DNA of 64,000 nt from assembly GCA_010093705.1 (NCBI GenBank), contig MU006096.1, positions 1,049,908-1,113,907 of the forward strand. Reading direction: 5' to 3'. Under the pieces are notes generated by a model. That model searched no databases, was not told where the DNA came from, and saw only the letters and a list, made by a program, of their open reading frames with translations. Position numbers and translations under genes: made by a program. Source of the DNA: Patellaria atrata CBS 101060 (taxonomy: Eukaryota > Ascomycota > Dothideomycetes > Patellariales > Patellariaceae). Below are positions 1 through 64,000 of this stretch, piece after piece. Numbering within the stretch: position 1 is the stretch's first letter; every line of letters starts with the position of its first letter.

Positions 1-1088
1 GAAGAGTTTTCGTCTCATGTCAACCTCTAGGCAGTTAGCTGGTTTACCACCTCTTCCACGAGTTATGGTCTTCTCCTCATTCATGCCTAGAGCCTGAGTA
101 AGCCGGACAGCAAGACCGATTATGTAGTAGACTGCGGTCCGAGTGGGAGTAAGTAAGGAATATCCACCGATGAGTACAAAACATTGTAAGGTTCGTAGAT
201 CCATGGTTCGAACAGCTCCCTCGAAATACTTGAGGGCGGCTAGGTAATACGAGTCGGCCAGTCCAGCATACTGCGTGTCCATCTTCTGAAGGCTGATCGC
301 AATTACCATGCGAACACAAAAATTCTTATGCGGATTAGTTGAACCATTGTATACATCTTCTACGTCCTGCGTAAAGGTAGGCTCATGAAAGACCGGGTAC
401 ATGGCATGTACTGCGTTAGTTAGTGCCTGATTTCAGGGTCTTGAGCATCTACCAACCACACACCTTTTACATAGAATAACTGTACCAAAAGATCCGTTAG
501 GTCCCGATTTGGAAGATCCTCCGCGGCAACATCACTAATGAGGGGATAAACCTTCGAGGTAGGTTTTGCTTCCTCCTGGGCAAAACGCTCCTTGATAAGC
601 CGAGCCTGAGCGTTCGGTACTATTTCTGTTATACTCTTCGAATCGTTAAACTGTTTCGCTAATTGCATGACAAGTCGAGTAATGGCAATCCCACTCGAAG
701 GACCTAGGAATTTGGACTCATTGCTATCCTGAGTACGAACGGCAGCGGCACCGCGCATTACGTCTTCTGGATCTGGCTCCTGATCATCTTTTTCCAGATC
801 AGCGAGTTCTTTCTCCAATCTTCGCACTTTATGCTGAAGGTGTACAACGTAATTACGGGGTATTCTTTGGCCTTTCGTTGGGTCATAGTATTCGCAATGT
901 GAATTTGTTCTTTCGCAGGGACTACATCTGGGAAGGCCAGGATCGCACCGTGTCTTTCTAGCTCTGCATCGACAGCATGCCGTTAAGGTATGCGCAATTC
1001 TTGGGGAAGACGTGTCTTCGGTGGAATTGGCCAATTCCCTTTTGGCTTCGACTGAGCGACGAGGAGAAGTCTGGGTCATTGTAGCCAT
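1..1088 (-). CDS. Zn(II)2Cys6 transcription factor, 3' end beyond window
   Basis: Partial fungal regulator running off the left edge. Exons are 464-1088 and <1-410, with a 53-nt intron (411-463) that has donor GTGTGT, branch CTAAC and acceptor CAG. Splicing restores the reading frame and joins ...FYVK to V-HAMYPVFHEPTF. The N-terminus has a complete binuclear zinc cluster (Cys 38, 41, 48, 55, 58, 65; spacing 2-6-6-2-6), followed by a basic linker and a short coiled coil (about residues 83-100) that would serve dimerisation. The second exon is the fungal transcription-factor middle homology region (PF04082), recognisable from YPVFHEPTF and a later AVRLTQALGMN helix. Start chosen at ATG 1088 in a good context (CGCCATGGC). 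It lies head to head with the regulator starting at 2887. The zinc cluster and middle region are seen directly; the target genes cannot be told from the sequence. Confidence 0.93.
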
Positions 1089-2886
1089 GGCGTGAGGCTT
1101 GAGACTACCGCGGAATTGAGTAGAGGGGAGTTTGTGACAGAAAGAGTAGAGGATACGTGACTGGACTCGTCGAATTATGCTGGATCAGACTCATATTAAG
1201 CCGCAACTCTTGTCTAGAGAATGTCGTTTTCGCCCAATCTGCGGGGGCGTAGAGAAAGTGTTGCACGGGCGGAGGCACAGGTGAGGCGTGCAACAGCGGA
1301 CCAAAGGGCGGAAGAGGAGGTAGGCAACGTTTACAGCGTGATATAACAGGAGGGACGGCCTTAGAGAATCTTTAGCCTGGTGTTTCGACGTACAAAGGTA
1401 TCTGGTGGAACGATATGGGCGGTCTTCCGAGAACTGTATGGTTCTGTGCTGCTATATTGAACAAAGACTTCGAAGTCAAAGACAAACTCGACGGGGGCTA
1501 CTGATATGGACCTGGACCGCGGGTGGGTGGCGGCTTATAGTTCTAAACGTTAACGCGCCGGTAGGTGGGGGTTGCAGTTAGAAGGTAAGAGGGGAACTTT
1601 TAGGCTCCTTTTTAGGTGCCCAATCGTGCTTTTTTAGGGGCCCTTTAGGGGGGGTATCCTCCTGCGAACGCTGCAGATCTGTTTGATTGTTTGAGGAATC
1701 CTCCCGTCTCGCGTCTGGTGGTTTTGTTGAAACTGCCGTTACCGAGTCGGGTATGAGGCTCGAAACGATTGCGATACTATACTGTATCAATTGAAAGGTA
1801 TGGGAGGAAGTCAGGCCCTTTCTTCAGACGCAAATTCGTCGGGTAGACGCCAGGACATGAACATTATTATATGGCAGCGGCTTGTGGCAGACGCTTGCAG
1901 GTCGAGTGACGCTACTCCTCACCTACTCTCATCATACTCATCAAAATTTTTCAAAATCGGAGTAATATTGATACACAATTTGTGGCTAGAGGGTGCTATG
2001 GATGAGCACACCGCCGCAGAAGAACAGCTTGACATGGTCTTTCGAGATGTTTCATGCAGTAGTTGGAGCCACAGGAGAAGTAAAAGAGGTTCGAACAGGC
2101 GTGAACAAGCGCAGCACAGCCTCCTCACCGTCATTCAATCAATACACGCCCATCACGCCCGTTGGCGTTACATAGCTATCCTGCGTTGTCAGCACCAAAA
2201 AGCGAGGCGGAGCCACAGGTTATCTCGCATTCATGTAACCAAGAACTTACACGCCTAGATCTAATGCCCTCAACGCTCAACTTCTGTTTCGCCCTGCAGA
2301 TGCTGCGCCCTCCTTCACTTACTAAGTCATCCTCTCTCCACACTCGATACCCCAGAAATCACCAGTCATTTTGATCTTCAACTCTTTAAACTACGGCACT
2401 AATACCGACAGAGGTAGGTTGCCATATCTTCCGGAACTTCTATGCATATGAAATGGCGTTCTTCGTGCCTTCTCTCACCCTTTCGCCCCCTTCCGCTCTG
2501 CTTCCCATGGCCTTGGGCCAAGTCATAGGGCGAATATGCATACATACGAGCATCATTCTTATCATTACCCTATATATGTAGCGCTTGACTCTCGGGGAAG
2601 TCTTTTCTGTTATTAGTCTTCTCTCTACAACCCGATTGTTTCCTATTGTTCTTGTCTCTCAGTCAAAATGGATTTCTAAAAGTGTCTTCGTTTCATCATC
2701 TGTCGAACAACAGCTTCGGTTCAAAAAGTCTCCGTGTTAGAAAGTTATCCGTTTAGACTATTCCCGTATCTCAATTTGTTCGATCTGTGTCGTGCTTTCC
2801 TATCTGTCTAGATTAGAATTTCCATTAGTTTCATCAAATCTCTCTTCGACTTGTGTCAACTCTGTGCATCTGTTAACATCTTTATC
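1089..2886. promoter_or_regulatory. 1.8-kb divergent promoter region between two Zn-cluster regulators
   Basis: Shared upstream region of the regulators starting at 1088 (minus) and 2887 (plus). A TATA-like stretch CTATATATGTA lies near 2570, followed by a long pyrimidine-rich segment (about 2600-2850) that would suit a transcription start and 5' leader for the plus-strand gene. Small open frames occur here on both strands, but none has a recognisable domain or is joined by convincing splice sites, so I treat the region as regulatory. Confidence 0.5.
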
Positions 2887-5164
2887 ATGCCCGTAGAGAC
2901 GGTTCTCTGTCCTGATTCCAAAGACTTAATGGTGCTGGAGACCCCCTTACTGCGTGTTAGCCGACCAGTGGCTGCATGCTCGAGATGTCGATCAGCAAAG
3001 GTCAAATGTGACGGGAAGCTGCCCGCATGTACCGCTTGTGAACGAGCAGGGAAAGCTTCAGAATGTTCAAGTACGAATGATCAATTTGCCAAAGGCAAAG
3101 AAAGAAGCTATGTAGCAACACTCGAATCTCGTGTCGAGAAACTCGAAAGAAAACTCGCCGAAGCAAGAGCTAGGAGGAAATCTTCTGTTACCATGCCAGA
3201 CGCCGAATCAACAGCACCTTCAAGAAGACCATCAGCAAACCTATTGAGCGGTAAACCAGTTGATAAGCGTGCTGCACGTCGAAGAGAAGCACATGATATC
3301 GATGATCTGGTATCGGACTTTGGTCTTCTGTGAGTATTGTTCAGCTCTCAGGGATCTTTATACTAATCGGATCGGTTAAAGAGCGGTAAACGCAACAGCA
3401 AGAGACTTTTATGGATTCACCTCCGAAATGTCTTACGCCCGTCTTATCCTGTCTGCATGTTCAAAGGAACCTTTACCCACTGGTATGACTAAAGTATTAC
3501 CGCCGAGATATGCGGCCACACCCTTGATTCAGCATTACCTTAATACTGCTTTTGCAATACTACCCTTCTTCGAGGAATCAAGTTTCTATGCATCCGTTGA
3601 TGCTGTATACAGCTCAGACCCAAGCAAAGCGTCACCATTTGACCATTGGTGCGTGCGTATGGTGTTGGCCATAGCGACTCTCGCTCTTTCCGAACAGCGA
3701 GGGGACACGCACTATTGCGATGCTGTGGGGCACCTCAATGCAGCATTGGAACACTCTGAGGCTGTTCTGCATCCTGGATTCATATCTGGAATTCAAGCTA
3801 CATTGTTACTGGTCGAATATGCCCTATTGGATCCTCATCATTTTGATAGTTGGAGCCTGATCGGTGCCGCGTCTAGAGCTATGGTGGATCTAGGTATGCA
3901 TCAAGATCCGTCAAGGAGCTCATCGATAACGAAGTCAAAACTTGAACTACGCCGCCGAGTATATTGGTGCGTCTATGCTTTGGATAGATCAACATCCCTA
4001 GTTCAGACTCGAGCATTTTCATTTTCAGACGACTCCGCTAATGTTGGCATACCATTCTCGTCCAAGTCAACGTCTGTTTCCAAAGGTGAACCTAAGGGAT
4101 CTCAAGCATGGCTACAATCTTTCGATTCCGCGGTAGACCTCTTTCACCTGCGGCAATTACAGTCTGAATGGTATACAACACTCTTCCAGACCGGAAGAAC
4201 CCCTTGGCAGGACCCCTATCCTTATATCTGGCGTACATATGAGAATATGACCGCGTGGTCCGATAAGGCCTCTCCCCGTACCTCTAAGGGAATACGTACC
4301 ATGTTTGAGCTCGAACTTTTGTACAGTTACGTGTATATTCTGTCTCCAAGCCCGCGTTGTCCAGTTATTTCGAAATACGCACAACGGCTCATCTTCGAGC
4401 ATTGCATCTCCTACGCATCCAAGATGTTCAAACTGACCACCGAAGCCCGAGGGCAACAATCTCCCGTTACCTTCTACGACGCTATGAGGGCCTACATGAC
4501 CGGGCGCCAATTCGTCGATGTGGTCGCCCGCAACCAAGACACCCTCCTCAGCGGCCTCCCACCCACACCGCCTGCAACTTCTCCAGCTGCAGTCAGCGTC
4601 ACCGACCCGATGGATCCTATGGCTCCCGCTTCCACCGTCCTGCCACCTCCGCTCCCATCATCAGCATCAGGAGCAGGCGATCCAACCGTCCGTGCCATCA
4701 CCGCAATCAACAACTTCACCACCATCCTGTCTAGATTCGGCATCCGCTTCGGCTACATCAACTGGCGCGACCGCTTCCAACAAGAATCCGCGGCCCTGCT
4801 CGCGCAGCTACATCATCGCAAACAAGCGACCATATCATCGCCGGAGTACGCGCTCTGGAACCCGCCCACCAACGTTTCCCCGATGCAGGGCCCCATCTCC
4901 CAGGCCCCTGTGACGGGCACGTACGACCAGTTTGCGAACCCGGCCATGGAGCAGGGATTTGCGGGGAGGAATACAGGATTTGGACAGCAGATGAATCAGG
5001 GGTTGCAGGGGGGTTGGGTCGGGTCGGCGGCGCAGGGTCAGCAGTTCCCGTTCTCGATGAGCATGCCGCCGCCTAATCCGGTTATTAACGGTAGGAGTGA
5101 GATGGGGTATGTGACAGCGTGGGAAACTTTGCCGGGTGGGAGTTTGAATGCGAGGTTTTCGTAG
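2887..5164 (+). CDS. Zn(II)2Cys6 transcription factor with fungal-specific middle domain
   Basis: Two-exon gene (2887-3329, 3382-5164; 52-nt intron with donor GTGAGT, branch ACTAAT and acceptor AAAG), predicted 741 aa. The zinc cluster is Cys 31, 34, 41, 48, 51, 60 (spacing 2-6-6-2-8), followed by a coiled coil (LESRVEKLERKLAEARARR). After the intron the sequence AVNATARDFYGFTSEMSYAR leads into a PF04082-type middle domain with the typical GAASRAMVDLGMHQD and RRRVYWCVYALDR segments. The C-terminal 150 residues are Pro/Gly/Gln/Met-rich and of low complexity, as in activation regions. Start taken at the first in-frame ATG (2887). GC content rises strongly in the last third. Probably a nuclear pathway-specific or metabolic regulator; the regulated pathway is not identifiable. 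It converges with the ESSS gene at 6110-6643. Confidence 0.94.
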
Positions 5165-6109
5165 GTGACGGACACGTTCTTCATTATGTGGTTTTTCCAA
5201 TTTTTTCAATTTTTTTTTTTTTGGTCTTGGGTTCGGCGTTTTGGTGGACTTGTTAGGGGTGAGATGGCGCTGTGCGGTATTTATGGTTTTAGTACGGCTA
5301 GTTGATGCGGTTTGTATGACTAGTGGATAAATGGGACTCGGATGACCTCTAGGTAGTGATTGTGGGTGGTTTTGCGGTGTACTTATGTTGGTTATTGTCA
5401 CAAAAAGGTTTCATGATCATATTGTCTAGGGAAATACCGTCATATAATGACTAATGGTGTGCTTATTACCAGCCTCGGAAGGTCCCGTCGTCAGATCTTA
5501 ATAGAAGATGGTCCTATTTAGAGTTTATGGAAGCTTTTCATTATTAGATTATGTTTGTCCGATATGGAAAGGTGCCTTGGAGTAGTACGCAGCACCGAGA
5601 CATGGGATCGAAATATATACTGAAGACGGGACGGTCCAACTTGGCTATTGGAAATGAAGGTAGTTGGGGGATTTGTATTAGACATGAGCCACTGAAACGA
5701 TATGATTTTCAGTTTTCGTGTATCTCCTGATCGATCCTCTAGACATCAAGAAGTCGAATCCAGGCCAGAGACGAGATAACGAAGATCCCACGAGTCCGAC
5801 TCTCAGCAAAAGCACATCCAGACAGTATAACCGCAATCCAACCCCCCCCCCCCCCCAAAAAAATAAAAAATAAAAATAAAATAAAAACCCCAAATGAACC
5901 ATTGCATCAACTAAACGAGAACGAGATACCGACAACGGAAAAGATGCCACCACTTCTATGCCGGTTCAGTCTAGGGAGTAAGTACCTTAGTTCCAGCCAT
6001 GTTGTATGTACAATCACTTCCCCCCTCCCCTTTGTCACCCATTCTTCTAACCCATTTTCCCCCAACTCAACCATAACCTGCCCTCACCCACCTCGTACAA
6101 ACCCCCGAC
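5165..6109. other. Convergent intergenic region with homopolymer tract
   Basis: Lies between two convergent genes and so holds both 3' ends. It contains a T-run near 5209-5221 and a striking C-run followed by A/T-rich runs at about 5847-5886 (C homopolymer, then AAAATAAAA-type repeats). No gene recognised. Confidence 0.6.
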
Positions 6110-6643
6110 TCACTTCGCACCAGCCCCCTTCCCCGCATCCACATCCGGCAAAATCCCCTCCGCCTCCAACCGTCTACGTGCTTCCTCGAGGGCCCAGTGT
6201 TGAATACTAAAAAAAACTCAAAATCAGCACATGTCACATCTGACCTAATTCAAGTCCCCCAAATCCCCTTTGCCCCTTCACCCATTCCCCATCCCCCCAA
6301 GCCTATCCAACTCCCCTCACCCAACCCAACCCATCTAACCCCCAAAAATATAAACCCAAATATCAAATCCCACATACCTCGTATCAGGCTTATAAGCCCA
6401 CCCCACAGCGCCGATAACCAAACTCCCCCAAAACCCCCAAAACCAAACCCCCTCCCATCCCTCCTTCTCCGGTTTCGTCCCCGGCGGTACGCCCCAGAGC
6501 CAGCCGGTCGGCGGGTCGTAGTGGTTCCCGTGAGCGTCGCCGGAGCGCTGGGGGGTTGTATGCGAGAATGGGCGTCGCCGGGTTTGTGGCTGCGGGTGCA
6601 GGAGGCGCGTTGTTGAGGTGGACGAGGCGCGGGGGAGGCGCAT
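6110..6643 (-). CDS. NADH:ubiquinone oxidoreductase ESSS subunit (NDUFB11 family)
   Basis: Mitochondrial complex I accessory subunit of the membrane arm. Exons are 6378-6643 and 6110-6206 with a 171-nt intron (donor GTATGT, acceptor TTTAG), giving 120 aa. The N-terminus, rich in Arg and Ser with no acidic residues, looks like a mitochondrial presequence with likely cleavage near RRRPFSHTT. The mature part has the family signature GNHYDPPTGWLWG, then the single membrane helix GVWFWGFWGSLVIGAVGWAYKPDT. The second exon supplies IQHWALEEARRRLEAEGIL, which is the expected family C-terminus and confirms the splice. The intron is longer and more C-rich than its neighbours. Start at ATG 6643; an upstream exon cannot be excluded. 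Confidence 0.88.
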
Positions 6644-7295
6644 GGTTGTTTTTTGTTTTTGTGGTGATGGCGGATGTGATTTTCTGTGTTGTTGTTTGAG
6701 GGAGTGGAGAAAGGTGGGATATAGGGTCGAGGTGGGTTAGGTTGTGTGCATTGAGAGAGGTGCGGTTAAGGTGAGGTTGGCTTGTTTTCGGGGACCGGAA
6801 AAGGCGGGTCACGTGATTGGGTGGAGGCTTTGGAGCGGTGGGCGGTGAGGACGGAAAGGCCTTGGGGGTTCGGAAGGTTTAGGTGAGGGATCAATCAGGA
6901 GTCACGTCTGCTTTATCTTCAAGTGAAAGGACGGATGAGATGTTTTTAGATGGTTAATGTATTCGATTAAAAATTTCCTTCGAGATCCACGTTTTTTCGT
7001 TCACTGTCCGCTCGGCCCTGTCCATTCGACAAAAACATCAATCGACATCTGATACCTTGAACTCAATCCCTCATCAACAATCATGCTGCTCTAGCTAAAA
7101 CTATCCCATCAATCATTACTGCACTCGCAAAGCAGCTCAATCGTATAAATATTGCAAAAAGTGGGAATAAGAGAGGGATCCTCCATATAACGCCAAAGGC
7201 CCGCTCCAGCGGCCTAAATGCACGCTTGAATAAAGAAAATACCGTGACGCCGCTTTTTGTACAGTACCGTGCTAGTTGTAAACATGAACGAGGAA
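6644..7295. other. Intergenic region
   Basis: Upstream of the ESSS gene and downstream of the membrane-protein gene ending at 7296. It contains one GTACAGTAC motif at about 7259. No gene seen. Confidence 0.6.
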
Positions 7296-8467
7296 CTATC
7301 TTCGCGATGATGAGTGGCGCGTGTTGCGCGTCCTGCGGTCTGAAGAACTTGCACTGCCTACATAGTCGTTAGGATTTCTGCGGATTTGGAGGGATGATGG
7401 TGTTACTCACTGGTACTTGAATAGCTGCTGTAGCTGCTACCTGTGTAGCTAGTCTTCTCATCATGCTTTCGATCATGTCTTCTCTTGAGACCAAGAATTG
7501 CGGCCAACCCTGCCAACCCTGCCAAAACACCTCCGAGTCCTCCAAACTTTCCTAATCCACCTTCTTGTTTGACGGGTCTAGCAGGTCTATTGTTCCCATA
7601 CCATCGCCCACCACCAACCACTCCGCCGGAATGGTGATGATGCTCTTCGATGTATTCAGTTTCCCGGCGCTCTCGCTTCTTGCCGCCAAAGATTGCGAGA
7701 ATGCCATCCCAAGCGGCTTTGGCGCAACAACACAAGCAGAGAAGGATCAGGAGGATGATACCAGCGATAACACCAATGACGATACCGGCAATGGCTCCAC
7801 CGCTGAGTCCACCACCTCCAGCGACCGGAACCATCGTACCGTTAGCGCCTGTTGTGATTGCAGTTTCGAAAGGAACAGTGGTGGTAGGTGAAATAGATTG
7901 AGTGACCGTAATGAGGGTCATGGATGTAGGCCGTACTGGTGGAACGTAGGTGCTGTAATATCCGGAACTACCACCACCAGCTGCTGCGCATTGTGAGTTC
8001 AACTCGTTGAGACAGTATTGACCGCTAGAACAGCAAATACTGCCACAGGGTGACTCGTTCAATGCATAATTGCAGGTCACGCCTCCGGCTGCTTGTGTGA
8101 CTTGGGGCGGGACGTAAGAGCTGTAGACGGAAGTGTAGGTTTGCACACCTAACGTTTCCACCCACGTAGTGGTGTAGTATTGCCAGTATCCGCCTTGTGC
8201 TGCGCTGACAGGACCACCTCCGCACTGTGCCTGATTGTTAGCATCAGTATAACATTGTTGCCCTGATGCGCAACAGAGTTGACCAGCCCATCCACATGGA
8301 TTCGCGCAGTCTCGCTTGAAGATTTCTAAGCTTCCGATAAGCTCTGCTGCTCGATCTTCAAGCTGTTGAGGGTACGGTTTTGCTGCTACCCATTGTACGG
8401 ATGTGAGGAAAAGTGCGGAGAAGGACAAGAGCGAGAACGGAGCTCTGAAAGACGGCATAGTGGGCAA
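7296..8467 (-). CDS. Secreted Cys-rich single-pass membrane protein, function unknown
   Basis: Predicted 372-aa cell-surface protein. The first exon (7411-8467) has a signal peptide (hydrophobic FSLLSFSALFLTSVQWVAA, residues about 11-29) and two related Cys-rich modules: CANPCGWAGQLCCASGQQCY and, later, CNYALNESPCGSICCSSGQY. These are followed by Tyr- and Ser/Thr-rich linkers, a strong transmembrane helix (GGAIAGIVIGVIAGIILLILLCLCCC) and a cytoplasmic tail with a His run and Gly-rich segments. The stop met in this frame lies just after a perfect GTGAGT donor. A 53-nt intron (7358-7410, branch CTAAC, acceptor TAG) leads to a small exon (7296-7357) that adds a basic Ser/Arg tail. The topology resembles fungal wall-sensor proteins, but no named family is recognised. 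Confidence 0.75.
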
Positions 8468-9921
8468 CGAGCCCGAAATTGCCGTGGAAATGCGTCAATC
8501 GATCGAGGTCGAGCTGTTGGAAGCTCTGATAAGGTTGGAATGTAGATGGTGGGGTAGAAGTTCGGGTTGGAAGTTGGTCGGTTGACTATGGATTGCTCCT
8601 ACTCTTTTTCGACTGAAGCACCTACTTCTAGCAGAAGTCGAGATATGCGAAAATGTCAGTTTCAACGAACGAATGCAGGTGCGAGTGTGTGTGCAGGAGA
8701 ATTGGAGAGGAAAGAATTGGGGGAGTGAAGAGGTTGGAGGTTGGATAGTTATCGCAGCTAAAATGCTCTTCCTGCCACTTTTCCCAGGCTTTCCAGCCAC
8801 CCTTTCGGCAAGTACAACTCCGCCAAGGCGTGAGACACTTAACGGTTGATTATAATCGAATGGCTGGGCGAATACGGGAGGATAATTGCGACAACGTGTT
8901 CGAGTAAACTATTTACTTGCGACAATTCTTGAAATTCACGAGTGAATGTTGAGGAAAATTGTCATGATGCCGTCTGCCAGAGGGCTGAGACGATGAGCGC
9001 TGGCCCAAGCTCTGCCTCCATAGCAACAACCGCCAAAATAGCAACCTTATCGATAGGCCTCACATTATCAAAATCTTATCATCTTCAAATGAAACTATTG
9101 TTTTCCAACAGTAAGCAAGGTCCAAATTGCGATTGTACAGTACTGTATCATAATGCTACATAGTACTCGACACTACCGTCGAAAAGATTACCTTGTCTTA
9201 TGGCGTTGAGGGTTAATCCAACTTCCCCCTACCGACCATTCATTCCTAAAGTACAAACTCCAGATTTACCAGAATGAGGATCAGAATAATAGATCTTATT
9301 ACGAACGACTCTTCATTGGAACTTTTTGTGCCTTAGGTATCTTCACTGATAGAAACTCATGTTTCGCGATAGTAATATCCACTAATTCAATCATGACTTG
9401 ATATTCCAATACTCTTTCTAACAGAAAAATAAAATAGAAAAGTAGCGATGTGTTTACTTATTTCCTATATCAACACATACTATTTTTCTTTATTGATCTT
9501 TACCTGTTGTCCTACATCTTTAATTTTAATCCCGTATTTCTTTTTGGTAGTATATCAGTCTTCCCTTTAGCTGTGCAAGCAGAAAAACGATAGAGCTCCT
9601 TGCTCATGTCTACCTCCAGCATAACAAGTAGATACGAGGTCATGAGGTACTGTTTTGATGGTAGTGGTAAGTTATTTTCGCAATGGAGGGTCGGAAACTT
9701 TCCGCCTGCCTCTTACTCCGCATTGCTTTCTCCGCAGTTTCTTCGCCCCAGCTAATACAATTTTGGAAGCTTCTACAGCTTATGGGATCTGACAATGGTC
9801 TCAATCTGCGCATTATGATGAAGGACAACATACACGTGTTTCTAATTGACGGTTGGATTCCGTTATCTTGTTTTCTTTATCAGTACAGTTCTCGTCCTTA
9901 CGCTTGTAAACTAGTATCCAA
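8468..9921. promoter_or_regulatory. Divergent intergenic region
   Basis: 1.45 kb between the start of the Cys-rich membrane protein (minus) and the P450 (plus), so it should hold both promoters. The half next to the P450 (about 9160-9660) is AT-rich. One GTACAGTACTGTA motif lies at about 9135. The small ORFs here show no recognisable domain. Confidence 0.5.
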
Positions 9922-11579
9922 ATGTTGTCCTCAACTTTTGAAATCGTAGAGTACTATACTTTCCAAGATTTAGTACGAAATGCTATCTTCCTCTTATTCG
10001 CACTCTTTGGGACCTATATTGTTATTAATGAAGTGTTGAGATATTCAGCCAGAATACCTGACTTTAAAGGACCGCCAGGGTGGCCAGTCATTGGGAACTT
10101 GGCAGATATTCGAGTGAATGCTGCCGAAAAATATAGGCAGTGGACGAGAACCTATGGAGATGTGTACCAAATACAGCTGGGGAATGTACCAATTCTAGTT
10201 GTGAATAGTGCGGCTGCTGCGAAAGTCTTATTAGGCCAAAATTCAACAGCATGGAGTTCAAGACCTGCTTTCTATACGTTCCATAAAGTATAACTGGGTT
10301 TTCCTCTCGGCTGATGGGAATCTGCTGACTATGATAGGTACTCTCTAATACCGCTGGGACAACTATCGGAACGTCTCCTTTTAGTGAATCGCTGAAGCGT
10401 CGCCGAAAAGGGGCAGCATCTGCCTTAAACAAACCATCCATTGCAACGTATATAGATTATCTCGACGAAGAAACTCGAGACTTTGTCCGAGAAGGATTCG
10501 AATGCGGTAAAAGTGGTACGGTTGGGGTCGACCCTATGCCGATGATCCAACGATTGAGTCTGAGTCTTGCTCTAACTCTGAATTGGGGGACACGGATGGG
10601 AGACCGTTATGATCCATTATTTCATGAGATCACGGAGGTAGAAGACGAAATCAGTCGATTTCGAAGCACTACTGGCAATCTTCAAGACTATATCTCACTG
10701 CTACGACTTAATCCACTTAGCGTCGGATCCAGAAGAGCAAGGCAAATGCGGGACCGTCGAGACGTATATCTATCTCGACTCAATAGAGATCTCGATGATA
10801 GAATGGAGAAAGGTATACATAAGCCTTGTATTCAAGCTAACGTGATTTTGGACAAGGAAGCCTCCCTGAACAAGGAAGAGTTGACCTCTATCAGCCTGAC
10901 CATGCTGTCAGGAGGTCTAGATACGGTTACGACATTGACCCAGTGGAGTGTTGCACTCCTAGCTCAACGTCCCGACATCCAAAGAAATGCGATGGAAGCT
11001 ATCCGAGAGTTCTACTCGGACGAGGAACCGCTTTGCGACCCTCAGGATGACCAGAAATGCGGATATATTGTGGCATTAGTCAGGGAGTGTTTGCGATATT
11101 TCAGCGTTCTACGACTAAATCTTCCTCGCACGTCTGTTAAAGATGTGATATACGAGGAAAAACTAGTTCCCGCAGGATCAACAATCTTCCTTAACGCATG
11201 GGCGTGTAACAGAGGTTGGTGCCATCTTCTTATATCTAACCGTAAGCTAATATCGGAAGTAGATCCCAAGATTTGGAGTGATCCAGACGTTTTCCGTCCG
11301 GAGAGATGGATCGAGCAACCAGAAGCCCCTTTATTCTCCTACGGTATCGGCTATCGCATGTGCGTTGGCATGATGCTTGCCAATCGCGAACTGTATCTGC
11401 TTTTTATTCGCATGTTGAACAGTTTTGAAATCATTCAGTATTCAGATGTTGATATTGATCCACTCCTTGGGAGTGCGGATCCAACGAGCCTCGTCACGAT
11501 GTGTAAGGAGTACAAGGTGATATTTAAGCCCAGGAATGCAGACGCGTTGAGAAGGGATTTGGACGCGACACTGAGATAG
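9922..11579 (+). CDS. Cytochrome P450, CYP504 / phenylacetate 2-hydroxylase-like
   Basis: Three exons (9922-10287, 10338-11214, 11263-11579) give 519 aa, the usual size for the phenylacetate hydroxylase (PhacA) group. An N-terminal membrane anchor (AIFLLFALFGTYIVI) is followed by the Pro-rich hinge GPPGWPVIGNL. The C-helix region SPFSESLKRRRKGAASALN is characteristic of the group. The I-helix is LSGGLDTVTT, the PERF-type motif is DVFRPERW, and the heme loop FSYGIGYRMCVG carries the Cys thiolate ligand. The second intron (11215-11262, 48 nt, TTGGT donor context and TAG acceptor) has no stop and keeps frame; removing it restores NAWACNRDPKIWSDPD. In the family these ER enzymes start phenylacetate catabolism through homogentisate; that substrate is inferred here. 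No homogentisate-pathway neighbour is present. Confidence 0.88.
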
Positions 11580-12301
11580 ACAATCGAATGGGAAAAAAAA
11601 TAAGATATTAGCTTTGTTTTTAACACTCCCATTTAGAAAAAAAGGAAAGAAAAAGGCAAAACAGTTCCCACCCACTCCTATCCATTGGACGAGGGGCGTG
11701 GTACTTCTGCTTGAGGGCATTATCCCCCCTCTAAGGTTCGACCTCTGGACCGGTTGGTTTTGGCCTGATCGGTATGGTGGGGGTTTCCCACTACTATACC
11801 ACAGGTCTCTGGGATATAGAAAGAACTCACAGTTGTTTATTCATAACCTGCAATTGGAAGGAACGTGTTTAGGGGTCAATGTATAAAAAGTTGGGTGTCA
11901 AAATAACAGCTCCCTATTTATATTGTTAATACAATTAATCAATAATAACACTCAAATTTCGATGTGTTAAAAACTTTACCTCAGATTATACAGTACAGTA
12001 CCAAGTATCAAGCAATAAAGTACCGTCTATGTGAGGCCCGTGCACGACATAGCTTTAGAGTGGCTTACCGTGTCACTGATTAAACCTTCTTCAAAAGCTC
12101 ACTCCCCGCCCTGACACGGACGTGTTATTGACTCTCGTACTCAAGGTATAGCGCTCGCCTTGAGGAGAAACCTTACTGCCATTATCTTCACTATCGGGAT
12201 CTGGATAGGTCTTTGGACCACCGATCGAATGGACACGCGATGACCAATGTCGATATATGATAGCGGAGCGACACAGAGCTCGGGGAGGAACTGGAGCAGC
12301 A
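11580..12301. other. Intergenic region
   Basis: Between the P450 and the glycosyltransferase-like gene, same strand. The segment 11880-12000 is AT-rich. A double motif TACAGTACAGTACC lies at 11989-12002. Presumed 3' end of the P450 and promoter of the next gene; no further gene seen. Confidence 0.55.
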
Positions 12302-14539
12302 ATGGGGCTCCCTTCGCGCCTATTCCAGACGGATGAAGAGCTAGGAAAGCGTGACGATGATCATAAACTGAGGACTACCTTACCCTCGAGGGTATGGAGG
12401 GCAGCCCCAAGAGGTTATCGCAAGAGGAGAGTTTTCCTCGCACTCGCCGGTCTCTTCTTGGTATGGCTGTTTATACACAACATACCTACAGATCTTGGAC
12501 CTGCTGCTCAGCGCCTTCGACCACTGGCAAAACCGTCACCTCCAATGTCGATTGTTGCCCCAACTGGAGCACCCCCAAGAACTTCGAAGGGTTCTGCAGA
12601 AGCTACACAGGAGCACTACTACAATGGTATTATAAAGTTTTACGAGTTGGGCGCTTCATTGAAGGCCTTTTCTCGTAGGATGGGATATTCGATGATGAAC
12701 AGGAATGTCTTATTCGCTGCATCCAGTCTCGAAAGTGCTTCTACACTTTTACCACTCGCGTGTGAGATGGCAAAAGTAGACAGAAATAACGTTCATATGG
12801 CGTTAATGGGTAGAGAAGATATCAAAATCGATGATTTTCTAGACATCAATAGTGTCAACTCATCGGAATGTCATGTAACCTGGCATGATGCTCGACCGGA
12901 CTATTCGTTATACAGCAGTGACGAGAGAGCTGAGGCATGTGTCGCAGCAGCCTTAGGTCATATCAACAACTATCTTCATCCTAAGGTGGCTATCACAGAT
13001 GATTCAATCAACGAAGACCAGTTTTTCGTTAGGGGGTTAAGGACGCAAGCAGCTGAGCAGGGCCCTCCCATTATCGAATTACCTCGAAGGAATAGGGATA
13101 AGCTCAACTGGATAACTAAACTTGGTGCCTGGTCTCTAAGTTCATGGCATACAGCAACTATTGATATATTAATTCAGGCTCCTGCGGAATCATCCGAAGC
13201 ACTTGCACAACTTCTCCGGTCGATCAAGCATGCCGACTACACTGGGCTTAAGTATCCAAGGTTAACCATTGAACTCCCGTATGAGATCGACTCTCATACG
13301 CAGAGATTTCTAGAGGAGTTCAAATGGCCTCCACCAATCAAACAAGCACCAATTAAAGATAACCAACTCATTCTAAGGCGCCGCTTACCCAGTCATAAAC
13401 TTTCCACAGAGGAAGCATCAACTCGATTTATCGAGTCTTTCTGGCCTTCCTCTTCTACAAATGCTCACGTCTTACTTCTATCCCCCAACGTCCAGCTATC
13501 CCCCTCATACTTCCAATACGTAATGTACAACGTACTCGAATACAAGTATTCCTCCTATATCGGTGCTCTAATGGACAAAGTAATCGGCCTCTCCCTCGAC
13601 CTCCCATCAACCTACCTCAACGGCACCACATCCCTCACCCCCCCAACCGTCGCAAACATGGACGACGTAGCAGGCGCAACCTACATCAACTACGGCCCCA
13701 ACTCCCCAACCCCCTTCCTCTGGCAAGCTCCCAACAGCAACGCCGTCCTATACTTCGGCGAATCCTGGATCGAGATCCACTCCTTCCTGACCTCGCGCCT
13801 CGCAAAACAACACTCCGCGACTCCACCCCCGCAGCGCCGCAAACTCGTCTCTGAAACCCTCCCCTCATGGATGGAATATCTCCTCGAACTCATGCGCGCC
13901 AGGGGCTACAGCATCATATACCCCGGCATCCGCGCCTCCAACGCGCTCGCAACCGTGCACAACGAGCTCTACCAACCACCTGAAGAATTCACCAAACCCG
14001 CCCTGAACGACAACGACGACGGACACACACCCCCAAAACCAAACCCAGACTCAGAGAAACCCGAACCCTTCCTCACAACCCCCACTCCCCCGCCGAAACC
14101 CAATAACCCCGAGCTCCCCCTCTCCTCGCAGCCCCTGCACCTCCTCCTCCCCTTCGACGCATCGCTCCCAGACATCTCGCATCTCCCGCAACTCTCGTTC
14201 TCCGGCTCCTACCTCACCGGGCCGGAGGCGTGGGAGCTGGCGCAGCTGAACACGAAGAAGTTCCGAGAGGGAGTTGGCGGGTGCGAGGAGGGAAGGAGGC
14301 GGAAGGTTTTTAAGGGGAGTGCGGGGGATTTGTTTTGTTTTCCTGGGGATGAGGGCGGGGATGAGGAGGAGGAGGTTTTGGTGGTGGATGAGATTGGGAT
14401 GGGGGAGGTGGCTGGGAGTGTGGTCAGTAGTAGTGTAACAGCGTCCAGTACGGGGGTGGGGGTGAAGGGGGAGATGACGGCTACGGATACGGTGGCCTCG
14501 GTTTCGGTTACGGTGACGGCGGCGGTGAAGCGGGTTTGA
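12302..14539 (+). CDS. Type II membrane glycosyltransferase-like protein (fungal GT2-like)
   Basis: Intronless, 745 aa from ATG 12302; an in-frame ATG at 12257 would add 15 residues. It has a basic N-terminal cytoplasmic segment (RVWRAAPRGYRKRR), a signal-anchor helix (VFLALAGLFLVWLFIHNI, residues about 60-77) and a lumenal part with several well-conserved-looking blocks. One is NRNVLFAASSLESASTLLPL. Another begins TATIDILIQAPAESSEAL and runs to HVLLLSPNVQLSPSYFQYV, which is the arrangement of a nucleotide-sugar transferase fold. The C-terminal 150 residues are low-complexity (Pro-rich, then Gly/Val/Thr-rich). I recognise the type as the ascomycete proteins often annotated glycosyltransferase 2, likely Golgi, but I cannot point to a certain catalytic DXD, so the enzymatic role is inference. 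Confidence 0.7.
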   Translation: MGLPSRLFQTDEELGKRDDDHKLRTTLPSRVWRAAPRGYRKRRVFLALAGLFLVWLFIHNIPTDLGPAAQRLRPLAKPSPPMSIVAPTGAPPRTSKGSAEATQEHYYNGIIKFYELGASLKAFSRRMGYSMMNRNVLFAASSLESASTLLPLACEMAKVDRNNVHMALMGREDIKIDDFLDINSVNSSECHVTWHDARPDYSLYSSDERAEACVAAALGHINNYLHPKVAITDDSINEDQFFVRGLRTQAAEQGPPIIELPRRNRDKLNWITKLGAWSLSSWHTATIDILIQAPAESSEALAQLLRSIKHADYTGLKYPRLTIELPYEIDSHTQRFLEEFKWPPPIKQAPIKDNQLILRRRLPSHKLSTEEASTRFIESFWPSSSTNAHVLLLSPNVQLSPSYFQYVMYNVLEYKYSSYIGALMDKVIGLSLDLPSTYLNGTTSLTPPTVANMDDVAGATYINYGPNSPTPFLWQAPNSNAVLYFGESWIEIHSFLTSRLAKQHSATPPPQRRKLVSETLPSWMEYLLELMRARGYSIIYPGIRASNALATVHNELYQPPEEFTKPALNDNDDGHTPPKPNPDSEKPEPFLTTPTPPPKPNNPELPLSSQPLHLLLPFDASLPDISHLPQLSFSGSYLTGPEAWELAQLNTKKFREGVGGCEEGRRRKVFKGSAGDLFCFPGDEGGDEEEEVLVVDEIGMGEVAGSVVSSSVTASSTGVGVKGEMTATDTVASVSVTVTAAVKRV

Positions 14540-15035
14540 TGAGTGTGCGTTAGAGAGCGTCATGATATATGTATGGAGTTTAGCTCGATGGACGGGAGGG
14601 TTTGATACCTCCTTTCAGTCGTCTGCCGTAAGTCTATTGGAAATGGCAGGGTGTATTTTTGGCGTCGTGGAGTTTGGTCATGTTATGAAAGCATATGCAG
14701 TTATATGGATTATCGTATAAATATTAGGAATAGCTATGCAAATTTGCTGGCATTATCCCAGAATGGCGACTCTGATATCCACGTGTGCAAAAATTCCGTC
14801 ATCTTCAGGGTTAGGTTGAGATGATGACTCTACCTAGGGTCCGACTCGTTTCAAACATGACTTTTAAGCCGTAGGGCCCTATAGCCTTTTATTTAACAAG
14901 TCAGACCTCTACTCTGGGCCTATCATCTTGCTCTGGAAATAGCCGAATTGTTGCAGACGCGCACACCGGAGGCAATATAGAGTACAACTCTATGAGCCAA
15001 CCAGATCTGTCCATACTTCTGAGAAGTAAATATAA
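14540..15035. other. Intergenic region left of the inverted-repeat element
   Basis: 3' region of the glycosyltransferase-like gene. No ORF of interest and no motif recognised. Confidence 0.5.
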
Positions 15036-15398
15036 TTCATTCGAACCTGGATATAACGATAGCGCAGTTACGCACTAAAAATATCGTTATTTCGAGCTAA
15101 TCGTAATATCTAGTTTGATATACGGACTAAATTTAGTATAACTTAGTCTTAAAAGAGTAAAATTATTAAGGTAAGCTTAGTAAAAGGGTTATTTAAGGGG
15201 TTCTTAGGTACTATATAAGCTACCTCTTATATAAAAATCTTACCTAGTTATAACGATATTAGTATAGCGTACCCTCCGACATCGTAGGAATCCAGGTCAT
15301 CGTTACGGCTATATGGAAAACGGGGTTTCGCACATAATAGATCGTTATACCTAGGTTATCGTTATATCTACGTATCATACTATTCAGGTTCGACTGTA
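15036..15398. mobile_element. Degenerate pogo-like (Tc1/mariner) non-autonomous element, MITE-size
   Basis: About 363-bp AT-rich insert with imperfect terminal inverted repeats. The left end carries TCGAACCTGGATATAACGAT at 15041-15060. The right end, read on the minus strand from 15398, starts TACAGTCGAACCTGAATAGT and soon gives ATATAACGAT. The TCGAACCTG core with repeated ATAACGA blocks is a known pattern of pogo-family ends, and the right end closes on TA, the usual target. Further internal ATAACGAT/ATCGTTAT copies occur in both orientations. There is no coding capacity. The left terminus has diverged (TTCAT in place of TACAG), so the copy looks old. The family assignment rests on the ends only. 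Confidence 0.62.
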
Positions 15399-15491
15399 GC
15401 TATTAGGACTCACAGATGGTATGGACTATTTAGCGATGTTCAAGCGGTCCTCGTCCGGGTCCTATCCATCTCTCCACCCCTGATTTCGAGT

Positions 15492-16166
15492 CTAAAACGG
15501 CTTATCCAACACACTCTCATTACCCCCCTTCTTCTGCTCCTCCAGAGCCTGAATCTGTTCCCTATCGGCCCTAAAATTGATCAACGCATTCTCGATCCGC
15601 TTCCGACTCTCCGGATCTCGTTTAATCAGCCTTGACGAGCTCACCGATCCAGCTAGTATGCCCATCTCTCCGCCTACCAAAAAACCGCCCAGCCCAATGG
15701 AGAGATTGGACGGCAAGTCGTCGATGTGGGAGGGGTAAAGATGGGGTGCAAAGTCTGGTACGGGTTCTAAGGGGGATTTAAATAACGGAAAACATGGAGC
15801 GAGGTGATAGGGGGAACGGACCAGTCCTCTGGTCGGCAAACTTGAGATTCGTAGGTTTGTCCGCCGCTCGGAGAGAAGGGAGAAATTGTTTTCCGGGTGC
15901 GCGCAGACGGAAGACGGGGAAGAGGCAGAGCCCCATGCCTAGAACGCAGCCAATTCTTACGTGGGTGGAGAACTTGGAGGCGGCGGCCTTGAGGGTGTCG
16001 CTGTCGGATTCTTGGAGACTGTTTGATGTATTAGTAATCTAGTTTGGGAGACTCTACATCGGGACTCCGCATACTCATACTTGAAGTGCTCTTCAGCAAG
16101 AGCTTGGAGATCGTCGTATGCGTCCTTACGCATCTTACGCAGCATCGCGGAGGAATCGGCGGCCAT
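15492..16166 (-). CDS. Small conserved two-helix membrane protein, function unknown
   Basis: Three exons (16081-16166, 15822-16018, 15492-15766; introns 62 and 55 nt) give 185 aa. The first intron has a clear TTACTAATAC branch and CAG acceptor. The second has an unusual donor (GTCCGT) but is required to connect LKFADQRT with EPVPDFAPHLYP. An N-terminal charged helix (MLRKMRKDAYDDLQALAEEH) precedes a hydrophobic segment (VRIGCVLGMGLCLFPVF), a loop, and a second Gly-rich hydrophobic segment (LSIGLGGFLVGGEMGILAG). The C-terminus is charged and helical (RKRIENALINFRADREQIQ). The pattern resembles small organellar inner-membrane proteins, but I cannot name the family. Confidence 0.72.
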
Positions 16167-16644
16167 TATAGTTGTGGTGATTCAATTGCCTGTGTCGTCC
16201 GGTTGATAAGAAGCTCTAACAGAAGGATTAAGTCTACCTATTCAGCAATAAGACTCCTAGTAGAGAGAGATAAGATGATGGAAAGTTGCCCATTTTCCAC
16301 GAATTATCTTGTGTAAATCGGAATGCACGCTCGACAACGTCACCTCATCCCTTACGTCCAAATCCCCGCCAAGCACAGCCGTGACAGTTTCATTACAAGT
16401 TTACCTTACATCATCATTGAACACCATATGAACTAATATGGACATTAGATACAAGGGAGGTTACGTGGAATGACACGAGCTATTTGACGGTATTGTGCAG
16501 TATAACTCTTAAGCTGACTCTAGAAAATCAATCCTCGTACATCCATGGATGTTTACAAACATTCGTCGTTCCCCCACCTCGACTATTCATTATGCAAAGC
16601 CCAAAATGGAACTGGAATAATTCATTCTCGGTGCAAGTATTAGG
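16167..16644. other. Intergenic region
   Basis: 478 nt between two minus-strand genes: upstream of the two-helix protein and downstream of the GPI-type protein. No feature recognised. Confidence 0.5.
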
Positions 16645-17058
16645 TTACAATGCTCCCAATACAGCTGCCAGAAATCCAACTAGTCCAGCCCCTGCTCCCG
16701 CCCCTATACCTCCGACTTCTCCGTATTGTAGCACTGCAGCTCCTGAGCTCGTCGGAAGGGCGTCTGTAATTTGTATCGCATCAGTGGTATCGATGTCTTC
16801 CGTATTGGTCGGGTCCAGCACGCTATTTGCAGTTGAAAGTAGATCAGACAATGTTTCGATCACTGGATTTGAGATGACAGCGGTTGTGCTCTCGGATGTG
16901 ACCGTGATAGAGGGTGTCTGAGTTGCTTCAGAAAGAAAAGACCCAATCGCGGAGGTAGCATCGGATACGATTTCTGTTGGGTTGAATGGACTGTCTGTGG
17001 GATCCTGTCCGGAGACAAGAAAAGGGAGAATGAGGATTGGTAGATATGTTGGTCTCAT
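16645..17058 (-). CDS. Small Ser/Thr-rich secreted protein with GPI-type C-terminus
   Basis: 137-aa single-exon ORF from ATG 17058; the open frame continues upstream, but the residues before this Met do not look like protein. It has a compact signal peptide (MRPTYLPILILPFLVSG, cleavage before QDPTDS), then a Ser/Thr/Asp-rich low-complexity body without Cys. The C-terminus has small residues (SSGAA) followed by a hydrophobic tail (GAGAGAGLVGFLAAVLGAL), which is the layout of a GPI-anchor signal. Likely a plasma-membrane or wall protein; no enzymatic domain is visible. Fungal proteins of this type evolve quickly, so absence of a family is expected. Confidence 0.7.
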   Translation of the reverse strand: MRPTYLPILILPFLVSGQDPTDSPFNPTEIVSDATSAIGSFLSEATQTPSITVTSESTTAVISNPVIETLSDLLSTANSVLDPTNTEDIDTTDAIQITDALPTSSGAAVLQYGEVGGIGAGAGAGLVGFLAAVLGAL

Positions 17059-18399
17059 TGTGAGTGTTCGCAGATAGTAAATGACTTGTAATTTAGAAAT
17101 GTATTTGCTCTTCTGTGAAACGTTTCCAACAGAATTTCGGAAGAAGATGTATGGAATTGGGGAATTGGAGCAGCAGAAATTTCGTAGCTGTCGAAAAGCT
17201 ACCCTCAGCTTTTCTTTTATAATACCAAAGAAGAAATCATCAACAATAGTCTCTACGTCAAAGACAAGACACAAGCTCTCGAGGTAAGAGCAATAGCTTC
17301 TATGCATCACACCCTCATCATGCAACTTAACCTACCACAGCCGTGGACCTACCAAACCGGCAATGAAAGATGCGTTCCTGGGACATGTTTCTTTCTTGGC
17401 TTCTGTTCCAGAACGGAGCAAGACCGCCCAAAGAGTCAGAGTTGGGGCATTCTATCAGTGATCTGCTACTTAAAGCAGCGTTTCTGATATCTGGCGTTAT
17501 GCACGTGCATACTAACCTTGTATGTGATTCGTTCATGTTATGAACCTTTTGGATTTCTGGGAGAGGTTGATACACGCCTTGTTCTCTTGGCGGAGTACTT
17601 GGCCAAAAGTGATGCCGATGGAGGTCCAAGGAAACTTTAGGAGCACGAGGAGATACCTAACGCTGAAGTACAGTAATATCAATATTCGTTCCTCCCTGTC
17701 AAAGCTGTCTCAGGAACCCCTTGGACCGAAGGGACGTTCCCAGGTGGGCAGTTATCCCAGAGAAATAGAGTATTTCGGTATGGTAGCCACATACTCCGTA
17801 CTCTGTACCAGTGCTGACGGAGGTGGTCATCAAATCCGAAGGCGATACGAGAGTCCACATGCATGACGATCGAAGTTTCATTTTACTGAAGGTTGAAGAA
17901 TCAGGCAATGATGCCCTTGGAATGGAAAGAAAGGAGATCGACAACATTGTGAGGTTGGACTGAATAATGGACTCAAGGACTGTTCTGGTGGATTGAGGAG
18001 TTTGTTCAGTCCGCCAAGCATGTTTCTGCTTTCGGCCTAGTTCAAGTCTGGAAACTACCTTAGTTCTACCTTACAGTACTCGCGAAGTCGCGACTCTAAT
18101 CTTTCTTGTTACCTTGCGCGTTATCAAACCCAAATATCCTGTGGAAATAGTTTTACCTATACGAATTGATTGGCTTGAAATATCGACTTCTCGCGAACTG
18201 TACTCCTGAAGATTTCAAAGCTCATATTGTACAGACTTCTGCTCGTCGCAAATTACCCTATCAGAAACTTCTTAGGTCATAATAAAGATACATCTAAAAT
18301 GCTACTATCATCAATAGGGGTGTTTCATCTTGAGAGACTTTAACGGCTCTTATGGTGAACAGAGTCGTTCTTTCGCCCTAGCCATTTCCCTTGCGAATT
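17059..18399. other. Divergent intergenic region
   Basis: 1.3 kb between the GPI-type gene (minus) and IML1 (plus). Several small ORFs on both strands lack any domain, start context or splice partner. No feature recognised besides presumed promoters. Confidence 0.5.
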
Positions 18400-21300
18400 A
18401 TGTCTAAGAATAACGATGATAGCTTTAAGAAACATGTACAAAAAGTCTGCACGCTTAGAACGCACGATGACGCTTTTTCAAAAGATGATGTTATTGTCAA
18501 CATTGAAAGATTCCCCGAACTTAATTTATCAGTCGGATCGTTGGCGAAGATTTTAGCAATAAAAAAGACTACTCAGGTCCATGATTTTCACAGAGATCCA
18601 TCGAATCAACATGAAGATGGAAGTGGAGCAGATGGATCGGCGAAGACATCTCGGCGTCGACAAAGGGCCGCTCCAGTAACGGTGACCTTAGATGAAACTG
18701 GTTCAACCATCGCTGGGGGACGGGAGGTGGACCTCCAGAAATGCTATGTTCTTGTGGTCAAAGGTGCTTCTCAAGAGCAAAAAGCTAAGCTATCTCACCT
18801 ACAAGTTTCAATTCACAAGTCAATAGCGGACATTTTTGGCTTTCGTAATCAGATGCAAGTCGTACTTTCCACCGCCGACGAGGAGTCACATTCAGCATCC
18901 CATGTGGAAATCACATTTCGAGAGGGCTACCTTTCCAGAGCGGATATGTGGCGGTTAACACTATCAGAACTCAGTCAAAAGAGCGTATATAAGGGTCAAA
19001 AAATACTCTTCTTGGGCACTGTCAGAGGAATTGTGAAAAATGTCTACGTTAACGAGCAATCCACTAGAACTGCGTATTTTTCCTCCTCATCGAAACCGAT
19101 TTTCCGGAGCGAGTCAGCGCGATACGTCCTATTCATTCAAATGTCAAAGGAGATGTGGGATTTTGACAGTGAAGGATCAGGAGAGATCATGTTTAATAAA
19201 GTTATCAACGGCTTTCTTCCAGAACTCTTCAAGAGATGGATGAAAATAAACGCACGGCATCTAGTTACTATCATTTTATTTAGCCGCCTGGAGTATGAAG
19301 TGCCAGCGCAGCTAGATCAAATGGGATCAGAAATAAATAATCCTAATGAGGACTTGCCGAGCAACAACACCGCAACCGAAACGCGTGACTTCTACCGTGT
19401 CGTCGTCAGCGAAATGGCAAGCGGAGATTGGATTAACATATTATATCAACTTAAGAAAGAATTCAAAACCTTCCTACGCGATGTTTCGCTGGTTTCATTT
19501 GAGGATATTCGTCTTCAGCAGCTTGACCAGGATAATTCGGACCATGAGGAAAGACCCCCCGTTGTCATTGCGGGAAAACCTACAAGATCATTCAATGGCA
19601 ATGTTTTGGAAGCAATCAATCTTGCTGCAACACAATTCTCCGAGGATTACATAGATCGCGACTTGATTCGTACTGGGATCTCAATCATTGTTATTTCACC
19701 CGGATCTGGCCTTTTCGAGGTCGACTATAACATGTTGAAATTGACCACTGATACGCTTGTGGGTACAGGGATCGGCATCGATCTCGTTTGCCTTTCGCCC
19801 ATGCCATTACATTCTGTACCATTATTCAAGTACCGTAGCCCAGTTTTAGTAAAACCCATACGTTCAGAAAATGCACCTTTGGAAAAGAAATACTCTGTAC
19901 CTCATTTTCGCTCAAAAGGGCTAGAGCACAGCAAAAGACTCGATCTAGACCGACTTCTAAAAAGCGAAGAGCGTCAACGTCATGGTTTACCCCCTTTGGT
20001 TGATATAGAACCTGGGGAATGGGGATATGCAATCCCCCATTGGCTTGACATATCATTCTGGTCAGGTCCAATTGACGAGAGTTTTGACTCGTCTCGGGGG
20101 AAACAGACACTCAAGGTCGCTAATAAGCGTCGTCAAACCCATTTCAATAATTTTGACCTCCGTTGTCGAATGTATGAGCTGCAGATGATGGGTATAACGG
20201 ATATTTTCAGCGGTATTGATTATTTAGGCCTGCTTTCGGATGAGGTTGGAGAATATCCAGGTTTACCGACTGGTTTCTGGCGTCGCCCATTCCAGGATAG
20301 AAAGCAACGTCAGTATTTAACAGAGGAAAATGAGCCATATGGAGATATGACCCCCTTACGCTTAGCGTTGAGTGATGAGGAAGAAATCACTAGTGGGGAG
20401 GAAGACCGATTGAAACCTTTGAGAACTACACAACTATCGCTGAAAGGTTGGATGGAGGATTATGACCGCAGGACGTTCCAGAAATTGACGGACAAAGAGC
20501 GACCCCGTCAGCTCCTTCACGTAACGAGTAGAAAGCGACTGGAAGCAAACTCTACAAAAAAGGATAGCACACATCTGAGTCAAGACGACGAAGATCAAAG
20601 CTCTTCAAAGGTCAAATCGGCCCTAGAATTGACTCGTACCTATGATAGTCAGTCGAATAGAGCTGGCCGCTCGAATAACGGTAGCCGCAGAGCTTCGGTT
20701 GTTCCTCAGGCGGTGGGCGTAGGAGAGAAGACTATCGAACACAAGGGACATAGGAACTCATCGATTACTCCTCTTCGGGCAACAAGGCCAGGAAATCATC
20801 AACAACGCGTTGTTTCTGACTTCGAACAACGGCATAAATACGCAAACATGTCCGAGCCCCAGGTGACTCATAGTATTAGTCCACATCTTAGGTCAGATAA
20901 CTTAGGTTACGGAAGAGGTCACAATGATGGGGCTTATAATCCAGCATATGCGCGTAGCATGTATAGTTCTTCCCCTTCATCTCAAACCGGTGTTAAGAGT
21001 GGAAAGTCCGAGGTTTCAGCGGCGTCCAAAGATGATGCTGTGAAGAATGAGACCGAACAGCGTCGTCCCGTCAAATCTTTCACCAGGTATTTAAGCTTCG
21101 AAAACTGGGGTTTCGGGGCGAGGACGGACACTGCAAGTACGGCTACGGCCATGGGCGAGCATGCTCAAGCGGCTCCAAAGTCTGAAGAGCCTTTAAAGAG
21201 GATCTCGAGTGTTGGAAGACAAGACGCTCCCGATGCCGCGTCCACTCTTGGTGCCCTACTTGGTCGAAAAGCTCCCCAACGATTTCAGTCTACATCTACC

Positions 21301-24156
21301 ATCGACACAAGTAGCGCAAGGGATGTCACTGATGATTCAGGTCGACGTACTCAACCTATTACCATAAAAGCTAGTAATGTATTTATGAACCCCGATGAAT
21401 CTGAGAAGGCACTCATTGCAAGTGGCTCAGGAGATACCGTAAAAGAAACCCGAATCGTGCATACTCATGAACCTCTTCCTGGAGGACAACCCTCAAGTGC
21501 GGGTAATGCTGGATTATTCATTTATTCTGGCTCAAAGGAACTTCGAAGACGTGTCGGCCCAAAACCACTTGATCTTGAGTTTACGAAGGCAAAGCAAGAG
21601 CATCCCGACGTTATATCTCCGACGAGTGCTTTGGCACCTTGGCTAGTTCTCGTGAATCCGTGTAACCCCAAGAAAAATCATGTTCTTGTAAACAGCCAGT
21701 TTCGCCGATGGCAACATGTATTTCCTCGACCTCTGCGCACATCTTCTATCAAGTGGAAATCACTATGCTCTCCCGCCTCTGTACCCCTGACTAATGAATA
21801 TTTCCCTTCGCCGGACCAACTTGCAGAAGAGTACCAAGAACGACCTTACAAAATTGCCCAAAATGATGAAGATGATAACAGCGATATACCCAAGAGCAGA
21901 AAAGCTTTGATAAGAGAGCTTGTAGCTCATCGCCTTTCTCATGGTTTCCAAGTCATCGTGGGTCAGCTTGTTGCAACCTATTCGGGGGCTCAACCTATTG
22001 ATACCATGACACTATTCAAATCGGATTTCATGTCCCAGGACGGTGATCGAGTATTCATGTGCGTCGGCCATACGATCCACCAATTAGTCTGCGCTCCAGA
22101 AGGCGGGATTGAAGTGCGACGGTTCAGTCGAAAGCCAACTGTGGCTCTAGAATCCCGCGCTGGAGTCGACTCACCCCTTGAATACACGCCATTTATTCGC
22201 ACAGCCCTTGAACTAGATTATCGACCCCGTAAAGTTACACTTAAACCTCCTGGAGATGATTACAACTGGAATTATATCGATAACTTCCTAGCTGGATACT
22301 ACGAAGATTTTTCAGATTCACTGCGGTTTTGGCGCGCTCGCTTCGTTCTGATACCTGTTGAACTAAAGACACCCCATCACAATCGTCGTCTACTGCCGTC
22401 AGTAATTGAAGACTCGGAGGAGGAAATGAGACTCGAGGGTATCAGGAAGCTGACTCAAGTATGGCAAAGAAACAGATACATACCTCCTGAGGAAAGAGCT
22501 CACCAATCCCGTGCACGCAAGCGCAAGATTGATACAAACCCACTTGCGATCGAGTATCAAACAAGAGATCCATCCGTCATTATTGCCGCGGGTCCGGATA
22601 ACCCCATGCTAGCTGAGGGAGAACAAAGGGGATATGTCACTCAAATCTTTGCGGATTCTGAGCTGTATCATAGATCAAGTATCGATCTGCACAAGCTAGC
22701 ACAGGACTTGCAAGGTGAAAAGGGCATTCCAATGGGAGACAGAAGATGGCACCTTCGATTGCATTACAACTGTTTTACGGGATTTGACTTGACGACCTGG
22801 CTATTGCAGAATTTCAGTGACGTCGATGACCGGGACGAAGCTGTGGAGTTAGGTAATGACCTAATGAAACGGGGACTGTTCCAACATGTGTCTAGGAAAC
22901 ATCAATTCCGAGATGGGCATTTCTTGTATCAAATCACGAGCGAATACCGCCCCGATGCTAGAATCGGATGGTTTCCGAGGCGTGCGGACCGCTCCGTGCC
23001 TTCAACTCCGTACTCAGACCTGGATAAAGGAGGTGCTGGCCGGAAGCACTCTCGCCCAAGTACTGATAGCGATAATGAAAGGACGCCTACGAAAGAAGAG
23101 GCTCCAAGACGCAAAGTCAAGCTCAGTCATGTTATGCGCTACGATGTTGATCCACGTAAGAAGTCGTATCGTTCAGAGATCATCAATCTACATTATGATA
23201 GGTTGCATAACCCGGATAATTGTTACCACATTCGCATAGATTGGATGAATGTCACAGCTAAGTTTATTGAGGATGCCATCCAGTCCTGGTCTTCCACCGT
23301 TGAGAGATACGGATTGAAACTTGTCGAGCTTCCAATCGCTGAAGCTTCAAGTATATCAGAAGGACATCCTTTCAGGGCGCCGTATATCGTTAAACTTGCT
23401 GTTCAGCCCCCAGCACAACAGCCAGCACATTTCTTCGATACAACCTCCTTCACCCCTCTACCTCTCCAGGACAAGTTCTTCTATAACAAGGCTTTGCTTA
23501 GGAAGCTTAACTTTGTCCTTGACATTGAATCAGCTGCAAGTTTTCCACCGAACGTTGACGTGAAATACTCCTGGGGTAAGCCAGACTACAAGTACACACA
23601 GTATATCCATAAATCGGGGGTGCTCCTAGTCCAGATAACTGATGAAGGCCATTTTCTACTTACTGCAAACAGACTTGCGAATACTCGTACGTCTAAAGAT
23701 CCAAACAGGTTCAACCTCACCGAACACAGTGATCGCTGGTCTGCTGGACCCGCGCATGGTACGCATAGTGGACGAAATTCAGATCGAACTTCGCCGTACA
23801 ATTCGCCGCTAGTGCGAGCGATCCCAGAGAACTATCCTGTTCCACCCAGGCATTGGAGAATGGATAGATCGCGTTTGACCCCAGAACAGCTTAAAGATGA
23901 TATGGAAGCGTTCTGTTCTGATGAGGCCGCGCTTAGATCTTTCTACGATGAAGTATTCAAGCCAAAAGCTTCTCCGAGTCCTAACGTCACACCGATCCTA
24001 GATTCTCAGATTCCAGCGCTTGGGCTGCCTCCGAGCATTACTGTTAGGGACACATCACCATCACCAAGGTTAGGAGCTCCAATGATATCATCCGACTCCG
24101 CCGCCTATAGGAAGAGATACTCAATGGCTGATATTCACGAGCTGAGGCATCCGTAG
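18400..24156 (+). CDS. IML1: Vacuolar membrane-associated protein Iml1 (DEPDC5, GATOR1/SEACIT subunit)
   Basis: Uninterrupted 1918-aa ORF from ATG 18400. Iml1/DEPDC5 is the GAP-bearing subunit of SEACIT/GATOR1 at the vacuole, acting on the Rag GTPase Gtr1 to restrain TORC1 when amino acids are scarce. The N-terminal part contains the family block VIVNIERFPELNLSVGSLAKI and the long region with SARYVLFIQMSKEMWDFD. A Ser-rich disordered middle (about residues 730-1000) follows. A conserved block with FMCVGHTIHQL and YNWNYIDNFLAGYYEDFSDS comes next, then a DEP domain (about residues 1447-1512, WHLRLHYNCFTGFDLTTWLLQNF...GLFQHVSRKHQF). A C-terminal domain ends near DEAALRSFYDEVF. Length and order fit fungal Iml1. 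The next gene downstream is an FNIP/Lst4-type protein acting on the same GTPase system. Confidence 0.95.
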   Translation: MSKNNDDSFKKHVQKVCTLRTHDDAFSKDDVIVNIERFPELNLSVGSLAKILAIKKTTQVHDFHRDPSNQHEDGSGADGSAKTSRRRQRAAPVTVTLDETGSTIAGGREVDLQKCYVLVVKGASQEQKAKLSHLQVSIHKSIADIFGFRNQMQVVLSTADEESHSASHVEITFREGYLSRADMWRLTLSELSQKSVYKGQKILFLGTVRGIVKNVYVNEQSTRTAYFSSSSKPIFRSESARYVLFIQMSKEMWDFDSEGSGEIMFNKVINGFLPELFKRWMKINARHLVTIILFSRLEYEVPAQLDQMGSEINNPNEDLPSNNTATETRDFYRVVVSEMASGDWINILYQLKKEFKTFLRDVSLVSFEDIRLQQLDQDNSDHEERPPVVIAGKPTRSFNGNVLEAINLAATQFSEDYIDRDLIRTGISIIVISPGSGLFEVDYNMLKLTTDTLVGTGIGIDLVCLSPMPLHSVPLFKYRSPVLVKPIRSENAPLEKKYSVPHFRSKGLEHSKRLDLDRLLKSEERQRHGLPPLVDIEPGEWGYAIPHWLDISFWSGPIDESFDSSRGKQTLKVANKRRQTHFNNFDLRCRMYELQMMGITDIFSGIDYLGLLSDEVGEYPGLPTGFWRRPFQDRKQRQYLTEENEPYGDMTPLRLALSDEEEITSGEEDRLKPLRTTQLSLKGWMEDYDRRTFQKLTDKERPRQLLHVTSRKRLEANSTKKDSTHLSQDDEDQSSSKVKSALELTRTYDSQSNRAGRSNNGSRRASVVPQAVGVGEKTIEHKGHRNSSITPLRATRPGNHQQRVVSDFEQRHKYANMSEPQVTHSISPHLRSDNLGYGRGHNDGAYNPAYARSMYSSSPSSQTGVKSGKSEVSAASKDDAVKNETEQRRPVKSFTRYLSFENWGFGARTDTASTATAMGEHAQAAPKSEEPLKRISSVGRQDAPDAASTLGALLGRKAPQRFQSTSTIDTSSARDVTDDSGRRTQPITIKASNVFMNPDESEKALIASGSGDTVKETRIVHTHEPLPGGQPSSAGNAGLFIYSGSKELRRRVGPKPLDLEFTKAKQEHPDVISPTSALAPWLVLVNPCNPKKNHVLVNSQFRRWQHVFPRPLRTSSIKWKSLCSPASVPLTNEYFPSPDQLAEEYQERPYKIAQNDEDDNSDIPKSRKALIRELVAHRLSHGFQVIVGQLVATYSGAQPIDTMTLFKSDFMSQDGDRVFMCVGHTIHQLVCAPEGGIEVRRFSRKPTVALESRAGVDSPLEYTPFIRTALELDYRPRKVTLKPPGDDYNWNYIDNFLAGYYEDFSDSLRFWRARFVLIPVELKTPHHNRRLLPSVIEDSEEEMRLEGIRKLTQVWQRNRYIPPEERAHQSRARKRKIDTNPLAIEYQTRDPSVIIAAGPDNPMLAEGEQRGYVTQIFADSELYHRSSIDLHKLAQDLQGEKGIPMGDRRWHLRLHYNCFTGFDLTTWLLQNFSDVDDRDEAVELGNDLMKRGLFQHVSRKHQFRDGHFLYQITSEYRPDARIGWFPRRADRSVPSTPYSDLDKGGAGRKHSRPSTDSDNERTPTKEEAPRRKVKLSHVMRYDVDPRKKSYRSEIINLHYDRLHNPDNCYHIRIDWMNVTAKFIEDAIQSWSSTVERYGLKLVELPIAEASSISEGHPFRAPYIVKLAVQPPAQQPAHFFDTTSFTPLPLQDKFFYNKALLRKLNFVLDIESAASFPPNVDVKYSWGKPDYKYTQYIHKSGVLLVQITDEGHFLLTANRLANTRTSKDPNRFNLTEHSDRWSAGPAHGTHSGRNSDRTSPYNSPLVRAIPENYPVPPRHWRMDRSRLTPEQLKDDMEAFCSDEAALRSFYDEVFKPKASPSPNVTPILDSQIPALGLPPSITVRDTSPSPRLGAPMISSDSAAYRKRYSMADIHELRHP

Positions 24157-26330
24157 AGGAATTATAACCTTCTCACACTTCTCCTGTACTGTACTCCGTT
24201 CATGCCGTGATAAGCGTTTCGCAGGTTGTCGTATGCATTGTTTTCACATATTCACGGATTACAGCCCTGCTCATGTTATCCTAGGAATAGCCAAGCGGCC
24301 GGTATCGGGGTTTTGACTGGTAAAAGGCGTTGAAATGGATTACTGTTGGTGTGGATGGATTCTCGAAAGGATTCCTGTCGAGTGTTGTTATTCGGCGGAT
24401 ACGCGGGACGACTGGGCCCTAGCGACCCAATCTCTCGGAAATGCTGCGTGATGCGTTGTGCTCATTATGCGGAATTGAGAAATTCGTAGCCGTCAGTTTT
24501 CAGTCATCCATGGTGTTGCAACGGTATGATAGCATCGTGTTTTTCGGCATGCCGTAGAGTTTTCGAAAAGCTTCAGTTCGGACAAATGTATAATAGCGGA
24601 GTTATGGCTGAGACTCGGAGGTACTGTATTTTATCTAGATTACAAGCTTGGATCGATGGATGCCTCACCATATTATCCTCTATGTCACATGCTTCATCCT
24701 CTCACATCTGCTCGTATCCTTATGGAGAAGTCCGTTTTATACTTTAATTTCTTTCGGCTCCTTTGACGGTCAAATGCAAAGATGATCAAGAGGAGTACTA
24801 TGAGACGAAAGATGCGCCAAAGTTACTACGTCAAGTGCACAAGTGTGCAGATTCGACAGCGTACTGACAGTAGTGGAGTAACAGGAAGTTCGCATGGCCT
24901 TTAACCGGGCTTTTCAACCGTAGAAGTAGCAACAGCAGCGCCGCGCCCAGATTCTGCTCTAGATTGATCAGTTTGAAGATCCGGGGAAATACAGCAATAT
25001 CAGAGAAACCTGGGCAATAGAGCTTCGAGAAGATGGCACGGCAATATATGATCAGATCAATCATGCTGACTTTGTAATATCTTTTGCATAAGTCGCCGTA
25101 GCTAGAACTAGTTCCACTGTACGTATGGACTTCTTCTTTCTATCAACGTTTTTCTCCCCCGTCTGGCGAACTGCCAGAACTCTCGTTGAAAGGGCTTTGC
25201 TAAATGCATGAGGCTTACTCTCCACTACTGTAGAACTAGAGACGCTCCTATCATTGATCGAAAATGAACAACGGTCAGCCCTGCCGATACTGCAGCTTTG
25301 GTTCACATCAGGTGTGATAGCATGATGCAAGTAATGAATTTTCAATCACCACTTCTCTCGTTGAGAAGGAGATCGAACGATCACTACGAATACAGAATCC
25401 GGACCCGAGGATCTCGAAATGTGCGGCCCTCGGTAACAGAGCCCAAGGGACATAATCTTCCCCGTAGATCAGCGAGGGCATCATCCTGAGTACTTTATAA
25501 ACACTTTGTGAACAGTTAATCAGTGACAAGATCTCCAGAGGCGTGAGAGATAGACGGGAGGATGACGGGAGCTGCCGATAGAAGCGTATATTTCTTTAGT
25601 TCCTTTTTGAAGCTGAAGTATTTTTCTGCTTAGAATAGACAGCTTGGAGGTACTCCGTATGCAGCCACTTCTGGACTTGTATGTGGAAGGATTAAGGATT
25701 TTCTATACCGCACTACATTACTACTCACACTACTGTACTTTTGATCCCGTCACTCTAGATTCCTGATTATTTTCGGCTTGTATGTGTTGAGAATTGGAGA
25801 GCCGTATCGAGATTCGAGAAGCCGAGTCTGAAATTGTAGCAACCAATGAAGGAAAAGGTTTTAGACCGCTTCTTTACCTTGCAACCTCACTTGCCCATCC
25901 TTGGCTTAGTATAGTTAGCCGTTAGGTAGGTTCCACGACCACAAAAGGCAATCAACCACGCTCTACGCCGACAGCTGCCTTTCACATTTCCTTCACCTTT
26001 CTGTAACATCACAACAAACCCTCTGCTAGATTTTCACCTTTACCTGCAAATTAATACCATACCCATTTACATAGACACATCTCAAAGGGTCACGTTAATT
26101 GAAAGAAGTCAGGCTACATTACTTTGTGGCCCAAGTTCCTCACCATCATCCGTCCAGTTACTCCGATCACGCTTTTGACTACTTACACGGCCATGTGCTT
26201 TTCATGCTCCTCAATCTCTGTGACGGAGTCTTGGAAACCTGACCTTAATACCCGCATACCTTACAACTCCGAATCTTGTAGCCCTTAAATTTCTACCGCA
26301 CATGGAAACATCTTCCAATAATCCGCGAAG
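24157..26330. other. Long intergenic region between IML1 and the FNIP gene
   Basis: 2.17 kb, both flanking genes on plus. It holds a GTACTGTAC motif at 24186-24194 and a pyrimidine-rich, ATG-poor stretch just upstream of 26331 that would suit a long 5' leader. No ORF with a recognisable domain and no RNA gene seen. Confidence 0.5.
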
Positions 26331-29300
26331 ATGCTCGGCCAACTTCTACACTCGTTCAATCCCTCCCGTCGCGGAGTACCGCGCCCACCTACGATGATCG
26401 AATCGGAAGTTGAAGATGCACATACGAAGAATCTACTGTTTCCAGACGCTGCTATACTGTTACCTGAGGGTCAGGCATATCACCTCTCGAGCCCGCCTAG
26501 TACCGTTGGAAATGTGTCTGGAAATGGTTATGACGGAACGCAAGAAGGGAATCTTTCAGATTTAGAACACTCAAGAGACGTTAGGTTTATAATAGCGCAA
26601 GATGAAGTACACGGCCATCGTGCGGTGTTGTTCGATTCAAAGCAGCACTCACTGTCCGAATCCCCGAAAGAAAGTCCTACAATGAGGGCAGTCCGAAGGC
26701 CTTCCGTGAGCGGTGGACCTTCACTGCCACCTACTGGCGCCTTCTCCTCCCGTAGAGCTTCGCTAACTTCAGAAATTACTCCACCACGGTCACCAGCTGC
26801 TCTCCCAGGCGGGGGAGTCTTTTTCCGTTCGCGAGCACGAAATACCTCTATATCGTCCATGCCCAACATTGATGAGACAACTTCTAATCGCACATGGGAG
26901 TCGGATGAGATAGTCAAGACGTGCTTAGACTGCATGTTCGGGAATGTAGCTATGGGGTATCGTGGACCGGGTTACAAGTTTCACATTGTACCCCTCGAGC
27001 CAAAAGCTCCTGAACAAAGTATCCCAAGCCCCATACTAGAAGGTTCAAGCTCTTTCGGTAGGGCGGAAGGGAGACGACGAAGTAATTTGGCACGATCTTA
27101 TACTCCATCGAATCCTCCTCCAGATCTACCTCCTTGGAGTGCTGAAAGCCCTAATCTGAGTAACAAAGACGCACCTCGCAGGACTTTAATCTACACTCGT
27201 ACCTTTTCCGTACCTGATCAGATTGAGCCAACGACTGGTACCCCTCGCGACAGTCCGATGACTCCCCATGGGTCGTTAAACAAAGGTCATAGCTTTCCAT
27301 TTTCACGAAATGACGCAGGAAATAGGCCATCTAATCTTCACCAACAGAGATCCAGAGCTACTAAATCCCCAATGTACGCTATTACTCTTATAGTGCACCT
27401 TCCAGTTTCGCAATCGCGCCCTTCGGTGCGGTTTCCTAAAATGGCCCAACGGACTCCAGGATCTCTCCACGGTCACGATTCTCTTGCATCCTCATTGGAT
27501 TCAGATCAGCGTGCAGGATGGTCGCTGATTGACACTGCCTCTGTGATGGACTCGTTCTGGTCTTCAACTAGCGATGTCGATGAGCGCGTTGATGCAGTAG
27601 GACATCATTGGGATGTGATTACGCGAACTTTGAACGCACTACAAGTCGTGGCGCAGAAGAAAATTATCGAACTCTTTAAAGCACAAGGTATGGTCGATTC
27701 AGCCGTACCTGCTTCCCAGTTGTCTAATCGCACGTCGCTCCCCACTCAAAACGGTCATCCTCAGGGCAATCGCCAACACTATCTTCGACCGTACGAACTC
27801 GCCTTCGATAAGGAAATCAAGAATGCGGTTGCTCGTGCCAGCGAGAGGGTTGTACGTGGTATGAAGATTCCGAGAGTGATAACCGGGCAGGGTCGTTGGG
27901 GTGTCTGGCGTGAGGAAGCCAGATGGTTGGGACGATGGGCTGGTGGCCGAGATCAGAACTTCTTTTTCTTCAATCTTTTGACAGCATTCCTTGGGACACA
28001 TACTGAGTGGCTCAGCATACTTGGACCCAAATGGCATCGGAAACGACATTACGAGCAGCAGAAATCGAATGTCGGGGAAGATATTGGCCTATTTAGCAGG
28101 ACCGTTATCGCCTCAACAGATAAAATGGCGGCAAGAAGATTGATTTTTCTTCTCTCTACATTCCTACCTGCATCGCATATTACTCAAGATAATGCTTCAC
28201 CCGCTCGACCAAGCACGTCAGCATCGTTCAGGGCATATTCTCAGTCACCACCATCAAATCTTACCGTTTCCCGTCAACCTTCACTTCGACGGACAATTAA
28301 TCGACGTGGAAACAGAAGCCGCACTAATATGAAGCATTCCCTTCCTGGTAAGGGACAAGAGTCGTCGACCGCTAATGTTACTGAGGAAAGCGAATCAGCA
28401 GATCCTTCTTTCTCGCAGTATCATCATTCACGTCGCCCTTCAGAGGCACTGTCATTTGTCACAATAGCTGATCTCCCTAATCTCTCACATATTGACCTGA
28501 ATGCGCGAAAGTGCAGTGCTGCCACGACATCCACTGTTACCCCTGAGGATGCAATACCGGTGGCTCACTTCACGAGCCATCGCGGTACACACACCGGTCC
28601 GAGACCAGGAAGCAGCAGTAGCCTTGCCTCTACCAACCTAATCAATGCTTTGCAGAGAAATAATAGTGCCACGGCGAGCAGTCCTAGCTCGGAATCTCAA
28701 CCCAGTCGATGGGGAAGTCTCATGAGCTTTTGGAGCAGCAATGGGCGACGAGAGTCGTCTACGGATCACAGTGATATACTTCAAACTACTGATGAGGGCT
28801 TGGGAATTTCTGGCGCGGGACCGAGAGTACAAGATCGGAGATCAAAGAGTCGATTGGAACAAATGGTGGATGAAGCAGGAATGGTGGGAACGTATAAGCA
28901 CGACTTTGATGATCCCTCTCAACCAGTATCAGAAGACTCTGCAGCTTCTTCGCGACAACTTCCATCTGATGTTCATATCATCCGTACCGCGGGCCGACCC
29001 ATTCCGGCCCGACCGCGGACATCCCATTCGCCTCTTAAACTCTCTGTTAACTCTGCAGATGGCGTCATCGATGTCGATATTCCAATCCCCTCGTTTGGTT
29101 CACCACTCAACTCTCCTTTTCTCGGAGCTGCTCAATCTGTTTCTAGCGCTGAGGGTGGCTCTTCGTATGGCCAGACCTCGATACAGTCGTATTCTCGTCG
29201 CCAAGATCACGAGAATCGCGTCAACGTCGCCGGCTGGCTGAGCAAATTCCATCCGGATTTCTCCCTTCAGGGAGTGAATCAATATCCAGAGCTCGAACGC

Positions 29301-30098
29301 GATATCCGAGAAGCCATGCAGCTCGAACCAACGCCGCTATCGTCTTCAGTAACGCCAACAATCGAATCCGGCCCAGTGGAGAAGTGGATCGATGTCGCCC
29401 AAACCCTGATCGCAGACACGACCTCCTTCACAGTTAAGCGAATCCGTCTCCGACGACACGTCCGCCTCATCCCGATGCCGAACCAACCTGCCATGACGCC
29501 CGGACCGCACGCACAACGCAGTCAATACGGCAATCCGTACAGCATGGGCGCCGGCCCGAACCTCCCGATGACGGAAATGCTCCTCGGCGAGCAGTGGGAC
29601 GACGAACAGATCTGCGACCTCGACGGCATCCTCGCCGACGCCGTCGAGCGCGTCCTAGCCACCAGCACCACCCCCGACACAACGAAAGACCCGAGCCGCG
29701 TCAGCAGCCGCAGCAGTTCCGTCCGCGGTCGTCCTGGTCTCCGGTCTACTCGCTCCATGGATGTGGACCGCGACACTACCAATATCACTCCAGCGCCTTC
29801 TAACACCTCTACGGCCACCGTCGTTCCAGACTCCCAATCGACTCTAGAACCAGAGGAGCAAGCGATACAGACACCCGTCTTGGAGATCCCGAAACACGAG
29901 TGTAAGTGCGTCGTCCTAGGCGCGCTGGAACAGATCGTCAAGACGGTTAATAAAGGCGAGAAGCGCGCGAGGGAGAAGGCGGAGGGGAAGAACATACAAG
30001 AGAGTAAGAGGAAGGAGAGACTCGGTGCTGGCGATAGCACGCTTAGGGATGGTGTTAGGAGGTGGTTGCGCGACGTCGAGGATGCCGCGGCGAAGTAG
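26331..30098 (+). CDS. Folliculin-interacting (FNIP/Lst4-type) protein
   Basis: Uninterrupted 1255-aa ORF. Near the N-terminus it has the FNIP pattern DVRFIIAQDEVHGHRAVLFDS followed, after a Ser/Pro-rich insert, by VKTCLDCMFGNVAMGYRGPGYKFH, the hallmark of the FNIP N-terminal (longin-like) domain. A middle block (YAITLIVHLP, then WDVITRTLNALQVVAQKKIIELF) and a block IPRVITGQGRWGVWREEARWLGRWAG...FFFFNLLTAFLGTHTEWLSILGP (written in pieces) match a DENN-like core. The C-terminus closes with CKCVVLGALEQIVKTVNKG. Large Ser/Arg-rich disordered inserts suggest phosphorylation control. In yeast, Lst4 with Lst7 (folliculin) is a GAP for Gtr2 and acts on TORC1. Assignment rests on motif recall without a search. 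Confidence 0.82.
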   Translation: MLGQLLHSFNPSRRGVPRPPTMIESEVEDAHTKNLLFPDAAILLPEGQAYHLSSPPSTVGNVSGNGYDGTQEGNLSDLEHSRDVRFIIAQDEVHGHRAVLFDSKQHSLSESPKESPTMRAVRRPSVSGGPSLPPTGAFSSRRASLTSEITPPRSPAALPGGGVFFRSRARNTSISSMPNIDETTSNRTWESDEIVKTCLDCMFGNVAMGYRGPGYKFHIVPLEPKAPEQSIPSPILEGSSSFGRAEGRRRSNLARSYTPSNPPPDLPPWSAESPNLSNKDAPRRTLIYTRTFSVPDQIEPTTGTPRDSPMTPHGSLNKGHSFPFSRNDAGNRPSNLHQQRSRATKSPMYAITLIVHLPVSQSRPSVRFPKMAQRTPGSLHGHDSLASSLDSDQRAGWSLIDTASVMDSFWSSTSDVDERVDAVGHHWDVITRTLNALQVVAQKKIIELFKAQGMVDSAVPASQLSNRTSLPTQNGHPQGNRQHYLRPYELAFDKEIKNAVARASERVVRGMKIPRVITGQGRWGVWREEARWLGRWAGGRDQNFFFFNLLTAFLGTHTEWLSILGPKWHRKRHYEQQKSNVGEDIGLFSRTVIASTDKMAARRLIFLLSTFLPASHITQDNASPARPSTSASFRAYSQSPPSNLTVSRQPSLRRTINRRGNRSRTNMKHSLPGKGQESSTANVTEESESADPSFSQYHHSRRPSEALSFVTIADLPNLSHIDLNARKCSAATTSTVTPEDAIPVAHFTSHRGTHTGPRPGSSSSLASTNLINALQRNNSATASSPSSESQPSRWGSLMSFWSSNGRRESSTDHSDILQTTDEGLGISGAGPRVQDRRSKSRLEQMVDEAGMVGTYKHDFDDPSQPVSEDSAASSRQLPSDVHIIRTAGRPIPARPRTSHSPLKLSVNSADGVIDVDIPIPSFGSPLNSPFLGAAQSVSSAEGGSSYGQTSIQSYSRRQDHENRVNVAGWLSKFHPDFSLQGVNQYPELERDIREAMQLEPTPLSSSVTPTIESGPVEKWIDVAQTLIADTTSFTVKRIRLRRHVRLIPMPNQPAMTPGPHAQRSQYGNPYSMGAGPNLPMTEMLLGEQWDDEQICDLDGILADAVERVLATSTTPDTTKDPSRVSSRSSSVRGRPGLRSTRSMDVDRDTTNITPAPSNTSTATVVPDSQSTLEPEEQAIQTPVLEIPKHECKCVVLGALEQIVKTVNKGEKRAREKAEGKNIQESKRKERLGAGDSTLRDGVRRWLRDVEDAAAK

Positions 30099-30644
30099 GC
30101 ATTGGTTTTAAGTGGGTTTGTTGGGGCGTAGGTAGGTTTATTTCCTGGGATCTTGATCTTGTCCCGTCGATGTTTCCGAGGGGCATGTAATCGTATACTT
30201 TCTTTCCTTTCCTTCTCCTGCGTTTCTTTTATCGAGATTCTCACGCTGTGGGATGTACTACCCCCGTATCCTTCTTCTTTCTCTTCTTTAAAGATGCCCT
30301 ATGCAGAAGCTCCAGTTTTATGTTCTTCCCTTTAGAGATTCCCCCGATACGAATGTGGTGGAAGGCGAGATGGTTTTAATGACGGTAATGAGGGCACGCT
30401 GTAATGACTAATGACGGGATTAATCACATGCATATAGACGAATTATATTCACGGCTGAGGTAGAATAGAAAGTATATGGTATCATATATAGCAGCATTGC
30501 GGTCTTATGTGTTGCTGGTACGTGAAACAGATGCGGGTTGAATTTGAAGGTAGATGGTGATATCAAAGCTAATCAAACACACACTTTCAAAACCAACGTT
30601 TAGGAATTCCGCTTGTATCTTCTCCCAAAAGGATGCTTCTCTGG
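30099..30644. other. Convergent intergenic region
   Basis: 546 nt between the 3' ends of the FNIP gene (plus) and the GST gene (minus). T-rich stretch at 30190-30300. No feature recognised. Confidence 0.5.
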
Positions 30645-32012
30645 TTACTTCTTCAGCGCCGCCAACGCAGCCTTGACAGCCGGCACCTCCTCATCCTTAC
30701 CCAAGATGTCAGGCACAGGTCCTACGGGCGTGATACTCTGTTTCACAATCAGCACTTATCCCTCGCAACTTCCTACCAACCACCCATTCCTCACCCACAC
30801 TTAAAAAGGGGATGAACTCACAAACTGATTGATCTGACGATGACTCTTCGTATAATGCCTCTTGATATGCTCAAACTGCGTCGTGTCCCCGAACGCCGGC
30901 TCATCCCAATACAGCTTCCGCAACCACTTATGAATGGCGGGGTATCCCGAGCGTATATCCCTGATATTGCACTTGAAGTGCTGCACGTAGACGGGGTCGA
31001 AGCGCACGACGGTCGTGTACAGCCTTACGTCGGCCTCGGTGACACGGTCGCCGAAATAGTACGGGCCTGGGGAAGAAGCGAGGTGCGCTTCGACGCGGTC
31101 TAAGGCGGTGAAGAGGGCGCGCACGTTAGACTCGTACGCTTCACCCGTGGTGGCGAAACCGGATTTGTACACGCCGTTGTTGATGTCGTTGTAGGTCCAT
31201 GTATTCGTCTCTTCGATTTTCTCCCGCAGCTCGGCGGGGAACAGGTCGAGGGATTTGTGGGGCTCCGGGAGCAGGCCGTCGAAGGAGTAGTACAGCATCC
31301 GGATTATGTCGGCCGATTCGTTGTTCACGATCTTGTTGGTCTTTTTGTCGTAGAGGGTCGGCACGGTGAAGCGGCCGCTGTAGGAGGAGTCGTGCGCAAG
31401 GTAGATCTGCCGCAGGTGCGTGTAGTCGGGGTGCAGTGGGTCGGGGGTGACGTTTTCTCCGGGGACGTCCTCGTTGGGCTCGGCGAAGCGCCAGCCTGGG
31501 AGGTGGGTAAGTAAGGGTTTAGGAGTATAGGTGTTTATGGAAACATGGGGATGTATAGGGGTAGGGGGGCTTTTTGTTAGGAAGGAGATACCTTTCTCAA
31601 GCATATGCCAGTGAACGGCGGTGAAGGGGATGATGTCCTCGAGTCCCTTCAGCTTCCGTACGATGAGAGTCCGATGGGCCCAGGGACAAGCGTACGAGAC
31701 GTAGAGATGGTAGCGATCTTTCTCGGGTGGATACTGAGCTCCAGGCTCAGTGGATACCCAGTTTCTGAAGCTGGAGTCCTGGCGCTTGAACTCTCCTGAT
31801 TTGTCGGATGGATCGACCCAATTGAGGATGTTTTTCTTATCGTCTTTATCCTAGAGGGTGTGTAAGAGCTCTGGTTTGATAATTAAATAAGATACAATCC
31901 TTGAACTCACTGATGACATAGTTGCGAAGCTCCGTGGTATGATTATTGACTGGAATGCTGCACTCCTAAGGTGACCTGATACTAATCTCGCTCTCGAAAG
32001 GATTGAATTCAT
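30645..32012 (-). CDS. Glutathionyl-hydroquinone reductase-like GST (ECM4/YqjG, omega-like)
   Basis: Four exons (31911-32012, 31592-31850, 30822-31495, 30645-30737) give 375 aa. The catalytic motif CPWAHRT is in exon 2 (YVSYACPWAHRTLIVRKLKGL). The family segments NWVSTEPGA, RFTVPTLYDKKTNKIVNNESADIIRML (in two parts) and DRVTEADVRLYTTVVRFDPVY confirm the xi/omega-type enzyme, which reduces glutathionyl-quinones using glutathione. The intron 31496-31591 (96 nt) is stop-free and in frame; removing it gives HMLEKGWRFAEP. Exon 1 offers two starts: ATG 32012 adds MNSILSRARLVSGHLRSAAF... through FAT, a convincing mitochondrial presequence, and ATG 31919 gives a cytosolic form beginning MSSDKDDKKN. 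The last exon (ITPVGPVPDI...ALAALKK) is a typical fungal tail. Confidence 0.9.
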
Positions 32013-32666
32013 AAGATAACAAAAGAGAGGATTCGAAAGGAGAGCGGAGAAGACGAGTATTAAAGTAAAAGATTTGAGCAGTATGTGCATGAATTGAAGG
32101 TATATCCAGCTGAACGTTGATGGTATGGTATTGACGTGCTAGATAGCTCATAGCAGGGGTGGTTTGGTGGGGAGAATGGATGACATAGCCTGACAAAAGC
32201 ACCCCACATATTGATCAGGATGAATTCGTACTAGCTTCAATTGATGAATATCTGCATTACAAATGCTTTGAAAATCTCCATCTGCCTACTTCAACTTCAT
32301 AAGCAATTTCCCCTTCTCATCACCAATCACCCTATCTGTATTCTGTTCAAATGTCGAATTTGGACCTTCTTCCGGCCGTCATGCATTTACCCATCTTCAA
32401 TCTTCGGAATTGTACTGTACAGTTTACCCCTGACTCTGACGGTCGAGTACATTCCCAATATCAAATCCACAACTCCACGCGTTGAAATAACCCCAGAACT
32501 CCATATAAAAGTCAAAGTTCATGCATAGTACACCCAGAACACACCATGCATATAAAGAAATCTATATTTCCACTTGAGGGAACGAACTCCAGGTATAGTG
32601 CACAAACAGAACCTCCATGTATAGAAAAAAACCCAGACTCCATGTATAGATGGCGTGACCCAGAAC
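32013..32666. other. Intergenic region upstream of the GST gene
   Basis: Holds the GST promoter, a GTACTGTACAGT motif at 32412-32423 and the degenerate tandem repeats listed separately. No gene seen. Confidence 0.5.
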
Positions 32667-32680
32667 TCATATATCACCCC
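32492..32680. repeat. Degenerate direct repeats, about six copies
   Basis: A unit close to CCCAGAACTCCATGTATA recurs with variation at about 32492, 32533, 32583, 32607, 32632 and 32660, at spacings of roughly 24-50 nt. Copies differ by substitutions and short insertions. It lies at the 3' side of the Gln-rich gene, in AT-rich DNA. Its origin is not known to me. Confidence 0.6.
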
Positions 32681-33200
32681 TTGTATCTAAACCCTCTCTC
32701 CCCCAACCCCTTCTCCGATGGTTAAGTCTCTCATTCCTATGCTCAGCTTCATCATCGCCCAATTGTTCATCAACACTGCGTTTCCTTCCCCCTGTCTGCT
32801 GGACCTGATTTTCAATTCCATATTCCATTCCGTTCATTTTCTGCTGGACAAGGTTTTCAGATTGGTATACCATGGAAGTAATTTTATTCTGAGCTGGAGC
32901 TCCATGCTGATGTGTGAGGGTAGCAAATTGCTGTCGGGAGGAGCCAAACTACCGCTGTTGTCATGCTAATGTACTCCGACGATTCGGTACCTGTATAGGC
33001 TCAACGAATTCGATTTCTTGAGATAAATCGATATACGACTGTTGGATATTCGCTGCTGTTCGTTGTTCCGGTACAGGGTTCTCGAATTCAATTTTTCGAG
33101 TGAAATCGAACTTCGGCTGCTGAACATTCCATGTATTCAGTCTCTTCGGTACAGGCTGAGTGAAGTCGACTTCCCTAATTTTCTTCATGACCGCGCTTCT
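32667..33200 (-). other. Coding-like, frame-shifted tail of the Gln-rich gene with 26-aa repeats
   Basis: Directly after the stop at 33175, a different minus-strand frame reads two full copies and a partial third of a 26-residue unit: VDFTQPVPKRLNTWNVQQPK..., IEFENPVPEQRTAANIQQSY..., IEFVEPIQ. It then closes at 32961, and a third frame reads GSSRQQFATLTHQHGAPAQN and later QVQQTGGRKRSVDEQ, echoing the end of the main ORF (QQPGGQKRGHEEN). A 42-nt intron (32949-32990, GTACCG to TAG) would join the last two frames in phase. A 70-nt intron (33156-33225, weak GTGCCA donor) would join the first two, but it would remove part of a repeat. So this is either an unrecognised spliced extension ending at 32667 or a decayed coding end. 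Confidence 0.45.
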
Positions 33201-35262
33201 GTCCACCCGGTTGTTGAGGTGGCACCAACGGGTAGAGATTCGTATTGAATTGCTGCTGATTACCGGGGAATTGCTGTCGGTGTTGTACATTTTGTAGTCC
33301 ATTAGGATTCATCCATGAATCGACAGTCTGCTGAAACTGTTGCTGCACAAATTGGTCGTACCCCATTCCTTGAGCTACCAGCTGTCGATGATAGCTCGTA
33401 TCGTATTCAGTGTTGAGTACTGGTTGGGTCAACAGGGCCGCATTATGATCCCAACCGGGGGCCCAAAGCGACTGCCGTGTCTCTGTTTGTGGATCGCCAT
33501 ATGATTGCATTGGCTGCCGTGGTGGTGCAAATGGAACCCGTGGAGGTTGACCCCCTGGCACCGTCTTCATCCATTGACCGTCATGTGAGGGCCCCAAGGA
33601 TTCTAGTGACGGGCGTATATTGTGTAGTTGTGTATGTGGCGTTGGCAAAAATGAACCGGCTTGTTGTTGGAGTTGACCAGTGCCAGGAGTATGTGCAAAT
33701 AAACCAGCTTGTTTCTGCTGATGTAGTTGCTGCGGAGGTGCTAAGTTTGCAAATTGCTGCGATGGAGAGTGATATCTGACCACATTCATCATGGGGGATG
33801 GAGTGAACAACTGCTGGCCACCTACGTTCGTCTGCCTGAGGTTGTTTTGTGACGTCTGATACGTCTGATTTCCTTGAGTCGATCTAGATCGCGGTGGAGT
33901 CGTCAAGTCGTGGATCTCTACTATCTTATCTTGTTCGTTAAGGGGTGATGCACCCGTCAGGTCGTATATTTCTATCGCAACACCCTGCCCATTAGGGGTT
34001 TCCCGTATTTCGCAAGGGATGGTTACTTTCGGAATCTGGACGTCTGACTCTAGTCGTTGTTTCTTTAGCAGGGTTCTGTCGAAGACCGCCTTTGCGTTTT
34101 CAAACAGTGATAGTCTAGCCTTACGGTCTTTCTCGGGGTCCAGTAGGCTCAAGCACAATTCTTTATCCCACTCTAGAGCCCCCTTAATATAATCTAACCG
34201 CTGTTTGAAAGTTAGATGATCACCGGTCCTCTGTTCGAGGGGAAGTTTATAGAACATGAATAGTTGATTACCAACTCGTCCTGCCAGGTCCTTTCCAAAT
34301 TCTTTGTTCTGCAAACCCCTCTTCAGTCGTTGATACGAAAGCGACCCGGGTTGATCTATGATACTAGTCATGTTCCGAATGGCGTGATAGAGATATCTTG
34401 CAAGCCATGTGATGTTTGTCGCTCTCTCCGTGATTGCGTCTTCATTTGAGAAAGTTGAATCGTACCAGCGTTGTAACCATTTGGACTCCTTCTGAGCGTC
34501 TTTGAAAGAGAAGTTTGGCACTTGAACATGCTTAGAGTGGGATAATGGCGCAGTCTTGCTTGACTCCGAAAGGGGTGCTTCGGCATCAGGATTCTCAGAA
34601 TTCAATCGAGTTCTTTTGACATCTGACTCCTGAACGTGCAATGCGGACCTTGAAATGGCGCGCTTTTTGAGATTGACTGAGGGACCTGGAGCATTGGATT
34701 CCTCATACGTCATAGAAATCTTTAGGCCACCTGGAGCGTTAGACTCCTCATAGGTAGATGAAGTTACTAGCTCTGGAGGATCCTCATGGTTTGATGAGGT
34801 TACCAGAGTATGAGACTCCTTAGTCCTTGATGGGCCTTCTGGAGCTCCACACTCATTCGAGTTCCTGAGGGCATTTTGATATATATGAGCGAGTCCCTGT
34901 ACGTCTTCATCGCTCATCGGCTCACCATTCTCTACAGCGGATGTTATTACGTGATTATACGTGACTGCAGGAGCAACGCCGCTCCTTCGCTTAAGTTGCC
35001 TGTTCAAATCTGCAATGGATGGGGAACGGACATAACCCTGATCCCCTGCTGGTTGATATGATGCAAGTTTCGCTGCTGATACTGCATCGCCTCGGATCTC
35101 CTTTTCTTCAAGATAGTTATCGTATTCCTTCCGGGAGGAAAATAGGTGGGTTGGGTAATTATCACCCTCGTAGAACTTCTGAACATAGTGAGGAATCAAG
35201 TAAGCAAGTCGCTCCTGATTCGAGTACTGCTTGTCGATATTGACCTTTGCTAGTCGGGCCAT
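33175..35262 (-). CDS. Gln/Pro-rich protein of unknown function with SUMO-interaction-like motifs
   Basis: 695-aa ORF without introns from ATG 35262. No known domain recognised. The N-terminal 130 residues look folded (ERLAYLIPHYVQKFYEGDN; LFSSRKEYDNYLEEKEIRG). A disordered part has a near-identical 45-nt repeat encoding TYEESNAPG twice. A second helical region (about residues 245-410; WLQRWYDSTFSNEDAITERA to KAVFDRTLLKKQRLE) is followed by two adjacent hydrophobic-acidic motifs, IEIYDLT and VEIHDLT (about residues 429-450), of the kind that bind SUMO. The last 240 residues are Gln/Pro-rich and prion-like. Possibly nuclear. The coding sequence may extend downstream to 32667 by splicing. Confidence 0.68.
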   Translation of the reverse strand: MARLAKVNIDKQYSNQERLAYLIPHYVQKFYEGDNYPTHLFSSRKEYDNYLEEKEIRGDAVSAAKLASYQPAGDQGYVRSPSIADLNRQLKRRSGVAPAVTYNHVITSAVENGEPMSDEDVQGLAHIYQNALRNSNECGAPEGPSRTKESHTLVTSSNHEDPPELVTSSTYEESNAPGGLKISMTYEESNAPGPSVNLKKRAISRSALHVQESDVKRTRLNSENPDAEAPLSESSKTAPLSHSKHVQVPNFSFKDAQKESKWLQRWYDSTFSNEDAITERATNITWLARYLYHAIRNMTSIIDQPGSLSYQRLKRGLQNKEFGKDLAGRVGNQLFMFYKLPLEQRTGDHLTFKQRLDYIKGALEWDKELCLSLLDPEKDRKARLSLFENAKAVFDRTLLKKQRLESDVQIPKVTIPCEIRETPNGQGVAIEIYDLTGASPLNEQDKIVEIHDLTTPPRSRSTQGNQTYQTSQNNLRQTNVGGQQLFTPSPMMNVVRYHSPSQQFANLAPPQQLHQQKQAGLFAHTPGTGQLQQQAGSFLPTPHTQLHNIRPSLESLGPSHDGQWMKTVPGGQPPRVPFAPPRQPMQSYGDPQTETRQSLWAPGWDHNAALLTQPVLNTEYDTSYHRQLVAQGMGYDQFVQQQFQQTVDSWMNPNGLQNVQHRQQFPGNQQQFNTNLYPLVPPQQPGGQKRGHEEN
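34680..34775 (-). repeat. 45-nt in-gene tandem duplication
   Basis: Two near-identical 45-nt units inside the Gln-rich gene encode (S/M)TYEESNAPG twice. An upstream LVTSS(N/T) echo suggests an older partial third unit. The repeat keeps frame. Confidence 0.6.
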
Positions 35263-36023
35263 GACGACGGACGCGAAGATAATTATATACTTAGTGATGG
35301 CGGTTGTTGACGGAGGTGATGATAGTTATGTACTTTAGATACAATGATTGTTCTGTTGTATGTCAACAAGCAGAAGTAGGCATGGACCATGAAAGTTTGT
35401 GCAAGCGGTTTGTAGGGAAATAATGAGACGTAGTGGATAAAATAGTAAGAAGTCCGTGGCTAAGCGTTTTGTGGGGTTTGGAAGGTAAGAGCAGAGCATG
35501 CAGGAGAGAGGAAAGTTAGAGGGAGATTACAACCGGCTACCTGGGGGTTGGACACGTCCAGAAGACCGCCAAGGTCTGTATCAAAAGGTCTGCAGAGTAG
35601 TCCAAACAAGTTTATGCATTCTTAAACAGTGTAGATAGAGATGAGAAACGAGAGCTTGCGTGAAGTGTCGATCCAAGAGCATGTGATTGCCATATCACGC
35701 TGCTACAAACGCCGGAAGTAGAACACCTCAACACTGTGGTCAAAATCCGAAGTCATAGTATATTAAAACCAAACATTTTCGATGACACATGGACCAAAGT
35801 CCAGTAAAGATACCTACTTAGGGCTGCGGTCGAATCTTCGATGATTAAACTGGATGGCTCACACAGTCAACATAAACAAAGCAATTCTGACGAAAATAAA
35901 TAGCGCCGAAAATATCTTGTATAAGTTCAAAGGAATGTTATCTTCATTTCCCGTAAGTGAATGAGCTATAAAGAGCGTACCTGTTAAAACTGACTATATG
36001 CGCCATAATGAAGAGAAAATAAC
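35263..36023. other. Intergenic region between two minus-strand genes
   Basis: 761 nt: promoter of the Gln-rich gene and 3' end of the Egt1 gene. No feature recognised. Confidence 0.5.
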
Positions 36024-38832
36024 TCAAATGTCGCGGACAAGGCGAGCACCTGCCCAGACATAGGGGTAATTACGCTGATACCAGTTAACAAAGCTCTTCC
36101 GACCCGCAATTCGAGGGTGTGTTGCCCATGACCCTCCGAGAACGATGTTATGCTTTGTATCAAAGAAGTCAGCCGTATAGGCAGGGTAGAGCTTCATAGG
36201 TTGGAAGCCCTCGTATCTCTCCAACACAGAGCTGGTCCATTCCCACACTCCACCTAGTTCTCCTTGACCAGCGAGGTTATTCCCCTTTTGGACAATTGAA
36301 ACTGGGTGCCAGTGCCGAAATCCAACATTAGCTCCCTCGAGGTTGACAAAGAGCTCGTGAGGATTGAGACCTGATACTGTGTTGGAGAACTTAGACAAAG
36401 GATCGGATGGTGGCGTTTCTTCCACACCATCATTGACCAGATGCCTATTCTCCGTTACTTTCATTGTCCGTCCTACCCGGTAAAAGAAAGATACTTACCC
36501 ATTGACAGCTGGGATGGTCTGTGCACGAGTGTTTCCCAAGTTGGCCCTCTTGAGACGCTCAACATGCGCATATATGCTACGAGTCTCTTCCATAGTGGGT
36601 ATACGACCTCCCATCCACTTAGCGCAACCGGAGATTTCATCGTAAGAAGCGGAGACCGGCCAATCCAAAGCAAATTCGAGCGGAACGAGGCCATATACGG
36701 TTCTAACAAATTTTCCGTCCGTTAATTCTTTGAGGCCGCCATTTTTGTACCTAGGGGAGCCATGTGCCGAGTGCGAGACACGCGACAGATGGGAGGAGTC
36801 GCGTTCGGAAACGGTTTTCCTCGAACCTACAACCCAGGAAGCGGGTAACTTTTCGATCCGATTACTTTGTAGATATTCGAGGAACTCAGCGTTAGTGATA
36901 GCTCGCGCTTTTGCCTCAAACTTGGAAACATGAACAGCTCTCTTAGGTTTCTCATTATCCCATCCGAAGTACCTTGGGGGACCTACATCGTCCTCGGCAT
37001 CCTCAATACCAAGAACTATACCACTTTCTGGTATGGTAAACCACTCGTTTTCAACAGCTTCGGATCGAGCCCGGAACGCCATGGCTTCAAAATCTGGAGT
37101 GACTGTTCCAGGAGGTGGTAATGTTTTCTCACTCTGAACGAGCATGTAAAGAAGGGTCTCTAAATGCATGATTTCGTGCTCGAAACCAAGCCATAGCGCC
37201 CGTCGAATCTTAGGATTTTGCAATAATTCATCACCTTCATAAAGGCTCTTGACTCTCTCACGAACACGAGTTTGAAATCCTAAGATCTCAGCTACTGGTG
37301 GCCATGAATCCGGTATCTCACTATGAGCATGGCAAAGTTCAGGATTCTCTACGTCAGGATCGATACCACGTTCGAATATCTGGGCATAATAATTCGGCTC
37401 GCTTGGTTGTCCTTCGGTTGCGCGAGTGATATGAATGTCCATAAACGTCGGGATATGGCCAAGGTAGAAAATGCACGCGTTCCGCAGTTTTATTGGCTTG
37501 GATAGCAGTTCCTCGTTCGGAATCATGCCCTGGGTCACAACATCCCACGCAGCCCACAGACTTAACCATTCTGCTATACCGGGAAATGGCTTAGATGCGT
37601 ATATCTGCGGGTTCAAGGAGTAAGACACTTTGGAACCGGACACCATATGTAGACCTTCATACATAACTTACGTTAGCCAAATCTGATAGCATCACAAATC
37701 AAAACAAATTTTGAAGAGCGAGAAGTACCGTAGTCACCAATCCGGTTATACCAAGAAGCTCCCTCTACCAGGCCGGCCGACCTCCATAGCTCTTCAATTT
37801 CATGAGGAGAATATTTGTAACTCTCCTCAATCCTGACTCTCTCCCCTTGCTTAATAAGGATGCCACAAACGGTGACATCCTTAATGGGAGATACGAATGC
37901 TTGATGACGACCAGCTTGGGAGTCGTATTCGCCGATAACGCTCCACTCTTTCAGTACAAATGCATCATCTCCTAGTAGACGATTTGCATGCCGAAGACCA
38001 TTGAGAATAAACTCGTGCGTTAAGTTAATCTTATCGTTATACGCATGATAGACCTTCCATGAATCCTTACAAGAGTCTATTCCTACGAGAAGAGTATCAC
38101 TTTCTTGCATCACCTCTACAAATTTGGATAGAAACTGAGCTGCACCGGGTCTGTTGAAATTACCAATACTCGATCCTAGTGTCAAGATGCTCTTTGGTTT
38201 AGACCTAATCCCCGGGCTCTTCAGCCACTCATACCCGTCATCATAAGTCCCGTGAAGACCAAAGCACTGGACATAGCGGAACGTGTGCCCTGATACTGGT
38301 TCAAGTGTTCGTTGGAGCTCATTTAGGTTCAAATCTAGGGCGTAATACTCGATAGGTTTCTTCGCATTCTCAAAAGCCTGGAGCAGGATGCTCACTTTAC
38401 GAAGATTGCTACGAAATATGTCAGTTGCGATTGTGATTTACGCACATCTATAGGCGCGCTGGAAGCGAGATCATACCCGCTCCCCAGCTCAAGAACAATA
38501 GAGCCAGGCTTGATGCGCTGGGCAATGCGATCAGCATAGGTACTGAGGACCTCAGTTTCGGCATTGGTAAGGTAGTATTCGTCCAGATAAGTGATCTTCT
38601 CGAATAACCTAAGTCCCGTTTCATCATAAAGTAGCAATGTTGGAAGTGCTTTTTCACCCTCCTGCTTTAGACCCTGATGGACGTCATCCGTAATAGAATA
38701 GCTGACGTTGCTGCTACGAATGTCAACGATACGTACTCCAGCATTAGAATCCGGATCCGACGGTGAGCCGAAACGACCCTGATATTTCTTCGCATGGGAC
38801 ATCGCTCTATCGATATCACAGTCCACGGCCAT
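36024..38832 (-). CDS. EGT1: Ergothioneine synthase Egt1 (histidine trimethylase / hercynylcysteine sulfoxide synthase)
   Basis: Four exons (38477-38832, 37729-38408, 36499-37654, 36024-36444; introns 68, 74 and 54 nt) give 870 aa, matching fungal Egt1. The N-terminal half is the EgtD-like SAM-dependent histidine methyltransferase (PTLLLYDETGLRLFEKITYL; SAM motif VLELGSGNLRK, completed across the first splice; LTLGSSIGNFNRPGAAQFL), which makes hercynine. The C-terminal half is EgtB-like: a DinB-type domain with the iron-binding HxxxHxE (FEHEIMHLET, near residue 500) and an FGE-sulfatase fold ending GGVWEWTSS, GGSWATHPR and NYPYVWAGARLVRD. It joins hercynine and cysteine to the sulfoxide; a separate lyase (Egt2, not in this window) would finish ergothioneine. 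An in-frame TTG at 38853 precedes the chosen ATG 38832. Confidence 0.96.
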
Positions 38833-40432
38833 AGTACAAAGTGAAATTCCCAATGAGAAGAGCTGCGTGCGTTTAGATGGAGCTTCGTGATGTAAGGGTA
38901 ATTGATATTTATGGATTACAGTCTAGGTCTAAATTAGCGTTTGCACTTGACAGATTGAACGCCCTTTTTTAAAGTAATAGTGATATAATTACTGATCAGC
39001 GGCGTTGTAAACACACTTACATGAATCTTGACTGCTTGGCAAATCGGAAAGATTTCAGACGCTCATGTCCAGACGAGCTTGTTTTAACGACAGAAGAACC
39101 CACGAAGGAGGATCTTCTGTAGATATTACTTGCATGAGATGGTAAGCGACTTACTACACCTCTTTCTCCGAACCCGACGGATTATAAAGATTAGCCCATG
39201 ACGGGCAATTTCAGACCGTAGGTCATAGATGACGTATACATGGTATTATGTTCTTGTCTATAAGAATACACACCAGGTACGAATATCACTTGGTTTGCTT
39301 GGAAAGCTGTACAACAATCTTTTCAACCTGTCAGCCACCATCAAACATGGGCCCAAAGAGACCGCGGCTATAGACGATGAGTCGCGCAACGGAGATGTCG
39401 AAAAGAGGGGGACACTATGGAGTCCCGGCAGTGCAGGCAAACCTATTCGGGTACTGCTATGCTAGCCGGTCATCCGCTTATGGTATCGGCATATTCATGA
39501 TCGTTTGACCAAATGAACTGCTGTACATTTAAGTTGAGACTCTGAAAAACTCTGCGGTGTTTGCACAGTTGAGTGTGGGATGATGTGGGCTGCATTTGAA
39601 GTTGGACGGACGTTCATGGGGTCGGACCAGGCTCCGGTTAGTCTCCGACCACCTGATTTTGGTGAATACAAAGGTACTTGTACTGTACAGTACAAACAGA
39701 AGTCTAGCACTCTTATCTATGGAGAGGTAAGTATGTGGATTGGTTCATTCTTAATTATTCCTCCCGACATGTTTGTCCGAATGAAAACGGACGTTGACTG
39801 ATAACAGTGAAATTTTCGATGTGAATTGGACAGAGAAATAGGAGGTAGCATCAAATATCACACTTTCTGCACCCCAGGCATACATAGCACATGTGCCTCT
39901 ATTACTACTCATAATTCGTTTCTCCCGTGTCCCTCCTTCCAATTGGATTGTTACATTCGAAGACGCGCAAACATTCAGTCTGCGAGCGGGACCACCAGGA
40001 CGCGGATTCAATAAGATATCACGTAATCGGTTGGTGGACCTACTTTGAAAATGCAGATGGAAACACTAAGAATCAATGTGGATCTATGAGTTGCCCATAT
40101 GACTTTTTATTCTCGGTACGATCTTTCGAATTTTCCCATCGGAGTTGTCAATGGAATGGTACTGGTTGTTCAAGAAGGTCTAGAAAGACCGAAGAGGATC
40201 GAGACAGCTCGGACAGGAAGCTATCGAAGAGATTTACATGCAAAAACATGCATTTCACTGGAACGGATCAGTCTAGTGTATACCATTTATTTGTATTGCT
40301 TTTGTTTCCTTGAATTCTACGTTAGTGGCATCATTACAACGAATTATCACGCCATACTACCGAAAGAACCTTATCTTGCGGCGATCCCCTTCATCGAGAC
40401 CTTTTCGATTGTTGGAGCGCTCGGATTGAGAT
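38833..40432. other. Gene-free region between Egt1 and the SDR
   Basis: 1.6 kb. It contains the perfect 14-nt palindrome GTACTGTACAGTAC at 39680-39693. ORFs up to 128 codons occur on both strands (for example 39927-40313, 40099-40443), but none has a recognisable domain or codon pattern like the neighbours. No RNA gene seen. Confidence 0.5.
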
Positions 40433-41196
40433 CTAAGCTTTAGGCTTAGAGAAGTCCGTATAGCCCTGCCCTTTGACGTGTATTGCTGCCCAGGGAGCCT
40501 TCGATTTCCCTGTAGCTAGGTCCAGGTAAAAATCTGCCGCCGCATCACCACTAACAGCTTGTCCTACAGATTTTCCTTCGGCGGTCCTTTCATCTGTATA
40601 GTAAAAGCTAACGGAAACAATGTTAATCAAGTGGCCTACTTTAAGCTTTCGTGGTTGAAAACTTACCGGTATCCTTTTTCTGAGAAAGCAGCATCCGCAG
40701 CTCCAATCCAATGCGCACTTGCGGACTTTCCTATTCCCAAAGCCAGAAAATATCCTACAGGGATGATTGTGGTATTCAATATATTGCCCGTGTATATGAA
40801 CACTTTTCTTCCCTCTTTAGGAAGCTCCTCGAACCCCTTAATGGTCTCTTGAGCAGCAACATAGGGGCTCCACGTATTAACCTCAATGCTCTTCTTCATC
40901 TCTTCGACAGGAAGCGATAAAATGTTATCAGCGTCTGGTATCTGGACAGCGCTAGCAGCATTATACACAACGACGCTAGGATTACCCAGCGCAGCTTTCA
41001 CCTTCCTGAACACCTCAGGGATACTGGTGGAGTCGGAAAAGTCAGTCTTCACGCCGAAATAACCGTCTGGCGTAGGAGTGTCCGAATAACTTCGAGATGC
41101 AACCGCAACGCTATAGCCTTCACTATTGAAGCGACGAGCAACCGCGGTACCGATATTGGCGCCGGCACCGAGAATCAAAGCAATTGGTTTGGACAT
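40433..41196 (-). CDS. Short-chain dehydrogenase/reductase-like protein
   Basis: Two exons (40667-41196, 40433-40607; 59-nt intron with donor GTAAGT and acceptor TTAG) give 234 aa. The N-terminal Rossmann motif LGAGANIGTAVARRF and the NAG-like block VVYNAASAV are SDR features. The usual active-site Tyr-x3-Lys is not in canonical form: the segment VGYFLALGIGKSASAHW has Lys, but Leu at the position four before it, so catalysis may differ or be absent. The C-terminus (GYRFYYTDERTAEGKSVGQA, then FYLDLATGKSKAPWAAIHVKG) completes the fold. Cytosolic NAD(P)-dependent enzyme by inference; substrate unknown. Confidence 0.85.
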
Positions 41197-42252
41197 TCTT
41201 ACGTCTCCCTATTAGAAGTAAAAGTTTTCTTGTTCGGAGTAAAAGCTCGTCGATGAAAAGATCATGAGCACATAGGGGAAAGGGTGAGACTTCAAAGTTG
41301 GTGATAGAGTACATCTCCATACTTCCCTTGGCCGTGCTTTATACTCCACCTCGCTCCTTCCATACTCTCTCAACATAGAGTCCCATTCATTCAATGTCAT
41401 TACTCAATGCCGCCCTGATAATCACCCCCCCTGACATGGAAGCACCTAACGTCCCAGGATTGTACTGTACCATACGCCACGAACTTCAGTAGACAGGCAT
41501 ACTACTAACATAATTTAGGATAAGTGTACTGTACCGTCCACACAAATCACTTACTAATACATATATTCTGCGCATGTCGATGACAAACTGATCGCACTCT
41601 CAGTCGATTTTATGGCGGCACGCCCAAGATAGTGTCAGCATGCAGCAAGGACATAACTCATGCTGCGAATCGAACTACCTCAGTATTGCGTATTCTGCTT
41701 CCGTAATTCGTGGTTAGTTGACGGAATTACTGCGTTCTGTTGCGTATGGTCGTCGAGCCTGGAGGTGTACTCACCAACAGTAAGGTAGGTCTTGTCTTGG
41801 TAAGCAACCCCTTAGATACGCCTCTATGACCTAATAATTCAGATCCGAACATTTCCATGGCATCCCATACATCAGTGAAATTCAGGTATGAGACTCATAT
41901 ATCGCATGCATCTAAGCCTAGCACCCTTGTACCCTGGAACAAACGCCCTGTTATTTCGAAACGATAGCAAGATGGAGTTCCGATGAAGGTGGACCTGTTC
42001 GATCAGCAGGCTTCCTTAACCACCACTTTGACCCGGGATTCCTTTGCATATAACACGCCAGGTAGAGAACGTAGTAGATATGACCAGTTGTAGACATGTA
42101 TTGATTGAAGAAGCTGAGGTGTGACGTTTGCCTGTTCCCTAGCCCGTCCACAACAGTGTGCGGCCCCACCGCGGGGTTCAAAACTCTCGCCAAGAACAAA
42201 CATCTTGTCAGCGAAACAATCCGAGAGTGGAATACGCAGTGCAGATAAAGAA
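41197..42252. other. Divergent intergenic region
   Basis: 1.06 kb between the SDR (minus) and the CCDC25 homologue (plus). It contains two GTACTGTACC motifs 64 nt apart (41462 and 41526) in the SDR-proximal half. No gene seen. Confidence 0.5.
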
Positions 42253-43315
42253 ATGGTCTACTACTTCACAAGCAATGTGGTTACGCCGTCAGCCTTCATA
42301 TATGTAGGCAAGGACAAAGTGGAAAGTACGCATCCTACATGATAATGAAGTAGTATTGTGGGCGAAACGAGAGCTGAAGCTGACTCCTACATCTCATAGA
42401 TGAGGAACTGATCAAATATGGGTGGGACGAGGATATATGGTAAGGTGTCCTGCATAGTACGCATCTTGACCTTCTAGATACTCCTGCTGATCCCGGTCAG
42501 GGTGAGTTCATGTTTAAGTCTACCCGAAGCCTTGAATACCAATATGAGCCGGACTTAGTTCCACGTCGACAATCTCTCCAGCGCGCACATCTATGTTCGC
42601 CTACGAGAAGGAGAGAAATGGGATAAAATACCCACAGACTTGTTAACCGACTGTGCCCAGCTGACCAAAGCAAATTCAATTGAGGGTCTGATATTCAGTA
42701 TCTCATGTCTTTGCGAGTGCTGATAGCCTCCTTATAGGGAATAAGAAGGACAACATTACAGTGATATACACGCCTTGGTCTAACCTCAAGAAGGATGGAG
42801 GTATGGCCGTAGGCCAGGTTGGATTTAAAGATCCTAAACTTGTAAGACTTATCAACTCTTTCTCCGCTCATTCCACCACGACGGTAGCGCTTTCGATGTT
42901 CAAGATTTTGTATCGAAATGTAATCCGGTCCCAATATTCTAATTTTTGGAATCTAGGTTAAGAAGATCCATGTCACTAAGCGTGAGAATCCAATCGTTAA
43001 TCGTCTGAACAAGACGAAGGTTGAGAAGTTCCCCAATCTTATGCAGGAAAGGGATGATCGGCAAAAGGAACTGAGGATCAAGGATAGGGAAATCCAGAGG
43101 CTCAAGGTTCGTTTTGAACAATATTATCAGATCTCCACACCCTCCGCTAATATGCACTCCTTATGAAGCAAAAAGAAGATGCGAGGATTGCAAAGGAGAG
43201 AAAGGAGCTCGCATGGCAACGTGATCATGCATACGATGATATTTTCTCTGAGGATGCTCTCGCAGCTTCGAGTAACCAGGATCGAGATGCAAACTGGGAA
43301 GATGACTTCATGTGA
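42253..43315 (+). CDS. CCDC25 homologue (DUF814/NFACT-R family), multi-exon with 1-nt micro-exon
   Basis: Modelled exons 42253-42325, 42400-42439, 42501, 42559-42685, 42738-42841, 42957-43106 and 43169-43315 give 213 aa, close to the roughly 208 aa of animal CCDC25. The protein is highly conserved in type: [20 protein letters not shown], then [77 protein letters not shown], a charged coiled coil, and the terminal WEDDFM. The W of DIWFHVD can only be made if a single G at 42501, flanked by a CAG acceptor and a GTGAGT donor, is kept as an exon. Without it the frame breaks. The NFACT-R fold relates to ribosome-quality-control and nucleic-acid-binding proteins; the fungal role is unknown. It converges with the LYR gene, 90 nt apart. 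Confidence 0.88.
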
Positions 43316-43405
43316 ACGAGAATACCCCTGGATATGGTTCTGGGGCTATATGGTCTCAACAGCACGGTTGTCGGAACATTCAGCTATTGCTTTCATAGGA
43401 CTGTC

Positions 43406-43852
43406 TCAATATAAGCACATGCCCATGCTTTCATTGAGCATTCGTAAGGTGTGGTCGAAGTGGTCGTACGCAGTGCGGTCTATCTTGAACTGATGTTCTC
43501 TTGCACTAATATTCCTGGATTAGCTTTCTGTAACGTAACGAAACAGACAGGAAAAGACGTACGCGAGATCCGCTGGTTTTGAAGGGCGTCTGCGATGTCG
43601 ATGCCATAGAACATTCATGAAGTTCTTGAGAATCTTGTGCTCTAGTCCCCTTTCTCTTGATGCATATTGGAGGAACTCGATAGTCCTATCGATCTTTCCC
43701 TGGTCGAATTGGGAAAGGTCACCATCGCGGAAGTGATGGCGAATTCTGTCGCGGATGATGTACCGCGCCGGTACCGCAAACCGAACGGCTCTGAGGGCGT
43801 GGCGATAAAGGTGCCTATACGCGTGAATAACTTCGGCCTGATGTAGCGACAT
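43406..43852 (-). CDS. LYR-type small mitochondrial protein (DUF1763)
   Basis: Two exons (43563-43852, 43406-43505; 57-nt intron with donor GTACGT, branch GCTAATC and acceptor TTAG) give 129 aa. The N-terminus reads VIHAYRHLYRHALRAV, an LYR-like tripeptide motif in an amphipathic helix, followed by RYIIRDRIRHHFR and FLQYASRERGLEHKILKNFM, which are typical of the fungal DUF1763 proteins. The second exon supplies FKIDRTAYDHFDHTLRMLNE and MGMCLY, the expected end of the family. LYR proteins are small positively charged mitochondrial factors that act with acyl-carrier protein in respiratory-complex or ribosome assembly; the exact partner is not known to me. It is divergent from the DUF2293 gene. 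Confidence 0.85.
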
Positions 43853-44211
43853 CAGATGAAGTGAAAACTGATTAGCTTCCTTACGGGAGGCTTCAGTTGG
43901 GGTAAGAGCCGCAAGGTACCTTACTAAGTATCACATTACGTAAGCTCGCTAAAGTAAAGCTCGGTGGCTCTATCCGCGCAACTACCTCACCTCTCGCCCG
44001 ACTTGTTTCCCCCCTTCGACTTCACATCGTCAACGTACTTTTCGACATCAACTCGTGTCTAGAAGTGATTTTGACGGATCTTGTAGCTTCGCGCGGATAT
44101 CTGTCCCATATTTGTGGTCTGCTAAGCGCTCAAGCCGAAGGTCACGTCCACGCTGATATCAGGGAACTTTTGCTTCTGACCGTGACGGCATGGAAGCATG
44201 ACAGCAACATC
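43853..44211. promoter_or_regulatory. Short divergent promoter region
   Basis: 359 nt shared by the LYR gene (minus) and the DUF2293 gene (plus), pyrimidine-rich around 43980-44060. No specific site identified. Confidence 0.45.
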
Positions 44212-47179
44212 ATGACCCGTGTACAGAATCGCGCAGCTAATGCGCACAGCAAGAAAACATCAACTGCACTAACTAACAGGAAAAAGAAGCCTTATAAGAT
44301 TGTGTTCGAATCCGTAACCCAGGAAAAGAAGAAGTTGCGCTCTGCTGTTCGTACTACTAGCTGTTTGGAAGTAATTTTTACTAAGATCGCGTAATAGGTT
44401 TCTTACAATGCACAAGCTCCTCTTGGATATACTTTCGTTCCTGCTGGGACTCCGGATTTGACTGAATATTGCAAGGAGCTATGTAGAACTCGAGGAAAGG
44501 AAGTGCATATTGTTTCGGTATGTCGATTTATTTCATGTTTCCCTATAAACTTACATTTTCGTAGGCAGCACCCAAAAATCGAGCACACAACAATCCAGGG
44601 AGGATATCGCATCATATTCATCGTGTTGGGCACCATTTTCCTAGTGGCATCGTTGACAAAGCTTGTGACTGGTTAGGTTACACCAGGAAAAATGGGATAT
44701 TTACTAAACACCTCGATGTTGGCATCAATTCACATTTTGCTCGATCACTTGCAAAGCACAAGAAACAATTAGGAAAAGATCCGTCGGAGACTACAGATGA
44801 GGAAATTCGAGCTGCCATCAAGGATTTATTTCCAAAAATCCCCGATAGAGATGTTACCTCTATTTTGAACCATGCGTTTCGACAGGTTCGTTTCCGTAAC
44901 ATTGATATTATTGTTGCATATCTAATTTGTTTGAGCACAGGGTACCAAACGCGTCGGAAACGCAAAGGAACTAACCCTACCCAGACGCATCCAGTTGGCC
45001 GTTCTCGCCCATATCCGCCATGTCTATACTGACTATGATAAAGTACTCAAGCAGTCAGAGTGGATGGATGCAAGGCGTCATGTCGAGCCAGCTTGTCTTA
45101 ATCAATTGCTAAAATGGCGGGGTGAAGACGAATCAGGCCCTACTGAGCTCGAAGATATCTTTCGTGAAACTATTATCATTGATGATAGTGATGATGAAGA
45201 TTCTGAAAACCCTATTGCTGATGCATCAGACAGTGGTATTGAACGAGCACCTAGCGTTGAAATAATCTCAGAGCGTGCAAACGCTCGCGATCTTCTTACA
45301 AACGATTTGAATAACGTCGACTGGATTGACGCAGACAGTACTCAGCATGTTCCAAATCGAGCATATTTCGTCCGGAGTAAACCAAAGGTTAAACTGGTCC
45401 CAATTAACCTTCAACCTAGGGATTTACCGCTACGCGAACGACAATACATCCCAGAGAGTCCATTACGCCGCACAACCTATGATGCTCATCTGGGCATTCG
45501 CACGGAAATGGTACCTTCAACAGCAGATTATGCCGCGGGGCGCAGTTTCCATTTTTCCAGTAACTCGGATAGCATGTACGAGTACCAAACTTTAGTCCTA
45601 AACACAACTGACAAGTCAACTTCTGATGAATATAGACGCCCATATTCGACCTCAAGTGGAACTGTGATTAATAATCAGCCACCGAACTCACACTTCGTTG
45701 AATGGAACGGAAAGCTTTATGAATCTGTGAGTAGCTGGATTCCTACCGAGGTCAGATGGGCTTAAAATCTCAAACCGAGCTAAAATTTTGGATACACTGA
45801 CTAACCTTTTGTAGGAGAAATACGTACACCGAGATCCATCACGAGTCTTGGAACGCAGGGAGACCAGACTCGAGAATCCATATCTGTTCCAAAGTCATGT
45901 ACTAACCAACCAGGGATCACAAAATACCTCCTCAAGATATATCGAATCTGAAAGGCGTCCAGTTGCTTTCCAGGAAAGTTATCCCTCAGCTCTTCGGGTA
46001 TTCCAACACGCTGACGAGCGCGATATTGCTATGCCTTCTATTGAACATGATCATGATCGATTATCATTTCCAAGCAATTCGGATAAGACACTAACTCCAC
46101 GTCAACATTATGGTAGGCCAGGTTTCGAACACTGCACAGGCACGTCTAAAGTGCACTTCCCGGAAAAACGCAAATCATTACCACTACCGCCAGTCTCTAA
46201 TTTCAGTAACGACTTGACCGATAAACGAGCGAAGCAAGACTCGCAAATCGTAGGCGAAGACAGATTCATCCAACAATATTCGGGACAGGCCTTTGGGTTT
46301 CGGCGGACATTTCAACCTGGTAGGAGAATTACTCCACCTAACACAAGGCCTTTGGAGATCGTGGATCTCACCCATAGTGCCGAGAAGCCAAAATCTACTG
46401 GGATTTGGCCTTATGACTGCTCTTTATCTTCACTTTCTTCGCCACAAGACCGATATAATGTGAGTGAATTTCAACAAGCAAGCATGAATGCAAATATGCC
46501 ACGTCAAGGCGCCTGTGGTTCTACTTCTTCTCGAACTCATTTCGATCGATCTGATCAGGGGAGTCAGCGTACCGAAACGGTAAGAATTGATGGGCAGCGT
46601 GAGTATAAGTCTCAAGTACCACCGCGAGTGCTCGATAATTCTTTCTCTACGCTTTCAGAAAAAGGTCATACAAGCGCTCAAGGGTATGCGCCACAACACT
46701 TTCCTGCAACACATCAAGTCCAGGGTGAGCTACTTCGTGCTCCCGATATTCAAACTCAGCATTCCTACTTTCTTCCTTCTAATTCACAATTCTTTTCCTT
46801 AATTAAACCTTCCAATACGTCATCTTATTCATCTCCTCATCGTCCTCTACCCGTCAAGCGTAGTTCGGACCAAGAGTACGGAGACGTGGGACGTCGTTTT
46901 GTGGAGAATGATCTGCATCAACAGTCTGCTTTTCAGTTCAATCGAGGTGTGAGTTCGCATGCTTCTTTGAATGGATACTCAATGGAGGAAAGAGGTGGTC
47001 ATAGGGACCTATCTGGTTCTATGGTTATGCCTTCTACTGTCGAAGGTGATCGGCATGGTCATCATACGCTTGAGGTTGTGCGGGATGTCCATAACCGGTC
47101 TCTACCGCCGGCTTCTGGAAATTATCATGATGCGATGGATATTGACGGTTATGGCCGTCGCTTGTACAAAGCAGCATAG
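44212..47179 (+). CDS. DUF2293-domain protein with long disordered C-terminus
   Basis: Five exons (44212-44346, 44398-44517, 44565-44885, 44941-45726, 45815-47179) give 908 aa. The N-terminal quarter contains KKKPYKIVFESVTQEKKKLR, APLGYTFVPAGTPDLTEYCK, HHIHRVGHHFPSGIVDKACD, and the DUF2293 core IKDLFPKIPDRDVTSILNHA continuing to ELTLPRRIQLAVLAHIRHVY. All of these come together only after splicing, which supports the model. The remaining 650 residues are disordered and Ser/Pro/Gln-rich. They carry a textbook SUMO-interaction-like motif TIIIDDSDDEDSEN (near residue 270) and a second, EIVDLT (near 635). Function is unknown; the motifs suggest a nuclear role. An upstream exon cannot be excluded, because Met 44212 lies in a longer open frame. 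Confidence 0.86.
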
Positions 47180-49214
47180 GATTCCGAATTTATTCCACCG
47201 TACTCGTAAGAAACCGATTCAGGTATCCGCTTTAATTTACCCATCAACTTGGACATGCCAAACCGTCTGTTAGGTTAGGACCAAAAACACACACTTATCA
47301 AAGATAAACGATGGGATGTATGCATATGCCAAACGAAAAAAAAAGAGAAAAACAGCGAAATGCAAGCTTGAGCAAGAATCACAGTCATCTTGCTTCGGAC
47401 CCTAATAGAAGGATTTGTGTGTGGCTTGTTATCTCACTATTGAGTCACAACACTAGAGCTGTACTTGTAAATGTATGGATGATGAATTGCAGTATCTTCC
47501 AAACGGTTTAAAAGCTGATCGACTTACAGAACATCACACATGGGCGATAAACTCTGCACTCTACACACATATTGAGCGCCTCACAAGCGCAATTTTCCTT
47601 TAGTTGCGTGCAAGGATATCTGGTACCTGCAGCGTTTGCACTGTTTAAGCGGAGTGTACCTGATTTTGGCGGATGCAGTCGAGACTTATTGCATTCTATT
47701 GCATTCTGCAGCATTTCGGCGGGATTTTATAGCATTTGACGTTTTATTCTCGTCTTGCAAATCTTGTATATGTCTTTCTATACTTATATACTATTAAGTA
47801 ACAGAAGGCAAAATAAAGAAGAGAGAGTCAATGTGTTCTATCTACTACCAGCAATCATTTTGAGTTCCAAGTTCAATTAACACGTTACGAAGAGGAAACT
47901 TTGATTGAAAAAAGGTTCCCTTGCACGTTCCTGCATGATCATCGCTAGGAGTAGCCCTGCGAACGGACCGATTGACTTCAGGCTAAAGGAGGTCGGCATG
48001 GTCTTCAAATTCTCGGGAAACGGGATATCACAGTGTTGAAGGAGCCCGAAGAAGGATTCATGTTCATTGGCGCACAGATTCGATCCTTCTGTAACGCTTC
48101 GAGGCGACGAGGAGTTGAGGAACCCCCTCGGACCTTGGGGACGGCAACATCCAGTTCGTCTAGCGTCCACGAACACCTTTCGGTCGCAAGGGAGGACCAT
48201 GGGAGACCTTAAAGCATAGGATCCGCAAGTGGTTCGACTGGTGTAGATTTGAAGAGAGAATTCGAAATTTCGAAATTGTGGAGGGCACATGCATGATGCC
48301 GTTGAGACGGTGAAGGGAACAAACAAGCTTGCTGCAGAATCAATTTTTTTTTTTTCTTCTATTCTGTTCGTGAGGAAGCGAGCGGCATGGCTGAGGGGTA
48401 CTGCCGCAACTGTTTCAATTCGGGGAAGTGGCGTTTTGGAAGTTGTTAGAGGGTAAGAAGAGGTTAGGATAACGGGATGCACGGGGAGGATGAGAGGGGG
48501 GTGGGGGGATTGGTTAGTGGTATGGGCGCGGGATGGTATCAGGGAGCAGAGATCGAGTCTCCAGGTCTCAAGGAACGAAAGGATTCGTTTTATCGTATCC
48601 ACATGTTCATCGCCTTTGAGCACGAAATCGCAAGAGATCTTTATGGGCGCAGAAAGGGGCAAGAATTGGTGCTGATCTCTAGAGAGAGGACCAAGGGCCC
48701 CGAACTTCGAAAGTCGAAGGGGAAGTGATGAGCGGGCGTGCGTGCTCTGGCGGCCCGAGAATCACGATTCAAGCTGATCACTGCCCACACCTGACCATAT
48801 CGCTGGAAATCCAGCACGGCGAACAGAAAAAAGAAATCACGAAGAAGAAGAGAAGAATTGTGATTTTGATACTACTTGGTAAGCAGCTTTCCATCATCCA
48901 TCATCCATCATTCCATCACTTATCTTTATTCAAATTAGGCACGGTACGTCCCGGACGGACGATAAAACTAAACACCGTTTTCCCTCTTCCTCTTCCTTTT
49001 GGGCGTTCGCGCTTGATCAGTTCCGCTCGAGATGCTTGCTTCCCCGAACGCGAGCTTCAAGCCTAGCGACAAGCCGGCAGTCGTTCCTATGGGCGTTAAA
49101 CAACTGTGGCAACACTGCCAAAAGGGGAGCTAAGGTAGGCGTCGGCCCTTTCCCGTAGAGGCTAACTAAAGATAAATCGTCGTAACTCTTAAAAAGCGCA
49201 ACACGGAGGGGTCA

Positions 49215-49249
49215 TTGACGCTTGACGCTTGACTCTTGACTCTTGACTC
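49215..49249. repeat. Short tandem repeat, 7-nt unit x5
   Basis: Five consecutive copies of TTGACGC/TTGACTC (two of the first form, then three of the second). Intergenic. Confidence 0.85.
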
Positions 49250-49713
49250 TTCCAGGTTGAGCATTATTGGAGAGCCCGTGTGTACGGAGCGTACGATAAA
49301 ACTGTTAAGCGATATATCTTCAACGAGATAATCATCCTCGCCGAAAAAGATGGGGAAGAAGAAGAAGGAATAGATTCAATTGAAACATGGACAGGGACAA
49401 CCACTCCTGCCATCCTGCAAGAACGTTGCTGCAGTTGGTGAACTTGCTGCAGCTTCATGCCAGGTGTGGAAGAGGATCGTGATTCGTGAACGCCGACAAT
49501 AGAAGTGGCTTCCATGTGGCTGGTTGTAGTGAGTAGTGAGGCATCCCAAGTTGCCTCTTTACAGATGTTCTCTATTTCCTCTAAGGTATGTTCCGCGATC
49601 CCCGTGCGCCTCTGCAAGTATAGTACTGTACCAGCAGCTTTACTGTTATTATACGAAAGTGAATACTGTAGTACCTTGGGCTTTTGAAGGTTCTACTTTC
49701 TTGCCGCAGTATC

Positions 49714-49742
49714 GTACTGTACTGTGATGCACAGTACAGTAC
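49714..49742. repeat. Perfect inverted repeat, 12-nt arms and 5-nt loop
   Basis: Arms GTACTGTACTGT and ACAGTACAGTAC enclose GATGC. All 12 arm pairs are complementary. It is built from the same GTACTGTAC word found scattered in the intergenic parts of this window. Confidence 0.85.
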
Positions 49743-50647
49743 AAAGCGCTCCTGCGGTCCTGCCAGGTTTTGGTCGTCATATTGGTAACTTCCGTCTATA
49801 ACAAACATCTTTTCTTCCGTAGCGTAACGGTCGATGGTGAGACGAAATAGGTCGTAGGTATAAAGGATCCATCCCCTCAACAATGTTTACCAAGGTCCCT
49901 CCATGCCGGCATCGAACCGAGGATTGGACTGGGTGCAAATCGGATGATGTTCAGTACAAAATCAAAGCTGCGGTGCCCAGGGGTTAAGTAGCCAGACTGT
50001 TCTGATCTACGACTCAGGAGGACGAAGAAGTCCAGAGGATCGGGTGGGAGGTGATAGCGGCTTTCTCTTTTTGTCTCAGAGGCCAGTATCAGCCTCGTCG
50101 AGATGACCTCTCATCACATTATTTCACCACTTTCTCGCCCATGCCTATATTTTCTTCTTTTGAGGTTCTTGTCCTGCTTTGTGCCCACTGCCCAGTATCA
50201 CGGTACCGACTGGTTGGGTCTCTTAAAGTGTCTAATCCTGTAAGCCACAAGCATACTCCTAGCATACGCCAATCATCTCTTCCATCTCTCATACCTGCTC
50301 CTCCTAAATAACTGCGCTTAACCTATCCTTGTTCTCCTTCATACACACACCAATTCTGCCCCATAACTATCCCCCGATACCCGACCCTCCTGTCATTTTG
50401 AGCATTCATTCTCTTGGACCTTTTCATCTTTGATTTCGTATCTTTTTTGTGCAATCCTACCCACTCTACCGCACGCTCCACTGTCCATCTATACTCCAAT
50501 TGTTTCGTGCCAGTATAAGCAAAAAAGCTCGACAATTTAAAGATCGAGGGTATCCCACGACGATCTCTATCTTCCCCGGTTCGTCTTACTACCTTCCGCT
50601 CACGTGCGAGTCATTGAGAGCTTGTCGATCGACAAGCACCCCTCAGG

Positions 50648-52042
50648 ATGTCTGCTGAAGGACCACCCGTTTATGAGAGTGTCTACGACATTCCAGGAGA
50701 CCGGTTCGCAACTATCACGTCGGATGATCATGGAGGCATCGTTTGGATTACGAGTTTGCTTTTCATGACCTATACACTCCTCACATTTGCTACAAGATGC
50801 TTTATAAAATGGCACATGTTTGGTGTAGACGATTGGGCGATGGTGGCAGCGCAGGTAATAGCTTCCCATTGACAATGTTGAACCATATTCTAACATCTAA
50901 ATCAGGTAGCTGCAATGGGACAGTATGGCGCAATGTTCGTCGCGATATCAAATGGTCTAGGAAAATCAACTGCGATCGTTGACGAAATCCATGCAACCCA
51001 GATAGGACAGGTAAACATTCTTAACTTGAAAAGTACAACAACACCTAACACAATAGTATAGGCAGTATTTGCAAGTCAAATTCTATTGATTCTTTCACTG
51101 GGGTTGGCAAAGTCCTCAGTCATCTTGTTGATTCGTCGCGTCTTCACCCGTGATATGAAGACGTTCTGGTTCATTTGCAACATCATAGTTGGTGTCAGCA
51201 TGGCATGGGCCGTAGGATCGATAATCGCTGTTTCGGTTGGCTGCACAAATGAAACCATTGTTCCCACCGCCGATCATGGGATATGTGGTGCCCTCGTCAC
51301 ACGCTGGAGAGTGGTTGCGATCCTCGATGTTCTCTTGGAAGCCATATTCGTCCTGCTTCCCATCTACCTTACATGGAACATTCAAATGAACGCTCAACTC
51401 AAAGCTCGTGTCGTTGGAGCTTTTGCTTTCAGAATTCCGTACGTATCCCTAGTCTGACGTGCAAAAGAACCGACTTCTAACCCCAATCTTAGAGTTGCCA
51501 TTTTCGCTATCATTTATGTCGTCTCCCTTGAGAGAGCTCTAAGACGACCTAACACTGGTGTTGCGTATGCAAATCCGATGGTCTATCTTCAAGTCGAATT
51601 AGGCTACTCACTTATCGCTGCTACCATCCCCTGTCTGAAATCCTTCATCAAATCCTTCGATACCGGCATGGGCCTCGAGATCGGCTACAGCTCCCGCGCT
51701 TACGGATCCGGTGCAAACAGCAACAATTCACAGACATATGGTACTTCAGGTTTTCACAGCAGCCGCTCTGCAAAGTCACCTGGAACCTACCAACTCAACA
51801 GCCTCAATGGGGATACCGTCTCGAAAGTTACCACCAAGAATGACGCTACTCCACGAAGAGCCCCGAGCCACGGACCCGGGGACTCGACCTTGAGGCCGGA
51901 GGACTTCAAAAATCACGCTGTCATCTATCATAGCAACGACAAGGGAGATACGACGAGCAGTCGCAGCGGGAGCCAAGAGATGATCATCCGACGCGATGTG
52001 CAATGGGATGTGAGGCACGACTATGCGCCACGAGCACGATGA
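50648..52042 (+). CDS. Fungal rhodopsin-domain integral membrane protein
   Basis: Four exons (50648-50854, 50906-51010, 51062-51438, 51493-52042; introns 51, 51 and 54 nt) give 412 aa. The N-terminal 270 residues contain about seven hydrophobic helices. They include GIVWITSLLFMTYTLLTFAT followed by the family marker FGVDDWAMV, a helix QILLILSLGLAKSSVILLIR followed by RRVF, ICNIIVGVSMAWAVGSIIAV, VAILDVLLEAIFVLLPIYLT followed by W, and VAIFAIIYVVSLERALRRP. This is the layout of the fungal rhodopsin-like (CFEM/PTH11-related) family. There is no N-terminal CFEM Cys module. The C-terminal 150 residues are Ser/Asn-rich, disordered and cytosolic. Possibly a receptor-like plasma-membrane protein; the ligand is unknown. 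Confidence 0.86.
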
Positions 52043-52855
52043 AACTCCTTCCTTACAAAAACAAATTTCTTAGCGACTTATTTGAACAAGAAAAAATAGA
52101 GAAAGTGTTCTTTTTTCTTTTTTTTTGGTTATTCTTGATCGGAGTCATCTTAGGGTTTTCGGGAATTCTGAAAAAAACAGTACGGTATCGTCATTTGAAT
52201 ACCCCCTACAAACTTTTGTACGTGTCATGTACGTTTTTGAGCTCGGCGCGTGGAGCACCCTTTCATCGAACCTGTTTCTACTCTTTTACGGGCTTAGATT
52301 TCTTTAGAAACCTCGTTTTTTTTTTCGTTTTTTCTTCATGACCGGAATGCTCGTGTAGATACCAAATCCAGTAAATACAAACCCTTTCAACTATATATGC
52401 TTGAATAAGCGCTAGGGCAGATCACCTACCATCTAAAACTTGCATTGCCACTATTAAAATTTTTATACAATACAATGATACATAGAAGACAACAACACTC
52501 TCCTTACCTATCCCATCACTTCGAGTCCCTCAGACAGTCTCCCCATCACTCGAGTCATATCCACAAACCCCAGAATCCAGACCGACCTGTCTCACTCCTC
52601 ACACGGCGAAGGCTCGGTTCCCTATCTCTTGCGCAATCGCAGAACCTCAGAGGATTGATCACGGCAGGGAACGCGACCTGGCCTTGTCTTCTCGGCCCGT
52701 GTCCTTGTTGCGATTCGCTGCCCATCGCAATTTCGGTCGTTCCCGTTTACTTGCAACGACCTGGAGAAGCTGTGAGGATGAAAGACGCGTTTGGAGACCC
52801 GAGGTTATGGTCTAGAAGGACAGGGAGTTCCGTACTGTATGGAGTACTTTTTTTT
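52043..52855. other. Intergenic region left of the assembly gap
   Basis: Begins with the T-rich 3' region of the rhodopsin-domain gene (T-runs at 52107-52127 and 52315-52335). The right part (52440-52850) has an open plus-strand frame running into the gap, but nothing recognisable. It ends in GTACTGTATGGAGTAC and a T-run at the gap edge. Confidence 0.45.
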
Positions 52856-53590
52856 NNNNNNNNNNNNNNNNNNNNNNNNNNNNNNNNNNNNNNNNNNNNN
52901 NNNNNNNNNNNNNNNNNNNNNNNNNNNNNNNNNNNNNNNNNNNNNNNNNNNNNNNNNNNNNNNNNNNNNNNNNNNNNNNNNNNNNNNNNNNNNNNNNNNN
53001 NNNNNNNNNNNNNNNNNNNNNNNNNNNNNNNNNNNNNNNNNNNNNNNNNNNNNNNNNNNNNNNNNNNNNNNNNNNNNNNNNNNNNNNNNNNNNNNNNNNN
53101 NNNNNNNNNNNNNNNNNNNNNNNNNNNNNNNNNNNNNNNNNNNNNNNNNNNNNNNNNNNNNNNNNNNNNNNNNNNNNNNNNNNNNNNNNNNNNNNNNNNN
53201 NNNNNNNNNNNNNNNNNNNNNNNNNNNNNNNNNNNNNNNNNNNNNNNNNNNNNNNNNNNNNNNNNNNNNNNNNNNNNNNNNNNNNNNNNNNNNNNNNNNN
53301 NNNNNNNNNNNNNNNNNNNNNNNNNNNNNNNNNNNNNNNNNNNNNNNNNNNNNNNNNNNNNNNNNNNNNNNNNNNNNNNNNNNNNNNNNNNNNNNNNNNN
53401 NNNNNNNNNNNNNNNNNNNNNNNNNNNNNNNNNNNNNNNNNNNNNNNNNNNNNNNNNNNNNNNNNNNNNNNNNNNNNNNNNNNNNNNNNNNNNNNNNNNN
53501 NNNNNNNNNNNNNNNNNNNNNNNNNNNNNNNNNNNNNNNNNNNNNNNNNNNNNNNNNNNNNNNNNNNNNNNNNNNNNNNNNNNNNNNNNN
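52856..53590. other. Assembly gap (735 N)
   Basis: Unresolved bases. Left flank ends in a T-run; right flank is C/T/A-rich. The missing part must contain the 5' exon or exons of DAD1. Confidence 0.99.
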
Positions 53591-53682
53591 ATCCCTTATC
53601 CCCTCCATCCCTACATACCCTCTATCCCCCCTCTCCCCCAATACGACAAGAATAATAACCGACGCCACTAACTCTAACACAG

Positions 53683-53856
53683 GCCCTCGAAAACGTCCTC
53701 CAGTCGATGAACAAGCTAAACCGCAGTCTGGAAGGCGTGATCGCGGTCGGGAACGAGTTTGGCGCCGTGGAGGCGCTGTGGAGCCAGTTTGAAAACGTTA
53801 TGGGGAGGACCGGGGAGGGTCCGGTGGGGGATGAGGGGGGAGAGGAGGAGGGATGA
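53683..53856 (+). CDS. DAD1: DASH complex subunit Dad1, 3' exon only
   Basis: After a clear branch and acceptor (CACTAACTCTAACACAG, ending 53682) the frame reads [20 protein letters not shown] and then [19 protein letters not shown], the core of Dad1, and closes with an acidic Gly/Glu-rich tail at 53856. Dad1 is a small coiled-coil subunit of the fungal DASH/Dam1 ring that couples kinetochores to spindle microtubules. The start and first helix are lost in the N gap just upstream. The phase at the acceptor is 0 or unknown because the preceding exon is not sequenced. Confidence 0.9.
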
Positions 53857-54323
53857 TGGGGCGATGAAGAGGTATGACGGGGGGAGTATCAGGTTCTGAG
53901 GGAGGTGGGGATGTGCGTGTGAATGCGAATGCGAATGCGAATGCGAGCAACACAACAGGTAGAATGCAAGTCACTTTGATACCCGACGATGAGCGTATGG
54001 CATACACAATACGGCTGTTTTCAGAAGTATATGTATTGGGGCCGTCGACGGCGATATAGTCAATACAAGAAGAAGTATCTGTCCAAGGGAAAAAGTGGGA
54101 TGAGATCACAGTAAAGTCATGAGCCATGGAAGCATGACAGCAACCCCATCCGTAATCAACGCCGGAAATGTATGTGCCCCCTCCCCTTTGAACCGATTAT
54201 GCACGAATAACAGAGCGTGTAGACTCCTTCCTACGAGGCGTATCCCTCAACAAATGAGAATATCCGTCACATGTCGTGTATGCATCAAAACCATCCGTCC
54301 GCCGTGGAGATTATCTGGGTCGA
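53857..54323. other. Convergent intergenic region with hexanucleotide repeat
   Basis: 467 nt between DAD1 (plus) and the RHO4 gene (minus). GAATGC is repeated four times at 53921-53944. No gene seen. Confidence 0.6.
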
Positions 54324-55250
54324 TCAGAGAACCTTGCAGGTCCGGCTTCTCTTGCTTTTCCTACTTCTGTTGCTTCCCATACCTGAGACGCGGCCGGTCT
54401 CTTCTCGTTGTTCCTCACCCACCGCCATTGTTACTGCTGTATCGAAGATCTCGTCGACGCCAATCATCTCTTTACTACTGCACTCCATATAGAGAGCGTC
54501 CATCTTGTCTGCGACGGCCTTGCCCTGTTGTGGGGTTACCGGTGTCAGACCTTGGGTCTTGAGTAGTTCAATGCAGGTCTTCTTGTAGCGGAGGTCGGAT
54601 TTGAGGCCAACGAGGATGATGGGAGTGGTGGGACAGAAGTGGGTTACTTCAGGATACCACTACTCATGATTAGTCTGCTATATTTATATCATGGGAAGCT
54701 AGAGTGTCTTACCTTGTCCATGACATTCTCTAACGAGTTGGGACAGTCAATGGCGAAGCAGACGAAAATGAGGTCAGTCTCCGGGTAAGAGAGTGGACGT
54801 AGGCGGTCGTATTCTTCTTGTCCGGCTGTATCCCACAACGCTAGCTCGACCATCTTTCCCGTAGGCGGATGAGGTGTGTGAGTAATGTAGTTCTCGAAGA
54901 CTGTGGGAACATATTTCTATCACACGCTATCAGTACTTGATCATTCTGCTATGGTATACGATGCTTTGCCTTACCTCTGGAAAGTATCCTTGACTATAGC
55001 TGATCAACAAACATGTCTTCCCACATCCGCCGTCGCCGACGACGACTAACTTTTTCGAGTACGCTGGAGGTTCTGTGATAGTTGTGGCAGCTGTATCACT
55101 TGTGGAAGTTGTACCGTTCGAGCTAACTGTACCGTTGCTTTCGCGCTGACTGGATGTTCGGACGGGTTTACGAGCGATACCACCTACAGGATTTACTGAT
55201 GCCTGCATCGAGCCTTTGCGGCGAAGGTAATCGTAGTTCTGCGAAGACAT
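54324..55250 (-). CDS. RHO4: Rho-family GTPase Rho4
   Basis: Three exons (54975-55250, 54713-54916, 54324-54659; introns 58 and 53 nt) give 271 aa. A 65-residue Ser/Thr-rich N-terminal extension, typical of Rho4, precedes the P-loop GDGGCGKT (72-79). Then come the switch I effector region [12 protein letters not shown], switch [29 protein letters not shown] (guanine-binding in the NKxD position as LKSD) and ECSSKE. The C-terminus is basic (RKSKRSR) and ends CKVL, a geranylgeranylation-type CaaX box. Rho4 acts at septa in filamentous fungi, with formins and the contractile ring. Divergent from the LCB3-type gene. Confidence 0.93.
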
Positions 55251-55821
55251 GGTGACCGTCTATTGAAGAAAGATAAAACAAGAGAAAATGCTGAAATCAA
55301 TTACAATGCTTATGATATTCAAGGCTTAGTGCGAATAGCCTCACATGCAGAAATGCAGGGAGAGGAACGTAGGTTGAAGTTGTAGGTTCCGATTCAGGTG
55401 TGTGCAGATGTTGGAACTTTGGATTGATCCTTGGTCTGCATAGCAACCAGAGTAAACAAAGGCCAAGCCCGAACTTTAAGCGGCCACACTCAAATTTGCG
55501 CCCAATCAGAGATGGGACGAGTGGGCACCGAGGCAGGTCCACATGCGGCCGCTCCGCCCCTGGTCGTCATTTCGGATCGTCAGTCAGCACCGCAGCCCAG
55601 GATGAATACATCAAAGGAGATGAGCGCGTAAGGGAAGAATGCATCAATTCTACACCTTTTACGTCATTTCAACGCTCTCGGTGCCTCCATCATGAGCGTG
55701 TAGGACGCTGCACAAACCCACCGTATTTTCCTTCATGCAATCGCCAACGCCGGCAACAGATGGAGCAAGGGAAAGTCGTTCCGCACGAGACGGAGGTACA
55801 GATACTCGCAACGCCGCTGTC
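55251..55821. promoter_or_regulatory. Divergent promoter region of RHO4 and the Lcb3-type gene
   Basis: 571 nt, fairly GC-rich in its middle. No specific site identified; the plus-strand ORFs here do not resemble any family. Confidence 0.45.
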
Positions 55822-57716
55822 ATGACAGATGCACCCCGCTATGATGCGGGAATGCGGGATCTAGATCATTGTACGTTAACGGTGCATCGAGACATGTAGA
55901 AATGTAGAGACTGATTGATTTGCGCGAACGTGAAACAGACGCCAGCAAACTTCCTAAATGGCGTTACAATCTACGACAACGATTGATACCGATCGTACGC
56001 TCTGAGACGCCCTATCTGGCACTCTTTCAAGAAAAATGTCGAACATCGGCCCTCGATTCGTACTTTGCATTCACCGCAAACTTGGGCACGCATACCTTCT
56101 TTATGATAATGTTACCTATCCTATTTTGGTGTGGATTCACAAATGTGGGAAGAGCGTACGTAAAAACCCAAGGGTATACCGAAATAGTCGGCTGATATAA
56201 TATTAAAAGCATGGTGCACGTATTAGCTGCAGGTGTCTTCTTCACTGGCTTCGTGAAAGATATGTTGTGTCTTCCAAGACCACTATCCCCACCCCTTCAA
56301 CGGATAACCATGTCTGGATCGGCTGCCTTGGAATATGGCTTTCCATCCACTCACTCCGCAAATGCAGTATCAGTTGCAGTCTATGCAATTGCTTCGATAC
56401 GGTCGAACGAGAACATCTCCAATTCCGTTCGCCTTGCTCTAGAACTTCTGTTCTACTGCTATGCTTCGTCAATTGTCATAGGGCGGTTGTATTGTGGCAT
56501 GCACGGTTTCTTTGATGTCATAATCGGGTCTTTAATGGGAGCCGCAATAGCTGCTGTCCAACTTCTTTACGAAGAAGTCTTTGACCAATGGATCGCAACT
56601 AACGGTTACCTGAATCCCCTCATAGCTACGTTAATCTGTCTAGTCCTCGTCAGAGTACATCCAGAGCCTGCTGATGATTGCCCTTGTTTTGATGACAGCA
56701 TCTCTTTTGTCGGTGTTACTGCTGGAATTCAAATTGGTTACTGGCATTATGCTAATACGGGTATGGCTTGGGATAAACCAATTCCTGGAACCGTGCCGTT
56801 TGATTTTGAAGAAGTTGGACTTTTTAAATCATCTTTAAGGATCATACTTGGAGTAGTCATCATATTCCTTTGGAGAGGCGTAGCGAAACCAACCCTCTTG
56901 AAAACTTTACCAACTTTGATGCGTTTCATTACGAAGATTGGCTTGGAGAATCCTCGCAAATTCTTTCTACGAGCATCGTTAGTACTCTGTATCAGTACTT
57001 AGTGCACTGAGCAGCTGTTAACTCAATATTAGAAGCCAATATTCAAGCGTACCGCACTTGCAGGATGATGACAATGTCATTCCCCCTGCATCGGAAATTC
57101 CACATTTACTGACACAATTCCGTCATCCACGCCAAAGAGCAGTCTCTATTGGACCGCAATCCGCGGCAGACGCATACGAAACAATTGCATACCGGCACAA
57201 GAGAAGGCGAGAGAGCTTATCCTCTACTGATGGCAGGAAAGACAGGAGTCCGGTGGATCCTAAGTCGCCCGCAACCTTAGACTCCGAACTTGACGCCACC
57301 CTAAGCAATCAGACAAGTTCAAATAATCGCAGTAGTAGCCCATTAGGTGTTGATCTGCTTCCCTCTCCTGTTTCCTCGCGAGTGCATTCGTACGAGCGGA
57401 TGATGGGAACAGGAACGGTGGGAAAATCTCTAATCACCCCTCCGGAGAGTGTTGTAGACGTCACTACCGACGATAACCGACCTAATTTATGGACGGAGGA
57501 AGAAGAGAAGGAAGAAAGAGAGATGTTTCTGAAAATCGAGAAACCTCGAGTGAGGTATGATGTTGAAGTCGTCACCAAGCTCATAGTATATTCAGGTAGT
57601 CAATGTCTATCCCAAAACTTTCCTCCCCTGTACTAATAATCTCTATAGGTATCGCATGGTTAGCTGTTGAAGGTAACCCACTACTCTTCGAGTACTGCGG
57701 GTTAGGCATGAATTAG
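55822..57716 (+). CDS. Dihydrosphingosine-1-phosphate phosphatase (Lcb3/Ysr3 type, PAP2 family)
   Basis: Five exons (55822-55870, 55939-56155, 56210-56977, 57033-57595, 57649-57716; introns 53-68 nt) give 554 aa. ER membrane enzyme removing phosphate from long-chain-base phosphates in sphingolipid metabolism. All three lipid-phosphatase motifs are present: KDMLCLPRP (K-x6-RP), FPSTHSAN (PSxH) and GRLYCGMHGFFD (R-x5-H-x3-D). The N-terminal block SKLPKWRYNLRQRLIPIVRS leads to TANLGTHTFFMIMLPILFWC. Six to eight hydrophobic segments follow, then a long cytosolic Ser-rich stretch, and a final helix completed by the last small exon (GIAWLAVEGNPLLFEYCGLG). Start ATG 55822 is in a short first exon; the frame requires it. 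Confidence 0.92.
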
Positions 57717-58010
57717 GAATTTTGGATTTTTATTTGAAATGTATCATAACGATCATAGTGTTGAAGTTTTGTTTATGACAAGCACTAGTCAACACGCAAG
57801 AATATGAACGGATGGCAATGTGAAGCTCGTATTTCATCTCCTACAGTAATTGTCCCTTACGGACGAGAGTCTGAGCATAGGGATTGTCTTGGCACTCACC
57901 CCCGACGTTCTCCGCAAACCCTGGCCTATGAGTTTACCTTGGCGTGCTATTTCTAAACTGTCAAAGTTGTCCTCTATGTGCCGAAGCAACAACACCAGCA
58001 ATTCACAACG

Positions 58011-58797
58011 ATGGTTTGGTCGCATATAGGAAGACTCTCTCTATTTTTGGTCGCGTTAGTTTCGCATACATCCGCACATGATGACCATTCTCATGGCCAG
58101 GTTCCCATAAGCGATAATGCCAATTGGGCAACAAGGCACATGGAAGGTTAGTACTGTGTGGCCTTGACCTCCATTCTAGCACAGCAGTAAACACTATAGT
58201 TTTTCATTGGACGTCTTCAACTCTTTGGATACCTTTTTCTTTGTACGATCCAAGCGCAATCGCTCTAGACTAACTATTCACTTGTCCAAAACAGAGGAAC
58301 ACCACCTCAGCTTCTTCGACGCCGGCGTCTTCTTCCGCCTTCACGATTTCGACAACACCGAAGCGTGGTCGCGCGACGACATCGCACGAACCTATGGTCT
58401 CTTTGATGAATCCTTAGCCTCGGTTCCCCAGGGTCGAAGGGACGAGATCGTGAACAGGGTCCTTGCCCTCTACGACACCGATAACTCGGGCACTGTATCC
58501 TACGACGAGTTCATTGCGGCCGACGCACGAGGCGTACAGCTACCAGACTTCGGACTTGGTCCAGGCCACCACGGTGATGATGAGTATGAGTACGAAATTC
58601 ATCATTTTGAGAAGTATCATGGAGGTGATGACGTCAAGGAGGAGGATCTAACACATCCAGAGGATATCGAACATTTTAAGAAACATGAGAAGTTGGACAT
58701 GGAGGAGTGGGAAAGAGAGAGGCAGGAGGCATGGGAGAGGGATGGGGGAAAGGTGGTGGAAGGGAATATTCCGAAGAAATTCAGGAGAGGGGGGTAA
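58011..58797 (+). CDS. Secreted EF-hand protein, SSP120/nucleobindin-like
   Basis: Two exons (58011-58146, 58295-58797; intron 148 nt) give 212 aa. Signal peptide MVWSHIGRLSLFLVALVSHTSA, then a His-rich start of the mature protein and NANWATRHMEEEHHLSFFDA, the family entry. Two EF-hand loops follow: an imperfect one (DFDNTEAWSRDD) and a canonical one (DTDNSGTVSYDE). The C-terminal third is highly charged with an alternating His/Glu/Lys coiled coil, as in Ssp120 and nucleobindins. There is no HDEL signal. It is likely a Ca2+-binding secretory-pathway protein; in yeast Ssp120 works with the cargo receptor Emp47, which here is inference. The intron is longer than others in the window, so an extra small exon cannot be excluded. 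Confidence 0.85.
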
Positions 58798-59192
58798 GCT
58801 ATTTCGTTATACTGTAATAAGTTTTGGCTGGGCGGGGATCGTCTTGACTTTGGGATCGGCTACTGAGGGCTTACAGGTCCGCCTCGTGGTCTCGGTGGGT
58901 GTTCGATAAAACTATATGAGATTTATGGGGCTGTAAGTATACAAGCACGATGTTACGAGCTAATCGAGACGGAATCAACAGATTCAATACATGATGACTT
59001 TGAAGGAGTCATTGGACCAAAATTTGTCACCTTTCTCGAACCCCTTCTCGATCAATCAAATATCATCTTCTGAGTCGTTCTCGTTTTTGTATAAGCGTGA
59101 ATTTTGAACGAATTACCGCACAATTTTCCGACACTCTCCTAGATACTAGGGAACGTATGATCAATAGGACTTAAATATTACTATATCTTCAT
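58798..59192. other. Convergent intergenic region
   Basis: 395 nt between the EF-hand gene (plus) and the amidase (minus). Nothing recognised. Confidence 0.5.
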
Positions 59193-61316
59193 CTATTCTG
59201 GTTTAATACCTATGAACATAAAGTTATCTGCTTTAATATTTAGAAACTGCGGTTTCGCCCTTCCTCGTATAAGGTCTTCAATCGCAGAGCCATATTTGAT
59301 CAATAAATCCTCTTTGTGCGCAGTTTGGAGTATTCCAAGACCGAATGGTACACCGTTTTCGTTTACCCCAATAGGGATGGTGATCACTGGATATCCTACC
59401 CAAAAATCAGCAAAATTAACGAGAGTCAGAACATTAGTATACTCACCAGCTTTAGCAGCAACCTGAACCGCAACACCCCCATCTGCCTGTACTGGTACGA
59501 GAAGTCCATCAAGCGGTTCCCCTTGTGATTCAAGTGCAGCATCAATTCCTTCGTCCCTTGACTTCTTCTGTATATACGCTAAAGCATTAGTGTAGTTATC
59601 GTTCTTAATTCCCTTGGAAGCAGCACTCTTTTCAAAGGTATCCTGACCCGTAGGCCATGCGGGGTGTGTTCCAGGGACACCGCCCTCTTTCTCGGTGTGT
59701 CTGGTATTATACGCTATGATGTCTTCCAAGGTCTTAATGTTGTGCGGGTTGCTTGTCAAGCCAGAGAGGTACGATTGGATCTCGTTGTAGAATTCAGTCT
59801 TTACGACTGTGAATTCGGATTGTTCCGGGCGTCCTTGTTTGGCTGCGTAGTCCCTGTTTCCAGTATCAGTTATCTCTTATCTCTCGTTTGATGCATAGAT
59901 TATGGCTTTTTACCAGTCGGAGCCCTCAGGGGGTACAATCTCCTCGGCACTGGGAAGGTCTACATTATTCAACACCTCAGCCCCAGCCTCCCGTATCTTC
60001 TGAATCGCCGTAATCAACCCTTCATACTCCATTTTCCCGTTCGAAGTTCTTTTAGCCCTCTCCCAGATCCGTTTCCACGGCAACCCAAACCGTGCCCCTT
60101 TCAACGCTTCCTTAGTCGTGACAAATGATGAATAGGAAGCTATAAACCTTCTATTAGATCAACTTGTGCACTACGATTGCGAAGAGAGAGTTACCGTTTT
60201 CCAAACCATGACTAATACCGTCTAACGCTATTACGGCATCGGCTACGAACCGCCCAAATGTGCCAACGGTGTCTAGGCTGCTGGACTCGGGGATGACGCC
60301 TGCGGTGGAAGTCAGACCTACGGTCGGTTTGAGACCTACGACGCTGTTGCGATCGGCTGGGTAGATAACCTATGTTATAATTAGCATTTTATACTCACTT
60401 AACTTTCGGGGTAGCGGTCTTGCATAGCAGTACATACGCTCCCATCCGTCTCAGTCCCCAGACTAAACGTAGCGATATTAGTAGCGACACAAACGGCACT
60501 TCCGCCACTCGAGTCTCCGGGCGCTTCTGCGAGGTTGTACGGGTTTCGACACTGGCCGCCGCGGCTGGAGTAGCCTTCTGAGCTTGGGGGTTAAGGTTAG
60601 AAGTTGGAATGGCTCAAGTGCGGAGGACGTACTAGTAGGATGCTCGCATTGCGGCCCATTCGGACATGTTGGCGTTGCCGATTAGCACGGCTCCTGCGTC
60701 TCGTAGTTTGGTAACTACTTCTGCGTCCTTTGGTACTGTGGCGCCGACGAGCACTGGGATTCTGTCAGTGGGTGTATGGCTGATGTAGGCATCAGGGGAG
60801 AACGTACTGGTGGAGCCGGCGGTGGTTTGCATGTCGTCTTTTGTTGCTATGTTCTGTGATTAAGGGGTTAGGGGATTTGTGCTAATATATATTTACGGCG
60901 CCCAAGCCGCGTCAGCAGATAACTGAAATCAGACATACATTCTTAACTACGAAAGGAATCCCATGCAATAAACTCCTTACTTTCCCCTCTTCTCTCTCCT
61001 TATCCATTCTATCTGCGATTAGGAGAGCTTCTGGGTTCACGTCGATTACTGCCCTAACCCACAGGTATCAATAAGTACAATCCTGTTACCACAATTCAAA
61101 CTGAAAGCGCTCCTATGGTATGGATCACGGTTTATAGGAATCGTACTTGACAAGTTCATCTACCACCTCCATCCTCCCAAGGTGACATTCTGTGAGTTCG
61201 TAAGAGGTGAATTTCCCCTCCGTTAGAGCTTGTTGTAGTTGTGTGATTGAGTAGTCTTCAATATTGATACCCGCGCATAGGGGCATCTCCAAGTCATATT
61301 CAGTTTGGTTAGTCAT
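59193..61316 (-). CDS. Amidase-signature-family hydrolase
   Basis: Nine exons (61147-61316, 60939-61053, 60808-60853, 60633-60753, 60438-60582, 60195-60369, 59914-60139, 59447-59853, 59193-59395) give 535 aa. The catalytic Ser-cisSer-Lys elements are present: the Lys in GIPFVVKN, and the GDSSGGSA block carrying cis-Ser and, after GTETDGS, the nucleophile region. Family blocks TTAGST, DAGAVLIGNANMSEWA, VVGLKPTVGLTS and YPVITIPIG confirm the fold. Every exon junction restores a family block. Intron 59396-59446 (51 nt) is stop-free and in frame, so a naive ORF would insert 17 residues between KAG and YPVITIP. There is no signal peptide; probably cytosolic. Substrate unknown: fungal members include acetamidases and indole-acetamide or fatty-acid amide hydrolases. 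Confidence 0.92.
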
Positions 61317-61792
61317 TTCGGTCTAGATGCTGACCTGGGACTGGAGTATTGAGTGTATTCCGGATTCGGGCTTAGAGGACTAGTAAGGGAACTTTAGGTC
61401 AGTGACGACGAAAATGAGTTAAGTGGAAAACGAACTGAGGAATGACCAAATGAGGTACTATAGAGGTAATATCAGAAGAGGTATACTTTTGATAGGTGTC
61501 TAGTACCTATCAGAAGTGTCCGAGTTTATGGTTTGTCCGTGCCACGTGATCGAGCTCACCATTTGCTGGCAGGGTTAAGCTATCGACCCCTGAATATCAG
61601 AGCTGTGCTGCTTTCTTGACAGAGATCCAGTGATAATATACAATATTACATTCCATTAGACGTGCAGATACCCACCACAAAATGCATACACTCACTCAAT
61701 ACCATTGGTAGCACTGATCCAAACACCACCCCAATGCAACCATTTCCATGTATCATATCCTCGTCAAGGCGATCATGCCAGTATATTCTCGC
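61317..61792. other. Intergenic region between amidase and MCM6
   Basis: 476 nt; both neighbours on minus, so it holds the amidase promoter and the MCM6 3' end. A near-direct pair of GGTACTATAGAGG-like/AGGTGTCTAGTACC segments lies at 61450-61510. Nothing further. Confidence 0.45.

Positions 61793-64000
<2,208 letters not shown>

Follow-up and report, generated by a model that had tools for sequence, protein, structure and literature searches.

A probable one-nucleotide exon between two short introns in the CCDC25 homologue of Patellaria atrata

The 64,000-nucleotide stretch of Patellaria atrata CBS 101060 DNA analysed in this work (contig MU006096.1; hereafter the window) carries at 42253-43315, on the forward strand, a CCDC25/NFACT-R homologue of seven exons and 213 amino acids, in which one predicted exon is a single G at position 42501. 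Judged from the DNA letters, the junction around this base is best explained, with high probability, by two short U2-type introns placed on either side of a one-nucleotide exon. The sequence-only reading from which we started had already divided the interval into an intron of 61 nt (GTAAGG to GGTCAG), the G at 42501 and an intron of 57 nt (GTGAGT to CTTAG), and these coordinates, lengths and motifs proved correct. The organization of the gene is as follows:

42253-42325, + strand: exon 1, 73 nt, with the ATG start
42326-42399, + strand: intron, 74 nt, GTACGC to TAG, with a branch-like CTGAC whose A lies 16 nt before the end
42400-42439, + strand: exon 2, 40 nt, with the TG of the Trp codon at its end
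42440-42500, + strand: upstream intron, 61 nt, phase 2, GTAAGG to GGTCAG
42501, + strand: predicted one-nucleotide exon (G), completing the Trp codon TGG
42502-42558, + strand: downstream intron, 57 nt, phase 0, GTGAGT to CTTAG
42559-42685, + strand: exon following the one-nucleotide exon, 127 nt, starting TTC CAC GTC GAC (FHVD)
42686-42737, + strand: intron, 52 nt, with the weak donor GTCTGA
42738-42841, + strand: exon, 104 nt
42842-42956, + strand: intron, 115 nt, with the reading frame kept
42957-43106, + strand: exon, 150 nt
43107-43168, + strand: intron, 62 nt, acceptor of 1.99 bits
43169-43315, + strand: last exon, 147 nt, with the stop codon TGA at 43313-43315

The intron at 42842-42956 is long for the window, and since the frame continues unbroken from one side of it to the other a hidden exon is not required there.

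The 213-residue protein matched the NFACT-R_1 profile of Pfam (PF05670) from end to end (profile positions 1-112 of 112, E 1.7e-33), and three human CCDC25 chains matched it with E-values from 1.1e-60 to 2.1e-60, residues 1-178 being covered at 1.1e-60 and the human alignment being free of gaps around the EDIWFHVD junction. With a full NFACT-R_1 domain and a CCDC25 alignment that extends past it, the protein is, on the evidence of its amino acid sequence, a member of the CCDC25/NFACT-R family. The Trp of the junction was also aligned in bacterial RqcH (DIWLH), with weak E-values near 0.01. Pattern matches to the protein numbered two in the viral collection (viral_contigs) and 36 in the prokaryotic one (genome_contigs), none of them confirmed in either.

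Removal of the whole interval 42440-42558 as one GT-AG intron of 119 nt breaks the frame directly after DEDI, within the conserved D-I-W-[FL]-H motif. When G 42501 is kept, the junction reads TGG-TTC and the coding sequence comes to 642 nt including the stop, divisible by three as had been claimed for it. The base is thus needed both for the frame and for the conserved residue, and it is the only one that separates the AG from the GT of two introns with canonical ends. We enumerated all one- and two-intron GT/GC-AG excisions with introns of at least 30 nt and a flank of 12 nt, and the sole solution yielding TG-G-TTC was the pair 42440-42500 and 42502-42558, with no single intron producing it. 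The enumeration returned two rows, both serial, which contained this same pair in either order, and no nested solution.

Exactly three single excisions of 118 nt would lead to an identical mRNA if non-canonical ends were admitted, namely 42440-42557 (GT-TA), 42441-42558 (TA-AG) and 42442-42559 (AA-GT), and because the product is the same in all cases RNA-seq alone is not decisive between them and the one-nucleotide exon. We consider a single intron of this kind very improbable, as it would again turn the inner canonical sites into a coincidence. To our knowledge, such ends are hardly known among spliceosomal introns.

Models that would yield any in-frame, stop-free product, with donors and acceptors drawn from limited ranges around the junction, were scored against human CCDC25. 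The model with the one-nucleotide exon reached 499.5, compared with 433.5 for the better of the two in-frame one-intron alternatives, both rejected for the loss of conserved residues, and with 449.5 for the best of 149 other two-intron in-frame models. The micro-exon reading, which is the only canonical pair giving TGG-TTC and has the best protein score, is supported on both counts. That the gene is frameshifted or decaying, or that an isoform uses the junction 42440-42581, appears highly unlikely: this junction exists, is in frame and might be chosen by an annotation program, but it removes the conserved motif (WFHVDNLSS) through a poor acceptor of 0.8 bits, and the remainder of the reading frame is intact, which argues against decay.

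The quality of the four splice sites was compared with that of 41 introns predicted ab initio in 17 genes of the window, a set whose members had themselves been chosen for good scores. The median length of these introns was 55 nt, close to the 61 and 57 nt of the proposed introns, which are therefore ordinary for the window, as originally suggested. Among the 41 introns, 38 were of 93 nt or less and none fell between 105 and 130 nt. The upstream donor (42440) scored 7.06 bits and the downstream donor (42502) 8.25 bits, with 24 and 30 of the 41 introns, respectively, scoring lower. The downstream acceptor (42558) scored 5.06 bits, above ten of the 41, and the upstream acceptor (42500) 2.34 bits, below all of them (lowest value 2.95), a weakness not unique within the gene, where the acceptor of the last intron scores 1.99 bits. 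A branch-site-like CTGAT at 42487-42491 (+) places its A 10 nt from the end of the upstream intron, and a CTRAY motif was present in 25 of the 41 introns. The downstream intron had no YTNAY branch site in the region 8-50 nt from its end and past its first 10 nt, a motif found in 37 of the 41; a weaker candidate within it is TTGAA at 42532-42536.

We then estimated how often such an arrangement would be expected by chance. Dinucleotide shuffling of the interval, repeated 100,000 times, produced 1,529 sequences with an AG-G-GT split that left at least 45 nt in each half. The split was joined by a donor at least as good as that observed in 27 shuffles, by both a donor and an acceptor at least as good in 17, and by an equal or better sum of donor and acceptor scores in 137, the last figure being raised by the weakness of the observed acceptor at 42500. 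Among 8,577 GT..AG intervals of 110-128 nt in the window (overlapping, both strands), 222 contained the split; the donor was as good in three, the sum in 15 and both sites in three, and as AGGGTRAGT has a single occurrence on the two strands of the window, these three intervals may overlap the 42501 locus itself. Of 300,000 intron-like 119-mers generated by a Markov model, 10,156 held the split, which was accompanied by a GTRAGT donor in 129, by CTRAY 8-20 nt before the AG in 599, and by both the donor and the branch site in eight.

These frequencies bear on the alternative of one ordinary 119-nt intron (GTAAGG to CTTAG) from whose borders a G was lost in the assembly, at 42439-42440 or at 42558, which we regard as unlikely, though clearly more credible than the other alternatives weighed here. 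The sequence-only reading had named 42558 as the place of a possible assembly error; this holds for it as one site and not as the only one, given that a loss on the donor side (42439-42440) explains the frameshift equally well. The assembly is a scaffolded draft, as seen from a 735-base N run at 52856-53590 directly after a T run, and either site would have been a run of Gs (three or two) before the loss. Moreover, an intron of 115 nt in the same gene indicates that such lengths occur, and the outer donor (7.06 bits) and outer acceptor (5.06 bits) are acceptable. A single intron would include one YTNAY site, TTCAT, at a distance of 48 nt from the acceptor end, but it would share the poor 3' branch region, CTRAY being absent between 8 and 50 nt from that end. 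A lost G would, however, leave the inner CTGAT-N6-CAG-G-GTGAGT to chance, at the rates given above for the Markov sequences (8 of 300,000) and for the shuffles (27 and 137 of 100,000). Long open frames in the window (1924, 1258, 776 and 716 codons) also argue that indels are not common. The 14 predicted exons that reach 700 nt or more, with 24,557 nt and 488 G/C runs of three or more, are open as well, a weaker argument since the decoder constructs exons to be open.

The one-nucleotide exon was also recovered by a homology-free gene decoder trained on the window. With a stop penalty of 0, exactly the seven-exon gene was returned in all 12 local settings, and relaxed decoding of the whole window called 42501 in five of five settings. 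In the two settings with an intron penalty of 1/300 it was the sole internal one-nucleotide exon, among 69 and 72 exons; in the three with a penalty of 1/100 a further one-nucleotide exon at 14809 and exons of 0 nt were also called, so that the specificity of the decoder is limited. Under the stricter original penalties the decoder missed the CCDC25 gene, both window-wide and locally. The exons called on the forward strand by the loosened decoder at 14809 (1 nt) and 15171 (0 nt) are probably artefacts.

Several other features were observed in the window. Domain matches, which mark the stretch as fungal, included Zn_clus, Fungal_trans, Iml1, FNIP, Methyltransf_33 with FGE-sulfatase, and Dad1. 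Two long uninterrupted frames on the forward strand, an Iml1/DEPDC5 homologue (18382-24156) and a folliculin-interacting-protein (FNIP) homologue (26322-30098), are adjacent. On the reverse strand, Methyltransf_33, DinB_2 and FGE-sulfatase matches lie side by side at 36495-38437, which we take to be the combination of domains carried by Egt1, an enzyme of ergothioneine synthesis. The N run may cut the gene of the DASH complex subunit Dad1, whose 3' part at 53683-53820 corresponds to positions 17-55 of 55 of PF08649. A tandem array of TTGACTC (5.3 copies, 96% matches) occupies 49215-49251, and no tRNA was found in the window by ARAGORN.

If the RNA is spliced through the one-nucleotide exon, as we infer, the spliceosome would probably take out the two introns successively, through intron definition, since simultaneous binding of splicing factors to sites separated by a single base is improbable. 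Either intron could go first, as each has a whole donor and a whole acceptor. Removal of the upstream intron first would leave TG-G followed by an intact GTGAGT donor, and removal of the downstream intron first would leave an intact CAG acceptor followed by G-TTC; both routes would end in TGG-TTC, which encodes the conserved Trp and Phe of the NFACT-R motif, and in the 213-residue protein. The cues for the order of removal point in different directions, with the stronger donor in the downstream intron and the consensus branch site in the upstream intron only.

The stepwise excision suggested at the outset is therefore likely in its essence, but the name of stwintron attached to it does not apply. 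Two adjacent short introns in an apparently filamentous ascomycete do recall the stwintrons known from Pezizomycotina, in which two short introns at one site are removed successively (PMC5639578, available in part). According to that text, the external intron of a stwintron becomes functional only after the internal one has been removed, whereas both CCDC25 introns are complete. For one intron to interrupt a splice element of the other and impose an obligatory order is accordingly the least credible of the explanations, all but contradicted by the absence of nested solutions and by two donors and two acceptors that are whole in the precursor. The proposed pair of introns also resembles the ratchet points of recursive splicing in its juxtaposed acceptor and donor and in stepwise removal, and differs in that ratchet points, in the part of the source available, lie in long introns (PMC8605326), while the CCDC25 introns are short and one base would remain. 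The one G between AG and GT led us to reject the class of ratchet points proper, or 0-nt exons. Recursive splicing at ratchet points is not known to leave a base in the mRNA.

One-nucleotide exons are very rare, as the sequence-only reading had put it, yet they have been published, including one from Fusarium (PMC12940212; this and the following sources were available in part). The accessible text on Fusarium CYP621A presents its one-nucleotide exon as unprecedented among fungal genes, states that each of the 24 genes in the paper has AGGGT, and proposes that a cryptic exon compensated for the loss of an exon base (PMC12940212). The CCDC25 case is alike in being an ascomycete nuclear gene with one G in an AGGGT context that restores a conserved motif, and in an interval roughly double that of a typical intron (119 nt in CCDC25, compared with 139 nt in F. 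graminearum). It differs in that the gene is another, widely conserved one, and in the position of the base, third in a Trp codon where CYP621A has it in the middle of a Gly codon. CYP621A also has the support of 20 Fusarium orthologues and 18 reads (PMC12940212), whereas the CCDC25 exon is predicted from a single sequence. The searches made in one open-licence library turned up no account of CCDC25 introns in fungi; a microexon has been reported for Trichoderma Xlr2 in the part of that source available (PMC11121469). The papers that came up on recursive splicing in ascomycetes, PMC7138796 among them, dealt mainly with stwintrons.

Among plants, Arabidopsis APC11 has a constitutive one-base exon needed for the frame, for which stepwise removal by intron definition was proposed; there the base is an A lying 333 nt into a 422-nt interval, and it was proven by mutation of the base (PMC4674806, in the text available). 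Plant VPS55 likewise has a one-base exon followed by a GTRAGT donor and absent from reference annotations, and differs in having RNA support and in its conservation across diverse land plants, with a second Selaginella transcript from which intron retention removes the one-base exon (PMC8831610, available in part). The same text indicates sequential removal around plant microexons, with more reads for splicing of the downstream intron in most of them (PMC8831610). Mitochondrial one-base exons between group II introns, as described in the available part of PMC12308204, belong to a different splicing system. We would advance only tentatively, at somewhat less than even confidence, that the CCDC25 exon is fixed and constitutive, produced by two independent introns of different phase that are removed stepwise through a one-nucleotide ratchet point (CAG-G-GTGAGT). 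It would then join CYP621A as the second example from a fungal nuclear gene, and would suggest that the AG-G-GT arrangement recurs.

Regarding origin, alignment of the two introns with one another gave a local score of 5, a value that 1,992 of 2,000 shuffles also attained, and blastn-short with E up to 5 found no match beyond 12 nt between them and the window apart from themselves; in the lack of mutual or window similarity there is no sign of an intron duplication. The upstream intron is complete and has a branch-like site, which would favour two separate introns over a cryptic exon that followed the loss of a base. Insertion of two introns a single base from each other would predict that an intron of roughly 60 nt stands alone in some sister species, at TG|G or TGG|TTC, whereas the loss of a base followed by the adoption of a cryptic exon, the route suggested for CYP621A, would predict sister species with one long intron and an extra G. 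If the reading is true, one-base exons would extend beyond plants and the Fusarium P450s to a fungal gene that is widely conserved, and they may be commoner than annotation suggests.
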